Assembly (NCBI RefSeq): GCF_000013205.1 | Contig: NC_007775.1 | Location: 372,001 to 436,000, forward strand | Direction of reading: 5' to 3' | Length of the DNA stretch: 64,000 nt | Source: Synechococcus sp. JA-3-3Ab | GTDB taxonomy: Bacteria; Cyanobacteriota; Cyanobacteriia; Thermostichales; Thermostichaceae | In this document: in pieces, positions 1 through 64,000 of the stretch | How positions within the stretch are numbered: position 1 is the first letter of the stretch | Layout of the letters: each line of letters opens with the position of its first letter | Position numbers and translations under genes: made by a program | The notes under the pieces: model-generated | What the model was told of the DNA's origin: nothing | What the model saw: the letters and a program-made list of their open reading frames with translations, nothing else | Databases searched by the model: none

Positions 1-874
1 GTTGCGCCAACAAGCCTCTTTTGCCAAGGCCGAGCGAACCACCTTGCTGGCGGAGCTGCAGCAGAGCCAGCAGCGCCAGGCAGAACAGGCCCAGCAAATT
101 GCCAAACTGGAGGCGGAGCTGCAGGCTCTGCGCCAAGAGCGAAAAGCCCAAGTGGATCCCAGCGGCGAGGCGGAGTCTCTGCAGACGCAGCGGCTCCTTG
201 CTCTAGAAGAGCAAGTGCAGGCTCTCACCCGGGAGCTCGACGCCTTGCGGGCCGAACGGGATCAGCTTCTCCAAGAGCTGGCTCAGCGGCCCACCCTTGT
301 CCAGTGGCAGGAAGTGCAGCAGCAGCTTCGGGAGCTGGCCCAGCGACCAACTCGGGAAAGCCTGGAAGAAGCCCGGCGGGCACAGGAGCTGGCGGAGGCC
401 CATCATCTGGTTAGCCAGAAACAGATCGAGAAGCTGCAGCAGCAGGTGGCGACTTTGAAAACCGAGTGTGTGCAGGCCCACGCCTATGCCCAAACTCAGG
501 AAAAAGAGGTGGCCCTGTTGTTGCAACGCAATCAGGAGCTGGAGGAGCAGCTAGCCGCTCTGCGGCAGTCGTCTGCGGCTCCTCCCCAAGCAGGTGTCGA
601 GCTCAGGTCTGGCCGCCCGGCTCAGGAACGGGTTCAGGCGGCAGCTGAAGGGCCTGCTCCCTCCCCAGCGGTGGCTGCCGCCCCACCCACCAGCCGACCC
701 ACAACTGGGAGAACGCCCGCTGGTGGGATCCCACCCCTTGCCCTTGAGGAGCGGCAGGATCGGGCGGAGAAGCTGCTGAGACGCTCCGCCTTGGCGGCTG
801 CACGGGCTGGGGGAGAAGGGGGCAGCCGCAGCCGCATCGAGTTGCCGGCTTTTGTACAGCGGCGGCCCTACTGA
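1..874 (+). CDS. Coiled-coil protein, C-terminal part (5' end outside window)
   Basis: The frame is already open at the window edge, so the true start lies upstream. The visible 290 residues are almost entirely Gln/Glu/Leu/Ala/Arg heptad-like sequence (about residues 1-190), which predicts a long alpha-helical coiled coil. A Pro/Ala/Ser-rich low-complexity stretch follows (about 195-245), then a short basic tail ending in RRPY. No enzymatic motif is visible. It ends 7 bp inside the convergent glycosyltransferase gene. A structural or scaffold role is possible but is only inferred from composition; I do not recognise the family. Confidence 0.6.
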   Translation, partial: LRQQASFAKAERTTLLAELQQSQQRQAEQAQQIAKLEAELQALRQERKAQVDPSGEAESLQTQRLLALEEQVQALTRELDALRAERDQLLQELAQRPTLVQWQEVQQQLRELAQRPTRESLEEARRAQELAEAHHLVSQKQIEKLQQQVATLKTECVQAHAYAQTQEKEVALLLQRNQELEEQLAALRQSSAAPPQAGVELRSGRPAQERVQAAAEGPAPSPAVAAAPPTSRPTTGRTPAGGIPPLALEERQDRAEKLLRRSALAAARAGGEGGSRSRIELPAFVQRRPY

Positions 875-2061
875 GGCTGCCATTCTTGCGGATCCAAGCG
901 CTCTCCCGCCTGGAAACGGGGCCAGGCCCAGCGCAGCAGGGATCCCAACTGGGCGTGGAACCGCTCCGGCGCAAATTGCAAGGCATGGGTCCGAATCCGC
1001 TGCGGATCCCATTCCTGGCGCTCCGCCTGGCGCAGCCCTTCGACGAGGGCTTCCACCCTGGCTTCGGGGATGAGGATCCCCGTCTGGCCGTGGATGACGG
1101 TCTCGCGGGTGCCTCCCCGGTTCAGGGCGACCACAGGACGACCACAGGCTTGCGCCTCCACCGCCACCAGGCCAAAATCCTCTTCCCAGGGAAACAGCAG
1201 CAGCCGGCAATTGGCCAGCAGCTCCTGCAGGCGGTCTTGGGGCTGGTGGGGCAAAAACTCCACTTGCGGCCCTGCCAGTTGCTTCAGTCGCGGCAGCTCC
1301 GGCCCTTCCCCCACCACTACCAGGCGGCGGCCCAGCTGCTTACAGGCAGCGATCGCCAAATCCACCCGCTTGTAGGGCACCAGCCGGCCCACCACCAGGT
1401 CGTAGTCGGCTTGGGGATGGGTTACCGGCTCAAACCCCTGCAGCGGCACCGGCGGATAGATAACCACAGCCTCGCGGCGGTAGAGCTTGGCCAGGCGCCG
1501 GCGGATGTGCTGCGAGTTGGCAATCAATAGGTCTGGCCGCTGGGCTGCCACAAAGTCCCACTGGCGCAGGCGGTGCAACAGCCAGCGGCTGAGGGCGGCA
1601 AGCGGGCGGATCCCCGTCAACCCCTCCCGCTCCAGATAGAGCTCCTGGTTTTCCCAGAGGTAACGGGGCGGGCTGTGGATGTAGCTAAGGTGCAGAGTGG
1701 AAGGCCCTGTCAGGATCCCTTTGGCAAAGGCATGGCTGCTGGAGATGACGCAGTCATAGGCGGAGAAGTCAAAGCTCTCGTAGGCCAAGGGCATCCAGGG
1801 CAGCAGGTACTTAAGGCGGCTGTGATAGTTGCGCCGCAGCACCCCCAGCCAGCGGGCCCAGCCCTGCAAAAACGAGGTGTAAACCGACCGCTGCTGCCAG
1901 CTCGGCGGCAAGGTGTGGGACGAGAAGAGGCTGACGTAGAGAGGTGCCTGTGGGGCAAAGGCAAGGAGCTCCTGCAAAACCTTTTCCGATCCCCCTGGCC
2001 AGATCAAATACTCGTGCACCAGCGCCAGGCGCTGCGCCCAGGAGGGATCCCAAGCAGGCAT
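868..2061 (-). CDS. Glycosyltransferase family 4
   Basis: A 397-residue GT-B fold enzyme predicted to transfer a sugar from a nucleotide-sugar donor to a glycan or lipid acceptor at the cytoplasmic face of the membrane. The N-terminal acceptor domain contains HEYLIWPGGSEKVLQEL, with the Gly-rich start typical of GT4. The C-terminal donor domain has VGRLVPYKRVDLAI and VVGEGPE near residues 230-260. The E-x7-E donor-binding motif (EDFGLVAVE) lies near residue 300 and is followed by GRPVVALNRGGTRETV. It lies 2 bp downstream of the PH-like gene on the same strand, so the two may be cotranscribed. The substrate cannot be read from sequence. Confidence 0.85.
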   Translation of the reverse strand: MPAWDPSWAQRLALVHEYLIWPGGSEKVLQELLAFAPQAPLYVSLFSSHTLPPSWQQRSVYTSFLQGWARWLGVLRRNYHSRLKYLLPWMPLAYESFDFSAYDCVISSSHAFAKGILTGPSTLHLSYIHSPPRYLWENQELYLEREGLTGIRPLAALSRWLLHRLRQWDFVAAQRPDLLIANSQHIRRRLAKLYRREAVVIYPPVPLQGFEPVTHPQADYDLVVGRLVPYKRVDLAIAACKQLGRRLVVVGEGPELPRLKQLAGPQVEFLPHQPQDRLQELLANCRLLLFPWEEDFGLVAVEAQACGRPVVALNRGGTRETVIHGQTGILIPEARVEALVEGLRQAERQEWDPQRIRTHALQFAPERFHAQLGSLLRWAWPRFQAGERLDPQEWQPQ

Positions 2062-2063
2062 GG

Positions 2064-2477
2064 CTAGGCTTGGGTCGAGGGGGACCTTTTGCCGATGGGC
2101 CCGCTTACTTGCCTGGCTTTCTCGTCCAGCCGTTCGCTGATGTAGGCGTAGATCTCGCGGAAGCGGGGCACTGCCCGCATCTCTAGGCGGCTGCCGTCTT
2201 TGAGGGTGAGCACCATATCGCCCCAGGTGCCTAGGCCCCGTGGCACCGTCACCACCTTGGCAATCTCTTTGTAAATGACATCAGAGCGCTCCTTGCCGCC
2301 CCAGCCGCCGATCACAGTGATGCGACGGTTGGTTATCCGGTAGTGAACCCAAAGCTTGCGCACCAGGGCGCCCACAAACAGAGGCAAGCCAACGAGGGTG
2401 AGGCCGAGGAAGGAGTTCAACACCAGATCGCCCGTGTGAGGGCCGCCCTCAAAAAAAACTTCTTCTTTGATCGCCAT
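2064..2477 (-). CDS. PH-like domain membrane protein
   Basis: A 137-residue protein. A hydrophobic segment near residues 18-40 is followed by a bacterial PH-like (bPH2/DUF304-type) domain: YRITNRRITVIGGWGGKE, then VIYKEIAKVVTVPRG and MVLTLKDGSRLEMRAVPR. The pattern 'tends to be expressed as: transformed to final coordinate, I-Y-x-E-I' is typical of membrane-anchored bPH proteins, whose biochemical role is mostly unknown. The ATG at 2477 gives a start just before the acidic N-terminus. It ends 2 bp from the GT4 start, which suggests an operon. Confidence 0.7.
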   Translation of the reverse strand: MAIKEEVFFEGGPHTGDLVLNSFLGLTLVGLPLFVGALVRKLWVHYRITNRRITVIGGWGGKERSDVIYKEIAKVVTVPRGLGTWGDMVLTLKDGSRLEMRAVPRFREIYAYISERLDEKARQVSGPIGKRSPSTQA

Positions 2478-2566
2478 GCTCAGCCCACCTAATGTCGAAT
2501 GTCAGCATCAACAATGCTAAAAACAATCTTAAGCTAAACGGTTTCTCACCCCAACTGTCTGCCGAG

Positions 2567-3067
2567 TTAGCGGTGGATGCGGGATCGAGTCAGTTTTTGG
2601 AGGGCTTGCCCCGAGCGGTAGGTAGCCAAGATCAGGTGAACAAACAACACCATCACCACCAGCGCCACCGCCCCGACATTGCCCAGCCAGCCCCACCCTT
2701 CCAGACCTGTCAGAGCCACCAAAGCCCAAGAGGCAGGGTGCAGCATTCCCCCCAAAAGAAGAATCTGGGAGAACAGGTGCCCGGCTGTGAAGCGGGATCC
2801 CAACGCCACCAGCGCCAGGCCGCCGCCGATGTTGATCAGCCCCATATTGCCCAAAAAGGCGTAGCAGATGTGCCAGGCGTACTTTTGTTTGGGCACCTCT
2901 TGCCAGGAAAGGGGTTCCCTAGGGATCCCTGGCAAATCTTGCGGAGCGGGCAGCAGCGGCTGAACCTGACTGAGGATGAGGCCCAGGACGATGGCTGCCA
3001 GCAGCATCACCACTCCCGCCTTTACATTGAGCTTGCCAGGGATGGCCAATTCAGGATGTGCCAACAT
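2567..3067 (-). CDS. Small multi-helix membrane protein, unknown
   Basis: A 166-residue protein with about four predicted membrane segments: near residues 15-35 (KAGVVMLLAAIVLGLIL), 66-90 (a Gly-rich helix), 98-122 and 128-150. The loop between helices 1 and 2 is Pro-rich. No catalytic motif is visible. I could not assign a family with confidence; it looks like one of the short DUF-type membrane proteins common in cyanobacteria. It follows the K+ channel gene by 22 bp on the same strand, so cotranscription is likely, and the pair may act together at the membrane. Confidence 0.6.
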   Translation of the reverse strand: MLAHPELAIPGKLNVKAGVVMLLAAIVLGLILSQVQPLLPAPQDLPGIPREPLSWQEVPKQKYAWHICYAFLGNMGLINIGGGLALVALGSRFTAGHLFSQILLLGGMLHPASWALVALTGLEGWGWLGNVGAVALVVMVLFVHLILATYRSGQALQKLTRSRIHR

Positions 3068-3089
3068 TGCAGGTTCTCTCGATCCCGTC

Positions 3090-3971
3090 CTAGCCTATCC
3101 TGTCTTTGCCCCCAACCGGCAGATTGGCCAGCGGACTGCTGGCTGGAGAGGCTTGGCTATCCGGATAGAGCGGCGTGCCGCAGCGCTTACAAAACTGGGC
3201 ATCCTCATCGTGCTGGGAGAGGCCGCATCCCGGGCAGGCCCACTGCAGCGAGGTGCCGCTTTTCACCAGTTGCTTGATCAGCTCCCCTACTTGCCAAGGG
3301 ATCAGGGCCACGCCCGTCAGGATCATCAGCACCGTCAACAGCCGGCCCAGCTCAGAGGTGGGGGTGAGATCCCCAAACCCTACCGTGGTCATGGTAACAA
3401 CCGAAAAGTAGAAAGCATCCAAAAAGGTGGCAAAAGCGCCGGGATTGGCCGGATGTTCCACCTGGTAGATGAGGCCAGAGTAGACGAAGACAATCGCAAA
3501 GAGAGTAAAAAGGATGCGCAACAAGATGCGGGTGTCGGCGGAGATGACCTGACCAAAGAGGGTCTTGCCCTCCACCAGGCGCAGCAGCCGCAAGATACGA
3601 AACCAGCGCAAGAGGCGGATAAAGCGAATATCCGTCAGCCCGGCAAAAAAAGGCAAAATCGCCAGCAAGTCAATGAGCGAATAGAGGCTGAAGACGTAGC
3701 GCAGCTTCTGCAGGGCCGCTGCCCAGCGCAGTAGATATTCCACCACGAATAGGCCGAGGATGAGGCGATCCAGCCGCTCCAGCCCAAGGCGGAGTTGGGG
3801 GGGAATGGGGTAGGTCTCCACTACAAAAAAGGCAGACGAACAGAAAACCAGCACCGCCACCAGCCAATTGACCCAGCGGCTTTCGGGTGTGTCCTGATCC
3901 CCCCAGTAGCGCTGGAGGAGGCCAGCAGGGGCAAGCTCAGTTTGGGTGGCCTGGGAGGGTAGGGTGGTCAC
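3090..3971 (-). CDS. Voltage-gated-type potassium channel with C-terminal zinc ribbon
   Basis: A 293-residue six-helix channel subunit. S1 is near residues 33-55, S2 near 66-86, and S3 carries LIDLLAILPFF. An Arg-rich S4 (IRFIRLLRWFRILRLLRLV) is spaced every third residue like a voltage sensor. S5 precedes a pore loop with the K+ selectivity filter TTVGFGD near residue 200, and S6 follows. The C-terminus carries a zinc ribbon, CPGC then CKRC about 13 residues later, which is not usual for Kv-type channels and could serve as a redox- or metal-sensitive cytoplasmic domain (inference). A monomer of this size should assemble as a tetramer in the plasma or thylakoid membrane. Confidence 0.85.
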   Translation of the reverse strand: MTTLPSQATQTELAPAGLLQRYWGDQDTPESRWVNWLVAVLVFCSSAFFVVETYPIPPQLRLGLERLDRLILGLFVVEYLLRWAAALQKLRYVFSLYSLIDLLAILPFFAGLTDIRFIRLLRWFRILRLLRLVEGKTLFGQVISADTRILLRILFTLFAIVFVYSGLIYQVEHPANPGAFATFLDAFYFSVVTMTTVGFGDLTPTSELGRLLTVLMILTGVALIPWQVGELIKQLVKSGTSLQWACPGCGLSQHDEDAQFCKRCGTPLYPDSQASPASSPLANLPVGGKDRIG

Positions 3972-4111
3972 AGACGGGATCCCGTTGGGAAGAGATCGAG
4001 AGGGTTTCCCTTGAGCGCCTATCGGGCGTACCTTGACTAGGTTAATGGAAACTAGTAGTAGAGCAAACTTCAGTCCTGCAAACGTCTAGGCTTGAGTTGA
4101 GCATTGAATCG

Positions 4112-4705
4112 ATGTTGCCTCCCATTGTCCTGGCTTCGCAATCTCCTGCCCGCCGCCAATTGTTAGAAGCTGCCCGGATCCCTTTTCGCGTTCAACCCAG
4201 CTACTTTGACGAAAGCCAAATCCAGAGCCCGGATCCGGTGGAGCTGGTGCAGAAGCTGGCTGCGGCCAAAGCCGAAGCGGTGGCGGCTCAGCAACGGGAG
4301 CCCGTCTTGGTGATCGGGGCTGACTCCGTGCTCTACCTAGGGGGGGAGATCCTGGGCAAGCCGGCCAATGCTCTAGAGGCGGAACGGCGCCTGCGGCAAA
4401 TGCGGGGCGAAGTGGGAGAGCTCTACACGGGCCATGCCTTGATTGACACGAGGCAGAACCGCCGCCTCGTCCACTATGCGGTAACACGGGTGTTTTTTGC
4501 CAAGCCCAGCGACGAGGAGATCCGCACCTACGTAGCCACCGGCGAGCCCCTGAACTGTGCCGGCTGTTTTGCCATCGATGGCCGTGGCAGCCTGTTCGTA
4601 GAGCGGATTGAAGGGTGCCCTGGCAACGTCATTGGGCTGAGTTTGCCGTTGCTGCGGCGCATGATCCAGGAATTGGGCTATTCCCTCACCGAAGCCTGGA
4701 ATTAG
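4112..4705 (+). CDS. maf: Maf-like nucleoside triphosphate pyrophosphatase
   Basis: Maf proteins hydrolyse non-canonical or excess NTPs/dNTPs to the monophosphate and PPi. The ATG at 4112 places the family signature at the very start ([18 protein letters not shown]). A TTG at 4097 would add only five residues. Other Maf motifs are present: [10 protein letters not shown] near residue 65, [14 protein letters not shown], and [16 protein letters not shown] near 145. About 197 residues is the normal family length. The gene converges on gatB, and their stop codons overlap by 4 bp. Confidence 0.88.
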
Positions 4706-6174
4706 CCGTCTAGATGCCGCTTGAGCAGCTCGTTGGCCAGCTTGGGATCCGCCCGTCCTTGGGTTTTTTTCATCAGTTGCCCGACAAAGTAGCCGAAGAG
4801 CTTGGTTTTGCCCTCCCGGTACTGCTGCAGTTGCTCGGGGTTCTCGGCCAGCACCTCGGCGATCATTGGCTCCAAGAGGCTGCTATCGGAGATCTGGGTC
4901 AGGCCCTTGGCCTCCACCAGGGCGCGGGCCGAGCCGCCTTTTTCCAGCAGCTCCGGCAGGATCTCCTTGGCAATTTTGCTGGAAATAGTGCCTTGCTCGA
5001 TGAGGCCGATTAGCTCAGCCAGGGTTTCCGGCTTCAAGGCGATGTCCGGGTAGTCCAGCTTGTGGGTGTTGAGGTAGCTGGCGATGTCGCTCATCATCCA
5101 GTTGGCGGCTGCCTTCGGGTCGGCGCCGGCAGCAACCACGGCCTCAAAGTACTCGGCGGTGTTGCGTTCGTCGCTGAGGTAGCGGGAGTCATACACCGAG
5201 AGGCCGTACACCTGTTGGTAGCGCCGCCGCTTCACACTGGGCAATTCCGGCAGCTCCGCCTGCCAGCGGGCTTTTTGCGCTTCCGTCACACGAATGGGCG
5301 GCAGATCCGGCTCCGGAAAATAGCGGTAGTCGCTGGATCCCTCTTTCTTGCGCATGCTGATGGTGCGCTGGCTGTTTTCTTCCCAGAGGCGGGTCTCCTG
5401 TACGATGGGCTCGCCTGCTTCCACGGCCTTAACTTGGCGGTTGAACTCGTACTCGATGGCCCGCTGGATGGCGTTGAAGGAGTTCATGTTCTTGATTTCC
5501 ACCTTCGTGCCAAAGGTCGGGGAGCCCAGCGGGCGCACCGAGATGTTGACGTCGCAGCGCAGGGATCCCTCCTGTAGGTTGCCATCGCACAGCCCGGCGT
5601 AGCGGAGGATGCGGCGCAGCTCCTGTACATACTCGGCTGCTTCTTCCCCAGTGCGGATATCCGGCTCGCTGACGATCTCGATGAGGGGAACTCCTGCCCG
5701 GTTGAAATCCACCAGGGAATAGCTGGATCCCGACAGCCGATCGCTGCCGGCATGCACCAATTTGCCCGCGTCTTCTTCTATGTGCAAACGGGTGATGCCG
5801 ATGCGCTTGCTGCGGCCGTCGCTGAGCTGGATCTCGACCCAGCCGTGGGTGGCAATGGGCAGGTCGTACTGGGAGATTTGGTAGTTTTTGGGCAGGTCGG
5901 GGTAGAAGTACTGCTTGCGGTCGAACTTGCTGTAGGGGGCGATGGTGCAATTGAGGGCCAGGCCAGCCTTGACCGCGTATTCCAGCACCTTCTCGTTCAG
6001 CACGGGCAGGGTGCCGGGCAGGCCCATGCAGACAGGGTCAATTTGGGTGTTGGGGGGAGCGCCAAAGGCCGTCGCGCTGCTGGAGAAGATCTTGGAGCGG
6101 GTGCTGAGCTGGCAGTGCACCTCCAGCCCAATCACAGCTTCGTATTCCACTTTGGCAGGGGCAGCAACCGTCAT
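4702..6174 (-). CDS. gatB: Asp-tRNA(Asn)/Glu-tRNA(Gln) amidotransferase subunit B
   Basis: GatB is the kinase/tRNA-recognition subunit of the GatCAB complex, which converts Glu-tRNA(Gln) to Gln-tRNA(Gln) and, where relevant, Asp-tRNA(Asn) to Asn-tRNA(Asn). Conserved parts are [14 protein letters not shown] at the N-terminus, the cradle-domain signature [30 protein letters not shown], and the C-terminal helical/YqeY-like tail. I prefer the ATG at 6174 (490 residues) because it places the conserved N-terminus where homologues have it. An upstream ATG at 6204 would add ten residues. GatA and GatC are not in this window. The 3' end overlaps maf by 4 bp. Confidence 0.92.
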
Positions 6175-6386
6175 GGCCAAACGAGAAAGAGTAGGTTTTC
6201 CCATTCTAGTGGGATATCGCTAGCTGCTGAGCTGCTGCCTCAAACGGTGGGGCGGATCTCGAAGGTGGAGAGGCCTTCGGGTGGCTCGAAGCGGTGTTCG
6301 ACGGCCTCCACCCGCGAGCCGGGGCTGCCCTGCTGGCACCAGCGCAACATCGCCTCCACCGCCGCCGGGGATCCTTCAAAAACCGC

Positions 6387-6520
6387 CTGATACATTTACG
6401 CTGAACACTGCTGAACATCACTGTTCAACTATGCAGCGATAGCATTCTGCTTGTTTCCATTCGCGTTAGCGGGACGGAGTCCAAACAGAATGGCGGTATC
6501 CCGCAAAGCTTTGAGTAGAA
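6387..6520 (-). ncRNA. Candidate omega-RNA of the mini-element
   Basis: TnpB guide RNAs come from the 3' end of tnpB and run into the flanking DNA, which acts as guide. On the minus strand this segment has a hairpin GCGG-GATA-CCGC, an 11-bp stem between 6482-6492 and 6443-6453 enclosing GGAC-TCC-GTCC, and a hairpin at 6412-6427 (TGAACA-TGTTCA). The same stems exist in the larger element with paired substitutions. The sequence leading out of the element at 6386 is acyP (GCGGTTTTTGAAGG), so the predicted guide matches the uninterrupted acyP allele. The 5' end is not defined and expression is unproven. Confidence 0.45.
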
Positions 6521-6689
6521 TACCCAAAGCGCAGTTTCCGTGTCGTCTTACTACCAATTTTCTGCTTTGCTTTGGCTACCATGTTGGCAGACTCGAAAGT
6601 AAACAGAAAGATCAACTGGTAGTAATCCGTACTGAACATATTATACATTATTTTCAGTATAGTTGAGCTTATTATTGACTAGAGTCATG
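6387..6689 (-). mobile_element. 303-bp internally deleted IS607-type element (MITE-like)
   Basis: Both ends match the full element at 38284-40093. The first 27 bases from 6387 are the same, and the last about 60 (ACTGAACATATTATACATTA to GACTAGAGTCATG) are nearly the same. Three segments of an IS are fused: the tnpB 3' end (about 6387-6532), an internal tnpB piece encoding FESANMVAKAKQKIGSKT (about 6533-6630), and the tnpA-side end (6631-6689). The coding pieces differ from the full copy at many positions, so the parent was a relative rather than that copy. There is no target duplication. It lies in acyP in the sense orientation, in a GGAG/G context. No intact transposase remains, so movement would need proteins supplied in trans. 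Confidence 0.85.
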
Positions 6690-6823
6690 CTCCACCCGGC
6701 CATCCCGCAGATTGCGCACCCAGCCGTGGACGCCGGCGTTGCGGGCCATGGCTTCGGTGTAGGCCCGAAACCCCACTCCCTGAACCCGCCCGCGCACCCA
6801 AACGTGAACGCGAACCCTGTCGC

Positions 6824-7015
6824 TCATGCTGAGGGGGATCCCTCCGAGGTGTTGCCAAGTTCTGAAGCCGAGGGCGACTCGGCTGGCTGGGCCGTAGCTT
6901 TCTCCGCCTGCTGCTCTAGGCGCTGCCAGAGAAAGTTGACAAGGGCAACCAGTCCCACGATCCCCAGCGAGATCCCGCCGGCGTACCCAATGGCTTGCCA
7001 CAGCACAGGAGACAT
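6824..7015 (-). CDS. Small single-helix membrane protein
   Basis: The start chosen is the ATG at 7015, behind a GCGAGG ribosome-binding site, giving 63 residues ([18 protein letters not shown] and onward). One hydrophobic helix spans about residues 8-30, followed by [12 protein letters not shown] and a Ser/Ala/Pro-rich tail. Its TGA overlaps the acyP ATG as ATGA, so the pair formed an operon before acyP was interrupted. The open frame extends upstream to 7144 with a Cys-containing N-terminus, but that region looks less like coding sequence. The function is not recognised. Confidence 0.6.
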
Positions 7016-7183
7016 AGGCCAACCTCGCTGGTGCAGAAAGCTCCCTTCTGACCTTACCAGACGGAAACCCCAGAGAGAGGGGATCCCTGGCGGCTTGGCC
7101 CTCTCCTCGACAACGCCCTCCAAGCTGGACAAGATTCGGCACAATGGGGAGAAGTGTTGCTAGCGAGCAGTTGAGAAGAGGCC

Positions 7184-8626
7184 ATGGCCCACAAACTCTG
7201 GATCTACGGCCAATGGGTTGACAGCCAAGGGGGAAACCTGATGGTCATCGAGAACCCGGCTACGGGCGAGCAATTGGCGGAGGTGGTGGACGCCAGCCCT
7301 GCCGATGTGGATCGGGCGGTGCAGGCGGCCCACACGGCTTTCTACGATGGCCGTTGGTCGAAGCTCACCCCCGGCGAGCGATCCCTGGCCCTCTGGAAGT
7401 TGGCGGATCTCATCGAAGCTCGCGCTGCCGAGCTGGCCCGTCTGGAGTCGGAAAACACCGGCAAGCCCTACGAGCTGGTCAGCTTGGGAGGGGATCTGGC
7501 CTTTGCGGTGGATAACCTGCGTTTCTTTGCCGCTGCCGCCCGCGACATCCATGGTTTGAGCGCCGGAGAATACGCCAGAGGTTACACCTCGCTATTTCGC
7601 AAGGAGCCAGTGGGGGTGTGCGCGCAAATTACCCCTTGGAACTACCCGCTGCTGATGGCCGTCTGGAAGATCGGCCCCGCCCTGGCTGCCGGCTGCACAG
7701 TAGTGCTCAAGCCCGCTCCCACCACCCCTCTGACTACCCTGATGCTGGCGGAGCTGACTGCTGAGGCCGGGATCCCGCCGGGGGTGGTCAACATCGTTAC
7801 CGGAGGCGATGCTACCGGCCAAGCCCTGGTGGAGCACCCGCAGGTACGCATGGTCAGCCTCACCGGCTCTACTGCCACTGGCAAGCAGGTGATGCGGACG
7901 GCGGCAGACACTCTCAAGCGGGTGCATCTGGAGCTGGGAGGCAAAGCCCCGTTTTTGGTTTTCGAGGATGCCGACGTGGAGACTGTGGCCGCCAAGGCTG
8001 CTTTTGCCGCCACCTTCAACAGCGGCCAGGACTGCACGGCAGCCACCCGCCTCTATGTGCACGAGAGCAAGCTGGCGCAGATGCAAGAGGCCATCGTCGA
8101 GGCGATGCGCAAAGTAAGGCTGGGATCCCCTTTTGAGGCGGGGGTGGAGATGGGGCCCTTGGTCTCGGCAGCCCAGCGGGAGCGGGTGAGGGGATTTGTG
8201 GAGCGGGCCAAAGCCGAGGGAGCCAAGGTGCTGACCGGCGGGCGGATCCCTCCTCAGTTTGACCGGGGCTACTACTACGAACCCACAGTGATTACCCATG
8301 TCGATCAAAAAGCGGAGATCGTGCAGAGTGAGGTTTTTGGGCCGGTCCTCACGCTCGGCTCGTTCCGCGAAGAAGCGGAAGCGCTACGCCTGGGCAATGA
8401 CGTCCTATACGGGCTGGCGGCTTCTGTGTGGACTCAAGACCTCGGACGAGCCATGAAACTGGCCGCCGATCTGGAGTTCGGAACCGTCTGGATCAACGAT
8501 CATCTCCCCATCGCCTCCGAGGCTCCCCACGGCGGCTTCAAGCAATCGGGATTTGGCAAAGATCTCTCGGCAGAGGCCGTGCGAGAGTATCAAATTGCCA
8601 AGCATGTGATGATTGCTACTTGTTGA
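7184..8626 (+). CDS. NAD(P)-dependent aldehyde dehydrogenase (aminobutyraldehyde/betaine-aldehyde type)
   Basis: A 480-residue ALDH superfamily member that oxidises an aldehyde to the acid with NAD(P)+. The Rossmann-fold part has [20 protein letters not shown] and [12 protein letters not shown]. The general base Glu is in LELGGKAP near residue 250, and the nucleophile Cys is in [12 protein letters not shown] near 285. The C-terminal motif VFGPVLTL is near 385. The GQDCTAATR signature resembles gamma-aminobutyraldehyde dehydrogenases (PatD/YdcW type), which would point to polyamine or 4-aminobutyrate metabolism, but betaine aldehyde is also possible. It stands alone between divergent neighbours. 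Confidence 0.88.
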
Positions 8627-8751
8627 GGGGTGGCTCTGGCAACCTCGTTCGAGGAAGAGGCTAGCGGTAGCCAGTTGGCAAGGCTCCGGGAAACTCCTAC
8701 AAGCGATAGACTTGAGTGCATGTCTCCCTACCTCGAGCCCCTATCGTGCCG

Positions 8752-10770
8752 ATGGCCACGTTCTACTCCTCAACCTCAGGATCGGCAGCTCTAGCCCCTC
8801 CCCGCACTTTCCCTCTTACCGCCGTGGTCGGCCAGCAAACCGCCAAGCTGGCTCTCCTGTTGGCGGCGGTGGATCCCAGCTTGGGAGGAGTGGTGCTGGT
8901 GGGGCCGCGCGGCACGGCCAAGTCGGTCTTGGCCCGAGGGATCCACGCCCTGCTGCCCCCCATCGAGGTGATTGCCGGCTCCTATTGCAACGACGACCCG
9001 GCGCGGCCCGAGACCTGGTCGGACTGGGCCAAGGCCCGCTACCCCCAGGGAACGACACCCCCCACCCAGGTGATAGCCCCTCCCTTTGTCCAAGTGCCTT
9101 TGGGGGTGACCGAGGATCGGCTCTTGGGATCCGTGGATGTGGAGGCCTCGGTGAGGCAGGGGGAAACGGTTTTTCAGCCGGGGCTCTTGGCTGCCGCCCA
9201 CCGCGGCGTGCTCTACGTGGATGACATCCACCTCTTGGACGACGCCATCGTCAACCTGCTGCTGACGGTGGTGGGAGATGGGGTCAACCGCCTGGAGCGG
9301 GAAGGGCTGAGCCTGCAACACCCCTGCCGGCCTCTCTTGGTGGCCACCTACAACCCCGAAGAGGGATCCCTGCGCCCCCACCTGCTGGATCGCCTGGCGC
9401 TGGTGGTGCCGGTGGGGCAGGAGCTGAGCCTGGAAGAGCGCAGGGAAATTGTCCAGCGGGCAACGCAATTTGTCGACGCTCCCGAGTCCTTTCTGGCGGA
9501 ACACCAAGCGGAACTGGAGGAAATCCGCACCCGCATTCTCCTGGCGCGGGAGTGGCTGCCCCAGGTCAAGCCCAAGCGGGAACAGATCCTCTACCTGGTG
9601 CAAGAGGCCATCCGCGGCAACGTCCAAGGCCATCGAGGGGAGCAGTTTGCCCTGCGGGCCGCCTGTGCCCTGGCCGCCCTGGAGGGACGGGATCGCCTGG
9701 TGGCCGAGGATCTGCAACAGGCAGTGCAACTGGTGCTGCTGCCCCGCGCCCGCTACGATCCCGACCAACCCCCGCCGCCACCCCAATCGCAACAGTCGGA
9801 TCCCCAGCCGCCAGAGCCCGATAAGGAGGGGGAAGACAGAGAAGAGACGGAGCCCCAGCCGGAAAATCCCAGCCTGCCCCAGGAGTTTTTCTTCGATCCC
9901 GAACAAGTGGCCCTCGACCCGCGCCTCTTGGCCTTTGCCCAATCCCTCAACCAACAAGGGAAAACGGGATCCCGCAGCCTGGTGTTCAGCGCCGACCGGG
10001 GCCGCTACGTCAAGCCCATCCTGCCCCAGGGCGCCAATCCCCGCATCGCCGTCGACGCCACTCTGCGGGCGGCTGCCCCCTACCAGAAAAGCCGCCGCCA
10101 GCGGCAGCCGGGGCGGGCCGTCATTGTTGAGCCCGGCGACATCCGCGCCAAGAAGCTGGCCCGCAAGGCAGGGGCCTTGGTGATCTTCGTGGTAGACGCC
10201 TCCGGCTCCATGGCCCTCAACCGCATGCAGGCGGCCAAAGGCGCCGCCCTGCGCCTGCTCACTGAGGCCTACCAAAACCGCGACAAAGTTGCCCTGATTG
10301 CCTTTCGCGGCGAGGCTGCCGAGGTGCTGCTGCCCCCCACCCGCTCCATCGAGCTGGCCCGCCGCCGCCTGGAATCCCTGCCCTGCGGCGGGGGATCCCC
10401 ACTGGCCCATGCCCTCACCCAAGCGGTGCGCCTGGGGGTGAACGCCCGCGCCAGCGGCGACGTGGGAGAGGTGCTCCTGGTAGCCCTCACCGATGGCCGG
10501 GCCAACATCCCCCTCAGCCGCTCCCTGGGACGCAGCGAAAGCGATCCCATCGACCTGAAGCAGGAGCTGCGGGAGATCGCCCTGCGCATCCGCGCCCTGG
10601 GATTGAAGCTGCTTCTCATCGACTCGCAGAGCCGCTTTGTAACCACCGGTTTCAGCGCCGAGCTGGCGGAACTGGCGGGCGGACGGTACTTTCATCTGCC
10701 CCGCGCCACCGACCAGGGGATCGCAGCCGTGGCCCGCTCGGCCATGCAAGAGGGACGCCCATACCCTTGA
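8752..10770 (+). CDS. chlD: Magnesium chelatase ATPase subunit D
   Basis: ChlD works with ChlI and ChlH to insert Mg2+ into protoporphyrin IX, the first committed chlorophyll step. The ATG at 8752 (MATFYSS) gives 672 residues; an in-frame GTG upstream at 8716 is less likely. The N-terminal AAA+ domain has a Walker A-like [13 protein letters not shown] and [12 protein letters not shown]. An acidic Pro-rich linker (about residues 335-375) follows. The C-terminal von Willebrand A domain has the metal-binding MIDAS motif DASGSMA near residue 485. All parts expected of ChlD are present. A hairpin terminator follows the stop. Confidence 0.94.
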
Positions 10771-10775
10771 GAGAG

Positions 10776-10809
10776 CAGCTCTCCCTCGGTAGGAGCTGTA
10801 ACTTTTCTT
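10776..10809 (+). terminator. Probable chlD terminator
   Basis: A CAGCTC / GAGCTG stem (10776-10781 with 10793-10798) and an 11-nt loop are followed by TAACTTTTCTT. It sits 5 bases after the chlD stop. The U-tract is interrupted, so its strength is uncertain. Confidence 0.55.
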
Positions 10810-10851
10810 AATGGTTGGTTATGATCCCTGTAGGCGCTCTTAGCTTGCCCT

Positions 10852-11601
10852 ATGGTCACAGGACTCCTGCCAGAACTCTCTTTGCCTCATTCCATGCTTA
10901 CTGACTGGGTCAGCCGGGGAGTGAGCGCAGCCATTCGCGCTCTCTTCAAGCAGGCAGAGCGGCTGGAGGCGCGCGTGCGGGCAGAGCCCATCGCCAAGCT
11001 GTTGCAAGGACGCATCGACAGCTTTGAGCTGGTGGGCCAGAACCTGCAGATGTACAACGGCCTGCGGCTTTCGCTTTTAGAGCTGTTTTGCAACGCTGTA
11101 GCCATTGACTTTAGCCAAATCTGGCAGGGTCGGATTAAGCTGCGGCAGCCGGTGCAGGCCAGGATGCGGGTGGTGCTGAGCGAAGCGGATCTGGCGCGAT
11201 CCTTTAACACGCCTTTTGTGCTGAACAAGCTGGCTCAGGTGGATCAGGGGGGCAAGCCGCTCTCATTTCATCAGGTCGAGGTTCACCTCACCCCAGAGCA
11301 GCGGTTGCGATTGCAGGCCGAGGTTCAGCCAGGGGGAGAAAAGCCCTTGCAGGTGGGCTTTTCCGCTCGCATCGAGGTGCTAGAACGTCGCCGCATTTGC
11401 CTTGCCGATCCGCTGTTTGAGGGCGACACGGAGGAGGGGCGGGCCCTGAGCCGAGCCTTGGTGGATCACCTGAATGCGCTCCTGGATTTGGATCGGCTAG
11501 CCCTGCAAGGGAGCAAGCTGCGAGTAGATCGGGTGTGCCTACAGCCTCACCAGATGATCCTCTACGGCAGCGCTGCTCTGGTGCGGTTTCCCACCCGCTA
11601 G
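10852..11601 (+). CDS. DUF2993 (LmeA-like) protein
   Basis: A 249-residue protein with the cyanobacterial DUF2993 pattern: a charged helical N-terminus (SAAIRALFKQAERLEARV), then alternating beta-strand sequence such as IDSFELVGQNLQMYNGLRLSLLEL and VQARMRVVLSEADLARSFNTP. DUF2993 members resemble lipid-binding (TULIP/LmeA-like) proteins, so a role at membranes or in the cell envelope is a family-level inference. There is no signal peptide or transmembrane helix. Translation may begin at the ATG at 10852 or the one at 10894. Confidence 0.75.
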   Translation: MVTGLLPELSLPHSMLTDWVSRGVSAAIRALFKQAERLEARVRAEPIAKLLQGRIDSFELVGQNLQMYNGLRLSLLELFCNAVAIDFSQIWQGRIKLRQPVQARMRVVLSEADLARSFNTPFVLNKLAQVDQGGKPLSFHQVEVHLTPEQRLRLQAEVQPGGEKPLQVGFSARIEVLERRRICLADPLFEGDTEEGRALSRALVDHLNALLDLDRLALQGSKLRVDRVCLQPHQMILYGSAALVRFPTR

Positions 11602-11618
11602 CCCCCCTGGGAAAATGC

Positions 11619-11647
11619 TTGACAACCTTTTGGAAGGCGGGTACGCT
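11619..11647 (+). promoter_or_regulatory. Sigma70-type promoter for a candidate sRNA
   Basis: A perfect -35 TTGACA (11619-11624), a 17-bp spacer, and a -10-like TACGCT (11642-11647). It begins 18 bp after the DUF2993 stop and points into a short segment ending in a terminator hairpin, with no gene behind it. Confidence 0.45.
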
Positions 11648-11653
11648 CAGGGG

Positions 11654-11717
11654 TGGTGAGGAGTGAAGAGAAGAAGCCTCTGGGGTCGAAACACGGACAG
11701 ACGCCCAGAGGTTTTTT
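11654..11717 (+). ncRNA. Candidate small RNA (about 65 nt)
   Basis: The expected transcript from the promoter at 11619 begins near 11654 and ends in the T-run at 11712-11717. It has an unstructured purine-rich 5' part containing GGTGAGGAGTG and one strong terminator hairpin. The purine motif is the complement of the ACUCCUCAC core known from the cyanobacterial sRNA Yfr1, so it could pair with Yfr1 or simply resemble a Shine-Dalgarno sequence. A 20-codon GTG-initiated Arg-rich frame exists but has poor spacing to any ribosome-binding site. Alternatively the whole segment is only the DUF2993 3' end. Confidence 0.4.
11677..11717 (+). terminator. Intrinsic terminator
   Basis: CCTCTGGG (11677-11684) pairs with CCCAGAGG (11704-11711), followed by TTTTTT. 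This is a strong rho-independent terminator for the small RNA and/or the DUF2993 gene upstream. Confidence 0.8.
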
Positions 11718-11964
11718 CATGACCTGCTCAGCCTCAACGGGGACACCGCCATCCCTACCTAGCCTCCGAAGTTTTAACTATTCTCAACCACAGGGGATGG
11801 GGGACTTTTCCCAACACCCTGGCCTCTTGCCCCAATTGGGAAAAAGCCTGTCCCCCCAAACTGGCTACGACCCTTTGAATTCAGGCTGGGACATAGCACC
11901 TGCCACAACTTTTTTTGCTCGAAAAGGTTCCAAAGAGTCTCCCCTGAGCCTCAGGGGTCTTGGT
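11718..11964. other. Gene-free spacer with a hairpin
   Basis: No convincing coding frame on either strand. It contains C-rich and A-rich patches and the hairpin described next. Long frames crossing it on the plus strand run into the complement of the VOC gene and are shadows. Confidence 0.5.
11941..11957 (-). terminator. Probable terminator of the VOC gene
   Basis: CCCCTGA-GCC-TCAGGGG forms a perfect 7-bp hairpin starting 8 bases after the VOC gene's stop on the minus strand. The sequence after it (AGACTCTTTGG) is only weakly T-rich. Confidence 0.45.
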
Positions 11965-12408
11965 TCAGTTGCAAGTCCCCTCCCAGGTCATCGCCTGCCA
12001 GAAGGCCGCAGAAGGTTGGTGCAACACAATGCGATTGCCATCGGGATCCCGGAAGTCCACCTCCTGGCCGTGAAAGGCCTGCCGCAGCGGCGAAACGGAG
12101 ATCTGGTGCTCCGCCAACACCGCCGCCAGGGATCCCAGGCATGCCGCCAGATCCTGCACCTGCAGGCAAAGACTTGCTGCTCCCGCCTGGGCGGCAAACT
12201 CTGGATGGAGACTGCGGTAGAGGCCCAGTCGCAGGCCAGGCAGGCGAAACTCCACATACACTGGCTCTCCCTCCCTGGAGAGCTGGACTTGGGGCGGGAT
12301 CCCCAAGAGGGCCTGGTAAAAGTGCAACAAACGGGGCAAATTGGGGGTGGCCAAGCTCAGCAAAGCTGCAGCAATCTGCATCGCAACCGGAAAAAGGAAG
12401 CCACTCAT
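11965..12408 (-). CDS. VOC-superfamily (glyoxalase/bleomycin-resistance fold) protein
   Basis: A 147-residue protein with the paired beta-alpha-beta-beta-beta layout of VOC proteins: IAAALLSLATPNLPRLLHFY at the start, VYVEFRLPGLRLGLYR in the middle, and the C-terminal signature VDFRDPDGNRIVLHQP. In this superfamily the fold holds a divalent metal for isomerase, dioxygenase or resistance functions; which one applies cannot be told. The ATG at 12408 has GGAAG upstream, and a second ATG at 12381 is possible. It is transcribed away from mreB. Confidence 0.8.
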   Translation of the reverse strand: MSGFLFPVAMQIAAALLSLATPNLPRLLHFYQALLGIPPQVQLSREGEPVYVEFRLPGLRLGLYRSLHPEFAAQAGAASLCLQVQDLAACLGSLAAVLAEHQISVSPLRQAFHGQEVDFRDPDGNRIVLHQPSAAFWQAMTWEGTCN

Positions 12409-12546
12409 TCTAATCCGAACTTCCGCTGATAGCCAGCCCTAACTGCGCCACTCGGAAAGGGATCCCCGCCTCTCCTAGGATTGGACTATAGTAGGTAGCG
12501 AGACTTGCTGCTCTTTCTTCACGAATAAAAACTGGAGCAACCTACC

Positions 12547-13575
12547 GTGGGGCTATTCAGCCGATTTTCCCGTGACATGGGCATCGATCTGGGCACGGCC
12601 AACACCCTAGTCTATGTGGCTGGCCGCGGCATTGTCCTACAGGAGCCCTCTGTCGTCGCCATCGACCAAAACACCAAACAACCGCTGGCCGTGGGGGAAG
12701 ATGCCAAAAAAATGTTGGGCCGTACCCCGGGCAACATCGTGGCTGTGCGTCCTCTGCGGGATGGGGTGATCGCCGACTTCGACACGGCGGAGATGATGCT
12801 GAAGCACTTCATCCAGCGGGTGCATGGAGGTCGTTACTTGATCGCCCCGCGCATCGTCATCGGGATCCCAAGTGGGGTGACCGGCGTAGAGCGACGGGCA
12901 GTGATGGAAGCGGCCCTGCAAGCCGGCTCGCGGGAGGTGTATTTGGTGGATGAGCCGGTGGCAGCAGCCATCGGCGCGGGGCTGCCGGTGCAAGAGCCCA
13001 CCGGGAACATGATCATCGACATCGGCGGCGGCACCACCGAGGTGGCCGTCCTCAGCTTGCAAGGGATCGTCCTCAGCGAGTCGGTGCGGGTGGCAGGAGA
13101 CGAGCTGAGCGAGGCCATCATTCAGTACATGAAAAAAGTTCACAATCTCACCATCGGGGAGCGCACTGCCGAAGAGATTAAAATTCAAATCGGCTCTGCC
13201 TACCCAACTCAAGAGGAGATGACCATGGAAGTGCGGGGGCTGCATTTGCTTTCGGGTTTGCCCCGCACTGTGACGGTGAAGAGCACTGAGATCCGTGAGA
13301 GCATGGCCGAGCCCCTCTCGGTCATTGTGGAGGCCATCAAGCGCACCCTGGAGCGCACGCCGCCGGAATTGGCGGCAGACATCATCGACCGCGGCATTAT
13401 GTTGGCGGGAGGGGGGGCGTTGCTCAAGGGGCTAGACGCCCTGATCAGCCATGAGACCGGGATCCTGGTTCACATTGCCCCGGATCCCCTCAGTTGTGTG
13501 GTGCTCGGTACAGGGCGGGTTTTGGAGGATTTCAAAACCTTGGGTCGAGTGTTGAGCGGCAGCTTCAAGGGTTAG
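12547..13575 (+). CDS. mreB: Rod shape-determining actin homologue MreB
   Basis: A 342-residue bacterial actin that polymerises on the inner membrane and guides peptidoglycan synthesis. The start is GTG ([15 protein letters not shown]). Phosphate-1 motif [13 protein letters not shown], phosphate-2 [15 protein letters not shown] near residue 160 and the adenosine motif [13 protein letters not shown] near 290 are intact. The N-terminal Phe-Ser-Arg-Phe stretch fits a membrane-binding amphipathic element. It is the first gene of mreBCD, with 60 bp to mreC. Confidence 0.95.
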
Positions 13576-13635
13576 AGGAGTTTCCTCTGAATCCCTGATT
13601 CGAGGTGTGAGTCGAGTGGGTTAGAGAGGTATTGC

Positions 13636-14379
13636 TTGAATCGGCTACACCAGTGGTGGATGCGTTATGGTTTGGGGTTGCTCCTGTCTGCTTCGGCGAT
13701 AGGAGGGGCGTGGGCTTTGCGCCAGACCCAGGGATCCCTGCTGGTGGAGCTGTACAGTTGGCTCACCGCACCCATCCGTCCACCTGTGGATCCTGACGCC
13801 GTACTTAGCCAGGCCGCCACCCGCGAGCTACAGGCCCTGGTGGCCGAGCTGCGGCACCAAAACCGCGAGCTGAAGCGCCTGCTGCAATTTACCGAGCAAA
13901 TGCCCCAAGCAGGGATCCCGGCGGCGGTGGTGGGCCGCAGCGCCGATCACTGGTGGCAACAGCTCACCCTCAGCCGCGGCAGCCAGCATGGGGTCAGGGT
14001 AGGAGATGTGGTTATGGCACCGGGGGGATTGGTCGGGCGGGTTGAGGCGGTAACCCCCAACACCAGCCGCGTGCTGCTTATTAGCGATCCCACCAGCCGT
14101 GTCGGGGTGATGCTCAGCCGCAGCCGGCACATGGGCATCTTGCGGGGCACCGGCACCCAGAACGCCATCTTGGATTTTTTCGATAAGGATCCCAAAGTGG
14201 AAGTGGGGGATGTGGTGGTAACTTCGGGCCTGAGCAGCTTCTACCCGGCGGGGGTTGTGGTGGGAACGGTTCGAGCCATCAACCTGGATGCCAGCCCTGC
14301 CCCACAAGCCACAGTCGAATTGTCGGCGCCCCTGGGCCTCTTGGAGTGGGCCTTGATTTACCGCTATGCTCAACCTTAA
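13636..14379 (+). CDS. mreC: Cell shape-determining protein MreC
   Basis: A 247-residue bitopic protein with a TTG start. One N-terminal membrane helix (about residues 10-28), a coiled coil (ATRELQALVAELRHQNRELKRLLQF, about 55-80) and the periplasmic beta-rich domain containing GDVVMAPGGLVGRVEAV and VGDVVVTSGLSSFYPAG. MreC links MreB/MreD to peptidoglycan synthases. It overlaps mreD by 14 bp, which indicates translational coupling. Confidence 0.92.
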   Translation: MNRLHQWWMRYGLGLLLSASAIGGAWALRQTQGSLLVELYSWLTAPIRPPVDPDAVLSQAATRELQALVAELRHQNRELKRLLQFTEQMPQAGIPAAVVGRSADHWWQQLTLSRGSQHGVRVGDVVMAPGGLVGRVEAVTPNTSRVLLISDPTSRVGVMLSRSRHMGILRGTGTQNAILDFFDKDPKVEVGDVVVTSGLSSFYPAGVVVGTVRAINLDASPAPQATVELSAPLGLLEWALIYRYAQP

Positions 14380-14995
14380 GTCTCGCCTCAATTGGCTGGT
14401 CACCGCCTTGTCAGGGCTGTTGGCGGTGGTGGCCCCTTGGTGGCGGGGGCCGGGCTTGGAGCTGGCGGGCCTAACCCCCGATTGGCCCCTGATCTGGGTG
14501 GTGTGCTGGAGCGTGCGGCGCAAGGCTTGGCAGGGGGCTGTTGCCGGGATCACATTGGGTTTTCTGCAGGATGCCCTGACCAACCCTTATCCTACCCATG
14601 CCCTGGGGTTGGCGGTGGTCGGGATCCTCACGGCCAAGTTGCAGAAGCAGCGCTACATGCAAGAGGACTTCATCTCCGTGGCTTTGATCGTCTTCGGCAT
14701 GGTGGTGATTGCCGAGACGCTGATGGCGCTGCAATGGATGTGGCTGACGGCCTCTCAGGGATCCGCTGGCCTCGAGCCGGCGGAAATGGCAACTTGGTTG
14801 GATGGGTTGGCAAACTCCTCGCCCGCCGCCGGCGCCATTGGCGGCGATGGCCCCCGTTCTCTGGAGAGCATCTGGTGGAACCATCAGCGCAATGCCCTCA
14901 CGTCGGCCATTTTAAGCAGCCTGTGGGCCCCCGCTCTCTATTGGCCCCTCAGCCGTTGGTGGCAATCTCAAGAGCAGGATTTGAGAGAGACCTAG
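14366..14995 (+). CDS. mreD: Rod shape-determining protein MreD
   Basis: A 209-residue membrane protein with about five hydrophobic segments. These include WLVTALSGLLAVVAPWW at the start and the family-like GITLGFLQDALTNPYPTHALGLAVVGIL. An insertion of about 40 Gly/Ala/Ser-rich residues (around 130-165) lies before the last helix. MreD sequences are poorly conserved, so position directly after mreC with a 14-bp overlap is the main support. Confidence 0.85.
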   Translation: MLNLKSRLNWLVTALSGLLAVVAPWWRGPGLELAGLTPDWPLIWVVCWSVRRKAWQGAVAGITLGFLQDALTNPYPTHALGLAVVGILTAKLQKQRYMQEDFISVALIVFGMVVIAETLMALQWMWLTASQGSAGLEPAEMATWLDGLANSSPAAGAIGGDGPRSLESIWWNHQRNALTSAILSSLWAPALYWPLSRWWQSQEQDLRET

Positions 14996-15110
14996 CTGCA
15001 GGTTCTGCCGCCAGTGATCTGCATTCCCCACAGCCGCTGCCGGGCGCGATGGGACATCGGTTGCACAGCTACTGCTCCCAACGGCGGCAAAACGGTTCCT
15101 TGCCCCATTT

Positions 15111-15144
15111 CCTCTCTCCCTAGGAGAGGAACGGGGGGTGAGGG
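15111..15144. repeat. Dispersed C/G-rich repeat, copy A
   Basis: CCTCTCTCCCTAGGAGAGG followed by AACGGGGGGTGAGGG. It contains a CCTCTC/GAGAGG hairpin. Related sequence occurs at 36313-36341 and, inverted, at 51033-51068, always between genes. Confidence 0.5.
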
Positions 15145-15282
15145 CTTGGGGTCGCTCTCAGAGGGATCCGTTTTCGCCTAAAATGACAAAGCCCTCTGCC
15201 ACCCACTGCCAACGGGCCAACAGACTCTGGGCCAAGCGGATGGGAAGGTGTTGAGGTTGACTCGATTGAGGGAGAGGGATCC

Positions 15283-15510
15283 ATGCCTCATACCATCGTC
15301 ACCGATATTTGTGAAGGCGTTGCCGACTGTGTGGAGGCCTGCCCCGTCGCCTGCATTCACCCTGGGGACGGCAAAAATGCCAAAGGCACCGACTACTTCT
15401 GGATCGACTTTGCCACCTGTATTGACTGTGGCATCTGTCTTCAGGTTTGCCCTGTGGAAGGGGCGATCCTGCCGGAGGAAAAACCGCACCTGCAGCGAGT
15501 GCCCAACTAG
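15283..15510 (+). CDS. Ferredoxin with two Fe-S cluster motifs (7Fe/8Fe type)
   Basis: A 75-residue electron carrier. The C-terminal cluster motif is canonical CxxCxxCxxxCP (CIDCGICLQVCP). The N-terminal set (Cys 10, 16, 20 and 24 in ICEGVADCVEACPVACI) has the longer spacing seen in 7Fe ferredoxins, so one cluster may be [3Fe-4S]. It is not PsaC: the spacing and N-terminus differ. A GGGAGAGG-like sequence precedes the ATG. The partner enzyme is not evident from neighbours. Confidence 0.88.
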   Translation: MPHTIVTDICEGVADCVEACPVACIHPGDGKNAKGTDYFWIDFATCIDCGICLQVCPVEGAILPEEKPHLQRVPN

Positions 15511-15535
15511 CCCGGCGGGCTGCTTCTTCCCAATT
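15509..15535 (+). terminator. Weak hairpin after ferredoxin gene
   Basis: AGCCC-GGC-GGGCT followed by GCTTCTTCCC lies between the convergent ferredoxin and membrane-protein genes. It has no clean U-tract. Confidence 0.35.
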
Positions 15536-15548
15536 TTGCAATTGCCTT

Positions 15549-16073
15549 TCAGCCCAGAGAAGCCAAAGCCACAACGGCGCTGGTCAACCAGTTCAAGGAC
15601 AGGAGCCCGCCCAGGAAGGCCAACGGGATCAGACCCGCCAGGCGCCACCACTCCAGATCCAGCGCCACCGCTGCCGCCCGCACCTGCCAAACCACAAACC
15701 ACAACAGCGCCACGAACCCCAACAGGGATCCGGCCACTCCGCCCAAGGATTGGGCAGGTCCCAGCAGCAGCCAGGGCAGGCCAGCAAAGCCCGTCAGGCA
15801 GAGGAGCGACGCAAAAGAAGGGGCAGCCCGCCCAAAACAAAAGGCCAGCGCCTGCAGCAGGGCCGCCAGGCTTACCCATCCCAGGAAGCCTGCCAGCAGC
15901 GCCAGCACCATGCTCGGCAGGTTTACCCCGAAACGACGCACAGCCTCGAGAATGTTCAGCAGCGCCACCACCCCAAAAGCTTGCCAGAGAACAGGCTGTT
16001 GCCGCAGCGAGCGAAAGGTGGGCTCCGGCAGAAACCAAGCGCCGTAAATGTTATCCAACAAAGAGTCGAGCAT
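15549..16073 (-). CDS. Multi-helix membrane protein, Yip1-like
   Basis: The ATG at 16073 (MLDSLLDNIYGAWFLPEPTF) gives 174 residues. The N-terminal FLPEPTFRSLRQQP resembles Yip1-type proteins, followed by about five hydrophobic helices and Pro/Gly breaks. The function of bacterial Yip1-like proteins is not established. The open frame continues upstream to 16187 but that extension looks non-coding. It converges on the ferredoxin gene. Confidence 0.65.
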   Translation of the reverse strand: MLDSLLDNIYGAWFLPEPTFRSLRQQPVLWQAFGVVALLNILEAVRRFGVNLPSMVLALLAGFLGWVSLAALLQALAFCFGRAAPSFASLLCLTGFAGLPWLLLGPAQSLGGVAGSLLGFVALLWFVVWQVRAAAVALDLEWWRLAGLIPLAFLGGLLSLNWLTSAVVALASLG

Positions 16074-16180
16074 GGCCGGCAAAAAGTCGGTCTGCCCTCC
16101 TATCCTAGCCCAACGACAAGAGGGCTCCTCCAAAGCCAAGCAAATGCCGATCCCGTCCTTGGCAAAGCCCTGATGAGCAC

Positions 16181-16212
16181 TTGACAAGCACGGCCCGCAG
16201 ATGCGGTATGAT
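16181..16212 (+). promoter_or_regulatory. Probable promoter of the 6S-like RNA
   Basis: A -10 TATGAT at 16207-16212 lies 7 bases before the inferred RNA 5' end. TTGACA at 16181-16186 is a perfect -35 hexamer, but its 20-bp spacing is longer than usual, so the true -35 may be a weaker sequence. Confidence 0.5.
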
Positions 16213-16218
16213 GGGCTA

Positions 16219-16403
16219 AGGATTCTGAGGCGTTGGTGACTGCCGTTACGTTTTTGCGATCGATACCCTTCGACAATTAGGACGGGTGTGGATGTGAGAG
16301 CAGTAAGCCAAACTCGATTTGGAAACTATCGATAGTCATCCCCGATGTCCTACACTGGCTTTTCCAGGTCGAAAACCACGGTAAAACGGCGCAATAGGAT
16401 CCT
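16219..16403 (+). ncRNA. ssaA: 6S RNA candidate
   Basis: 6S RNA binds the sigma70-type RNA polymerase holoenzyme as a promoter mimic. The segment folds into one long interrupted hairpin. AGGAUUCU pairs with AGGAUCCU at the two ends, GCGUUG with CGGCGC, GCCGU with ACGGU, and GUUUUUG with CGAAAAC. A large central bubble follows, with a small hairpin CUGG-CUUUU-CCAG on its 3' side. Then AGGAC pairs with GUCCU and GGAUG with CAUCC below apical loops. This is the 6S layout. End-to-end length is 185 nt, the size I recall for Synechococcus PCC 6301 6S RNA. The identification is by structure only. Confidence 0.72.
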
Positions 16404-16404
16404 C

Positions 16405-16440
16405 AAGAAGGCTCTCGCTGGAGGGCCTTCTTGCTCTTAA
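16405..16440 (+). terminator. Terminator after the 6S-like RNA
   Basis: AAGAAGGC pairs with GCCTTCTT (16405-16412 with 16425-16432), followed by GCTCTT. It lies immediately after the closing stem of the 6S-like RNA. Confidence 0.7.
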
Positions 16441-16504
16441 TGGCTGCACGGGATCCCTCGTCAGGCAAGTTTTGAGGGGAGCTGAGGTGGTTGTGGGATG
16501 GGGG

Positions 16505-18457
16505 TTAGGCGGCCTGTTGTTTGGCCTGTTGGCAATTTTGAACGGCAGGGATGCGGCGCCAATTTAAGTTAGCAAGCACCAGGGCGCTGAGGGGACGGGT
16601 GTGAGCCAGCAGCCCGGCAAGGAGCAGCAGCCAACGGCTCAAGGCAGAGCCGGCCAACAGCCAATGGATGAGCAGAGCTGCCCCTCCTCCTTCTACCCCT
16701 GCCGCCAAGACCCAGGCCCAGGCAACTTTCCCATGCCGGGACAGGAGGATCCCTTGCAATCCACCGACGCCAAGCCCCACCAGCAAGCCACGCAGCGGGC
16801 TGGCCATCGCCTGCAAGGCGTTCTGCAGCCAGGGATCCCTGGGATCGAAAGCGAAGGTTGCCATCCCCGCCTCCAGGGTATCTGCTGCTACCCAACCCAA
16901 AGCCGTGGCCAGCAGCGTGGCCGCCACCCACCGCCAAGAGACCTGCCGCCGCAATACCGCCCACTGGAGTAGCCCCATCCCCAAGCCCAGGCCGGCCCCG
17001 GCCACCGCTCCTTGGAGCGAACCCAAAGCAGCCAGCAGGGGAGCTGCCGCCCCCAGCCCCAGATAGCCGATCCCAGCCGCCGCCCAATTGGCCAGGAGCC
17101 AGCCCAGGGCCAATCCTTTGCGCTGGCGGGGCTTGCCTGAGGTGGGGAGGGTGGGCTTCTGGTGGGGGCTAACCTGTTCCTGGCCGACCTGCTGTTCGAC
17201 CTCGCGCAGCCCCTGTTCTGCCGAGGGGTTACCCGGCTCCAGCCGCAGCACTCCTTGATAGTCCATCTGGGCAAGGCCCCAATGGCCCTGCCGCTGGTGG
17301 GCCAGGCCGCGGTATAGGTAGTAGCGGGCTTCGTTGGGGGCACTCTGGATCAGCTTGTTAAGCAGGTGGACAGCCATTTTGTATTCGCCTGCCTCGATCA
17401 AACGCACCGCCCGCTGCAGCTCTTCTTCCTCAGCTTCCGAAACAGGGGCGGCTCGGCTCTGCTGGGTGGCTTGCTGGCCAAAGCCGGCAGGGATCCGCTG
17501 CAGAGGAGCCTTTTGAGGGGGAGGCGGGATCTTGTCCCCATAGACGGCTCGGAGCTGCTGGGCCAGCTCCTCCATGGTGGCCGGGCGAAGGGCAGGGTCT
17601 TTCTCCAAGCAACGCAGCACCACCTTTTCTAGGGCCTCAGGGATGGGGTGGGGCAGCGGATGGTCTTGAAAAGGGCGGGGCTTTTGAAAGTTGTGGACGT
17701 GGTACCAGCCCTGCAGGGTGTCGGTCTCTGGCTCGAAGGGCAACGCACCGGTTAACAGCTCGTACAAAACCACCCCCAGGGAATAGATGTCGGAGCGGCC
17801 ATCCAGCTTCTCTCCCCGCATCTGCTCCGGCGAGGCATAGACCATCGTGCCCAAAAAATACCCGGTTTGCGTCAGGCCACGAGAGGTTTCCCCCATGAGT
17901 TTGGAAATGCCAAAGTCCAGGAGCTTGACCCGTTCTTTGCCATCGGGCCCTTTTTGCACAAAGATGTTGCTGGGCTTGATATCGCGGTGGATGACCCCTC
18001 GAATCGAGTGTTTGCCCAGATCCATGTGAAAGTTGTGGGCGTGGTGCAGGGCCGAGCAAATTTGCAAAGCCAAGTTCACCACCCGCTCTGGGTGCAGGGG
18101 ACCTTCCCGTGCCAACACATAGTCCAAGCCCTGGCCCGTGTAAGGCTTGGCCTTCAGGTACTCCATCACCAGGTAGGGCTGGTTTTGGTACAGACCGTAG
18201 GAGCGCACCTGCACAATGTTGGGGTGCTCGCCCAACAGGGCGCTGACCCTGGCCTCGTCCAGGAAGCGCTGCTGCAGTTGCTGGTAATACTCCGGCTCCA
18301 TGTCTGGCGGCGGCGGGCGCAACAACTTAACGGCCACCGGCTCGTCATTCAACTGGGTATCCACCGCCTCGAACACATTGCCGTAGCCACCCTCGCTGAT
18401 GTGGTGGGTCAGTCGGTAGCGGTTGCCGATCAGTTGTCCAATTAGGCGCTGGTTCAT
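16505..18457 (-). CDS. Membrane Ser/Thr protein kinase with TPR region
   Basis: A 650-residue Hanks-type kinase. The N-terminal catalytic domain (about 12-290) has the Gly loop ISEGGYGNVFEAV, the ATP-binding Lys in VAVKLLRP, the catalytic loop VIHRDIKPSNIF, the metal-binding DFG in LLDFGISK, and YASPEQM. A TPR-like region (about 345-410, AGEYKMAVHLLNKLIQSAPNEARYY) may bind partners. The C-terminal 200 residues hold about six hydrophobic helices. The substrates are unknown. It is divergent from the IMPase-like gene and downstream-facing to the 6S-like RNA. Confidence 0.9.
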   Translation of the reverse strand: MNQRLIGQLIGNRYRLTHHISEGGYGNVFEAVDTQLNDEPVAVKLLRPPPPDMEPEYYQQLQQRFLDEARVSALLGEHPNIVQVRSYGLYQNQPYLVMEYLKAKPYTGQGLDYVLAREGPLHPERVVNLALQICSALHHAHNFHMDLGKHSIRGVIHRDIKPSNIFVQKGPDGKERVKLLDFGISKLMGETSRGLTQTGYFLGTMVYASPEQMRGEKLDGRSDIYSLGVVLYELLTGALPFEPETDTLQGWYHVHNFQKPRPFQDHPLPHPIPEALEKVVLRCLEKDPALRPATMEELAQQLRAVYGDKIPPPPQKAPLQRIPAGFGQQATQQSRAAPVSEAEEEELQRAVRLIEAGEYKMAVHLLNKLIQSAPNEARYYLYRGLAHQRQGHWGLAQMDYQGVLRLEPGNPSAEQGLREVEQQVGQEQVSPHQKPTLPTSGKPRQRKGLALGWLLANWAAAGIGYLGLGAAAPLLAALGSLQGAVAGAGLGLGMGLLQWAVLRRQVSWRWVAATLLATALGWVAADTLEAGMATFAFDPRDPWLQNALQAMASPLRGLLVGLGVGGLQGILLSRHGKVAWAWVLAAGVEGGGAALLIHWLLAGSALSRWLLLLAGLLAHTRPLSALVLANLNWRRIPAVQNCQQAKQQAA

Positions 18458-18587
18458 GGAGGAGGAGGGCCAGCCGAGGGGAGGGTCTACCTAAAATGAT
18501 TCTAGTCAGCTTGAGGGCGCAAGACCTGTGGGTGAGGGATCCGCCCTTTTTCGCCCCAGAAGTCAGGGATCCCGCTAGGATTGGGGC

Positions 18588-19445
18588 ATGGGTGCTTCTC
18601 CTGAAACCGCTTCTCTCCCGCCCTTCTGGCTGGAGGTTACCGAGTTTGCCCTGCAGGCCACGGCAAAGGTCGGAGCGCAGCTCTTGGCAGACTTTGGCCA
18701 GGCCTCCTCTACGGAAAAAGCGGACGGCAGCTTGGTGACCGCTTCTGACCAATGGGCGGATCGCGCCTTTCAGGAGGCAATTGCCGCGGCCTACCCGGAT
18801 CACGGCTGCCTGAGCGAGGAGTCCAACCACATTTTCCTGGAGAAAGAGTGGTGCTGGGTGGTGGATCCCCTGGATGGCACCACCAATTTTGCCCACGGGA
18901 TCCCCATCTGGGGCAGCTCGCTGGCGCTGTTGCACTGGGGTGTGCCTGTGTTTGGCTGTGTGCATCTGCCCCCCATCCGCCAGACTTTCTACGGCTACTG
19001 GCCTCAGTTTCCCGACGACGCGCCGGCAGGAGCTTTTCTCATCCGCCACGACCGGGATCCCGTCCGTCCTCAGCCCATTGGCCCCAGCACCGCCCCACCC
19101 GGACCCAACCAACTGTTTAATTTTTGCTCCCGCAGCAGCCACTGGATTAGCCCGCAATTTCCCTGCAAAGCCCGCATGCTGGGCGGCGCTGCCTACAACC
19201 TGCTGGCGGTGGCCGGCGGCAGCCTTTTGGGGGCGGTAGAACGCTCGCCCAAGATCTGGGATGTGGCGGCGGTGTGGGCCATTGTCAAGGGGGCCGGCGC
19301 CGTTTGGGAACCCCTTGGCCCTGCCGACCCGGATCCCGGAACGCCCTTGCTCCCCGGCAAGGACTATGGTCGGCTGACCTATCCGACCCTGGTGAGCGCT
19401 CAGAACAGGTGGATCCCCGTGTTTCGGGCTTTCATCGCTCTGTAG
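18588..19445 (+). CDS. Inositol monophosphatase family protein
   Basis: A 285-residue Mg2+-dependent sugar-phosphate phosphatase. Metal-binding motifs are LSEESNH (the Glu-Glu ligand), WVVDPLDGTTNFAHG near residue 90, and the C-terminal SPKIWDVAAVWAIVKGAG near 220. In cyanobacteria such proteins may act on inositol-phosphate, fructose-1,6-bisphosphate or PAP; the sequence does not tell which. The last 46 bp overlap the convergent GT2 gene. Confidence 0.85.
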   Translation: MGASPETASLPPFWLEVTEFALQATAKVGAQLLADFGQASSTEKADGSLVTASDQWADRAFQEAIAAAYPDHGCLSEESNHIFLEKEWCWVVDPLDGTTNFAHGIPIWGSSLALLHWGVPVFGCVHLPPIRQTFYGYWPQFPDDAPAGAFLIRHDRDPVRPQPIGPSTAPPGPNQLFNFCSRSSHWISPQFPCKARMLGGAAYNLLAVAGGSLLGAVERSPKIWDVAAVWAIVKGAGAVWEPLGPADPDPGTPLLPGKDYGRLTYPTLVSAQNRWIPVFRAFIAL

Positions 19446-20440
19446 CTCTCGTAAACCGCCTGGACGTTGTACCAGTTGAGGAAGAAAACCCGACACAGCT
19501 CCAAGGCCAACTGCGAGCGGCCCTGCCGGATCAACCAGCGCAGCAGCGGCTCTAAGCGCTTCTCGTTCAGCCACCCCCCCAGCGACAGAAGGCCCCACAG
19601 GCATTGATGCAGAGGCGTCAGTTGGATCATCAGGCGCACGGCCCAGGTGGGGTGCTTTTGGTAAAAGAGGATGCCCATGCGGCCCCGCTGCCGCTCCCGC
19701 TCGATAAGGGCTGGGATTTGCGCCAGCTCGAAGGGCGGATGCCAATGGTAGCCGGTGGCTTGGGGGCACTTGACCAGGCGCAGGCCCAGGCGCTTTAGCC
19801 GCACCCCCAGCTCCAGGTCTTCCCAGCCGTAGAGGTGAAACCGCTCGTCAAAGGGGCCGGCAGGGGTTTCACAAGCCCGCTCCAGCCAATGGCGGGCAAT
19901 GGCCACGTTGCCGGTGGCAAAGAAGGCTGCCGAAAAATCGGTGGGCTTGAAGGGCTCGGAGCAGGGATCCCGAAAATTGCAGGTGTTGATTACCCGCCCG
20001 TAGGTGAAGACCTTGGCCTCGTGGGGCGAGTCGGGATTGCCGGTAACCCCGTGTCGCCGCAGCATCTGGGCATGAGCGGCCAAAAAGTGCTCCACCACCA
20101 CCAGGTCGCTGTCGATAAAGACAATGATGGATCCCTGGGCGTGGCGAAACCCCAGGTTGCGGGCGGCAGCAGGGCCGCGGTGTTCTTGGCACAAAAGCCT
20201 GATCGGCGGCAAATCTGGCGGCTGGCTCTGCAGCCATTCCAGCGTGCCATCGGTGGAGCCGTCGTCCACCACCACCACCTCGTAGCCGTCGTAGGGGCCA
20301 GGCTGCTGCTGCGCCAAGGCCTGCAGACATTTCTGCAAGATGGGACGGCGGTTGTAGGTGGGGATGATGACGCTGATGTACACCGGGGATCCCTGGCTCG
20401 TAAGGCAAACCCTACCCCTAAAGTCAAGGGGTTTTTCCAT
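19400..20440 (-). CDS. Glycosyltransferase family 2
   Basis: The ATG at 20440 gives 346 residues. The GT-A domain begins ISVIIPTYNRRPILQKCL. VVVDDGSTDGTLEWL holds the nucleotide-binding Asp, FIDSDLVV is the DXD metal site, and GWEDLELGVRLKRLG is the ED acceptor/base motif near residue 215. A hydrophobic C-terminal region follows without an obvious polymerase helix set. It starts 5 bp from the hemE stop on the same strand, so it may be cotranscribed with hemE, although there is no functional link. Its 3' end overlaps the IMPase-like gene. Confidence 0.87.
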   Translation of the reverse strand: MEKPLDFRGRVCLTSQGSPVYISVIIPTYNRRPILQKCLQALAQQQPGPYDGYEVVVVDDGSTDGTLEWLQSQPPDLPPIRLLCQEHRGPAAARNLGFRHAQGSIIVFIDSDLVVVEHFLAAHAQMLRRHGVTGNPDSPHEAKVFTYGRVINTCNFRDPCSEPFKPTDFSAAFFATGNVAIARHWLERACETPAGPFDERFHLYGWEDLELGVRLKRLGLRLVKCPQATGYHWHPPFELAQIPALIERERQRGRMGILFYQKHPTWAVRLMIQLTPLHQCLWGLLSLGGWLNEKRLEPLLRWLIRQGRSQLALELCRVFFLNWYNVQAVYESYRAMKARNTGIHLF

Positions 20441-20444
20441 ACGG

Positions 20445-21533
20445 CTAGAGAGCTTTGAGCAGCTCTGCCGCCTGGCGCACCGTCTCGAAAAAGTGATGGA
20501 CATTGGCCTCCGGAGTGGTGTGGTGCACGCCGTGGCCCAGGTTCATGATGTGGCCGCGAGATCCCGCCTTTTGAATCACCTCCAGGGTGCGCTGCCGGAT
20601 GAATTTCGGGGATCCCAGCAACACCATCGGGTCGAGATTGCCCTGCACCGCCAGGGATCCCAGGCGGGCCCTGGCCTCGGCCATATCGCTCATCCAATCG
20701 AGGCTGAACACATCGATGCCAGCTTTGCCCACCCGCTCCAACAAAGCAGCGCTGCCGTTGATGTAGAGAATGAGCGGCACCTGCGGGCACCGAGCTTTCA
20801 CCTGATCCACAATTTGCTTTTGGTAGGGCAAGGCCCAGGTTTCGTAGTCGCCGGGGCTGAGCTGGCCGGCCCAGGTGTCGAAGAGCTGCACCACCTGGGC
20901 GCCGCACTCGATCTGGTAGATCACGTAGCGGGCAATGCTATCCGCCAGCTTACTCAGCAACTGATGCAACACCTGCGGCTGAGTGAAGGCCAGGCTCTTG
21001 ATATGGGCATAATCTTTGGAGCTGCGGCCCTCCACGGCGTAGCAGGCCAAGGTCCAAGGGGAGCCGACAAAGCCCAGCAGCGTCGCCTTCCCTTCCACCT
21101 CGCGGCGCAGAGTGCTGAGGATGGTCTTGATAAAGGGCAGGCTTTCTTCCGGCTCTAGCAGTCGGATTTGCTCAACTTGGGCCTGGGAGCGGATCGGCGG
21201 GTCGATGATCGGCCCCTGCTGCTCCACCAACTCAAAGGGGATCCCCATGCCCTCGAGGGGGGTGAGGATGTCGCTGAACATAATGACGCCGTCGGGGGCA
21301 AAGGCGCGAAACGGCTGCAGCGAGATCTCAATCGCCAGCTCCGGGATCTCGCAGCGCTGCTTGAAGGTGTATTTGCTCTGCAGCTCGCGGTAGGCCGCCA
21401 TGTAGCGACCCGCCTGGCGCATCATCCAAACGGGGGGACGATCTACCACTTCCCCGCGGGCCGCCCGCAGCAGACGGTCGCCATCGCCGACGGAGGAAGG
21501 AGAAGCGCTGAGCTGAGCAGGTGAGTGGGACAT
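20445..21533 (-). CDS. hemE: Uroporphyrinogen III decarboxylase
   Basis: Removes four acetate carboxyls from uroporphyrinogen III to give coproporphyrinogen III in the shared heme/chlorophyll/bilin pathway. The start ATG at 21533 (MSHSPAQLS) gives 362 residues. Signatures are [19 protein letters not shown] near the N-terminus, [14 protein letters not shown] with the catalytic Asp, and [16 protein letters not shown]. The C-terminal [13 protein letters not shown] is conserved. With chlD and heme oxygenase, it makes three tetrapyrrole genes scattered in this window. Confidence 0.95.
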
Positions 21534-21757
21534 GGGAAGACCAAGCCGGTTCAAGATCCTCAATGCATCCTGACATTGGGGGGACGGCTAGCGCAAGCTC
21601 GCGGCCCTTCCTCTTGACCCTTTCCTTAGGGGTTGCAACTTGCTTTCACCGGCTGAGGAAGGCGGATCCCGACCTAGAGTGGACATGAGATAATGTCAGC
21701 TTGCAGGCCTGTTGTAGAACCCCTTCCCGCCGTTGCTGAGTTGAGAGGAGCCCTCCC

Positions 21758-22651
21758 TTGGTTGCCCAAACCTTCAACCTGGACACCTACTTGAGCCAAC
21801 GCCAGCAACAGGTGGAAGAGGCGCTTTCTGCGGCATTGGTTCCCGCCTATCCGGAGCGCATTTACGAGGCGATGCGCTACAGCCTGCTGGCGGGGGGGAA
21901 ACGCCTGAGGCCGATCCTCTGTCTGGCGGCCTGTGAGTTGGCCGGCGGCTCTGTGGAGCAGGCCATGCCCACCGCCTGCGCCCTGGAGATGATCCACACC
22001 ATGTCGCTGATCCACGACGATCTGCCGGCGATGGACAACGACGATTTTCGCCGCGGCAAGCCCACCAATCACAAGGTATTCGGCGAGGATATCGCCATTT
22101 TGGCAGGAGATGCCCTGTTGGCCTATGCCTTTGAGCATATCGCCAGCCAAACGCGGGGGGTGCCGCCGCAGTTGGTGCTGCAAGTCATTGCCCGCATTGG
22201 CCATGCTGTGGCGGCAACCGGCTTGGTAGGGGGCCAGGTGGTGGATCTGGAGTCCGAAGGCAAAGCCATTTCCCTAGAAACTTTGGAGTACATCCACAGT
22301 CACAAGACGGGTGCTCTGCTGGAGGCCTCGGTGGTTTCGGGAGGGATCCTGGCAGGGGCCGATGAGGAGCTGCTGGCGCGGCTGAGCCACTACGCTCGGG
22401 ACATCGGCCTGGCTTTTCAGATCGTGGACGACATTTTGGATGTTACTGCCACCAGCGAGCAACTGGGCAAAACGGCAGGCAAGGATCAAGCTGCCGCCAA
22501 AGCCACCTACCCCAGCTTGTTGGGCCTAGAGGCTTCCCGGCAGAAAGCTGAGGAACTGATCCAATCGGCCAAGGAGGCGTTGCGCCCCTACGGATCCCAG
22601 GCCGAGCCCCTGTTGGCTCTGGCCGATTTCATCACCCGCCGCCAGCATTGA
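21758..22651 (+). CDS. crtE: Geranylgeranyl diphosphate synthase
   Basis: Condenses IPP with allylic diphosphates to give C20-PP for carotenoids, the chlorophyll phytyl tail and quinones. A 297-residue trans-prenyltransferase. The first Asp-rich motif is [14 protein letters not shown] near residue 87, the second is [20 protein letters not shown] near 228, and [13 protein letters not shown] is near the N-terminus. Translation begins at TTG (VAQTFNL), preceded by GAGAGGAG. It is followed closely by the DUF212 gene on the same strand. Confidence 0.93.
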
Positions 22652-22731
22652 GACAAGAGGACAAGAAGGTAGATGGGATCCCTGTCCACCCTGTCGGAGA
22701 CCCTGGTCGCGTTCTGGTGCCGGAGAGCCCT

Positions 22732-23193
22732 ATGCTGCAGCAGTTGATGGCCAACCACGTTCTCTGGGTTGCTCTGCTGGCCAGTGTCTTGGCCCAGGCC
22801 ATCAAGCTGATCCTGGCCTATGTGCGTTCGGGCAAGCTCAACCTGCGGGTTTTGGTGGAGACAGGGGGGATGCCCAGCTCTCACGCAGCGCTGGTAACGG
22901 CTTTGTCGGTGGGGGTGGGGCTGGAGGAAGGCTGGGACAGCCTGCTGTTTGCGGCAACGATGGTCTTTGCGCTGGTGGTGATGTACGATGCCGCCGGGAT
23001 CCGTCAGGCTGCCGGCAAGCAGGCGCGGGTGCTGAACCGCCTCATGGAAGAATGGTTTGAGGAGAAGGGTGCAGATCGCTTCCAGGAGCCCTACTTGAGG
23101 GAGTTGCTGGGCCATACGCCCGTCCAGGTGATCGCCGGAGCAGCCTTGGGGGCAGCCTGTATCACGTTATCTTTTGTCCTGGGAATCAACTGA
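22732..23193 (+). CDS. Divergent PAP2 family (DUF212) membrane protein
   Basis: The ATG at 22732 gives 153 residues. The family signature VETGGMPSSHAALVTALSVGVGLEEGW resembles the SRTSxxxGH-type phosphatase motif of PAP2 enzymes, and DAAGIRQAAGKQARVLNR follows. There are about three membrane helices. These proteins are thought to be lipid-phosphate phosphatase relatives but are biochemically unproven. Position 80 bp after crtE on the same strand hints at prenyl-phosphate metabolism (inference). The open frame extends upstream to 22648 without a convincing start. Confidence 0.8.
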   Translation: MLQQLMANHVLWVALLASVLAQAIKLILAYVRSGKLNLRVLVETGGMPSSHAALVTALSVGVGLEEGWDSLLFAATMVFALVVMYDAAGIRQAAGKQARVLNRLMEEWFEEKGADRFQEPYLRELLGHTPVQVIAGAALGAACITLSFVLGIN

Positions 23194-23235
23194 ACGCAAT
23201 TGGGGCATGCTAGAGCAGGAGCATCACGGGTGGTC

Positions 23236-23853
23236 ATGGCCTCCAGTTCTCAACCTCGTCCGATCCAGCGCTGCCCGGCCTGTGGCAAGCCGATCCCGGC
23301 CTATCGCTACAAGTCCCCCTACTGCGACCACTGCGGTTGGCGGGCAACCCCGGCAGGGCAAACCCCTCAAACAGGCGGATCTGGGGGCCAGAGATCCGGA
23401 GCTCAGGGGAGTAGGATTCAACAACACATTCAGCGCCTCGGCCTGCCCCCTCTGTTGCAGCCGCTGTTGAAGTTCGACTTTTACCTCTATCTGGGCTGGG
23501 GGATCAGCCCTCTGTTTCCGCTAGTCGTGGATCGACCGCTGCTGGCCGAATCCAATTACCTGTTGCTGCTCCCGCTCCTGTTGAGCTGGGGGCTGCTCTA
23601 CTTGGCAGTGCGGGATCGGCCGTTGCCCCAGGATTTGCGGCTGCCGCGGCTGCTGCTGGATGTGGCGTTTATCCTGCTGCCCTTCTTCCAAAAAATCAAC
23701 GTTTCCAAGGCCCCCAACCGGCCCTACTGGAATGCTCTGCTCATCTGGGTCATCGGGCTCCTCCTGTTTGCCGCCGTGGGGCTGTGGAGCTTTAGCCTGC
23801 TTCTGACGGCATTGACGCTGCTGTTGACCAGCTTCTGCACGCTGCTGTTCTAG
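23236..23853 (+). CDS. Zinc-ribbon membrane protein, unknown
   Basis: The ATG at 23236 gives 205 residues. An N-terminal zinc ribbon (RCPACGKPIPAYRYKSPYCDHCGW) holds two CxxC pairs. A Gly/Ser/Gln-rich linker and about four hydrophobic helices follow (from LLKFDFYLYLGWG). No catalytic residues are visible. It begins 42 bp after the DUF212 stop and may be in the same transcript. I do not recognise the family. Confidence 0.6.
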   Translation: MASSSQPRPIQRCPACGKPIPAYRYKSPYCDHCGWRATPAGQTPQTGGSGGQRSGAQGSRIQQHIQRLGLPPLLQPLLKFDFYLYLGWGISPLFPLVVDRPLLAESNYLLLLPLLLSWGLLYLAVRDRPLPQDLRLPRLLLDVAFILLPFFQKINVSKAPNRPYWNALLIWVIGLLLFAAVGLWSFSLLLTALTLLLTSFCTLLF

Positions 23854-23884
23854 CCGAGATGGTTGACAAACACTCCAGCCTCCC

Positions 23885-24721
23885 ATGAGCATTCCTGCTG
23901 CCCGCCAACGCTTCCTCCAAGAAATTCAAGCGGATCCCATCGATCTGGACCGAGCGGCCCTCTGGATCGCCCAAGAAGCCTATCCCGACTTGGATGTAGA
24001 AGAGTATTTGGCCGCTTTGGATGAGATGGCCGCAGAAGTGCAAGAGCGTCTTCCTCCCGAGCGCTACCCCCTGCGCGTCATCCGGATTTTAAATCGCTAT
24101 CTCTTTGAAGATCTGGGCTTTTGTGGCAACAGCGAAGACTATTATGACCCGCGCAACAGCTTTTTAAACGAGGTGATCGATCGGCGCACCGGGATCCCGA
24201 TCACTCTTTCTCTGATCTATCTAGAGCTGGCGCGGCGGATCGATTTTCCCATGGCAGGGGTAGGCATGCCCGGCCACTTTCTGGTGCGGCCCCTGTTTGC
24301 AGACGCGGAGATTTTTGTGGATCCCTTTCATCAGGGAGAAATTTTGTTTCCCGAGGACTGCCAAGAGCGTTTGGCACAGATCTACGGGCCCAGGATCCCT
24401 TTACAAGATCATCACCTCCGCCCCACCCCTCCTCGCCTAATCTTGGTGCGGCTGCTCAACAATCTTAAGCAGATTTACTTGAGCCGCGCCCAGCTAGAGC
24501 TTGCCTTGGCAGCGGTGGAGCGCATCTTGTTATTGATCCCAGAGTCCTTGCCCCACCTGAGGGATCGGGGCTTGCTCTGTTACCAGTTGGGGCGTTGGCA
24601 GCAGGCCTGTCAGGATCTGAGGCACTACCTCAACCAGGCGACCCTCCACCCAGAGCTCAGCGGCCCCGACGAGCATTTAATCCAAGAGATCCTACAAAGG
24701 CTAGAAGCTTACTCTGACTAA
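23885..24721 (+). CDS. SirB1/transglutaminase-like family protein with TPR tail
   Basis: A 278-residue protein. The SirB1-type core has FCGNSEDYYDPRNSFLNEVIDRRTGIPITLSLIYLELARRI, then GVGMPGHFLVRP (about residues 75-140). A C-terminal helical repeat region (LERALAAVERILLLIPESLPHLRDRGLL) looks like TPRs. The transglutaminase-like fold usually carries a Cys-His-Asp triad, but SirB1 proteins often lack a clear Cys, so activity is doubtful. The cellular role is unknown. Confidence 0.78.
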   Translation: MSIPAARQRFLQEIQADPIDLDRAALWIAQEAYPDLDVEEYLAALDEMAAEVQERLPPERYPLRVIRILNRYLFEDLGFCGNSEDYYDPRNSFLNEVIDRRTGIPITLSLIYLELARRIDFPMAGVGMPGHFLVRPLFADAEIFVDPFHQGEILFPEDCQERLAQIYGPRIPLQDHHLRPTPPRLILVRLLNNLKQIYLSRAQLELALAAVERILLLIPESLPHLRDRGLLCYQLGRWQQACQDLRHYLNQATLHPELSGPDEHLIQEILQRLEAYSD

Positions 24722-24772
24722 AGTCAGGTGCAGCAATTGCTCGAAAAAATCCTCCAATCGAGAGCTGGCCAC

Positions 24773-25015
24773 CTAAGCAATACGGATCTCACCTGAGATC
24801 TCGCCTTGCCATCTTTGGGTGTCGCTGGGGCTTTTGCAAGAGTCTGGAGCAGCTTTCACCTCCTGGCGAAGAATTGCCTCTACCAGCTCGTCTAAAGCTT
24901 CCAGGTCAGATAGGTTGTAGTCTTTTTCCCGAAGGATTTTGTTAATAGAAAACTCCTGCTGCAGCGTCAGGGTCGAGGATCGTAAGACCTCGTCGATAAT
25001 CTCGCGAATGCTCAT
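24773..25015 (-). CDS. Small acidic hypothetical protein
   Basis: The ATG at 25015 gives 80 residues (MSIREIIDEVLRSSTLTLQQ), predicted alpha-helical over the first 50 with the pattern DYNLSDLEALDELVEAILRQEV, then a polar tail. No known motif. Helical hydrophobic spacing and an acidic charge look like a real small protein, possibly a regulator or adaptor, but I cannot name a family. An in-frame start upstream at 25039 is also possible. Confidence 0.5.
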   Translation of the reverse strand: MSIREIIDEVLRSSTLTLQQEFSINKILREKDYNLSDLEALDELVEAILRQEVKAAPDSCKSPSDTQRWQGEISGEIRIA

Positions 25016-25452
25016 TACAACCTCACAATCTGATGGCAATCTCAGCGGAGAATTTGTTATCTGAGCTCATAAACCTAGAATGCAAGAAATACTTGACGTA
25101 GCCATCCTGAGGATCACGTATTTTGGCCAAGATCTAGGGCCGCCCATGCTAAGGGAAACTGCCAAGGGTACTTTCACGGGGCCTCGCCGAGGCTTGGGAG
25201 CTCCCCAGGGAGGCTTGTCCGGTTCGCCTTTCCCAATCTTTTGCGAAGGGGGTGGGAGTGATGGGTTCACCCGATAGCTGCTGCAGTTTTGGCGACTTTG
25301 GGGCCAGTCGCGCCACGAGTGAGTTGCTTGGTCTAGGATCCCGGGGGGCGATCCACTAGTCTGTTGGTACTCCATTAGGATGAAGTGGGATCCTGTCGGC
25401 TAGCGGGTTTTGTGGGAAATCCCAGTCAAATCGCAGGTGAGGTTGTAGCACC
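25016..25452. other. Gene-free stretch, 437 bp
   Basis: No convincing gene. Short open frames on both strands lack ribosome-binding sites and protein-like composition. AAATAC and GTATTT form an interrupted inverted repeat around a TTGACG near 25087-25121. No terminator or known RNA motif was recognised. It probably holds the promoters of the divergent small protein and DUF1350 genes. Confidence 0.4.
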
Positions 25453-26280
25453 ATGACATTGACTTGGCAAACGGATGGACAGACTTGGTTTCTTCTGCCT
25501 CCCCAACCCCGTGCCGTGATCCACTTTCTGGGCGGAGCTTTTGTGGGATCCGCCCCACAATTTTTCTACAGCCGCCTGCTGGAAGAATTGGCCCGTATGG
25601 GCATGGCCGTTGTGGCTACCCCCTACACCACCGATATCGATCACGCGCAACTGGCTTTTAAAGCAGCGCAATCTTTGCATAGAAGCCTGCAGAGCAAAGG
25701 TTTGATGGGGTTGCCCCTCTTTGGCTTGGGCCACAGCCTTGGCGGTAAGCTGCAGATCCTCTCCTGCCTAGCCCTTCCTTCTTTGGGATCCCAGCGGCGC
25801 GGCAATATTTTCTTGGCCTACAGCAATGCGGGACTGGAACGGGCGCTGCCGGTGCTGCAGGCCTTGGCCCAGGCGTGGCCGCAACAGCAACTGAGCACTC
25901 TGTGGCGGATGTGGATGGGATCCTCGTCACCGCCAGTGAATCTGTGGTTGGAGTTTGAGCCTTCTCCGGCAGAAACCAATCGCCTTATCGAGGAGCAGTA
26001 TCCGGTTAGAAACAACCTGCTTGTAGAGTTTCAGCAGGATGATATTGACGATATTCCGCTGCTCTATCAACAGCTTCGCCGCAAGTACGGAGGCTACACC
26101 GAATGGCAACGCCTGGAGGGGGATCACTTAACCCCGCTGGGTTTCAGCTATCCTTTCCGGGTCGGGGGGGAGTTCAGTCCCATCGATGCTTTCGCGCAGT
26201 TTTTTTATCAAAACTTACTGGCTCCTAACCAACGAATGATCCGGAGTATTCAAGCCTGGCTGGCAGCACAACTGGCTTAG
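25453..26280 (+). CDS. DUF1350 family alpha/beta-hydrolase-like protein
   Basis: A 275-residue protein matching the cyanobacterial/plastid DUF1350 pattern: AVIHFLGGAFVGSAPQFFYSRLLEELA, VVATPYTTDIDH, and the nucleophile-elbow-like GLGHSLGGKLQIL with Ser near residue 97. A putative His lies in LEGDHLTPLG near 225. This fits an alpha/beta hydrolase fold. The substrate is unknown; proteins of this family are conserved in phototrophs. Its stop overlaps the convergent small membrane protein by 4 bp. Confidence 0.82.
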   Translation: MTLTWQTDGQTWFLLPPQPRAVIHFLGGAFVGSAPQFFYSRLLEELARMGMAVVATPYTTDIDHAQLAFKAAQSLHRSLQSKGLMGLPLFGLGHSLGGKLQILSCLALPSLGSQRRGNIFLAYSNAGLERALPVLQALAQAWPQQQLSTLWRMWMGSSSPPVNLWLEFEPSPAETNRLIEEQYPVRNNLLVEFQQDDIDDIPLLYQQLRRKYGGYTEWQRLEGDHLTPLGFSYPFRVGGEFSPIDAFAQFFYQNLLAPNQRMIRSIQAWLAAQLA

Positions 26281-26561
26281 TCGAGCCAGCTTAGGTCGGA
26301 GAGGAGCTCCTGTGAGTGGGGAGACTGAGCCTGCAGAGGAAACAGCATCTGTAGAATATCGCTCATCAGGAAGTAACAGGTTAAAACACCACCGGCAGCT
26401 ACGGCCACCAGCGTTCCCGCCAACATGCGCGAGAACTCCTGCCGCTGAAACGCCTGTTCCATTAAGCGCAGCGCCCAGAACCCCAGTAGGATCACAATGG
26501 CAAGGATAATCAACATATCGTAATCTAAGCTGTAATCTATTGTAACGAACCTGTCGCTCAA
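26277..26561 (-). CDS. Small two-helix membrane protein
   Basis: 94 residues with helices at about 15-33 (MLIILAIVILLGFWALRL) and 46-66 (LAGTLVAVAAGGVLTCYFLM), and acidic/hydrophobic termini. No signature. The helix pair and clean length suggest a real gene. It is unassigned, perhaps a thylakoid or plasma-membrane accessory protein. Confidence 0.5.
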   Translation of the reverse strand: MSDRFVTIDYSLDYDMLIILAIVILLGFWALRLMEQAFQRQEFSRMLAGTLVAVAAGGVLTCYFLMSDILQMLFPLQAQSPHSQELLSDLSWLD

Positions 26562-26581
26562 CTGCTATTGACAAAACCTGG

Positions 26582-26962
26582 TTAAAGCGTAAAGAGTTCT
26601 CTGTCTTCTGCAGCCAGCAACTTGTCGGCGGGGTAGCGGCGGGCGCGGCCCCCTGGGGCCTTGCCGGCCTTGTCTAAGCTACAGGCCCCAAAGGGATCCC
26701 GCTGGCAAAGATTGCTGGGCGTTCAAGCGGCCTACACCTGTCGCCCTTCGGGGGAAGCGCCGGCAACTGTTGCAAGATCTGGCAAAGGAGAAAGCTTCCG
26801 GGCAGCTCCTAGCTCCTCAGGCCAATTGTCTGCAGGATACCAAAATACATCGACCCGCCAGCGGCTGCTCGTAGGGGGATCCCTTACACTTGAGCTAACT
26901 GCTGCTTGAGAGGTGGGGTATGGTACGGCGGAGGCTGGCCGGCGCGGCTGGATCCCTGGCAC
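26582..26962 (-). pseudogene. Probable decayed gene with two in-frame stops
   Basis: On the minus strand one frame reads protein-like sequence on both sides of a TAG (26734-26732) and a TGA (26725-26723). Upstream is SSRWRVDVFWYPADNWPEEL to ASPEGRQV. Downstream is CQRDPFGACSLDKAGKAPGG to LLAAEDRELFTL before a TAA at 26584. The conserved look of both halves in one frame suggests a gene killed by point mutations. The first half alone (GTG start at 26962) could instead be a short living gene of 76 residues. The family is not recognised. Confidence 0.35.
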
Positions 26963-27153
26963 TTCAGCGTTCTCTGCAGGCTCCTTTGCAGCAGCGCAGC
27001 CGGGCGATCAACCGTCGCCGCAAACTGATCTACCGCAGAACTCGCCTACTCTACCAGCGCAACTTGCCCCTTTACCTGCGCAATTTGCTGTTGCAGTACC
27101 GCACCAGCTTTATCTACAACCTCAAAGCTAGAGCTGTGATCAGAACTCGCTAG
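26920..27153 (+). CDS. Small Arg/Leu/Tyr-rich hypothetical protein
   Basis: 77 residues, ATG preceded by GAGAGGTGGGG as ribosome-binding site. It is highly basic, with repeating R/L/Y patches (NRRRKLIYRRTRLLYQRNLPLYLRNLLLQ split as alternating blocks). It could be a nucleic-acid- or membrane-binding peptide, but the composition is also compatible with chance. It overlaps the opposite-strand decayed gene by 43 bp. Confidence 0.35.
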   Translation: MVRRRLAGAAGSLALQRSLQAPLQQRSRAINRRRKLIYRRTRLLYQRNLPLYLRNLLLQYRTSFIYNLKARAVIRTR

Positions 27154-27264
27154 AGAATGTCGAGCTATCTTTTCGCTCTCAGCACAACGGTCTTCACAGC
27201 GCGAAAAACAGGCAGATGGCGATGGACATTGCCCTGCCGGAAAGTCTGGATTTATAGTTAAAAA

Positions 27265-27288
27265 TTGTTGTCTGTATTGTTGTCTGTA
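27265..27288. repeat. 12-bp tandem duplication
   Basis: TTGTTGTCTGTA occurs twice head to tail in the 200-bp spacer between the Arg-rich frame and the secreted-protein gene. It lies in an AT-rich patch downstream of both genes and may be a replication-slippage product. Confidence 0.7.
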
Positions 27289-27355
27289 AGTCTTCTAAGA
27301 GAGAGGCCGGTCTCCCTCCGAGAGAAAAGAGTTGGAAGCGGGAGCCAAGCTAAGG

Positions 27356-28372
27356 CTACCGAATTGTAAAGCGGCCAACTCCTATCTTCTCGCCGTTGAC
27401 ATGAACCTCGACGCGGTAGCGCCCGGTGTAGGGTTGGCTGAAGCTGAGAAAGCCTCGCACCGTGTCGGCTAGGGGATCCCAGGGAAAATCAAACTTGCGG
27501 ATCAGTTGCTCGCTCCCGGCTTCTCCGCCCTTGTAGTACCAGAGCATCTCCACCTGGGCGTTGGCAGGGAGGCTGCCCACCGGCAAGATGGCCCAGATCA
27601 AGGTGTCGGTGGTCTTAAACTCGGTTGTGGCCTCGCCAGGGCTGCCGTCTCCCCGACCTCGGTGCAGGCTGATCACCCTTGTCCCCGCCTCGTTTGGGGC
27701 TTTCTGGCTATAGGCGCGGGCATTGGCTTGCGCTTCCTGAGCGAGGCGATCCAGCTCGGCCAGCAAATCTTCCTGCCGCTTCAGGGCCTCGGTTGCTTCC
27801 TGTAGCCAGTGGGCGATCGGCTGCTCTGGAGCTGGGGAAGAAGGCTTTCGGGCGGCCCCGGTAAGGTTTTGGATGGGAAAGCCCCGAGCCGTCCCCACCT
27901 CGCTGCCCAGCAAGTTCAGCCAGCGGCTCCGCATTTCGGGTGTCATCTCTGGCTTGGCGGCGTAGGCAATGCGCACAGGGCCGTCTGGGCCTTGGGTGAT
28001 GCGGCCAATTTCATGCTCTTGGATCCCGGCAACCTGCCCACGACAGCCGGCGCTACGGAACTCGTAGAGGACATCCTCTTCGCTTTCCCGGTGAAACTCC
28101 CACATTGTTTGGGGGCAGTACTCTAGGAGATTATTCCGCATATTGTTTGCCAGGAAGCGGGGCAATTTTGGTACCTGAACGTTCATGACCGAGAGCATTT
28201 CTCTCCAAGAGGCCAAGCTCGCCTCGGGCCGTATGAGAACAGTCAATGTAGCTGTCTCAGTAACTTGGCGATCGGCAAAAGCCCACTCCCCCACATCTCC
28301 TTCAATGAGGACATTTCCTGAAGGGCTGAGGTGAGCCGAAGCAAACAGCAGGCCGGCAAAAAGGTTCAACAT
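27356..28372 (-). CDS. Exported hypothetical protein
   Basis: The ATG at 28372 (MLNLFAGLLFASAHLSPSG) gives 338 residues with a short hydrophobic N-terminus that could be a signal peptide. The mature part has a Glu/Gln/Ala-rich helical stretch (about 190-240, LQEATEALKRQEDLLAELDRLAQEAQ) and a beta-rich end resembling an Ig-like domain (GRYRVEVHVNGEKIGVGRFTI). The C-terminal pattern is reminiscent of domains with PxGxYRVxVxVNG strands in extracytoplasmic proteins. No enzymatic motif. An alternative start at 28426 would bury the hydrophobic segment. Confidence 0.6.
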   Translation of the reverse strand: MLNLFAGLLFASAHLSPSGNVLIEGDVGEWAFADRQVTETATLTVLIRPEASLASWREMLSVMNVQVPKLPRFLANNMRNNLLEYCPQTMWEFHRESEEDVLYEFRSAGCRGQVAGIQEHEIGRITQGPDGPVRIAYAAKPEMTPEMRSRWLNLLGSEVGTARGFPIQNLTGAARKPSSPAPEQPIAHWLQEATEALKRQEDLLAELDRLAQEAQANARAYSQKAPNEAGTRVISLHRGRGDGSPGEATTEFKTTDTLIWAILPVGSLPANAQVEMLWYYKGGEAGSEQLIRKFDFPWDPLADTVRGFLSFSQPYTGRYRVEVHVNGEKIGVGRFTIR

Positions 28373-28590
28373 GATGATCTTCCCTACCAAGATTTGTACT
28401 GGGAAATGAGAGGGGAAAGTTCTCAATCAGCTCGCCGGGCAGGCAACGAAAGGAGACTGGACAAGAAGGACAGCCCTTTGTTGTCGCTTTCTCAAGGCTC
28501 ACCCCAGAGGAGCTCAATGATCCGGGTGGCTTTTGGCAAAATGGCAGTTACAGCCTGCTTGGGCAAAACCCGTATCGTCACACGAGCTGA

Positions 28591-28615
28591 AACCTTACTC
28601 AGGTAAGGTTTTTTC
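28591..28615 (+). terminator. Orphan intrinsic terminator
   Basis: AACCTTAC-TCAG-GTAAGGTT followed by TTTT(TT)C, an 8-bp perfect stem with U-run on the plus strand. No plus-strand gene precedes it within 1.4 kb except doubtful frames, so it implies an unannotated plus-strand transcript. Confidence 0.7.
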
Positions 28616-28762
28616 TGTGGGCTATATTCCTTTGAACCGCAAGCTCTAGAGGGCACCAGTAGCCTATCACAGGCTAGCTCAGTTTCGATCCCTGTTTTTC
28701 AGAAACGCCACATTCTTTCTGAGCAGTATACTCGTTTACCTTAAGCAGATATGATTTTGTTC

Positions 28763-28802
28763 GTTCAAAAACCTAAAACTCTCTCGGATGACAATTGAGA
28801 GT
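28763..28802 (-). terminator. ribD terminator
   Basis: On the minus strand ACTCTC pairs with GAGAGT across a 13-nt loop and is followed by TTTAGGTTTTT. It starts 14 bases after the ribD stop. Confidence 0.6.
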
Positions 28803-28815
28803 CATCGAGAACAAA

Positions 28816-29931
28816 TCATTCACCGGAGTCGTCGGCGCCAGAAGGGAGGATCTTCCCGGTTATCAACCAGTTATCCCCCACAGTCTGCAGTTGCGGCTCC
28901 AACAGTTGCCAGCTTTGGTTCACATCCGGGATCCCTTCTCCTGCTACGGGGGTTGGCGCGTCGGCCCCGCCCAAGATCTTGGGAGCGATGAAGGCGGCCA
29001 CCTTCTGGATGGCCCCATCTTTAAGGGCTGCCCAGGCCAAGGTGCCGCCGCATTCCCAGAGGGCACTCAGACAGCCTCGCTCAAAGAGAACCTGCGCCGC
29101 TTGAGCCGGGGTTACTTGATCCAGGTGCAGCAGCTCCACCCCTTGCTTGGCCAGGGATCCCCAGAGGGGATGGGCTTCAGTGGCCTCGGTAATCACCAAA
29201 GTTGGCGCCTCCTCCGCTCGCCACAGGTGGGCCAGCGGGGGCAGATTCAGAGAGCGGCTGAGAACCACTCGCAGGGGCTGGGATCCGTGAAAATCCGGCA
29301 GGCGGCAGGTAAGGTGGGGGTTATCGTGCCAGACGGTGCCGGAGCCCACGATGACTGCATCGTGCCAGGCCCGCTGGCGGTGAACCCACTCTCGCGCCAG
29401 CGGATTGCTGATCCAGCGGCTGTGGCCGGTGGCGGCGGCGCTCTTGCCGTCTAGGGTCATGGCGTATTTGAGCAGGCCAAAACACCGTTTCTGCACAATG
29501 GCGAAGGCAAAGCCTTCGTTGAGCTCCTGACATTCCTGCTCCAGCACCCCCACCGTCACCTCAACCCCTGCCTCCTGCAGGCGGCGGATCCCTTTGCCGG
29601 CCACCAGGGGATTGGGATCCTGCATTCCCACCACCACCCTCCGGATCCCGGCAGCCAGGATGGCCTCGGTACAGGGAGGGGTGCGCCCGTAGTGGTTGCA
29701 GGGCTCGAGGTTGACGTAGAGGGTAGCGCCCTTGGCCAGGGATCCCGCCTGCTGCAGAGCCAAGACCTCAGCGTGGGGCTGGCCGGCTCCCAGATGAACA
29801 CCTTCCCCCACCACCTGATCCCCCCGGACAATAACGCAGGCTACCCGCGGGTTAGGGGAGGGGCGCTGTGGTGTCGAGCGGGCCAAGGAGAGGCAGCGTT
29901 CCATCCACTGCCGGTCGGCGTCCAGGTTCAT
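28816..29931 (-). CDS. ribD: Bifunctional riboflavin biosynthesis deaminase/reductase RibD
   Basis: A 371-residue fusion enzyme for steps two and three of riboflavin synthesis. The N-terminal deaminase has the zinc-binding HAEVLALQQAG and NLEPCNHYGRTPPCTEAI (about residues 53-90). The C-terminal reductase (about 150-365) has FGLLKYAMTLDGKSAAATGHSRWIS, with the substrate-contact region, and ECGGTLAWAAL. No FMN-riboswitch-like sequence was recognised upstream. It is divergent from pgi. Confidence 0.93.
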   Translation of the reverse strand: MNLDADRQWMERCLSLARSTPQRPSPNPRVACVIVRGDQVVGEGVHLGAGQPHAEVLALQQAGSLAKGATLYVNLEPCNHYGRTPPCTEAILAAGIRRVVVGMQDPNPLVAGKGIRRLQEAGVEVTVGVLEQECQELNEGFAFAIVQKRCFGLLKYAMTLDGKSAAATGHSRWISNPLAREWVHRQRAWHDAVIVGSGTVWHDNPHLTCRLPDFHGSQPLRVVLSRSLNLPPLAHLWRAEEAPTLVITEATEAHPLWGSLAKQGVELLHLDQVTPAQAAQVLFERGCLSALWECGGTLAWAALKDGAIQKVAAFIAPKILGGADAPTPVAGEGIPDVNQSWQLLEPQLQTVGDNWLITGKILPSGADDSGE

Positions 29932-30052
29932 GGGAGGCGCTTTCGGGGAGCACTTTAGCAGGCGGTGTTTTGGATCCTAGCTGCTTCTTGGCAGGGAGCC
30001 GGCTGCGGCGCGGCTTTGGTAAGCTGGTTACGGCCTTGGCAGAAGGGATCCC

Positions 30053-31651
30053 ATGGACAGCCTTCAACTTTGGCAGCGCTACTGCGATTGGCTCTACTAC
30101 CATCCCGAGCTGGAAATTTTTGTGGATATCAGCCGCATCCGTTTTACCCCTGCCCAAGTGGAGGCCCTGCGGCCTCTCTTTGCCCGGGCTTTTGCTGAAA
30201 TGCAGGCCTTAGAAGCCGGGGCCATTGCCAACCCGGACGAAGGTCGCCAGGTGGGCCACTATTGGCTGCGGGCGCCGGAGCTGGCTCCCACTGCCGAAAT
30301 CCGGCAGGCAATTCAAGACTGCGTTGAACAGGTGGAGAGCTTTGCCAAGAAGATCCACTGCGGCACGATCCCAGCCAGTGGGGGAGGGCGTTTCACCGAG
30401 CTGCTCTGGATTGGCATTGGCGGCTCGGCTCTGGGGCCACAATTTGTGGCGGAGGCCCTGGCTCCGCTGCAGCCGCCCTTGAACATTCACTTCATCGACA
30501 ACACGGATCCGGACGGGTTTGACCGGGTGCTGGGACGGCTGGCCGGCAAACTGGGACAAACCCTGGTGGTTGTCACCTCCAAATCCGGCAACACGCCCGA
30601 GCCGCGCAACGCCTTGGTGGAAGTGGAGCTGGCTTACCGGAAGGCAGGGATCCCCTTTTCTGCCCATGCAGTGGCCATCACCGGCCCCGGCAGCCAATTG
30701 GAGCAGCAGGCGCGGCAGGAGGGGTGGCTAGCCGTTTTTCCCATCTTCGACTGGGTGGGGGGGCGCACCTCGGAAACTTCCGCGGTGGGCCTGCTGCCGG
30801 CAGCGTTGCAGGGGATCGACATCCGGGCTTTGCTGGCCGGAGCTGCCACCATGGACAAAGCCACCCGCGTACCCCACCTAGAGCGTAATCCTGCCGCCCT
30901 CTTGGCCATGGCCTGGTACATCGTCGGCGAGGGGCGAGGGCGCAAGGATATGGTGGTTTTACCCTACAAAGACCGCCTGGCGCTGTTTAGCCGCTACCTG
31001 CAGCAGTTGGTGATGGAATCTCTAGGCAAGTCCCACGACCTGCAGGGCAACCGCGTGGAGCAGGGCCTAACCGTCTACGGCAACAAGGGCACCACCGATC
31101 AGCACGCCTACGTGCAGCAGTTGCGGGACGGCCTCAACAACTTCTTCGTCACCTTCATCGAGGTGCTCCAGGATCGCGAGCCGGGGATCCCTTCCCCCTT
31201 CGTAGAGCCCGAGGTAACCAGCGGCGACTATCTGGATGGCCTGCTGCAGGGCACCCGCCAAGCCCTCTACGAAAACGGGCGCGACTCCGTCACCATAACG
31301 CTGCCGCGGGTGGACGCCCGCTCCGTGGGGGCCCTGATTGCCCTCTACGAACGGGCAGTGGGCCTCTACGCCTCTTTAATCCAGGTCAACGCCTACCACC
31401 AGCCGGGGGTGGAAGCAGGCAAGAAAGCGGCCAGCGCCGTCCTGCAGCTCCAGCGCCAGGTGCTGGAGGTGATGCGAGAGCAAAAGGGATCCCTGACCTT
31501 GCCCCAGTTGGCGGAAAAACTGAGCTGCCCAGAGCGCATCGAGACCCTGTACTGGATTGTGCGGCATCTGCAAGCCAATGGCCGCAGTCTAGTGCTTGTG
31601 GGGGATCCTGGCCGACCCTTGGAGCTAAGCATCCAGCCGCGCCCGGCCTGA
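30053..31651 (+). CDS. pgi: Glucose-6-phosphate isomerase
   Basis: Interconverts glucose-6-P and fructose-6-P, the branch point between gluconeogenesis/glycogen and the oxidative pentose-phosphate pathway. 532 residues. Key signatures are [29 protein letters not shown] near residue 183, and [16 protein letters not shown] near 240. The catalytic Glu is in [13 protein letters not shown] near 325. The C-terminal helix has the His/Lys residues in [15 protein letters not shown]. It is followed by opcA at 119 bp on the same strand. Confidence 0.95.
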
Positions 31652-31770
31652 GAGTATAGAAGAGGCAACCTGAAGAGAGGTTTGACCAATCTGTACCTTA
31701 CCTTAAACCCCTCCTGTGCAGCCGGCCTGTCTGCCTAGAATCGAGCAAGAGGCTACTCCAGGAGGAGACT

Positions 31771-32922
31771 ATGGACCAACCTGCCGCCGTCCTGCCTTTA
31801 CAAACCCCAAAAGATGTCTCCATCGAGGACATTGAGCAGGAGCTGAACAAGATCTGGTCCTCCAAGGGAGAGAGCGTTGCCGCCCGGGCTGCCACCTTTA
31901 CCCTGGTGGTGTATGAGTCGCTAGACGATGCCCTGCTGCTGCCTTCCCCCACCGTCGAAGCCATTGCCACCCAGAACCCCTGCCGCGTCATCGACCTAAG
32001 GGCCAAACGGGAGGGAGCCACAGACGACGCCATCGAGGCCCAGGTGGCGGCCTATTGCCCGGTGACCCGCGAGCAGCGCAGCTCGCTGGTGTGTTGTGAG
32101 TACATCACCCTGAAAGCGCCGGAATCGGCTTTTGTGCGCGCTTGCAGCACTGTCGCCTCGCTGTTGATCCCCAACCTGCCCACGTTCCTGTGGTGGCAAG
32201 GGAACTTAGACTTGAATAGCTTGTTGTTTCAAAAGCTGGTAGCCCTGAGCAACCGCGTCATCGTCGACTCGCGGGGCTTTGTCAACTCAGAAGAAGACCT
32301 GCAGGAAATTCATCTCCTCATCAGCGAGGGGCACCACTGCGGGGATCTCAACTGGCGACGGCTGCTGCCCTGGCAGGAACTCACCGCCCAAGCCTTCGAC
32401 CCCCCAGATCGGCGAGAGTCTCTGTCCTGGATAGATCAAGTAACCATTGACTACAGAGCTGGCAACCCCTGCCAGGCCCTCCTTTTCTTGGGCTGGCTGG
32501 CCAGCCGGCTGGGGTGGACGCCCACCGAGCGGGCCCAGACTTGGGAACACGACTACGAGATCGACCGCATCCGCTTCCAAACCCAAGCGGGAGGCGAGGT
32601 GAGGGCAGAATTGGCTGCCGTGCCCCTGGTCTCGGAGATGAGCCAGGCGGGAGATCTCATCGGCTTGCGCCTCACCTCCAGCAACCAGGAAGCCGACGCC
32701 TGCACCGTGCTCTGTTCAGAAACCACAGGGTGCATGCGCATGGAAGCCAGGGGAGGTGCCCAGAGGTGCGTGGTTCGCCAGGTGGCTCCCCTGGAGCAGG
32801 AGTCCTTGGAAACGCTGCTAGCTGCCGAGTTGCAGCGGCCTGGCCCCGACTATCTTTACGAAGAGACCTTAGAGGTGGTGGCCCAGATCCTCAAATTAAA
32901 GAAAAGCGGAGCGCTGGGGTAG
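31771..32922 (+). CDS. opcA: Glucose-6-phosphate dehydrogenase assembly protein OpcA
   Basis: OpcA allosterically activates cyanobacterial G6PDH (Zwf) and is needed for carbon oxidation in the dark. The 383-residue protein has the family features VYESLDDALLLPSPTVEAIATQNPCRVIDL and LLIPNLPTFLWWQGNLDL, and the two-domain layout. GGAGGAGA precedes the ATG. It follows pgi rather than the usual zwf, linking the two glucose-6-phosphate-handling steps on this transcript. I looked for thioredoxin-target Cys positions; several Cys residues occur (residues near 108 and 125) but their role cannot be assigned. Confidence 0.93.
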   Translation: MDQPAAVLPLQTPKDVSIEDIEQELNKIWSSKGESVAARAATFTLVVYESLDDALLLPSPTVEAIATQNPCRVIDLRAKREGATDDAIEAQVAAYCPVTREQRSSLVCCEYITLKAPESAFVRACSTVASLLIPNLPTFLWWQGNLDLNSLLFQKLVALSNRVIVDSRGFVNSEEDLQEIHLLISEGHHCGDLNWRRLLPWQELTAQAFDPPDRRESLSWIDQVTIDYRAGNPCQALLFLGWLASRLGWTPTERAQTWEHDYEIDRIRFQTQAGGEVRAELAAVPLVSEMSQAGDLIGLRLTSSNQEADACTVLCSETTGCMRMEARGGAQRCVVRQVAPLEQESLETLLAAELQRPGPDYLYEETLEVVAQILKLKKSGALG

Positions 32923-33099
32923 AATCTCGATTTCGTTGTTGGCAATCTTGGGGAGACGGATACTGTCTCGCGTTCAAATGCAGGGAAGCGAAGACCCCAA
33001 CCCAGCGCTTGACAGACGAGAACCTAGGCTTCTCGGGATATCCCGACAAATCGGCCCAAGAAAGCTAGCCAGATCCGCCTATCCACTGTCGAAGCCAGC

Positions 33100-33408
33100 T
33101 CAGCGCAGCCCCAGGACGGAGGCCAGCACGCTGTGACCTACCAGGGCTTCCACCGCAATGCTCATGGCAAACCCCAGCATGGCCAATCGCCCGTTCCAGC
33201 GCTCGGCCTTTTCCGTCCACCCAATTTCCCACTCGGGCGGAGCCTCGCCCTCTTGCCCATACTGAGGCACGTATCGCGGACGAGCAGCACCCTCCCAGCC
33301 CGCAGGACGCTTGGAGTTGAAGAAAGCCATCGAACCGAGGGCAACAGCAGCCACCAGCCCGCTCACCATAACGGCAATGTAAGGAAAGAAAGGGTTGTCG
33401 AGGATCAT
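33100..33408 (-). CDS. High-light-inducible (HLIP/CAB-like) protein with extra N-terminal helix
   Basis: 102 residues. The C-terminal HLIP module has the chlorophyll-binding motif KAERWNGRLAMLGF (about 68-82) and a single helix ending ALVGHSVLASVLGLR. The N-terminus adds another helix, PYIAVMVSGLVAAVALGSMAFF, then NSKRPAGWEGAARP. That segment recalls the Psb35-type photosystem II accessory proteins, so this may be a fusion (inference from memory). HLIPs bind pigments and protect PSII assembly modules. The second HLIP gene lies just upstream on the same strand. Confidence 0.85.
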   Translation of the reverse strand: MILDNPFFPYIAVMVSGLVAAVALGSMAFFNSKRPAGWEGAARPRYVPQYGQEGEAPPEWEIGWTEKAERWNGRLAMLGFAMSIAVEALVGHSVLASVLGLR

Positions 33409-33518
33409 CGGCCTGTTGGGTTCAGTGAAACAGTCAATAGCCTGGGTAGCGAGCCGATCGGGCAGCCCCCAGACAAAACGCCCGACCTGATGCTTGCGTA
33501 AAACTCAGATGTTCTCAA

Positions 33519-33737
33519 CTATCGCAGTCCCAGCCACTGAGCGAGAGTGGTGGCAAAAACACTGTGACCCACCAGCGCCTCTGTGGCAACGCTGATCACC
33601 AAACCCACCATAGCCAGGCGGCCATTCCAACGCTCCGCCTGCTCCGTCCAGCCCGGGATCCAGTCGTTGGTGGTGTCGTAGTATTGGGCCACAGAAGCGG
33701 AGTCCAGGCGAGAAGGGATCCTAGGAGAGGATTGCAT
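33519..33737 (-). CDS. High-light-inducible protein (single-helix CAB-like)
   Basis: The ATG at 33737 (MQSSPRIPSRLDS) gives 72 residues with the HLIP core AERWNGRLAMVGLVISVATEALVGHSV. The chlorophyll ligands Glu and Asn of ExxNGRxAM are present. The N-terminal WIPGWTEQ is shared with the neighbouring HLIP, so the two are recent relatives. It is divergent from sufS. The upstream region is AT-rich (TTTTATGTTAAG) and may hold a light/stress promoter. Likely located in thylakoids. Confidence 0.88.
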   Translation of the reverse strand: MQSSPRIPSRLDSASVAQYYDTTNDWIPGWTEQAERWNGRLAMVGLVISVATEALVGHSVFATTLAQWLGLR

Positions 33738-33905
33738 AGGTAATGCCTCATAACTGTACGTAAACAAACTTAACATAAAATTACAGTTCTTGACAACTTT
33801 TCCGACTGGCGAGGGGAGGTAGGGATCCCTGGCGAGAGGGAAGGAGTTTGCCGAGGGGTGCCCAGAGCGATGCCATACTGAGGGAGGTAGGCTTCTGCGC
33901 AGACT

Positions 33906-35195
33906 ATGGCGGTATCCTCTCTTTCTTCCCCCAAGCTGGACCAGGCTTTTGACGCTGCTGCCGACTTAGCTGCCCAGGTGCGGTCGGATTTTCCAATTTT
34001 GCAGCGCCAAGTCAACGGCCAGCCGCTCATCTATTTTGACAATGCGGCCACTTCCCAGAAGCCGCTGGCGGTTTTGCAGGCAATGGATTTCTACTATCGG
34101 CACAGCAACGCCAACGTGCACCGGGGAGTGCATACCTTGGGCAACGAAGCCACGGAGGCCTACGAGGGGGCGCGGGAGAAGATTGCCCGCTTTATCAACG
34201 CGCCTTCCCCGCAAGAGATCATCTACACCCGCAACGCCAGCGAGGCCATTAACCTGGTGGCCTACAGTTGGGGCATGAGCACCCTAGAGCGGGGGGATGA
34301 GATTATTCTGTCGGTGATGGAGCACCACAGCAATTTGATCCCGTGGCAATTCGTGGCTCAGAAGACGGGGGCCTGCCTCAAGTTTATCCAGATCACGCCC
34401 GAGGGCGAGCTGGATTTGGAGCACTACCGCTCTTTGCTGGGCGACCGCACCCGCCTAGTGGCTGTAACTCACGTCTCCAACATGCTGGGATCCATCAACC
34501 CTGTCCGGGAGGTGGTTGAGTTAGCCCATCGCTGTGGGGCCAAGGTGTTGCTGGATGCCTGTCAGAGCGTGCCCCACATGCCGGTGGATGTGCAGGCCCT
34601 AGACTGCGATTGGCTGGCCTTTTCTGGGCACAAGATGGGCGGCCCCACGGGGATCGGGGTGCTCTACGGCAAGCGGGAGCTGCTGCGGGCCATGCCGCCC
34701 TTTTTGGGCGGGGGCGAGATGATTGCCGAGGTGTACTGGGATCACGCCACCTACGCCGATATCCCCCACAAGTTTGAGGCGGGCACGCCGGCCATTGCCC
34801 AAGCGGTGGGTCTGGGGGCAGCCGTCGATTACCTAAGCCAGATCGGTCTGGAGCGCGTGCATGCCCATGAGCAAAAGTTAACCGCTCGCCTCCTAGAAGG
34901 GCTTCAGCGCATTCCAGGCATTACAATCTATGGCCCCAAGGACCCGACGCGCCGGGCAGGACTGGTCAGCTTTTCGGCGGAGGGCATCCACCCCCACGAC
35001 CTGTCCACCCTGCTGGATGAGCAGGGGATCGCCATCCGGGCTGGCCACCACTGCACCCAGCCGCTGCACCGCCACTTGCAGGTGCAGTCAACAGCGCGGG
35101 CCAGCGTTTACCTCTACAACACCCTGGCCGAGGTGGATCGCTTCCTCGAGGTGCTGGCAGAGGCAGTGGCGTTTTTCAGGGAGGCCTTGGGCTAG
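33906..35195 (+). CDS. sufS: Cysteine desulfurase SufS
   Basis: A PLP enzyme that moves sulfur from cysteine to the SUF Fe-S cluster machinery. 429 residues. HRGVHTLGNEATEAYEGARE and the PLP Asp/Gln region DACQSVPHMPVDV are conserved. The PLP-Lys is in WLAFSGHKMGGPTGIGVLYG near residue 240. The active-site Cys is in IRAGHHCTQPLH near 382. Other suf genes are not adjacent. It is followed with no spacer by an Fe-S aldo/keto reductase: the sufS TAG is immediately followed by ATG. Confidence 0.94.
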   Translation: MAVSSLSSPKLDQAFDAAADLAAQVRSDFPILQRQVNGQPLIYFDNAATSQKPLAVLQAMDFYYRHSNANVHRGVHTLGNEATEAYEGAREKIARFINAPSPQEIIYTRNASEAINLVAYSWGMSTLERGDEIILSVMEHHSNLIPWQFVAQKTGACLKFIQITPEGELDLEHYRSLLGDRTRLVAVTHVSNMLGSINPVREVVELAHRCGAKVLLDACQSVPHMPVDVQALDCDWLAFSGHKMGGPTGIGVLYGKRELLRAMPPFLGGGEMIAEVYWDHATYADIPHKFEAGTPAIAQAVGLGAAVDYLSQIGLERVHAHEQKLTARLLEGLQRIPGITIYGPKDPTRRAGLVSFSAEGIHPHDLSTLLDEQGIAIRAGHHCTQPLHRHLQVQSTARASVYLYNTLAEVDRFLEVLAEAVAFFREALG

Positions 35196-36311
35196 ATGCT
35201 CTACCGCCGCTTCGGACGCACCCAGCAGCTTATGTCGGCTTTTTCCCTGGGCAGCATGCGGCTGGTCAACGTGCCGCCGGAGCAGGCCCAGGCCACGGTG
35301 GCAGCGGCGCTGGAGGCAGGGATCAACCACCTGGAAACGGCCCAGGCCTACGGCCATGCAGAGGTGCTCTTGGGGGAGATCCTGCGTAAGCTAGCAGTGC
35401 CGCGGCAGCGCCTGATCCTGACCACCAAGCTTACGCCCGGCGAGAGGCTGCGGGAACGACTGGAGGGATCCCTGCGGCGGCTGCAGGTGGAGTATCTGGA
35501 TCAGTTTGCCTTCCATGGCATCAACCTGCCCGAACACCTGGAGTGGGTACTGCGGGAAGGGTTGCCGCTGCTGCGGCAGGCGCAGCAGGAGGGCTTGGTG
35601 CGCTACATCGGCTTTTCCACTCATGGATCCCTGGAGCTAATCCTGCAGGCCATCCAGAGGGGCCAGTTTGACTTTGTGAATTTGCACTACCACTTTTTCC
35701 AGCAGCGCAATGCCGCGGCCCTGGAGGCGGCAGCCCAGCAGGATATGGGGGTGTTCATCATCTCCCCTGCCGACAAAGGGGGGATGCTCTATCGCCCGCC
35801 CCAGCGTCTCCGGGAGAGCTGTGCGCCCTTTAGCCCCCTGGAGTTTGCCTATCGATTTTTGCTGGCGGATCCCCGCATCCACACCCTCAGCCTGGGCATT
35901 ACCCATCCCGACGAGCTGCAGACGGCCCTGGCGGCCCTGCAGGATCCCGAGCGCTGGTGGACGGAGGGCCTGCAGGTACAGGAGCGGCTGCATCAAGCGG
36001 AGCAGGAACGCCTGGGCTCCAGCCGCTGTGCCCAGTGCTACGCCTGCCTGCCCTGTCCCGAAGGGATCCACATCCCAGAGGTGCTGCGGCTGCGCAACTT
36101 GGCTCTTGCCCACGAGATGACCGAGTTTGCCCAATATCGCTACAACATGTTCGGCCAGGCAGGGCACTGGTTCCCAGGGGTGCCTGCCGACCGCTGCAGC
36201 GAGTGCGGCGACTGCCTGCCCCGTTGTCCGCAGCACCTGCCGATCCCGGAGTTGTTGGCCGAAACCCACCGCCTTTTGCACCGCTCTCCCATCCGGCGGC
36301 TGTGGGAGTAA
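35196..36311 (+). CDS. Aldo/keto reductase with C-terminal 4Fe-4S domain
   Basis: 371 residues. The AKR barrel (about 1-265) has GSMRLVNVPPEQAQ, the Asp/Tyr region INHLETAQAYGHAEVLLG, and FAFHGINLPEHL. A C-terminal Cys-rich module (about 275-360) has RCAQCYACLPCPEGI and RCSECGDCLPRCPQHLPIPELL, which fits an Fe-S cluster as in the YghZ-like ferredoxin-type AKRs. It begins immediately after the sufS stop, so it is surely cotranscribed. An Fe-S enzyme coupled to sufS is consistent with cluster supply. The substrate is unknown. Confidence 0.88.
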   Translation: MLYRRFGRTQQLMSAFSLGSMRLVNVPPEQAQATVAAALEAGINHLETAQAYGHAEVLLGEILRKLAVPRQRLILTTKLTPGERLRERLEGSLRRLQVEYLDQFAFHGINLPEHLEWVLREGLPLLRQAQQEGLVRYIGFSTHGSLELILQAIQRGQFDFVNLHYHFFQQRNAAALEAAAQQDMGVFIISPADKGGMLYRPPQRLRESCAPFSPLEFAYRFLLADPRIHTLSLGITHPDELQTALAALQDPERWWTEGLQVQERLHQAEQERLGSSRCAQCYACLPCPEGIHIPEVLRLRNLALAHEMTEFAQYRYNMFGQAGHWFPGVPADRCSECGDCLPRCPQHLPIPELLAETHRLLHRSPIRRLWE

Positions 36312-36312
36312 G

Positions 36313-36341
36313 GGCCCCTTCTCCCAGGGGGTGAGGGGGGT
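36313..36341. repeat. Dispersed C/G-rich repeat, copy B
   Basis: GGCCCCTTCTCCCAGGGGG then TGAGGGGGGTG directly after the AKR stop. It resembles copies at 15111 and 51033 and could help end transcription through CCCTTCTCCCAGGGGG pairing. Confidence 0.4.
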
Positions 36342-36403
36342 GAAAATCCTGGCCAGGAGAGCCAGCTAGGGGGAAGCCTCTTGTTGCTCCGGAGTTCAAG
36401 GCT

Positions 36404-36796
36404 CTAGCGCCGCTTGCTGCGCAGGGTTTTGGCACGGTTGTGTACCTGTCTAACAAACAGAGGCAGGAGCTGTTCCTGAATGTAGGCAAAGGCTGCCGGG
36501 AGGCCTTCTCTTTCGTAGATAAGGCCGATTTCTGCCTCCACCTGGGTGGGATCCCGCAGAGCCGACAAAAATTGGTTGGAGGTGAGCCAGGTGAAGAGTT
36601 CCGCGCGGCTAAGATCGCAGCCGGGAGGGGAAGGCACCTGCCAGTCGGGTGGCGGGCCGAGCAGCCACTGGCGGGCAAAGAGGCTCAGCACCGCATCTCC
36701 TAGCCACGCCTTGTCCCGTCGGGATCCCTCGTCCAACTGGGCCACCTGCTGTCTGACGGTCGAAGCAAACTGGGATCCGGGCACCATGGGCAGCAC
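36404..36796 (-). CDS. mrnC: Mini-ribonuclease III-like protein
   Basis: 130 residues, an RNase III catalytic fold without a dsRNA-binding domain. Conserved are KAWLGDAVLSLFARQWLL (the GDAVxxxxxR signature near residue 30), LTSNQFLSAL, and VEAEIGLIYEREGLPAAFAYI with the catalytic Glu near 90. Mini-III enzymes trim 23S rRNA precursor ends; in cyanobacteria they also act in RNA turnover. Family assignment is firm; the exact role is inferred. Confidence 0.8.
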   Translation of the reverse strand: MLPMVPGSQFASTVRQQVAQLDEGSRRDKAWLGDAVLSLFARQWLLGPPPDWQVPSPPGCDLSRAELFTWLTSNQFLSALRDPTQVEAEIGLIYEREGLPAAFAYIQEQLLPLFVRQVHNRAKTLRSKRR

Positions 36797-36910
36797 TTAG
36801 AAGGAGCAGCAAGGGTAGCAGAGCTTCCCTGCCTCATTCTACTAAGATGGGGTCTGGCCCACCCTCAGCGGGTAAAGGGGCGGAGTTGGCTGTTTTGAGG
36901 ATCTCAGTGC

Positions 36911-37588
36911 ATGTTGTTGGAGCTTACCCCAGAAGAGTGCGAGGCGGTGATCCCGCTGGTGCCGACGCGGCTCCAGTACGCAGCTTACTGGAGCGATGCC
37001 CTCAAGAGCGTAGGCCGGATCATTACAGCTATTTTGGTGGGCGTAGCGCTGCTGGTGCTGTCTCGCGCTTTTGGCGAGGGATCCTTCTTGGGGGCAGTCT
37101 CCTTTCTGGCGGGGTTTCTCTCGTTGCTCTACCCTTTCCTCTGGGGGCCCCTCTACACCATCTCCCGCCGGCAGCTAGCCTTTCGCGAGATCCCTTACGG
37201 AGGGCTCTTTTTTGGCCAGGTGTTGAGCACCCGCCGCTACGAGGTGGTGGTGGAAGAGCGGGAAAAGGTGGATGAAGAGGGGCAACTCTATATTGAAGAA
37301 GTGCGCGAGCGCCAGTTTGAGATGGAAATTGGCGATGAAACAGGAGTTCTCTACCGAGTGCGGGCCAGGGACGATCCCCGCTACCGGCGAATTGTTAAAA
37401 AGCAATCGGTGCTGGCGCTGGTGAAGGCCTATTCCCGCGATCTGCGGCGCCGACCGACCTTGAGCGAAGTCTACGTGGTCAAGCTAGGGGAGTGGGTGGG
37501 AGATGTTTCCTATCTGGATCGGGAGGCGTTTTTGGAGTTGGCCGACGAGCTGCTGGCGCTCGAGCTAGGACCGGAGGCGAAGGCATAG
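36911..37588 (+). CDS. Membrane protein with cytoplasmic C-domain, unknown
   Basis: 225 residues. Two or three helices lie near 33-80 (GRIITAILVGVALLVLS and GAVSFLAGFLSLLYPFLWGPLY). An acidic, strongly charged soluble part (about 110-220, RRYEVVVEEREKVDEEGQLYIEE split by strands) follows. The layout resembles phycobilisome- or photosystem-unrelated cyanobacterial DUF proteins; no motif is recognised. It ends 7 bp before the metalloprotease gene, so the pair is probably one operon. Confidence 0.6.
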   Translation: MLLELTPEECEAVIPLVPTRLQYAAYWSDALKSVGRIITAILVGVALLVLSRAFGEGSFLGAVSFLAGFLSLLYPFLWGPLYTISRRQLAFREIPYGGLFFGQVLSTRRYEVVVEEREKVDEEGQLYIEEVRERQFEMEIGDETGVLYRVRARDDPRYRRIVKKQSVLALVKAYSRDLRRRPTLSEVYVVKLGEWVGDVSYLDREAFLELADELLALELGPEAKA

Positions 37589-37595
37589 AAACCTT

Positions 37596-38339
37596 ATGTC
37601 AGAGGCTGGAATCACCCGCGCAGCTTGGATCGTGGCGGCCTTGGTGGTGTCGGCAGCCCTGGGGCCGCGGTTGGCTCTGCCTTTGGCTGGGATGGTGGGC
37701 TTGGTGATTGTCGAGCAGGTGGCCTTTGGGGGGCGGCTCTCGGGGTTGCTGGGCGCGCTGCTGGATTGGGCTTCTCCAGCCTATCGGCGGCGGGTCATCT
37801 GCCACGAGGCAGGACACATTGTGGTGGCCCACCTGCTAGGGATCCCCTTGCGCGGCTACGTGCTGGGCCCCTGGCAGGCTTTCCGACACGGGATCCCCGG
37901 CTACGGGGGAGTGCAGCTGGATCAAGCCCCCATGCGCACCTGGGAAGCCCAGGGGGGCATCCCCTGGGCAGATCTAGAGCGCTACAGCCTGTTTTGGATG
38001 GCAGGGGCTGCCGCGGAGTCTCTCCAATATGGCCAAGTGGTGGGAGATGAGGAGGATAGACAACAGTTGGCCAAGCTGCTGGCAGGGATCTCAGCAGCCC
38101 AGCCCTTGACCTCTGCGGCTCAAATGAGGGCCTACATCAACCGCTTTCTGCGCCAGAGCCGGGCCTTGTTGCAAGCCCACCCCGAAGCCTATGCCGTTGC
38201 CGTCCGGCACCTAGAGCAGGGATCCCCCCTCCAAGACTGCCTAGCTGCCCTTGCGGCCAGCTTGGAGGAGCGGTGTCAACAACCTGATACATTTACGCTG
38301 AACACTGCTGAGCATTACTGCTCAGCGGTGAAGCGATAG
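37596..38339 (+). CDS. HEAGH metalloprotease-like membrane protein with IS-derived tail
   Basis: 247 residues as read now. Membrane segment(s) lie near residues 10-40. The zinc motif CHEAGHIVVAHLLGIPL is near 69, and a downstream acidic segment MAGAAAESLQYGQVVGDEEDR resembles FtsH/M41 peptidases without the AAA+ part. The IS607-type element enters after base 38283, in codon 230. The last 18 codons (PDTFTLNTAEHYCSAVKR) are IS sequence. Removing 38284-40093 restores the native end PPSPSSETSC and stop. The catalytic part is untouched, so the protein may still work. Confidence 0.75.
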   Translation: MSEAGITRAAWIVAALVVSAALGPRLALPLAGMVGLVIVEQVAFGGRLSGLLGALLDWASPAYRRRVICHEAGHIVVAHLLGIPLRGYVLGPWQAFRHGIPGYGGVQLDQAPMRTWEAQGGIPWADLERYSLFWMAGAAAESLQYGQVVGDEEDRQQLAKLLAGISAAQPLTSAAQMRAYINRFLRQSRALLQAHPEAYAVAVRHLEQGSPLQDCLAALAASLEERCQQPDTFTLNTAEHYCSAVKR

Positions 38340-38430
38340 CATTCTGTCCGTTTCCGTTGTCACTACGCGATGCTGACGCGACCGCGCTACTCGGACGGAG
38401 TCCAAACAGAAAGGCGGTATCCCGCAAAGC
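38284..38430 (-). ncRNA. Candidate omega-RNA of the full IS607-type element
   Basis: The tnpB 3' end on the minus strand shows GCGG-GATA-CCGC, a stem between 38403-38413 and 38340-38350 enclosing GGAC-TCC-GTCC, and a hairpin at 38307-38326 (GCTGAGCA/TGCTCAGC). These match the mini-element's stems with compensatory changes. TnpB omega-RNAs arise from this position, and the flank beyond 38284 (GTTGTTGACACC) would be the guide. The 5' end is unknown. Confidence 0.5.
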
Positions 38431-39474
38431 CCTGAGCATAACACCCAGAGCGCCTTGCCAATCTCGTGGTAGCCTATGGTTGCACTTTGGGCATCTAAAC
38501 ACCTTTGCGCCACCCAACTTAGTGTGGATGTGCCCGCACTTGGTACAGGTTTTGCTGGTGTACGCTTCCGATACTTCCACGACAACCACGTTTTTCTTCT
38601 TGGCTTGAAACTTCAGGAACTGCTTGAACCGATAGTGCGCCCAGGTGAGCATCGCCCTTGCTGTCTTGCTACCAAACTTCCTCCCTGCCTTGGCAACCAT
38701 CTTGGCTGACTCGAAAGTGGGGAGGAATATCAATCGGTAGTTATCCGTTAGGAACGCCGCTACCTTGCGATGGCACTCGTCCACCAAGTTCCTGATTCTC
38801 TCCCGCAGACGAAACGCCGCTTGCCGCATTCGCCTACGCTTGGGTCGCGGTGCTTTACTCAGCCTAGATTGCAGATCGTCTAGGTGGTAGCACAGCCGAA
38901 CGATCCTGCCAAAGTCTCCCTTGGCGATATCTACAAAGCCCGCCCCATCAAACCCTGTAAGGAAGCTTCTTACTCCAGGGTCAAGTGCGATCACCCCCTT
39001 TGCTAACGAACACTGCTCGTTCACGGGCTCAGGAAAGATGGCATACCATCTGTCTTTCACCCGCATTAGCTCAGTTCCGCGTGCCCATTCTCTGGGCATC
39101 TCCTCGGATGCACGGAACGCCAAACCTCGGGTGAGTTTCGGATACCACGTCCCATTGCGAAAGTTGCCGGCGTTGAATTGCAGCGTATGCGACCTGTCTC
39201 GCACACTGCGAAACCTCGCGTCTTTGCTTCGGCGAAACGCCAACCACGCCTCGACGACCGCGTTCTGCTTGATGTGGCAAGGGGCGTCCTTCACCCACCC
39301 AGGCAGGTCGGAGCGCAGGATGATGTCCCGCAGCTTTCTGGCCGTTCTTGGAGCACCATGCTGACGCTGATAGGCAATCGCTTGGTTGTAGCAGTACCGG
39401 CACGCCGCTTGCCACCGCTTCCAGACCTTAGCCAGCGCCGGCTCCGGATAAATCCGTATCTTTCTCGATTGCAG
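38293..39474 (-). CDS. tnpB: TnpB RNA-guided nuclease (IS607-type)
   Basis: About 393 residues from the conserved start RKIRIYPEPALAKVWKRW. RuvC-I has the Asp in VIALDPGVRSFLTGF, RuvC-II the Glu in LIFLPTFESAKM, and the zinc finger is TCTKCGHIHTKLGG then RCPKCNHRL. RuvC-III has the Asp in LPRDWQGALG. All catalytic acids are present, so it looks active. The start is uncertain: the frame is open to 39894, CTG at 39474 gives the usual length, and an ATG at 39573 would add 33 residues. It overlaps tnpA in another frame. TnpB cleaves DNA at sites matching its guide next to a short motif. Confidence 0.87.
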   Translation of the reverse strand: MQSRKIRIYPEPALAKVWKRWQAACRYCYNQAIAYQRQHGAPRTARKLRDIILRSDLPGWVKDAPCHIKQNAVVEAWLAFRRSKDARFRSVRDRSHTLQFNAGNFRNGTWYPKLTRGLAFRASEEMPREWARGTELMRVKDRWYAIFPEPVNEQCSLAKGVIALDPGVRSFLTGFDGAGFVDIAKGDFGRIVRLCYHLDDLQSRLSKAPRPKRRRMRQAAFRLRERIRNLVDECHRKVAAFLTDNYRLIFLPTFESAKMVAKAGRKFGSKTARAMLTWAHYRFKQFLKFQAKKKNVVVVEVSEAYTSKTCTKCGHIHTKLGGAKVFRCPKCNHRLPRDWQGALGVMLRALRDTAFLFGLRPSSAVASASRSDNGNGQNAIASPLSSNAQQCSA

Positions 39475-40021
39475 CCCGATATTTCCTGAGTCCGTAGAGC
39501 CGACTGCTGAAGCAGTGCAGGATGGTGAGGATATCCTCAACCAGTTCCTGTTGGGGAGAAAGGTGATCGTCATCGAGAACCAAGATTTCGCACCCGTATT
39601 GACGGCAGTACCACTCAACGAACTCAAATCCAAACCGGCAGAGTCGATCCCGGTGAGCGACCACAATCGTTCCGACATCTCCCGCACGAACTCGTTCCAA
39701 TAAGGCAAGGAACTTTGGTCTTTTGAAGTCGAGACCGCCGCCAACCTCTCCGACCACTTCGGCTCCAGGATAGAGGTTAACCAGTCTTGCAATCTGTCTC
39801 TCCAAGTCTGGTTTCTGCCCTCGACTGCTGACTCGGGCGTACAAAACGACTCGTTTGGCTTTCTTTGGCGTTCTGATGTAGCTGTCGAGGTCATACCTTC
39901 TTGCCCTACCAGATGGAGTACGTATTGCTTTGATCCAGCCTTTCTGTTCCCATCGCCTCAAGGTGTGGAGACACACCCCAAAATAATCCGCCGCTTCTCT
40001 CGGTTTTACATACCTAGCCAT
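39428..40021 (-). CDS. tnpA: IS607-family serine recombinase TnpA
   Basis: 197 residues. An N-terminal MerR-like winged helix (YVKPREAADYFGVCLHTLRRWEQKGWIKAI) binds DNA. The catalytic domain carries the Ser nucleophile in VLYARVSSRGQKPDLERQI near residue 67, and VVAHRDRLCRFGFEFVEWY is conserved. The C-terminus overlaps the start of tnpB. It should be able to excise and insert the full element and, in trans, the mini-element, since their ends are shared. Confidence 0.93.
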   Translation of the reverse strand: MARYVKPREAADYFGVCLHTLRRWEQKGWIKAIRTPSGRARRYDLDSYIRTPKKAKRVVLYARVSSRGQKPDLERQIARLVNLYPGAEVVGEVGGGLDFKRPKFLALLERVRAGDVGTIVVAHRDRLCRFGFEFVEWYCRQYGCEILVLDDDHLSPQQELVEDILTILHCFSSRLYGLRKYRAAIEKDTDLSGAGAG

Positions 40022-40217
40022 ACCAAGCAGCCATACTGAACATATTGTACATTATTTTCAGTATAGTCCAGCATATCATTGACTAGAGTCATGCTCCCTC
40101 GCCCTCTTCTGAAACCTCTTGCTGATACACTGTGACATACGAAAAAAGCTCGGGATCCCCCAGGCTCGGGATCCCAGCGGTTGACTACATCGTTGTGTCG
40201 CTTAGGGAGGATCCATC

Positions 40218-40985
40218 TTGCGCCCCATCCTCATTGCCGGCAACTGGAAAATGCACAAGACTCAGGCTGAGGCTCGCCAGTTTCTGCGCGAGTTTCGTCC
40301 AGCCCTGCAAGCCTCGTCTGCAGGGGTGAGGCCGCAGCGGCAGATCATTCTCTGCGTGCCCTTCACAGACCTGGCCGTGGTGGTAGAAGAAACGCGGGGA
40401 TCCGGCATGGCTGTGGGAGCCCAGAACCTGCACTGGGAGGATCAAGGGGCGTTTACGGGAGAGATCTCCGGCCCCATGCTGGCAGAGCTGGGGGTGCGCT
40501 ACGTTATCGTCGGCCACAGCGAACGGCGGCAGTACTTTGGCGAAACCGATGAAACCGTCAACCGGCGCTTGGCCGCGGCCCAGCGGCACGGGCTCACCCC
40601 CATCCTCTGTGTGGGGGAAAGCTTGCAACAGCGGGAGCAAGGCCTGACCGAGTCTTGGATTGTGGGACAGTTGGATCGCGCCTTGCCGGGGATCGATCTG
40701 CGCAACCTCGTGATTGCCTACGAGCCAATCTGGGCCATTGGCACGGGGAAAACCTGTGCAGCCGCCGAGGCCAACCGCGTCATCGGCCTTATCCGCCAGC
40801 ATCTGGGCGCCGACCACCTGCCCATCCTCTACGGTGGCTCGGTCAAAGCCAGCAACATCGACGAGCTGATGGCCCAGCCGCAGATTGACGGTGTACTGGT
40901 GGGAGGGGCCAGCCTCGATCCCCAAGAGTTTGCCCGCATTGTCAACTTCCAGGCCCTGACTCCTGCCGCAGCAGCGGCTCCCTAG
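40218..40985 (+). CDS. tpiA: Triosephosphate isomerase
   Basis: Interconverts DHAP and glyceraldehyde-3-P in glycolysis and the Calvin cycle. 255 residues with a TTG start ([14 protein letters not shown]). AGNWKMHKT holds the catalytic Lys. [17 protein letters not shown] carries the catalytic His. The catalytic Glu is in [15 protein letters not shown] near residue 175, and [10 protein letters not shown] is the phosphate loop. It is separated from the IS by 124 bp and converges on treY. Confidence 0.95.
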
Positions 40986-40990
40986 GTTCC

Positions 40991-43792
40991 TCAGCGAGAT
41001 TGCCCCCACAGTAGAGCCACGGGAAAAGACTTGAGGATGGCGCCCACCGACAAGGTGTCGCCGGCAGGGATCCCTTCTTGGGTGAGGCCATTGACCCACT
41101 CCAGCCGCTTCCAGCGCGGCAGCTGAATTTCTGTGTCTTTCCAAACAGCGTCCCCCAAGGGATCCTGCGTCTGGTAAATTAGGGAGGTTAGGAAGCGGGG
41201 CGCCACCACCAGGACGACTTGTTTGTCGTGCTGACGGGCAAAAGCAATGACATGGTTGGCATAGGAGCCGCTCACCTGCAGGGGAATATAACTGCCTTCC
41301 AGAAATAGCTGCGGCTGTTCCTGACGGGCCTTTAGCACCTGATGGATGAGAAACAGCTTAATGCGGCCGTCGTGGCGGTGAAGCAGAAGATCTTGGATAA
41401 GTTGCAGGGGATCCTGCTTGATTCGCCGTTGAATTTCTTCGAGGTAAGCCAGGCGGCGGGAAAAGTCCACAGGCCGACGATTGTCGGGATCGACCATGCT
41501 GAGATCCCACAGCTCCGTGCCCTGGTAGATATCCGGGATCCCAGGGCTGGTGAGCTTCAGCAGAGTTTGAGAGAGAGAGTTAAAGATGCCAAAGTGGGCA
41601 ATTTTGCGCTGAAAGGGCAGGAAAGACTCCAAGAAGGGGCTTGAGGGCCGCAGGATCTGATCGATGAAAGCAAGGGTAGCTTCTTCGTATTCGGTATCGG
41701 GGCGAAGCCAAGCAGTATGAACCTTAGCTTCCCGAACTGCTTTAATGGCGTAGTCTTTAACTCGCTGGATAAAGGTAGGAACTTCCTCTGGTTGAAAAGG
41801 ATAGGAGCCGATCAAAGTCTGATAAAGAAAATACTCGTCGTTGCGATCGGGCAGCTCCGAACGCTTCGCTTGCTTGCTGCGAACTTTGTAGCCAAGATTC
41901 AACTCATGCCAGAGTTTAATGTGCTTCTCCCATTCAGCGGGGAGTTCCGAGAGCACATTCAGGCGGGCCCGCACATCCTCGCCGCGTTTGGTGTCATGGG
42001 TGGAGGAAGCATTCATTGAGAAGGGCCACTGGGCTGCTCGTTCTTGGTTAAAGCGATGGAACTCTTGGACAGAAATGCCAAAACGATATAGATCCCCACC
42101 TACTTCGTTCAGGGATAGCAGCCTGTTGTAAACGTAGAAGGCCGTATCCTCTACCCCTTTGGCCATGAGAGGGCCAGCCAACTGTTGCAGCCGCATGGCA
42201 AAGTAGATTTGCTCGTTTTTCTCTTCCTCTGAGACGTTTTCGGGGAACTCAAGGCAGAGAAAGCGCTGCAGGAAATTCAGCTCGTTAACCAAAATGGGCA
42301 GGTTCTCCTTAGCTTTCTCTACAGCTTGGCGGACGGCCTGTTGACCTTCTGAGCTGAGGATCCCTTCGTGGATGTAGACTCGGTAAACTGGGAAACACAC
42401 CAAAACCTCTGCCAAGGCTCGGCGCAAGCTGTAGAGGGTGAAGTCATTGGCATAGCGGTGATGGCTGGTAATCTGCTTGAGCAAAAAAGCAAGGTTGTCC
42501 ATGTCCCCTGCCAGGTTGCGCTCGATAATCAGCCGTTTTTTATCTTCGATAACCTGTTCTGGTGACTGTTGCAGGTTGGTGAAATCTTGATAAAGAGCAC
42601 TGAAGGCTTCTGCATTCTCTGATTGGCAAAAGATGCCATTAAGCTTAGCTAAAAAGTCGTAACCCGTTGTGCCTTGAACTGGCCATTGCTGAGGTAGCTT
42701 CTCATTAGCTTCTAGTATTTTTTCTACCACAATGTAGAGATCTGGACAGCGTTCTCGCAGACGGTGGAGATACTCCTCTGGGTTAAATAGGCCATCGATG
42801 TGGTCGATGCGTAAACCTGTGAAGCGCCCCTGTTCTGCGAGCTTGAGAATGAGCTGATGCGTTTTGCGAAATACTTCGCGATCTTCCATCCGCAGCGAGA
42901 TCAGATCGTTGATGGTAAAAAAACGACGATAATTAATCTCCTCAGCACCCACCTTCCAAAAGGAGAGGCGAAAGTTTTGCCGTGCCAAAAGGCTGTCCAA
43001 CAAGTCAAAGCTGGAGGGATCCCCGGGCTTGCCGTTGAAGATGGCGATGTTCTCGTCAAAGAAGCTTTGAATATGCGGGCTAGAGGTGTAGAGCTCCCAG
43101 AGGGAGTGCTTGGCAAAGCTAATTTGATCCGTGCGCTCTAGGAGATCCTCTTTGCTAGGAATAAACTTGAGGCTGAAGAGGATCCCGAGTAGTTTGACAT
43201 AGTCGGGGTGGCTGCGCCCTAGTTTCCGCCGCAACTTGCCCAGGTTATAGGTAAAAACATCGGCATAGGTGTCAATATTGAGAGGAAATCTTAAGTTGTA
43301 GTAGTTAATGCTCAGGCCGTCGGCATCATAGCGTAGCTGAATCTGGCCTGACTCCAGGCACTTGTTGTAGAAGTCGCCCAGGAAGGGAGCAAGGATTCTG
43401 CCCTTGATCCCCAGATAGGAGTGATCCCAATTCACGTCAAAGTAGTCGATAAAGTCTGAGTTAGGCCCGCTTTCCAAAACATCCATCAGCATTTGGTTTT
43501 GGCCGTCGTAGGCCATGTGGTTGGGCACGATGTCTTGGATCCAGCCGATTCCCTGCTGGTTGAGGGTTTCCCACAAGAGTTCAAACTTTTCACTCCCCCC
43601 TAACTCCACGTTGATCTGCCTGGGATCCACGACGTCGTAGCCATGGGTGCTGCCCTTGCGGGCCTGAAAGATGGGGGAAGCATATAGATCGCTGATGCCC
43701 AGCAACTTCAGGTAGGGGACAATTTGCCGCGCTGCCTCGAAGTCAAATCCAGCGTGAAACTGAATGCGATAGGTGGAAGTCGGGATCCGCAT
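40991..43792 (-). CDS. treY: Malto-oligosyltrehalose synthase
   Basis: Converts the reducing end of malto-oligosaccharides to a trehalose unit; treZ then releases trehalose, a heat and desiccation protectant. The 933-residue GH13 protein has the N-terminal STYRIQFHAGFDF, the catalytic-region GWIQDIVPNHMAYDG, GLRIDHIDGLFNPEEYL near residue 320 (nucleophile Asp) and VVEKILEANEKLP with the acid/base Glu. VEDTAFYVYNRLLSLNEVGG is conserved. The central part (about 41.7-43.0 kb) has clearly lower GC and few GGATCC sites, which suggests transfer. No treZ is in the window. Confidence 0.93.
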   Translation of the reverse strand: MRIPTSTYRIQFHAGFDFEAARQIVPYLKLLGISDLYASPIFQARKGSTHGYDVVDPRQINVELGGSEKFELLWETLNQQGIGWIQDIVPNHMAYDGQNQMLMDVLESGPNSDFIDYFDVNWDHSYLGIKGRILAPFLGDFYNKCLESGQIQLRYDADGLSINYYNLRFPLNIDTYADVFTYNLGKLRRKLGRSHPDYVKLLGILFSLKFIPSKEDLLERTDQISFAKHSLWELYTSSPHIQSFFDENIAIFNGKPGDPSSFDLLDSLLARQNFRLSFWKVGAEEINYRRFFTINDLISLRMEDREVFRKTHQLILKLAEQGRFTGLRIDHIDGLFNPEEYLHRLRERCPDLYIVVEKILEANEKLPQQWPVQGTTGYDFLAKLNGIFCQSENAEAFSALYQDFTNLQQSPEQVIEDKKRLIIERNLAGDMDNLAFLLKQITSHHRYANDFTLYSLRRALAEVLVCFPVYRVYIHEGILSSEGQQAVRQAVEKAKENLPILVNELNFLQRFLCLEFPENVSEEEKNEQIYFAMRLQQLAGPLMAKGVEDTAFYVYNRLLSLNEVGGDLYRFGISVQEFHRFNQERAAQWPFSMNASSTHDTKRGEDVRARLNVLSELPAEWEKHIKLWHELNLGYKVRSKQAKRSELPDRNDEYFLYQTLIGSYPFQPEEVPTFIQRVKDYAIKAVREAKVHTAWLRPDTEYEEATLAFIDQILRPSSPFLESFLPFQRKIAHFGIFNSLSQTLLKLTSPGIPDIYQGTELWDLSMVDPDNRRPVDFSRRLAYLEEIQRRIKQDPLQLIQDLLLHRHDGRIKLFLIHQVLKARQEQPQLFLEGSYIPLQVSGSYANHVIAFARQHDKQVVLVVAPRFLTSLIYQTQDPLGDAVWKDTEIQLPRWKRLEWVNGLTQEGIPAGDTLSVGAILKSFPVALLWGQSR

Positions 43793-43942
43793 GACGACCT
43801 CAAAACGACGACAAGGTGGCTCAGCCCATGACCAGAAGGGATGTTTCCAGGGTAGCGGCTAAGATCGGGAGGTCCCGCATAAAGATCGGCAAAACCCTAG
43901 ATAGGTGTTCACGGGCACAAGAGCGCCAAAGGGCAAGCAACG

Positions 43943-44534
43943 ATGCTAAACCAGGCGGCGGCGAGATGGGCAACGATTTTTCTCTTGAGCGGCACTTCTG
44001 GGAGCGATCTGAGCTTTGCCCAAGGGGAGTTGCGGGTGGGGGACGAACCGGTTTTCACCCTGCCCACTCCCGCTACCTCTGCCCATCTGCGTCTGGTGCA
44101 GCAACGTCTGGAGGAGATTTTGCTGCAGGCCAGCAGCTCCCAGCCCCAGGTCGGTTTGGAGATCCCTGCTCCTCCCACTCCGGATCCCTTGGTGGCTCCT
44201 CTGCCAGCCCATACTCTTCTCAATGGGCAACTGCCGTCGACAGTGACGCCGGTGGATGCAGAGGCCTACGCCACTTCTCAACCGGCGGATTTGGCGCGAC
44301 GGCTACAGAAGACCCTAGACTCGGCGGAGAGCCAGCAGCGGCTCTATCGCCGATAATGGGCGGCTGGTTACCGGTGGACCGTGCATCGGGAATCATGTCG
44401 TTTATTGGCAGATCCCTTTTGGGGAGGATCCCCTGGGGTTTTCCTATCAGCCGGTGCTGCCGGATCCCCCGCCGGAGCGGCTATTTTTGTTAAACCGCCT
44501 GCCTCAGTTTGTGCCCTACGAGTTGCGACCCTAA
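43943..44534 (+). pseudogene. Frameshifted exported protein gene, unknown
   Basis: The first frame (43943-44356) gives 137 residues: a hydrophobic start ending in a signal-like TSGSDLSFAQGE, then VGDEPVFTLPTP and RLVQQRLEEILLQ. It stops at TAA (44354). A second frame, starting to look protein-like by 44346, continues IADNGRLVTGG, VYWQIPFGEDPLGFSYQ and ERLFLLNRLPQFVPYELRP to a TAA at 44534. The two are one base apart in frame. A single indel near 44340-44356 would join them. The N-terminus resembles the start of cyanobacterial MscS-type channels, but no channel helices follow. Confidence 0.45.
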
Positions 44535-44554
44535 GCGTTTTTCTACGGCCTCCT

Positions 44555-45418
44555 ATGTCCTCTACACCATCCACGCCAACCCTTCCCCGCCAGCCCCGCA
44601 TCCTGTTGGGCCTGCGGGCTGACCATTTTCGCCATCCTGTGGATCTGCAGGCAACCCGCTCTCTGCAGCAGGTGCCGGGGCTGGGCCTGCTGATTCAGAA
44701 TTTGCTCGGCTCGACGGCAGGGGAGATTTTTTATCTGGATAACATCGCCTCGAGCATTCAAATCAACGAGCACCAGTTGCCGGAAATTCACCAGCTTCTG
44801 GTGCAGGCCTGTCGCATTCTAGATCTGGAAGTGCCCCAGCTCTACGTGCGCCAAAATCCCGTGCCCAACGCTTACACTTTTGCCATGCAGGGGAAAAAGC
44901 CCTTTATCGTCCTGCACAGCTCCCTGCTGGACTTGCTGGAGCCGCCGGAAATTCAAGCCGTGATCGCCCACGAGCTGGGCCACCTCAAGTGCAACCACGG
45001 CGTCTACTTGACGATGGCCAACCTTCTCATGCTTTCGACCAGTTTGCTCCCCTTCGGTGGGCTCTTCTATCAAGCGCTGCAAGATCAACTGCTGCACTGG
45101 CTGCGCTGTGCCGAGTTTACCTGCGACCGGGCGGCGCTGCTGGTTACCCAGGACGCAAGAACGGTGATCTCGGTGCTAATGAAGCTGTGCGGCGGCTCGC
45201 CGCAGTTGGCCGCCAAGCTCAATGTGGATGCTTTTCTGGAGCAGGCCCGCACCTACGAGGAGCTGGACGACGATCTCTGGCAGCTTGAGCTGAAGCAGAT
45301 GCAGACCATTGGGCGCACCCACCCGCTGCCGGTGCTGCGAGCTCGGGAAATTGAGCGCTGGTTCCGCAGCAACACTTACCGGCAAATTTTGGAGCAGCAC
45401 GGCTCGACTGCTGCCTGA
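44555..45418 (+). CDS. M48-family metalloprotease
   Basis: The ATG at 44555 (MSSTPSTPTLPRQP) gives 287 residues. The zinc motif is VIAHELGHLKCNHGVYL near residue 137 (HExxH). A second metal ligand Glu is in RCAEFTCDRAALLVTQD about 60 residues later. One or two hydrophobic segments (LLMLSTSLLPFGGLFY) suggest a membrane-associated, HtpX-like protease, possibly in envelope quality control. The open frame extends to 44381 but the upstream part overlaps the decayed gene. It is followed 10 bp later by the PfkB kinase gene. Confidence 0.86.
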   Translation: MSSTPSTPTLPRQPRILLGLRADHFRHPVDLQATRSLQQVPGLGLLIQNLLGSTAGEIFYLDNIASSIQINEHQLPEIHQLLVQACRILDLEVPQLYVRQNPVPNAYTFAMQGKKPFIVLHSSLLDLLEPPEIQAVIAHELGHLKCNHGVYLTMANLLMLSTSLLPFGGLFYQALQDQLLHWLRCAEFTCDRAALLVTQDARTVISVLMKLCGGSPQLAAKLNVDAFLEQARTYEELDDDLWQLELKQMQTIGRTHPLPVLRAREIERWFRSNTYRQILEQHGSTAA

Positions 45419-45427
45419 GAGGCCAGG

Positions 45428-46339
45428 ATGGCTTCCCTCGGAGTGACCTCTGGCCTCCCCCTGATTGTGGGGGAGACCCTTTTCGATTGTTTCCCAGACA
45501 AGGTGGTGCTGGGCGGTGCGGCTTTGAATGTGGCTTGGAACCTCAAAGGGCTAGGATCCGATCCCGTCTTGCTCAGCCGCGTCGGCCAAGATGAGGCGGC
45601 AGAACAGTTGTTGGCGGCGCTGCGGCGGCAGGGGCTGCGTCTGGAAGGGCTGCAGCGGGATCCGCTTCACCCCACCGGCCAAGTCCGGGTCACGCTGGAT
45701 GGGGAGGGGATTCCGACCTTCGCCATCTTGCCCGACCAAGCCTACGACTACATCCAGTTGGACAGGGCAGCTCTGCAAGCCCTCCGCCCCAGCCTGATCT
45801 ACCGGGGCAGCTTGGCGGCGCGTCGAGAAGCAGCCCATCGCCATTTTCAGGAGACCCTTCCCACTTTGGGCTGTCCGGTGTTTTTGGACCTCAATCTGCG
45901 GGATCCCTGGTGGCGCCCAGGCCCCGTCCGGGAAATGCTGCGCACCTGCGCTTGGCTGAAGCTGAACCAAGAGGAGCTGGAGCAGGTGGTGCAGTTAGAA
46001 AGCATCCCCGCCGGCAAGGTGGAGGAACAGGGGCAGGCCTTGCGGGCGCGGTTGAACCTGAGGGGCTTGTTCCTAACGCTGGGGGCGGCAGGTGCATTCC
46101 TGTTCACCGGTAGGGGGGTGTATCGGGGGGAGCCGGTGCCGGTGCCGCGGCTGGTGGATACGGTGGGGGCAGGGGATGGGTTTAGCGCGGTGGCCATCCT
46201 GGGCCTGCTGCAAGGATGGCCGGAGGCGGTGTTGCTGCAACGGGCGGTGGAGTTTGCGGCGGCCATCTGTGGAGTTGCGGGGGGCGCCCCCCCAGATCCG
46301 GCGTTCTATCGCCCCTTCCGGCAAGCGTGGGGGCTGTAG
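45428..46339 (+). CDS. PfkB-family carbohydrate kinase (fructokinase-like)
   Basis: 303 residues of the ribokinase/PfkB fold. The N-terminal Gly pair motif is VVLGGAALNVAWNLKGLG, and the C-terminal catalytic signature is LVDTVGAGDGFSAVAILGLLQ near residue 245, with the base Asp. VFLDLNLRDPWW is also family-like. It should phosphorylate a sugar or sugar-like substrate with ATP; fructose is plausible but not decided. Close 10-bp spacing to the M48 protease gene suggests cotranscription. Confidence 0.85.
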   Translation: MASLGVTSGLPLIVGETLFDCFPDKVVLGGAALNVAWNLKGLGSDPVLLSRVGQDEAAEQLLAALRRQGLRLEGLQRDPLHPTGQVRVTLDGEGIPTFAILPDQAYDYIQLDRAALQALRPSLIYRGSLAARREAAHRHFQETLPTLGCPVFLDLNLRDPWWRPGPVREMLRTCAWLKLNQEELEQVVQLESIPAGKVEEQGQALRARLNLRGLFLTLGAAGAFLFTGRGVYRGEPVPVPRLVDTVGAGDGFSAVAILGLLQGWPEAVLLQRAVEFAAAICGVAGGAPPDPAFYRPFRQAWGL

Positions 46340-46342
46340 AAG

Positions 46343-48097
46343 CTACTGGAACTGGCGCCAGTGGAACTGGGCGTAGCGCCCCCCCTTGCTCAGCAACTCG
46401 CGATGATTGCCCTCCTCCAACAGTTGCCCCTGCTCGAGGACGAAAATGCGATGGGCGCTGCGCACCGTAGAAAGGCGGTGGGCGATCACAAAAACCGTGC
46501 AGCGCTGCATCAACCGCTGCAGAGCTTCCTGCACCAAGGCCTCAGACTCGTTATCCAAAGCAGAGGTGGCCTCGTCCAGGATCAAGATCTTGGGGTTGAG
46601 CAACACGGCGCGGGCAATGGCCAACCGCTGCCGCTGGCCGCCGGAGAGGGTAACTCCGCGTTCTCCAACACGGGTGGCGTAGCCATCGGGCAGGCTCTCG
46701 ATGAAACTGTCGATGTTGGCCACGCGGGCCGCCTGCCGCACTGCTTCCAGGTCAAAGTCCTCTTGGCCGTAGGCGATGTTGCTGGCGATGGTGCCGGAAA
46801 ACAGGGTAATCTCCTGGGGCACGATGCCGATCTGGCGGCGCAAGCTCTTGAGGGTGACGGTGCGGATGTCGATGCCGTCGATGCGGATGCAGCCTTCCTG
46901 GGGATCGTAGAAGCGCGGGATCAGGTTGACCAGGGTGGATTTGCCGGCGCCGGAGGATCCCACCAGGGCGACAATCTCGCCGGGGGCCACCTGGAAGCTG
47001 ATCTGTTTGAGCACCGGCTGATCTGGTTTGTAGGCAAAGGAAACCTGCTCGAACTCCACCCAGCCTTCAATGGGCGGCATGGGGCGGGCGCCGGGCAGCT
47101 CCCGCACGCGGGAGCGGGTATCCAAGAGCTCGAAGATCCGCTCCACCGAGGCTTCCCCCTGTTTCAGCTCGCTGTAGTTGTTGGTGATGTGGACAATGGG
47201 GTCGATCAGCATGGCGACCCCGGCAATAAAGCCAAGAAACTGGCTGCCGGTCAGGTTGCCCTTGCTAATCTGCCAGCCCCCCACCCAAAACACCCCCAAC
47301 ACGCTCATGGCGTACAGAAAGCCCACCACCGGGTCTTGGATAGCTTTAACCTGTTCGGTTTGGAAGCGGGCCAGGCGGTTGTTCTCGGCCATGGCGCTGA
47401 AGCGGCGGATCTCGTAGTCCTCGGCAGCAAAGGCGCGGGTGAGGCTGATGCCGGCAAAGGCTTCCGTCAGAAGGGAGGACAGGTCGGCCATGCTCTCCTG
47501 GTTAAGGCGGGAGCGCAGCAGCAGCCGCTCCCCAAACCAACTGATCAAGGCGCCCATCAGGGGGGCAATCACCAGGGTGGTCAAGGTGAGGATGCCGTTG
47601 AGGTAGAACAGGTAGGCCACTACCGCCAAGATGGTGAGCACGCTGGGGATGAAGCGGTGGAAAAAGCGCTGCACCACTTCGCCCACCCGATCCAGATCGC
47701 CGGTGAGGCGGTAGACCAGGTCGCCGGTGCGGCTGCCGGAAAAGTAGTCCACATCCAACCCCTGCAAATGGGCGTAGAGCCGTTGCCGCAATTCCAATAC
47801 CATTTGCAAAGAGGCCTTGGCCATAAGGGTGTCCTGGCCGTACTGGAAGGCGCCGCGCACCAGAAAAAACACCACCCCGATCAAGGCCAAGATCCGCAGT
47901 TGCCCCAGATCCCCCGCGCCGATGGAGCGGGCCACCCACTCGATCAAGTAGGCGAGGGCAGGCATAGTGAGGACAAAGCCAAGGGTACAGGCCAGCCCCA
48001 GCAGCAACATCCACAGGTGGGGCCGAATGAAGGGAAAAAGGCGGCGATAGCTACGACCCGGATGCACAGATCTCAGAAGAAAGGGCTTCTGCCCCAC
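46343..48097 (-). CDS. ABC exporter, MsbA-like half-transporter (permease + ATPase)
   Basis: 584 residues. Six transmembrane helices occupy about residues 20-310, and the ATP-binding domain (about 340-575) follows. It has Walker A VGSSGAGKSTLVNL, signature TLSGGQRQRLAIARA, Walker B ILILDEATSALD, and the H-loop VIAHRLSTV. It is a half-transporter expected to dimerise. Lipid or lipid A-like flipping (MsbA) is possible; drug or peptide export cannot be excluded. It converges on the PfkB gene with 3 bp between them. Confidence 0.9.
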   Translation of the reverse strand: MGQKPFLLRSVHPGRSYRRLFPFIRPHLWMLLLGLACTLGFVLTMPALAYLIEWVARSIGAGDLGQLRILALIGVVFFLVRGAFQYGQDTLMAKASLQMVLELRQRLYAHLQGLDVDYFSGSRTGDLVYRLTGDLDRVGEVVQRFFHRFIPSVLTILAVVAYLFYLNGILTLTTLVIAPLMGALISWFGERLLLRSRLNQESMADLSSLLTEAFAGISLTRAFAAEDYEIRRFSAMAENNRLARFQTEQVKAIQDPVVGFLYAMSVLGVFWVGGWQISKGNLTGSQFLGFIAGVAMLIDPIVHITNNYSELKQGEASVERIFELLDTRSRVRELPGARPMPPIEGWVEFEQVSFAYKPDQPVLKQISFQVAPGEIVALVGSSGAGKSTLVNLIPRFYDPQEGCIRIDGIDIRTVTLKSLRRQIGIVPQEITLFSGTIASNIAYGQEDFDLEAVRQAARVANIDSFIESLPDGYATRVGERGVTLSGGQRQRLAIARAVLLNPKILILDEATSALDNESEALVQEALQRLMQRCTVFVIAHRLSTVRSAHRIFVLEQGQLLEEGNHRELLSKGGRYAQFHWRQFQ

Positions 48098-48171
48098 TCA
48101 GCTTACCGGATCGGGCCACAAGCTGCTGCCGGGATCCCTGGCCAGCGGGGTTGTCTCTTAGACGGCTCTGG

Positions 48172-48726
48172 CTAGCCTAACTTTTGCCCATACCTGGCAA
48201 GGGGGGATCCCCTTCTTCGACGGCGTCTGCGCCAACGTCGCCAGCGGGAGACCAGGCAATCGCTGAGGCTGTGGTTCAGCGAACCCAGCTCCAGCCCCAT
48301 GCCCACCCAAAGCAGCGTCTCTGCGTGCGCATGCAACCCTTGCCAGAGGTGGTTGCGCCAGGCCCAGGGCCGCCACTGCCACCAGCCCAGGCGGGATCCC
48401 AGCCAAGCCCCCGGCAGGCCCACCCCCGCCACCCACAGGCCCAGGTAGAGCACGCGCAGGGCAGTGCCGACGATCGGCCCGTGGGACCAGAAGGAGCGGT
48501 GTTGCAGGCAGCGGCGGTAGGGGAGCCAAATCCAGCGCAGGAACAGCCAGCGGCGATACTGGCGAGAGTCAGTGTCCAGATCCCCGGAAAACATCAGGCC
48601 GCTGAAGAGATAGGCGGATCCCACGGCCAGAGCTACGGCAGCGCTGTTGCCCAACAGGCCGGCTGCCAAAGTGACGCCGGGAGCTGTCCAGAGGGTGATG
48701 CGATCGTGGGTGGATCCTAGAGGCAT
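48172..48726 (-). CDS. DUF2227 metal-binding membrane protein
   Basis: 184 residues with the family motif at the N-terminus, GSTHDRITLWTAPGVTLAAGLL (His-Asp), and SGLMFSGDLDTDSRQYRRW, then LQHRSFWSHGPIVGTALRVLYLG carrying conserved His residues. The histidines are likely metal ligands. A very Arg-rich tail (WRRWRRRRRRRGS) ends the protein. Activity is unknown; this family is common in cyanobacteria. Confidence 0.78.
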   Translation of the reverse strand: MPLGSTHDRITLWTAPGVTLAAGLLGNSAAVALAVGSAYLFSGLMFSGDLDTDSRQYRRWLFLRWIWLPYRRCLQHRSFWSHGPIVGTALRVLYLGLWVAGVGLPGAWLGSRLGWWQWRPWAWRNHLWQGLHAHAETLLWVGMGLELGSLNHSLSDCLVSRWRRWRRRRRRRGSPLARYGQKLG

Positions 48727-48788
48727 GAAGCCAGCGCAGCGCTCCGCTGCGGCTGAGTCTAGCCGCAGGAGAAGGAAAAAGCTTGCCC

Positions 48789-49748
48789 TCAGGCCGGGAT
48801 CCCTCGATTGAGGCGATCCAACACCTGCAACTGCCGGTAGAGCATCTCCACCCGCGGCATCTGAATCCCGCCTTGCTGGGCATAGCGGAGCGGGTTGGCA
48901 AAAATAGCCTCCAGTTCCAGGGGACGCTTGCGCTCGTAGTCGATCTTCATGCTGGTTCGGTAGGGGGCCATCTTCTCGGTGCTGGCCAGCATCTCGGAGA
49001 TCAGGGTCTGCGGGAGGTGGCGGCCACAGGCGGCAGCCCCCTGGATCACCTCGTGCATCAGCGTTTCCGCCAAAGCGCGGGCCTCAGGGTCGCGGATCAT
49101 TTGCTGGGTATCGGCGTTGAAGATCACCGAGAGGCCGTTGAAGGGAATGTTCCAGACCAACTTCTGCCAGCGGGCCAACATCAGATCCGGAGAAAGAGAG
49201 GTCGGGATCCCGGCCCGCTGAAAATCTGCTTGAACTTGTTGAAGGCGAGGCGTGATCCCCTGGGGCGCATAGCCGGGGCCGTATTCCGCCAGCAGCACCG
49301 AGCCATAATCCAGATGACAGATGTGGCCGGGGCCGACTTTGTTGGAGCTGATAAAGCACAGCCCGCCGATCACCCGCTCAGGGCCAACCCAGTTGGCAAT
49401 CTCCGGCTCCGCCCCCAGGCCGTTTTGCAGCAGGATCACCACGCCGTTGTCCGCCAGCACAGGCGGCAGCAACCGTGGCAGGAGGTGATTTTGGGTAGCT
49501 TTCAGGGCCACGATCACCCCTTCGCAGACGGGCATCTCCTCCACGGCGGCGTAGGCATTTACCTGGGGTAAGTGAAAGTCGCCCCAGCAGGACTCTACCC
49601 ACAGCCCTTTCTGGCGCACGTGGTCGTAGTCGCTGTGCAAGAGAAAATGCACCGTGAAGCCAGCCTGTTGCAGTTTTGCCCCGTAAAACCCTCCCAGGGC
49701 GCCTGTGCCCAAGACAGCGTAGCGACGGGTTTCCGGCAAGACAGCCAT
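48789..49748 (-). CDS. panE: 2-Dehydropantoate 2-reductase (ketopantoate reductase)
   Basis: The ATG at 49748 gives 319 residues. Rossmann NADPH site YAVLGTGALGGFYGAKLQQAG at the start, and VIVALKATQNHLL and VVILLQNGLGAEP follow. The catalytic Lys is in WQKLVWNIPFNGLSVI, with a conserved Asn. It reduces ketopantoate to pantoate for coenzyme A. The C-terminal DYERKRPLELEAIFANPL is typical of the family. A longer start at 49787 is possible. Confidence 0.88.
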   Translation of the reverse strand: MAVLPETRRYAVLGTGALGGFYGAKLQQAGFTVHFLLHSDYDHVRQKGLWVESCWGDFHLPQVNAYAAVEEMPVCEGVIVALKATQNHLLPRLLPPVLADNGVVILLQNGLGAEPEIANWVGPERVIGGLCFISSNKVGPGHICHLDYGSVLLAEYGPGYAPQGITPRLQQVQADFQRAGIPTSLSPDLMLARWQKLVWNIPFNGLSVIFNADTQQMIRDPEARALAETLMHEVIQGAAACGRHLPQTLISEMLASTEKMAPYRTSMKIDYERKRPLELEAIFANPLRYAQQGGIQMPRVEMLYRQLQVLDRLNRGIPA

Positions 49749-49805
49749 AGCGGCAAAAGTCGGCAGATTATCCCCACCATACCGCACCCCAGGGGCGTCT
49801 CAGGC

Positions 49806-50360
49806 TCACTCTCTGCTGTTTTCCTCAAGTTTGGCGTCGATCAACAACACCCGCTCCTCGCCGTCGGTTTCCCGCAGGTGCACTTTGACGATCTGCTCAG
49901 GGGCCGTGGTTAGCTTGTGACCGCAGTAGTCTGGTTGAATGGGAAACTGGCGGTGGCCGCGGTCGATCAACACGGCCAGGCGCACTTGCTCCGGTCGCCC
50001 AAAGTGGTTGAGAGCCTCCAGAGCCGCACGGACGGTGCGACCCCGGAAGAGCACATCGTCCACCAACACCACTTCTTGGCCGGTCAGATCCCGCGGCAGC
50101 TCGCTGCGATTGGGAGTGCGCAGGCCGCCGGAGCCCAGGTCGTCTCGGAAGAAGGTGATGTCCAGCTCTCCTACCTGCGGTGGGCTCCCGAAGCCGGTGG
50201 CGATGCGATCCCGCAGGCGGTAGGCCAAGGGGACGCCGCGAGTGCGAATGCCGATCAACACCAGCCTGTCCAGGTGGGGGTGATCCCTGGCAATTGCTGT
50301 AGCCAGAGCGTCGATCAGCTCCGCTATCTGCTGCGCATTGAAGACCTCGACTGTGGACAT
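49806..50360 (-). CDS. pyrR: Bifunctional pyr operon regulator / uracil phosphoribosyltransferase
   Basis: 184 residues. The PRPP-binding loop is [21 protein letters not shown] near residue 95. The N-terminus has [18 protein letters not shown], and the C-terminus [19 protein letters not shown] is typical. In Bacillus, PyrR binds pyr mRNA to attenuate transcription; in cyanobacteria the regulation is not proven and no pyr gene is adjacent. A UPRTase role alone is possible. Confidence 0.92.
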
Positions 50361-50500
50361 GGATCCCTGTCCCCCCCTCGCCAGTTGGGACTCAGCTTAT
50401 AAAAGCCCAAATTAGCCCAATCTACCGGCGGGATCCCCATCCAGTAGGATAAAAGTAAGAGCAATCCCAAAGCCGTGGAGGTTTCCTGGAGGGATCTGCG

Positions 50501-51031
50501 ATGTCTGTTGCTTGGCCGGCTTCTGGTTTGGTGAGACTGTCCTGGCTGACCCCTTTCCTGCGGGGTGCGGTGTTTTGCGGGCTGATCCTGTGCCTGGGTG
50601 TCGCCCTCTTGGGATCCCCGTCCTGGGCAGAAGACTACAGCAAGCGGGATCTGCAGGGGGCGAACTTTGCCGGACAAGACCTGAGCGGCTGGAAATTTCT
50701 CAAGGCCAACCTGCGACAAAGCGATCTCAGCCATGTCAAAGCGGCAGGGGCGAACCTGTTCGGGGCCAATCTCAGCAAAGCCAACTTGCGCGGAGCCGAC
50801 TTGCGCGGGGCCACTTTGGACATGGCCAACCTACAGGGTGCGGATCTGCGAGAAGCGCAACTGCAGGACAGCATGATGTGGCTGGCCCGAGTCGAAGGGA
50901 TCCAAATTGATGGGGCGGATTTCACCAATGCGTTGATACGGCAAGACGCCCTCTCCATCCTTTGCGAACGGGCCACCGGCGTTAACCCTGTAACCGGTCG
51001 GGCCACCCGCGACACTCTTGAATGTGACTGA
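50501..51031 (+). CDS. Exported pentapeptide-repeat protein
   Basis: 176 residues. A signal peptide-like helix (about 20-45, with GAVFCGLILCLGVALLGSPSWA) ends in an Ala-x-Ala-like site. Pentapeptide repeats A(D/N)LxxA run from about residue 50 to 140 and form a right-handed beta-helix. A C-terminal Cys pair (ILCERATG and LECD) may make a disulfide. Such proteins are common in the cyanobacterial thylakoid lumen or periplasm, with unknown partners. GGAGG sits ahead of the ATG. Confidence 0.8.
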   Translation: MSVAWPASGLVRLSWLTPFLRGAVFCGLILCLGVALLGSPSWAEDYSKRDLQGANFAGQDLSGWKFLKANLRQSDLSHVKAAGANLFGANLSKANLRGADLRGATLDMANLQGADLREAQLQDSMMWLARVEGIQIDGADFTNALIRQDALSILCERATGVNPVTGRATRDTLECD

Positions 51032-51032
51032 T

Positions 51033-51068
51033 CCTCACCCCCGGCTCTTCTCCCAGAGGGAGAGGGGA
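51033..51068. repeat. Dispersed C/G-rich repeat, copy C (inverted)
   Basis: CCTCACCCCCGGCTCTTCTC then CCAGAGGGAGAGGGGA, the inverse of the pattern at 15111 and similar to 36313. It sits between the convergent pentapeptide and heme oxygenase genes. Confidence 0.5.
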
Positions 51069-51115
51069 GATAGGCAGCAGAACCCATCGCCTCACTGCCC
51101 TCTGGAATCCGGATT

Positions 51116-51889
51116 TTAGGAGCTGGAAGCGGCTGCCTCAGAACGGGCGGGCTTGCGTTGAAACTGGCTGAGCAGCGAGTTCCAGGCCAAGCGGGCCATG
51201 GATAGCAGCCAATTGCCCTCCAATTCCTTGAACAAGTCCATGTTGAGCTTGAAGGCGTAGTTGGCTTCCGCCACAATGCGCTCGATGGTGGCCTGATCCA
51301 GCTCCAGCGCGTCCAACTGGGCGCGGTAGCGCTGCTTAAACTTGCCCTCGTGGGGGATCTGCTCGAAATCGTAAAAGGCCGTTCCTTCCCCCGGCGGCAG
51401 GCCCATGGCCCGGCGGGCGATGTTTTTCAGGATCTGGCCGCCCGAGAGGTCGCCGATGTAGCGGGTGTAGGCGTGGGCAATCAGCAGAACCGGGTCTTTT
51501 TCCACCACTTCTCGAATGCGGTTGACATAGACCTGGCAAGCGGGAGAGGGCTTGACCACGGCACGCCAATTGGGGCCGACAAAATAATTTAAATCCTTCT
51601 CCAGGCTGGCCCTGCGCCACAATTCGGGATAGTAAAGCCGGCCCACCAGCGGGTGCTCTCGCAATTGGGCAAAGCCCTCTTCCAGAGCGCTGTAGACAAA
51701 GTAAAAGTTGCCCACATAGCGGCTGTAGGCTTTTTTATCCACCACTCCCTTGAGGAAACACTTGATAAAGGCCATGTTCTCGGCCATGGTGTGGGACTGC
51801 TTGGTGCCCTCTCGCAACTGGGCCGACAAGCTGTGGTCCCGGTTATACAGATCACTTTTTTTATTCTGATTGTTCTGGCTTTGACTCAC
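51116..51889 (-). CDS. ho1: Heme oxygenase (biliverdin-producing)
   Basis: Opens heme to biliverdin IX-alpha, the precursor of phycobilins. 257 residues with a GTG start (MSQSQNNQN). The proximal heme ligand His is in LREGTKQSHTMAENMAF near residue 33. The distal helix is IAHAYTRYIGDLSGGQILKNIA near 140, with the Gly pair that lets the heme fit. It uses ferredoxin as electron donor in cyanobacteria. GGCGAGGAGGG lies just upstream. Two 11-bp direct repeats lie 34 bp before the start. Confidence 0.94.
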   Translation of the reverse strand: MSQSQNNQNKKSDLYNRDHSLSAQLREGTKQSHTMAENMAFIKCFLKGVVDKKAYSRYVGNFYFVYSALEEGFAQLREHPLVGRLYYPELWRRASLEKDLNYFVGPNWRAVVKPSPACQVYVNRIREVVEKDPVLLIAHAYTRYIGDLSGGQILKNIARRAMGLPPGEGTAFYDFEQIPHEGKFKQRYRAQLDALELDQATIERIVAEANYAFKLNMDLFKELEGNWLLSMARLAWNSLLSQFQRKPARSEAAASSS

Positions 51890-51922
51890 AAAACCCTCCT
51901 CGCCAACAAACTGTGCTTCATT

Positions 51923-51944
51923 AGATCACCCGCAGATCACCCGC
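51923..51944. repeat. 11-bp direct repeat upstream of ho1
   Basis: AGATCACCCGC occurs twice in tandem, 34 to 55 bases upstream of the ho1 start codon. The position suits a regulator-binding site near the promoter or in the leader, but it could be random slippage. Confidence 0.6.
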
Positions 51945-52187
51945 AAGCCATCCCGAGGTTCCCCCAGCCTGAGAAGCTTTGTAAACCCATTCCCGATCCT
52001 TTCTCATGATTGATGGCTCCGCGTCTTGCCCCCTAGCCTGCATCAACAGCGTGCATCTCAAAAGCGACAAAGACCGGCGCCGCGTCCACCCTGGCGACCG
52101 GCTGAGCCTGTCAGAACCACCCCTCCGATCCCCACGGTCGACCGGAAATCCGAGCTGGAGCAGCGGATGATCCGTAAAAACGGTCAA

Positions 52188-52202
52188 AGATTAGAATAAT
52201 CT
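52188..52202. promoter_or_regulatory. Inverted repeat AGATTA-GAA-TAATCT
   Basis: A perfect 6-bp inverted repeat with a 3-bp spacer, 150 bp upstream of the rpoB promoter and 300 bp upstream of ho1. It could be a dimeric repressor operator or a chance palindrome. Confidence 0.3.
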
Positions 52203-52354
52203 GCCTGAGTGTGAATGGATGTGAACAATCCTTAAGGCACGGTGGGAATCGTCCCTGCTCCGGCAGCCAAAAGGGGATCCCAAGCGGTTTTGCCGAGATT
52301 TTCCAGGTGCGCCCCCACGGGATCCGGACAGTCCCTCGGCCTTTGTAACGTTCG

Positions 52355-52383
52355 TTGACGATCGTTGGCAGGGTTTCTATAAT
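52355..52383 (+). promoter_or_regulatory. rpoB promoter, sigma70 type
   Basis: TTGACG (52355-52360), a 17-bp spacer and a perfect TATAAT (52378-52383). This places transcription start near 52390, about 33 bases before the rpoB ATG. It is the best promoter in the window. Confidence 0.8.
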
Positions 52384-52422
52384 TAGAGGCCTGACTGCAG
52401 CGCAACCCCTGCCGAGCAACGC

Positions 52423-55400
52423 ATGACACAATTAGCAGTGCCATCCCCTGCCGCTCCTACCTTGCCTGACCTGGTAGAGATTCAGCGGGAGAGTTTTTTG
52501 TGGTTTTTGCGAGAAGGGTTTGAAGAGGAGCTCCTCAGCTTTTCCCCTATCGTCGATTACACAGGCAAGCTGGAGCTGCACTTTCTGCCGGAGTACCGCC
52601 CTGGGGATCCCTCCAAAGGGTACAAGATCAACAAGCCGCGCTACGACCCTGAGGAAGCTAAGCGACGGGATGCTACCTACCAAGCGCAAATCCGGGTGCC
52701 CACTCGCCTGATTAACAAAGAGACGGGCGAGATCAAGGACATGGACGTCTTCATCGGCGAGCTGCCTTTGATGACGGATCGGGGTACCTTCATCATCAAC
52801 GGCGCCGAGCGGGTGATCGTCAACCAAATCGTGCGCAGCCCCGGCGTCTACTACAAGTCGGAGCTGGACAAAAACGGTCGGCGCACCTACAGCGCCAGCC
52901 TCATCCCCAACCGGGGCGCCTGGCTGAAGTTTGAGACCGACAAAAACGGCCTGGTGTGGGTGCGCATCGACAAAACCCGCAAGCTCTCGGCGGCGGTGCT
53001 GCTGAAGGCCTTGGGCCTGAGCGACTCGGAGATCTACGACAGCCTGCGCCACCCCGAATTTTTCCAAAAAACCATGGAAAAAGAGGGGCACTACAGCGAA
53101 GAAGAGGCCCTGATGGAGCTGTACCGCAAGCTGCGGCCTGGCGAGCCTCCCACCGTCTCCGGCGGCCAGCAGTTGTTGGAATCCCGCTTCTTCGATCCCA
53201 AGCGCTACGACCTGGGCCGAGTAGGGCGCTACAAGCTCAACAAAAAGCTCAATCTCAACGTGGCGGAAAATGTGCGGGTGCTCACCGTCACGGACATCTT
53301 GGCCGTCATCGACTACCTGATTAACTTGGAGTACGACATCGGCCATGTGGACGACATCGATCACCTGGGCAACCGCCGCGTGCGCTCGGTGGGCGAGCTC
53401 TTGCAAAACCAAGTACGGGTGGGCCTCAACCGCCTGGAGCGGATCATCCGCGAGCGCATGACGGTCTCCGAGTCAGAGAACCTCACCCCGGCCTCGCTGG
53501 TTAACCCCAAGCCCTTGGTGGCGGCCATCAAGGAGTTCTTCGGCTCCAGCCAGCTCTCCCAGTTCATGGATCAGACCAACCCGCTGGCGGAGCTGACCCA
53601 CAAGCGGCGGCTGTCGGCCTTGGGCCCCGGTGGCCTGAGCCGGGAGCGGGCCGGCTTTGCCGTGCGGGATATCCACCCCAGCCACTACGGGCGCATCTGC
53701 CCCATCGAAACTCCGGAAGGCCCCAACGCCGGGCTGATCGGATCCCTGGCCACCCACGCCCGCGTCAACCAGTACGGCTTCATCGAAAGCCCTTACTACC
53801 GGGTCGAAAACGGCGTGGTGCGCAAGGATCTGGGGATGGTCTACCTCACCGCCGACGAGGAGGACGAGTATCGCGTGGCGCCGGGGGATGTGCCGGTGGA
53901 TGCCGAAGGCCGCATCACCGCCGACTTGGTGCCGGTGCGCTACCGCCAGGAATTTACCACCGCCCACCCCAGCGAGGTGCACTACGTGCAGGTGTCGCCG
54001 GTGCAACTGATCTCGGTGGCCACCTCCTTGATCCCCTTTTTGGAGCACGACGACGCCAACCGCGCCCTGATGGGGGCGAACATGCAGCGGCAGGCGGTGC
54101 CCCTGCTCAAGCCGGATCGGCCTTATGTGGGCACGGGTTTGGAAGCCCAGGCGGCGCGGGACTCTGGCATGGTGGTGGTGTCGCGCACCAGTGGCGTGGT
54201 GACCTATGTTTCCGCCGACGAAATCGTGGTGCGGCCAGACGACGGCGGGGATCCGATTGTTTACCGCTTGCAGAAGTACCAGCGCTCCAACCAAGATACC
54301 TGTCTCAACCAGCGCCCTCTTGTCTACGCGGGGGATCGGGTGGTGCCCGGGCAGGTGCTGGCGGACGGCCCGGCGACCGAGGGAGGCGAGCTGGCCTTGG
54401 GCCAAAACGTCTTGGTGGCCTACATGCCCTGGGAGGGCTACAACTACGAAGATGCCATCTTGATCAGCGAGCGGCTGGTCTACGATGATGTCTTCACCTC
54501 GGTACACATCGAGAAGTACGAGATCGAAGCCCGGCAGACCAAGCTAGGGCCGGAAGAGATCACCCGCGAGATTCCCAACGTGGGGGAAGATGCCCTGCGC
54601 AACCTGGACGAAAACGGCATTGTGCGCATTGGGGCTTGGGTGGAAGCCGGCGATATTTTGGTGGGCAAGGTCACTCCCAAAGGGGAGTCGGATCAACCGC
54701 CAGAGGAGCGGCTGTTGCGGGCCATTTTCGGCGAGAAAGCTCGCGACGTGCGCGACAACTCGCTGCGGGTGCCCAACGGCGAGCGCGGACGGGTGGTGGA
54801 TGTACGCATCTTTACCCGCGAGCAGGGGGATGAGCTGCCTCCGGGCGCCAACATGGTGGTGCGGGTTTACATCGCCCTCAAGCGCAAAATTCAAGTGGGG
54901 GACAAGATCGCGGGCCGTCACGGCAACAAGGGCATCATCTCCCGCATCTTGCCGATCGAGGACATGCCCTACCTGGCGGATGGCACGCCGGTGGATGTGG
55001 TGCTCAACCCCTTGGGGGTTCCCTCCCGCATGAATGTGGGCCAGGTGTATGAGTGCCTCCTGGGCTGGGCGGCAGAACACTTGGGGGTGCGCTTTAAGCT
55101 GATGCCCTTCGACGAGATGCACGGCCTGGAAGCCTCGCGGTTGACGGTGGAGGCCAAGTTGCGGGAGGCCCGTGAAAAAACCGGCAAAGACTGGATCTTC
55201 AACCCAGAAGGCAAGTACTGCGGCAAGATCCAGGTGTTCGATGGTCGCACTGGCGAGCCTTTCGACCAGCCGGTTACGGTGGGCCGCGCCTACATGCTGA
55301 AGCTGGTGCATTTGGTGGACGACAAGATCCACGCCCGCTCTACCGGTCCCTACTCGCTGGTAACCCAGCAGCCCCTGGGGGGTAAGGCGCAGCAGGGTGG

Positions 55401-55824
55401 CCAGCGCTTTGGCGAGATGGAGGTGTGGGCTTTGGAGGCGTTTGGAGCGGCCTACATCTTGCAGGAGCTGCTCACCGTCAAGTCGGACGATATGGTGGGG
55501 CGCAACGAGGCCCTCAACGCCATCGTCAAGGGCAAGCCCATCCCTCGACCCGGCACGCCGGAATCTTTCAAGGTGTTGGTGCGGGAGCTGCAGTCCCTCT
55601 GCCTGGACGTGTCTGTCCATAAGGTGGAGGTGGACAGCGACGGCCAGACCCGCGATGTGGAGGTGGATCTGATGGCCGATGTCTCCAGCCGCCACACCCC
55701 CTCGCGGCCCACTTATGAATCCGTTACATCCGAGGATCTTTCTCCAGCGGCAGGAGGAACCTTTACCTTAGCCAGGCGCAGCCGCGAGGAAGACGAAGAC
55801 AGGGAGGAAGAGGACGATTTTTGA
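52423..55824 (+). CDS. rpoB: RNA polymerase beta subunit
   Basis: 1133 residues, the catalytic beta subunit. The fork and rif regions ([37 protein letters not shown]) and the C-terminal [29 protein letters not shown] are intact. MRVSELGSL-type elements are absent, as in cyanobacteria. It ends in an acidic tail ([14 protein letters not shown]). It lies directly behind the TATAAT promoter and is followed by rpoC1 at 99 bp. Confidence 0.97.
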
Positions 55825-55851
55825 TTGATGCCAGGGATCCCATTCGGCTCA

Positions 55852-55881
55852 GGAGAGGAGGGGTGGGGTTCCTCTCCCCTT
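55852..55881 (+). terminator. Possible attenuator hairpin between rpoB and rpoC1
   Basis: GGAGAGGA pairs with TCCTCTCC across a 10-nt loop (55852-55859 with 55870-55877), followed by CCTTCC. It may reduce read-through or stabilise the mRNA 3' end; it is not a complete terminator. Confidence 0.35.
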
Positions 55882-55923
55882 CCTTTGTAGTTGCTAGGGC
55901 AGCAAGTCAGGAGAACAACGGCA

Positions 55924-57807
<1,884 letters not shown>

Positions 57808-57896
57808 GGCTGCCCCTGTGGACGTTGCCCTTGTCGATGGGTAGCTGGGATCCCTGCCCCCTTGTCCAGAACTGTCAGAGTTATCACCGAGGCATT

Positions 57897-60800
57897 ATGA
57901 GCGAAAAAGGACGCTTTTCCGCCGGTCTAGTCCGGCAGGCCGCCGATGGCGCCAAGGCCAAGACCCCGCCGCCCCCTGTACCCTTTCGCAACTATCAAAT
58001 CGGCAAAAAAGAGCTGCGCAATCTGATTGCCTGGTCGTTTGCTCGCTACGGCACCGCCCGCACCGCTCAGATGGCGGATGCTCTGAAGGCCCTGGGCTTC
58101 AAATACGCCACCCAGGCTGCCGTTTCCATCAGCATCGAGGATCTGCGCATTCCACCCAGCAAGCGGCAGTTGTTGGCCCAGGCAGAAGCGGAGATCGAGG
58201 CGGCCACGGAGCGCTACACCCGCGGCGAGATCACCGAGGTGGAGCGCTATCAAAAGGTGATCGATACCTGGAACCAGACCAACGACCAGATTAAGGAGGA
58301 GATGCTCAGCAACTTCCGCCAGAACGATCCCCTCAACTCCGTGTACATGATGGCCAACTCGGGGGCGAGGGGGAACGTCTCGCAGGTGCGGCAGTTGGTG
58401 GGCATGCGCGGCCTGATGGCCAACCCGCAGGGGGAGATCATCGACTTGCCGATTAAAACCAATTTCCGCGAGGGCCTGACGGTTACCGAATACATCATCT
58501 CTTCCTACGGGGCGCGCAAGGGCTTGGTGGACACGGCTTTGCGCACTGCCGACTCTGGCTACCTGACCCGCCGTTTGGTGGACGTGTCTCAGGATGTGAT
58601 CGTGCGGGAATCCGACTGCGGCACCGACCAAGGGATCCTGCTGGAACCCCTGATGGATGCGGACAAGGTGGTGGTGTCGCTGGAGGAGCGCCTGGTGGGC
58701 CGGGTGCTGGCGCGGGATGTGGTGCACCCGCAAACCCAGGAGATTCTTGCCCGCCGCAACCAAGAGGTGGATCACGACTTGGCCAAGGCCATTGTGGAGG
58801 CCGGCATCCGGCAGGTGATGGTGCGTTCTCCCCTCACCTGCGAGGCCAACCGATCGGTGTGCCGGATGTGCTATGGCTGGAGCCTGGCCCACTCCCGGCT
58901 GGTGGATCTGGGGGAGGCGGTCGGGATCATCGCCGCTCAATCGATTGGGGAGCCGGGCACCCAGTTAACCATGCGCACCTTCCACACGGGAGGTGTGTTT
59001 ACCGGGGAGGTGGCCCGCCAAATTCGCGCCCCCTTTGCTGGCGTGGTGCGGTTCCCGAAAAATCTGCGCACCCGCCCCTTCCGCACCCGCCACGGCGACG
59101 ATGCCCTGCAGCTAGAAGCGAACAACCAAATTGTCCTGGAAGGGCCAGACGGACAACGGGAAGTCTTCGACATGACGCAGGGATCCACTCTGCTGGTGCG
59201 GGACGGGGCCCAGGTGCAGCGGGATCAGTTGATTGCGGAAGTGACTGTAGCCAAGGCCGTGCGCAAGAGCACCGAGAAAGCCCAGAAGGAGGTGGTGGCC
59301 GACTTGGCGGGGGAAATCCGCTTTGCCGATCTGCCCATCGAGGAGAAAACCGACCGCCAGGGCAACACCACCTGCACCGCGCAGCGGCAAGGGTTGATCT
59401 GGGTGATGTCCGGCCAGGTATACAACCTGCCGCCGGGGGCCGAGCCGGTGGTGAAAAACGGGGATCGGGTGCAGGCGGGGGATGTGATCGCTGAGACCTC
59501 GCTGGTAACCGAGCACGGCGGCATCGTGCGGCTGCCGGAGCGCAGCGACACCAAAAGTGGGCGCGAAGTGGAGATCATCAACGCCGCGGTGGTGTTGCAC
59601 GAGGCGCGGGTGCGGGTGGAATCCCACCAGGGCCGGGAGCAATTTTTGCTGGATACGGCCAGCGGCCAGACCTTTGTCCTCAAGGCCACGCCGGGCACCA
59701 AAGTGGGCAACGACGAGGTAGTGGCGGAGCTGATCGAGAACAATTTCCGCACCCAGACGGGCGGCCTGGTGAAGTTTGCCGGTGTCGAGGTGGCCCGGCG
59801 GGGCAAGGCGAAGCAGGGCTATGAGGTCATCCGGGGCGGCACCTTGCTGTGGATCCCGGAGGAGACCCACGAGGTGAACAAGGACATCTCCCTGTTGAAC
59901 GTGGAGGATGGCCAGTACGTAGAAGCCGGCACCGAGGTGGTGAAGGACATCTTCTGCCAAAATGCTGGCGTCGTCGAGGTTATCCAGAAAAACGACATCC
60001 TGCGGGAGATCGTCATCAAGCCCGGATCCCTGCATCTGGTGGACGACCCCGCCGACCTGGAAATACCCACCGGCACGCTAATCCAGCCGGGCCAGAAGCT
60101 GCTCAGCAGCATCGTCCCTGACCGATTGGTCTATCTGGAGCAGGTGGAGACGCCTGAAGGGCCAGGCCTGCTGCTGCGCCCGGTGTACGAGTACGAGATC
60201 CCCGACCGGCCGGTGGTGCCCAGCCAAGAGTCTACCAGCGAGTCTGGCCGCTCCATTCGCCTGCGGGCGGTGCAGCGCGTTCCCTTCAAGGATGGGGAGC
60301 GGGTGAAGTCGGTGGGGCCGGTAGAACTGCTGCGCACACAACTGGTGCTGGAGATCGATACCGACGCCCCGCAACTGAAGGCCGATATTGAACTGATCCA
60401 AGATGAGAAGGATCCCAGTATCCGTCGCCTGCAACTGGTGATCTTGGAAACCCTGCTGCTGCGCCGAGACGTGGAGGCGGATCTAACCCAGGGGAGTACC
60501 CACACGCGGCTGTTGGTGAGCGAAGGAGACAGTATCGGCAGGGGGGGTGTTATCGCCCGCACCGAGATTCAGGCCAAAAAAGCCGGGATCGTGCAGGGGA
60601 TCCGCCAGGGCGCGGAGGTGGTGCGACGGGTTCTGGTGGTTACCGACGACGACCTGCTGACGGTGCCTCTGACGGGCCAAGCCAGCGTCGAGGTGGGAGC
60701 GCTGGTGCGGGCCGGCGACGAGCTGGCGCCGGGGATCCCTGCCCCCGAGTCGGGGCAAGTGATGCAGATTGCCGATGGCCAAGTGGTGTTGCGGTTGGCG

Positions 60801-61805
60801 CGGCCTTATTTGGTGTCGGCGGGTGCCATTCTGCAGGTGCGGGATGGGGATCTGGTGCAGCGGGGGGATTCTTTGGCCCTCCTGGTGTTTGAGCGGGCCA
60901 AGACGGGGGACATCATCCAGGGTCTGCCGCGGATCGAGGAGCTGTTGGAGGCCCGCAAGCCCAAGGAAATGTGTGTTCTGGCCAAGCGGCCCGGCACGGT
61001 GCAACTGAGCTGGCGAGGAGAAGAGCCGGATCTGCGGGTCATCGAAGCCGATGGTACGGTTACCGAGTATTCGGTGATGCCGGGGCAAAACCTGATCGTG
61101 GTCGATGGCCAGCCGGTACAGGTGGGGGATCCGCTGACCGACGGCCCGGCCAACCCCCACGACCTCTTGGAGATCTACTTTGAGTACCATCGCCAAACCT
61201 TGGGCGACGACCAAGCGGCACGGCTAGCCTTGCGGGAGGTGCAGCGCTTCCTGGTCAACGAGGTGCAGAACGTCTATCGCTCGCAAGGGGTGGAGATTGC
61301 CGACAAGCACATCGAGATTGTGGTGCGCCAGATGACCTCCAAGGTGCGGGTGGACGACAGCGGCGACACCGTCCTGTTGCCCGGCGAGCTGGTGGAGCTG
61401 CGGGAAATCCAGCAGACCAACGCTACCATGGCCATCACCGGCGGGGCGCCGGCTAAGTACACGCCCGTTCTGCTGGGGATCACCAAGGCCAGCTTGAACA
61501 CCGACAGCTTCATCTCGGCGGCCAGCTTCCAGGAGACCACGCGGGTGCTGACGGAGGCGGCCATCGAAGGCAAGTCCGACTGGCTGCGGGGCCTGAAGGA
61601 GAACGTGATCATCGGGCGCTTGATCCCGGCGGGCACGGGCTTCAGCACCTACGAGGAGATGGCGCCAGAACCGGAGCCGGAGGAAGAGGAGGAGCCTGTT
61701 GTGCTGCCAGAGCTGCCGCCTCGCCTGATCTTGGATGACGACCAGCTCATCGACGACTCCACCCCCGTTGACGAGCCGACGGAGGATGAGGGAGAAGAAG
61801 AGTGA
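57897..61805 (+). CDS. rpoC2: RNA polymerase beta' subunit (C-terminal part)
   Basis: The ATG at 57897 ([10 protein letters not shown]) gives 1302 residues. It contains trigger-loop sequence [17 protein letters not shown] in the form seen in cyanobacteria ([18 protein letters not shown] near residue 360). The large SI3-type insertion follows (roughly 390-1000, with repeated beta-barrel [15 protein letters not shown]-like units), typical of cyanobacteria. The C-terminus has [27 protein letters not shown] and an acidic tail. It overlaps the UDG start by 20 bp. Confidence 0.96.
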
Positions 61806-62304
61806 GGCGTTGGCGGATCACCAGCCCTGGGCGGCGCTACAGGCTGAGATCGTCGCTTGCCGCCGCTGTCCCCGCCTGGTGGCTTGGCGAGAGGCGGTTG
61901 CCCAGCAAAAGGTGGCCCGTTTTTGTGACCAGCTCTACTGGGGCCGACCGGTGCCGGGGTTTGGGGATGTGCAGGCGCGGCTGTGGGTGATCGGCTTGGC
62001 GCCGGCAGCCCATGGGGGCAACCGCACCGGGCGGGTGTTTACGGGGGATCCCAGCGGGGATTGGCTATTTCGCGCTCTGCGCCGGGCCAGGTTTGCCAAT
62101 CAACCCATCTCTCTGCACCGGGAAGATGGCCTGCAATTGCGGGATTGCTACATCTCAGCCGTGATGCGCTGCGCGCCGCCGCAGAACCGCCCCACCGCCG
62201 CAGAAGCCAAGACCTGCCTGGGCTATCTGAGACAAGAGCTGGAGCTGTTGACCCAGGTGCGGGTCATCTTGGCGTTGGACCATAACCACATGCCATGGCC
62301 ATGA
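61786..62304 (+). CDS. Uracil-DNA glycosylase, family 4/5 type, 3'-truncated
   Basis: 172 residues from the ATG at 61786, overlapping the rpoC2 end. The active-site loop [29 protein letters not shown] (UDGb type) is near residues 65-90. Fe-S cluster Cys are present in [10 protein letters not shown] and in [18 protein letters not shown]. After VRVILAL the sequence turns into DHNHMPWP and stops. The expected C-terminal third, with the HPS-type motif for DNA/uracil contact, is missing and not found nearby. The protein is probably inactive, or the gene was shortened by rearrangement. Confidence 0.7.
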
Positions 62305-62336
62305 CGACCTTGCTGAGCCGCCAGGCCCGGCGGGGA

Positions 62337-62996
62337 TCAGGCGGGCTGCCAGGTTTCCAGGCGGTAGGCGCTGTCCCAGAACAGCCATTCCAGGCGAGAG
62401 GCGGTGACAAAAGCAGCCGTCATCTTCTCCCGCGTCGCCGCTGTGGTCTGCGTAGCCAAGGAGTCGGTGATGTCCAGGGCCTGTTGCACCACCTGGGCAA
62501 ATTCTTCCCCGGCATAGGTGTCGATCCATTGTTGATAAGGATTGTTGGGCTTGGCGGTGCGGTAAATGGCGGATCCCACCTCACGGTAAATCCAGAAGCA
62601 GGGCAGCACAGCGGCCATGGCCACCTCGTAGGGATCCAAGGCAGCCGCAGCCAATAGAAAACGGGTGTAGGCGAAGCAGGCAGGAGCGTAGGTTGTCTCC
62701 GGCTGGATGTCGTAGAGGCGAAAGTAACTCTCGTGCAGGCTGCGCTCGGCCACAATGGCCCCCAGGGCAAAGTTCAAGAAACTCACCACCCGCTCAGCCC
62801 CCTCGGAACGGGCCCCGATCAAGGCAAGGGCGCGGGCAAAATCGGTGAGATAAAGAGCATCCTGCTGCAGATAGAACTGAAAGCGCTGCCGCGAGAGGCT
62901 GCCTGCGGCCAGCTCTTGGTTAAAGGGGTGATCCAAGATCTGTTGGTAGATGGGCTCGATCGTCTGCCAGAGGTGGGCGGTAAAAGATTGAGACAT
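62337..62996 (-). CDS. tenA: TenA/thiaminase II family protein
   Basis: 219 residues, all-helical. Features are FQFYLQQDALYLTDFARALALIGAR (residues 40-64, with the conserved Asp), a Glu in HESYFRLYD, PCFWIYREVG near 130 and GWIDTYAGEEFAQVV-like YQQWIDTYAGEEFAQVV near 155. The nucleophile Cys of thiaminase II (usually in a CxWxY pattern) is present as PCFWIY. It salvages the pyrimidine of thiamin. I found no TPP riboswitch upstream. Confidence 0.88.
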   Translation of the reverse strand: MSQSFTAHLWQTIEPIYQQILDHPFNQELAAGSLSRQRFQFYLQQDALYLTDFARALALIGARSEGAERVVSFLNFALGAIVAERSLHESYFRLYDIQPETTYAPACFAYTRFLLAAAALDPYEVAMAAVLPCFWIYREVGSAIYRTAKPNNPYQQWIDTYAGEEFAQVVQQALDITDSLATQTTAATREKMTAAFVTASRLEWLFWDSAYRLETWQPA

Positions 62997-63113
62997 GGTG
63001 GCTCTCTCGCGGCGTTTCTGGGGTTCTTTTCAACTGATTGAGATCTCTGGGTGTGGGGGAAACTCTTTGGGTGCCCTGTGGCCGGAAAGTTGGACGTGAG
63101 TATCTCGATTCCA

Positions 63114-63141
63114 GATCCCTACCCCCGCTAGGGCGGGGATC
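63114..63141. other. G/C-rich hairpin between aar and tenA
   Basis: GATCCCTACCCCCGC and GGCGGGGATC form a near-perfect inverted repeat around TAG. It sits in the spacer 60 bases past the aar stop on the minus strand, so it could be its terminator, but there is no U-tract. It includes two halves of the GGGATCCC-type octamer. Confidence 0.35.
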
Positions 63142-63203
63142 TCCTTGTCTCAGATTGCCCCTCCTCTCAGTTACCGCTTTTCAGGGGGTCAGCCCAGCTA
63201 AAC

Positions 63204-64000
63204 CTAGGCTTCGGGCATAAGGGGACGGAAGCCGTGCTTGCGGGACAGTTGCCCGATTAAATCCAGCTTTTCTAGGGTGATCAAGTTGCGGCCCCAACTA
63301 AAATTGGTGTACAGGCCCTCGAACTCCAGGAGCATCGCCTCGGCAAAGCAGGCGAAGAGCTGGCGGGCCGGGTTGGCCACATTCAAAAATTGCATAATAT
63401 TCCACTCGATATCGAGAGAGTGTTCCACCATGCCGCCGTCGATCACGTACAGCCCCTTGCGCTGCAACTTGGAGGCGATGTTTTTCGGGTAGCCACCGTC
63501 GATGATCACGCAGGGATCCGGAAGCACCTGAGGATCGAGGGTCACTCCTTGGCTCATGCTGGCCACCCAGACGATGAAATCGGCGCGGGGCAAGGCCTCT
63601 TCCAAGGAACAGACCTCCCCTTTTTTAAGTTTGGCCTGCAGCTCTTCCAGGCGTCGCCGCTCGCGGGCTATCAACAGCAATTTGGCCGGGGAAGTGTGGG
63701 CTACCAACCACTGGCAGATGGCACTACCGATATCGCCGGTGGCCCCCACCACGGCAACTGTGGCAGCTGCCAAATCCATGGCGTAGCGCTGGGCCGCCGC
63801 CTGCAATTGCTGACAGATGATATAGGCCGTGTGGGTGTTGCCGGTGGTAAAACGCCGAATTTCCAGGTCGATGTTGCGCACCCGCCTGAGGGTGTCGAGG
63901 CGAAAATTCTCGAAAATAATGCTGCTAAATCCTCCCAGGGTGGTGATGTTCAAGCCGCGCCGCTGCGCCAAGGCCATCGCATTCAAAATCTTGCGACAGG
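63204..64000 (-). CDS. aar: Long-chain acyl-[acyl-carrier-protein] reductase, C-terminal part (5' end outside window)
   Basis: The frame is open to the window edge (reading CRKILNAMALAQRRG), so about 265 of an expected 340 residues are seen. It has the cofactor-binding VAVVGATGDIGSAICQWL near the middle. The C-terminus reads FAEAMLLEFEGLYTNFSWGRNLITLEKLDLIG. AAR reduces acyl-ACP to fatty aldehyde with NADPH, which is then deformylated to alkanes by ADO. The ado gene would be expected just upstream, beyond the window. Confidence 0.9.
   Translation of the reverse strand, partial: CRKILNAMALAQRRGLNITTLGGFSSIIFENFRLDTLRRVRNIDLEIRRFTTGNTHTAYIICQQLQAAAQRYAMDLAAATVAVVGATGDIGSAICQWLVAHTSPAKLLLIARERRRLEELQAKLKKGEVCSLEEALPRADFIVWVASMSQGVTLDPQVLPDPCVIIDGGYPKNIASKLQRKGLYVIDGGMVEHSLDIEWNIMQFLNVANPARQLFACFAEAMLLEFEGLYTNFSWGRNLITLEKLDLIGQLSRKHGFRPLMPEA

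Follow-up and report, generated by a model that had tools for sequence, protein, structure and literature searches.

Does the stretch between a Yip1-domain membrane protein gene and a Ser/Thr protein kinase gene of Synechococcus sp. JA-3-3Ab encode a 6S RNA, and if so, of what kind? A first-pass annotation of the window (the whole 64,000-nucleotide piece of DNA analysed here, to which positions refer) had proposed an unannotated 6S RNA gene of 185 nt at this site. 6Sa RNA has been known in cyanobacteria since 1997, according to work cited in PMC1242208. Sequence comparison indicates that 16219-16404 (+) is a genuine 6S RNA gene of the ordinary kind, in a divergent cyanobacterial copy. The probability that this region is the sole chromosomal 6S RNA gene of the cyanobacterium, with the function of its family in the host, is put at about 0.97. 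What is less ordinary is small on both counts: a low model score, and a possible collapse helix of the central bubble that is conserved in the order.

A single 6S match below the curated cut-off

At Rfam gathering thresholds, a 6S search of the window returned no match. When an E-value threshold was applied, RF00013 (6S) aligned over its full length (model positions 1-187) to 16219-16404 (+) with 40.9 bits. In a search of the whole one-contig genome (2,932,766 bases, 2.93 Mb), this was the single RF00013 match, with an E-value of 8.2e-7, and no second 6S gene was found. The Infernal check suggested with the original proposal thus yields a significant full-length match with a sub-threshold score. 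The copy falls 5.5 bits short of the RF00013 gathering threshold of 46.4 bits, which is a curation cut-off and not a biological feature, and 11 of the 51 model pairs are non-standard or gapped in this strain. A score under the gathering threshold would explain omission of the gene from annotation. Furthermore, with the stricter filters of a phylum-wide search, Infernal loses this genome's own copy, showing how annotation can miss a 6S RNA; real cyanobacterial copies can be hidden by the Rfam cut-off.

Across the phylum, 172 of 194 genomes have a 6S match, above the cut-off in 98. A copy is present in each of the six genomes of the genus; the present strain scores lowest, and the five others exceed the cut-off, at 47.1-60.8 bits. 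Sequence identity of the RNA within the genus is 86-92% (160-171 of 186 positions), with a mean column identity of 94% in the genus alignment; it drops to 24-62% over the 21-nt upstream flank and to 18-47% over the 17-nt downstream flank. The proposed 6S RNA gene is upheld by this unique full-length match and its above-threshold orthologues, together with the covariation described below, and the point that this lineage possesses 6S RNA, a global transcription regulator, is settled.

In a relative of the same family (L067 and L078, G198:C119), Rfam gave no match, yet a 6S RNA was found in two DNA pieces. The apical loop of the L067 RNA carries a long extra stem (GTCTGGGCTCTGCCTGAGGC), which is also seen in L068 and, in shorter form, in L070.

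Gene layout and neighbourhood

The features of the locus are collected in Table 1. A scan for open frames found none of at least 60 aa crossing the RNA, in agreement with the earlier view that no protein is encoded, and the -10 box, the 3'-side mini-hairpin and a terminal stem starting at the expected base were likewise recovered, the Rfam alignment beginning one position before the stem. The RNA is 186 nt long by the model, within the range of about 180-200 nt for 6S RNA, and its -10 box and terminator hairpin are conserved, with both termini predicted.

Table 1. Features of the 6S RNA locus and its neighbours (window positions)
Feature	Position	Strand	Basis or remark
Yip1-domain protein gene	15549-16187	-	Longest frame from TTG 16187; probable ATG 16073
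TTGACA, -35-like hexamer	16181-16186	+	Perfect; 20 nt from -10; role doubtful
-10 box TATGAT	16207-16212	+	6 nt before 16219; invariant in five other genus genomes
6S RNA (ssaA/ssrS type), ~185 nt	16219-16404	+	RF00013 match
Closing stem	5' arm 16220-16233, 3' arm 16389-16402	+	Rfam alignment
Bubble-edge helix (5' strand UUU-CGAUC)	16253-16261, partner 16367-16375	+	GAUC/GGUC invariant in 42/42 sequences
Central bubble, 5' side; expected pRNA initiation site	16262-16278	+	Rfam structure position; pRNA start inferred only
Candidate collapse helix, UUCGAC with GUCGAA	16269-16274 with 16368-16373	+	RNAalifold (genus), duplex energy
Mini-hairpin, central bubble 3' side, CUGG-CUUUU-CCAG	16355-16367	+	Folding and helix 7 pairing
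Intrinsic terminator hairpin, weak T tract	16404-16433	+	Predicted energy; conserved in genus
Ser/Thr protein kinase gene with TPR signal	16505-18457	-	Downstream neighbour of 6S, opposite strand

The distance from TTGACA to the -10 box is an unusual 20 nt here and 15 nt in two relatives, so the spacing is unconserved. A scanner for sigma-70 consensus promoters called no promoter because of this 20-nt spacing. The claimed terminator is present as a hairpin, with a predicted energy of -22.5 kcal/mol for 16404-16442, though the T tract behind it is weak (TTGCTCTTAA), which accounts for the failure of a terminator scanner to call it.

The gene is free-standing within 16074-16504. Its upstream Yip1-domain neighbour is common to both genus members tested (L062, L065), as is the downstream kinase to the two tested on that side (L063, L065); in L062, the frame scanned on that side is CobD. 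Just beyond the genus, among its closest relatives, 6S is followed by a threonine synthase-like gene in L067 and L070 and preceded by DnaA in L068.

Elsewhere in the window, a Cyano-1 RNA (RF01701) matches 11657-11720 (+) with 47.8 bits against a cut-off of 41, about 830 bases upstream of an MreB-like gene. The 5' single-stranded consensus of Cyano-1, UGUGUGAGGAGU, looks complementary to what we take to be the core of the sRNA Yfr1, ACUCCUCACAC; only GAGGAGUG-like letters of this consensus are left in the present copy.

Covariation and predicted folding

Structural evidence was drawn from 42 cyanobacterial 6S sequences. Among the pairs derived from the Rfam structure, 33 have changes on both sides (shuffled mean 27.0), in 260 cells compared with 118.6 after shuffling. 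The covariation score is 0.307, against 0.159 for shuffled and 0.09-0.13 for slid structures; no shuffle matched the observed pair counts or score, and the shuffle control is inflated by the relatedness of the 42 sequences, the slid control less so. Eleven pairs with both-side changes lie in helix 1, the closing stem, and 93.6% of cells are paired in helix 7, the mini-hairpin. RNAalifold, to which no structure was supplied, finds the closing stem, the GAUC/GGUC bubble-edge helix and the apical helix, with 22 compensated pairs. In the present strain, an apical-stem pair (alignment A4, columns 65/131) has changed from UA to CG, a compensated change. Covariation thus keeps the closing stem, the central bubble and the terminal stem-loop.

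The minimum-energy fold of 16219-16403/16404 is about -65.8 kcal/mol (z -3.78), and 1 of 200 dinucleotide shuffles is as good. This unconstrained fold contains the 6S closing stem and two competing side hairpins; enforcing the 6S fold gives -47.9 kcal/mol against -65.9 for the free fold, 18 kcal/mol less stable. The 185-nt interrupted hairpin with a central bubble, as originally described, is borne out by homology and covariation, while the minimum-energy fold is not a single interrupted hairpin. Energy gaps of like size occur in other cyanobacterial 6S RNAs, and in most of the other 41 the predicted ensembles hardly contain the bubble-edge helix. As this helix is improbable in most other 6S RNAs too, the energy model is a poor arbiter here, and free-energy folding was rejected as a criterion for 6S identity; support for the 6S architecture comes from homology and covariation in the aligned sequences rather than from energy.

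Alternative explanations

The energy gap, together with the lowest score in the genus, is what would be expected of a 6S-derived RNA whose function has been lost or changed, for example by dominance of the stabler two-hairpin fold in this strain. However, the 94% column identity within the genus, the compensated apical pair in this very strain, the intact -10 box and terminator, and the comparable gaps among other cyanobacterial 6S RNAs all speak for a maintained RNA, making such a change very improbable. Chance resemblance to 6S in an unrelated structured RNA, for instance a riboswitch or 5' leader, would fit the score under the curated cut-off, but is contradicted by the E-value over the full model length, by orthologues above the cut-off and by covariation that follows the 6S structure. 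In addition, no same-strand gene follows for a leader to serve, the next being the kinase gene on the opposite strand, and this explanation is given virtually no weight.

Equally negligible is the reading as a long untranslated region belonging to the Yip1-domain gene. Its longest frame would reach the promoter, but the gene lies on the opposite strand with a probable start inside that frame, and its orthologues are about 184 aa even when read from stop to stop. A 6S RNA gene thus remains the preferred reading, and its identity, structure, conservation and single copy are direct results of the comparisons above.

Proposed mechanism and a candidate collapse helix

The -10 promoter would start an RNA of about 185 nt at 16219, to be ended by the terminator hairpin. 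By analogy with the family, from which polymerase binding, pRNA synthesis and the physiological role are inferred, its long interrupted duplex with a central bubble would mimic an open promoter and bind the housekeeping (SigA) RNA polymerase holoenzyme, shifting sigma-factor use under nutrient change. The 6S RNA would then be released when the polymerase makes a short pRNA that starts on the 5' side of the bubble, at an expected position within 16262-16266 by the Rfam alignment. In Synechocystis, 6S RNA binds E. coli RNAP in vitro, inhibits transcription and templates pRNA, and cells recovering from nitrogen starvation recruit SigA more slowly when its gene is deleted (PMC5721685).

Synthesis of pRNA may also free the GGUC strand for refolding. 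The UUCGAC/GUCGAA duplex has a predicted energy of -8.1 kcal/mol, with 4.3% of shuffles as good, and RNAalifold selects this pairing on the genus alignment. Within the family, the duplex is better than 95% of shuffles; L070, in the order and outside the family, narrowly misses this level (8%). The complementarity is also present in f20, a family of small genomes that, judged by size and sequence, resembles the Synechococcus/Prochlorococcus clade; there, the duplexes taken singly fall short of the 95% level against shuffles. Among 70 sequences, 19 have G at position 5 of the GGUC strand, and 13 of these have UCGA in the 5' bubble, compared with 2 of the 51 that lack this G; the counts ignore kinship and leave out 24 unparsed sequences, including most of the genus, and the co-occurrence is a lead only. 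Own-strand pairing beats swapped strands across cyanobacterial 6S RNAs (p 0.0003-0.0005, by a statistic that ignores phylogeny). The idea of a collapse helix shared by all cyanobacteria was rejected, as the 95% level was exceeded by just 11 of 42 sequences, most of them from the strain's own order. It is a tentative suggestion, which we consider somewhat doubtful, that 6S RNA of this order and, separately, of f20 carries a collapse helix, so that release may follow refolding of the Bacillus 6S-1 type. If true, the helix would provide, for a photosynthetic group, a release mechanism that can be tested.

Comparison with known 6S RNAs

The RNA resembles cyanobacterial 6S RNA (SsaA/6Sa; Yfr7 in marine strains) in length, closing stem, GAUC/GGUC bubble helix, 3' bubble-side mini-hairpin and apical helix, and differs in its lower model score and in UUCGAC in the 5' bubble. 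6S adjoins purK in Synechococcus PCC 6301, Synechocystis PCC 6803 and marine strains (PMC1242208). Upstream of 6S, purK was found in loci L002 and L037, and aroB in L039. Unlike the published ssaA loci and those of L002 and L037, the present one lacks purK adjacency: purK (C1:1777510-1778568) and 6S (C1:388219-388404) are 1.39 Mb apart. With the RF00013 6S/SsrS family (Escherichia coli type), the RNA shares alignment over the full model, departing from it in the non-standard or gapped pairs and the sub-threshold score. For Bacillus subtilis 6S-1, a collapse helix of the central bubble has been described and, in the free RNA, a small hairpin on the 3' side of the bubble (PMC8876501). The present RNA is alike in its small 3' bubble hairpin and in a possible collapse helix that would join the 5' bubble to the 3' strand of the helix next to it, whereas its sequence differs and its collapse helix is a predicted one.
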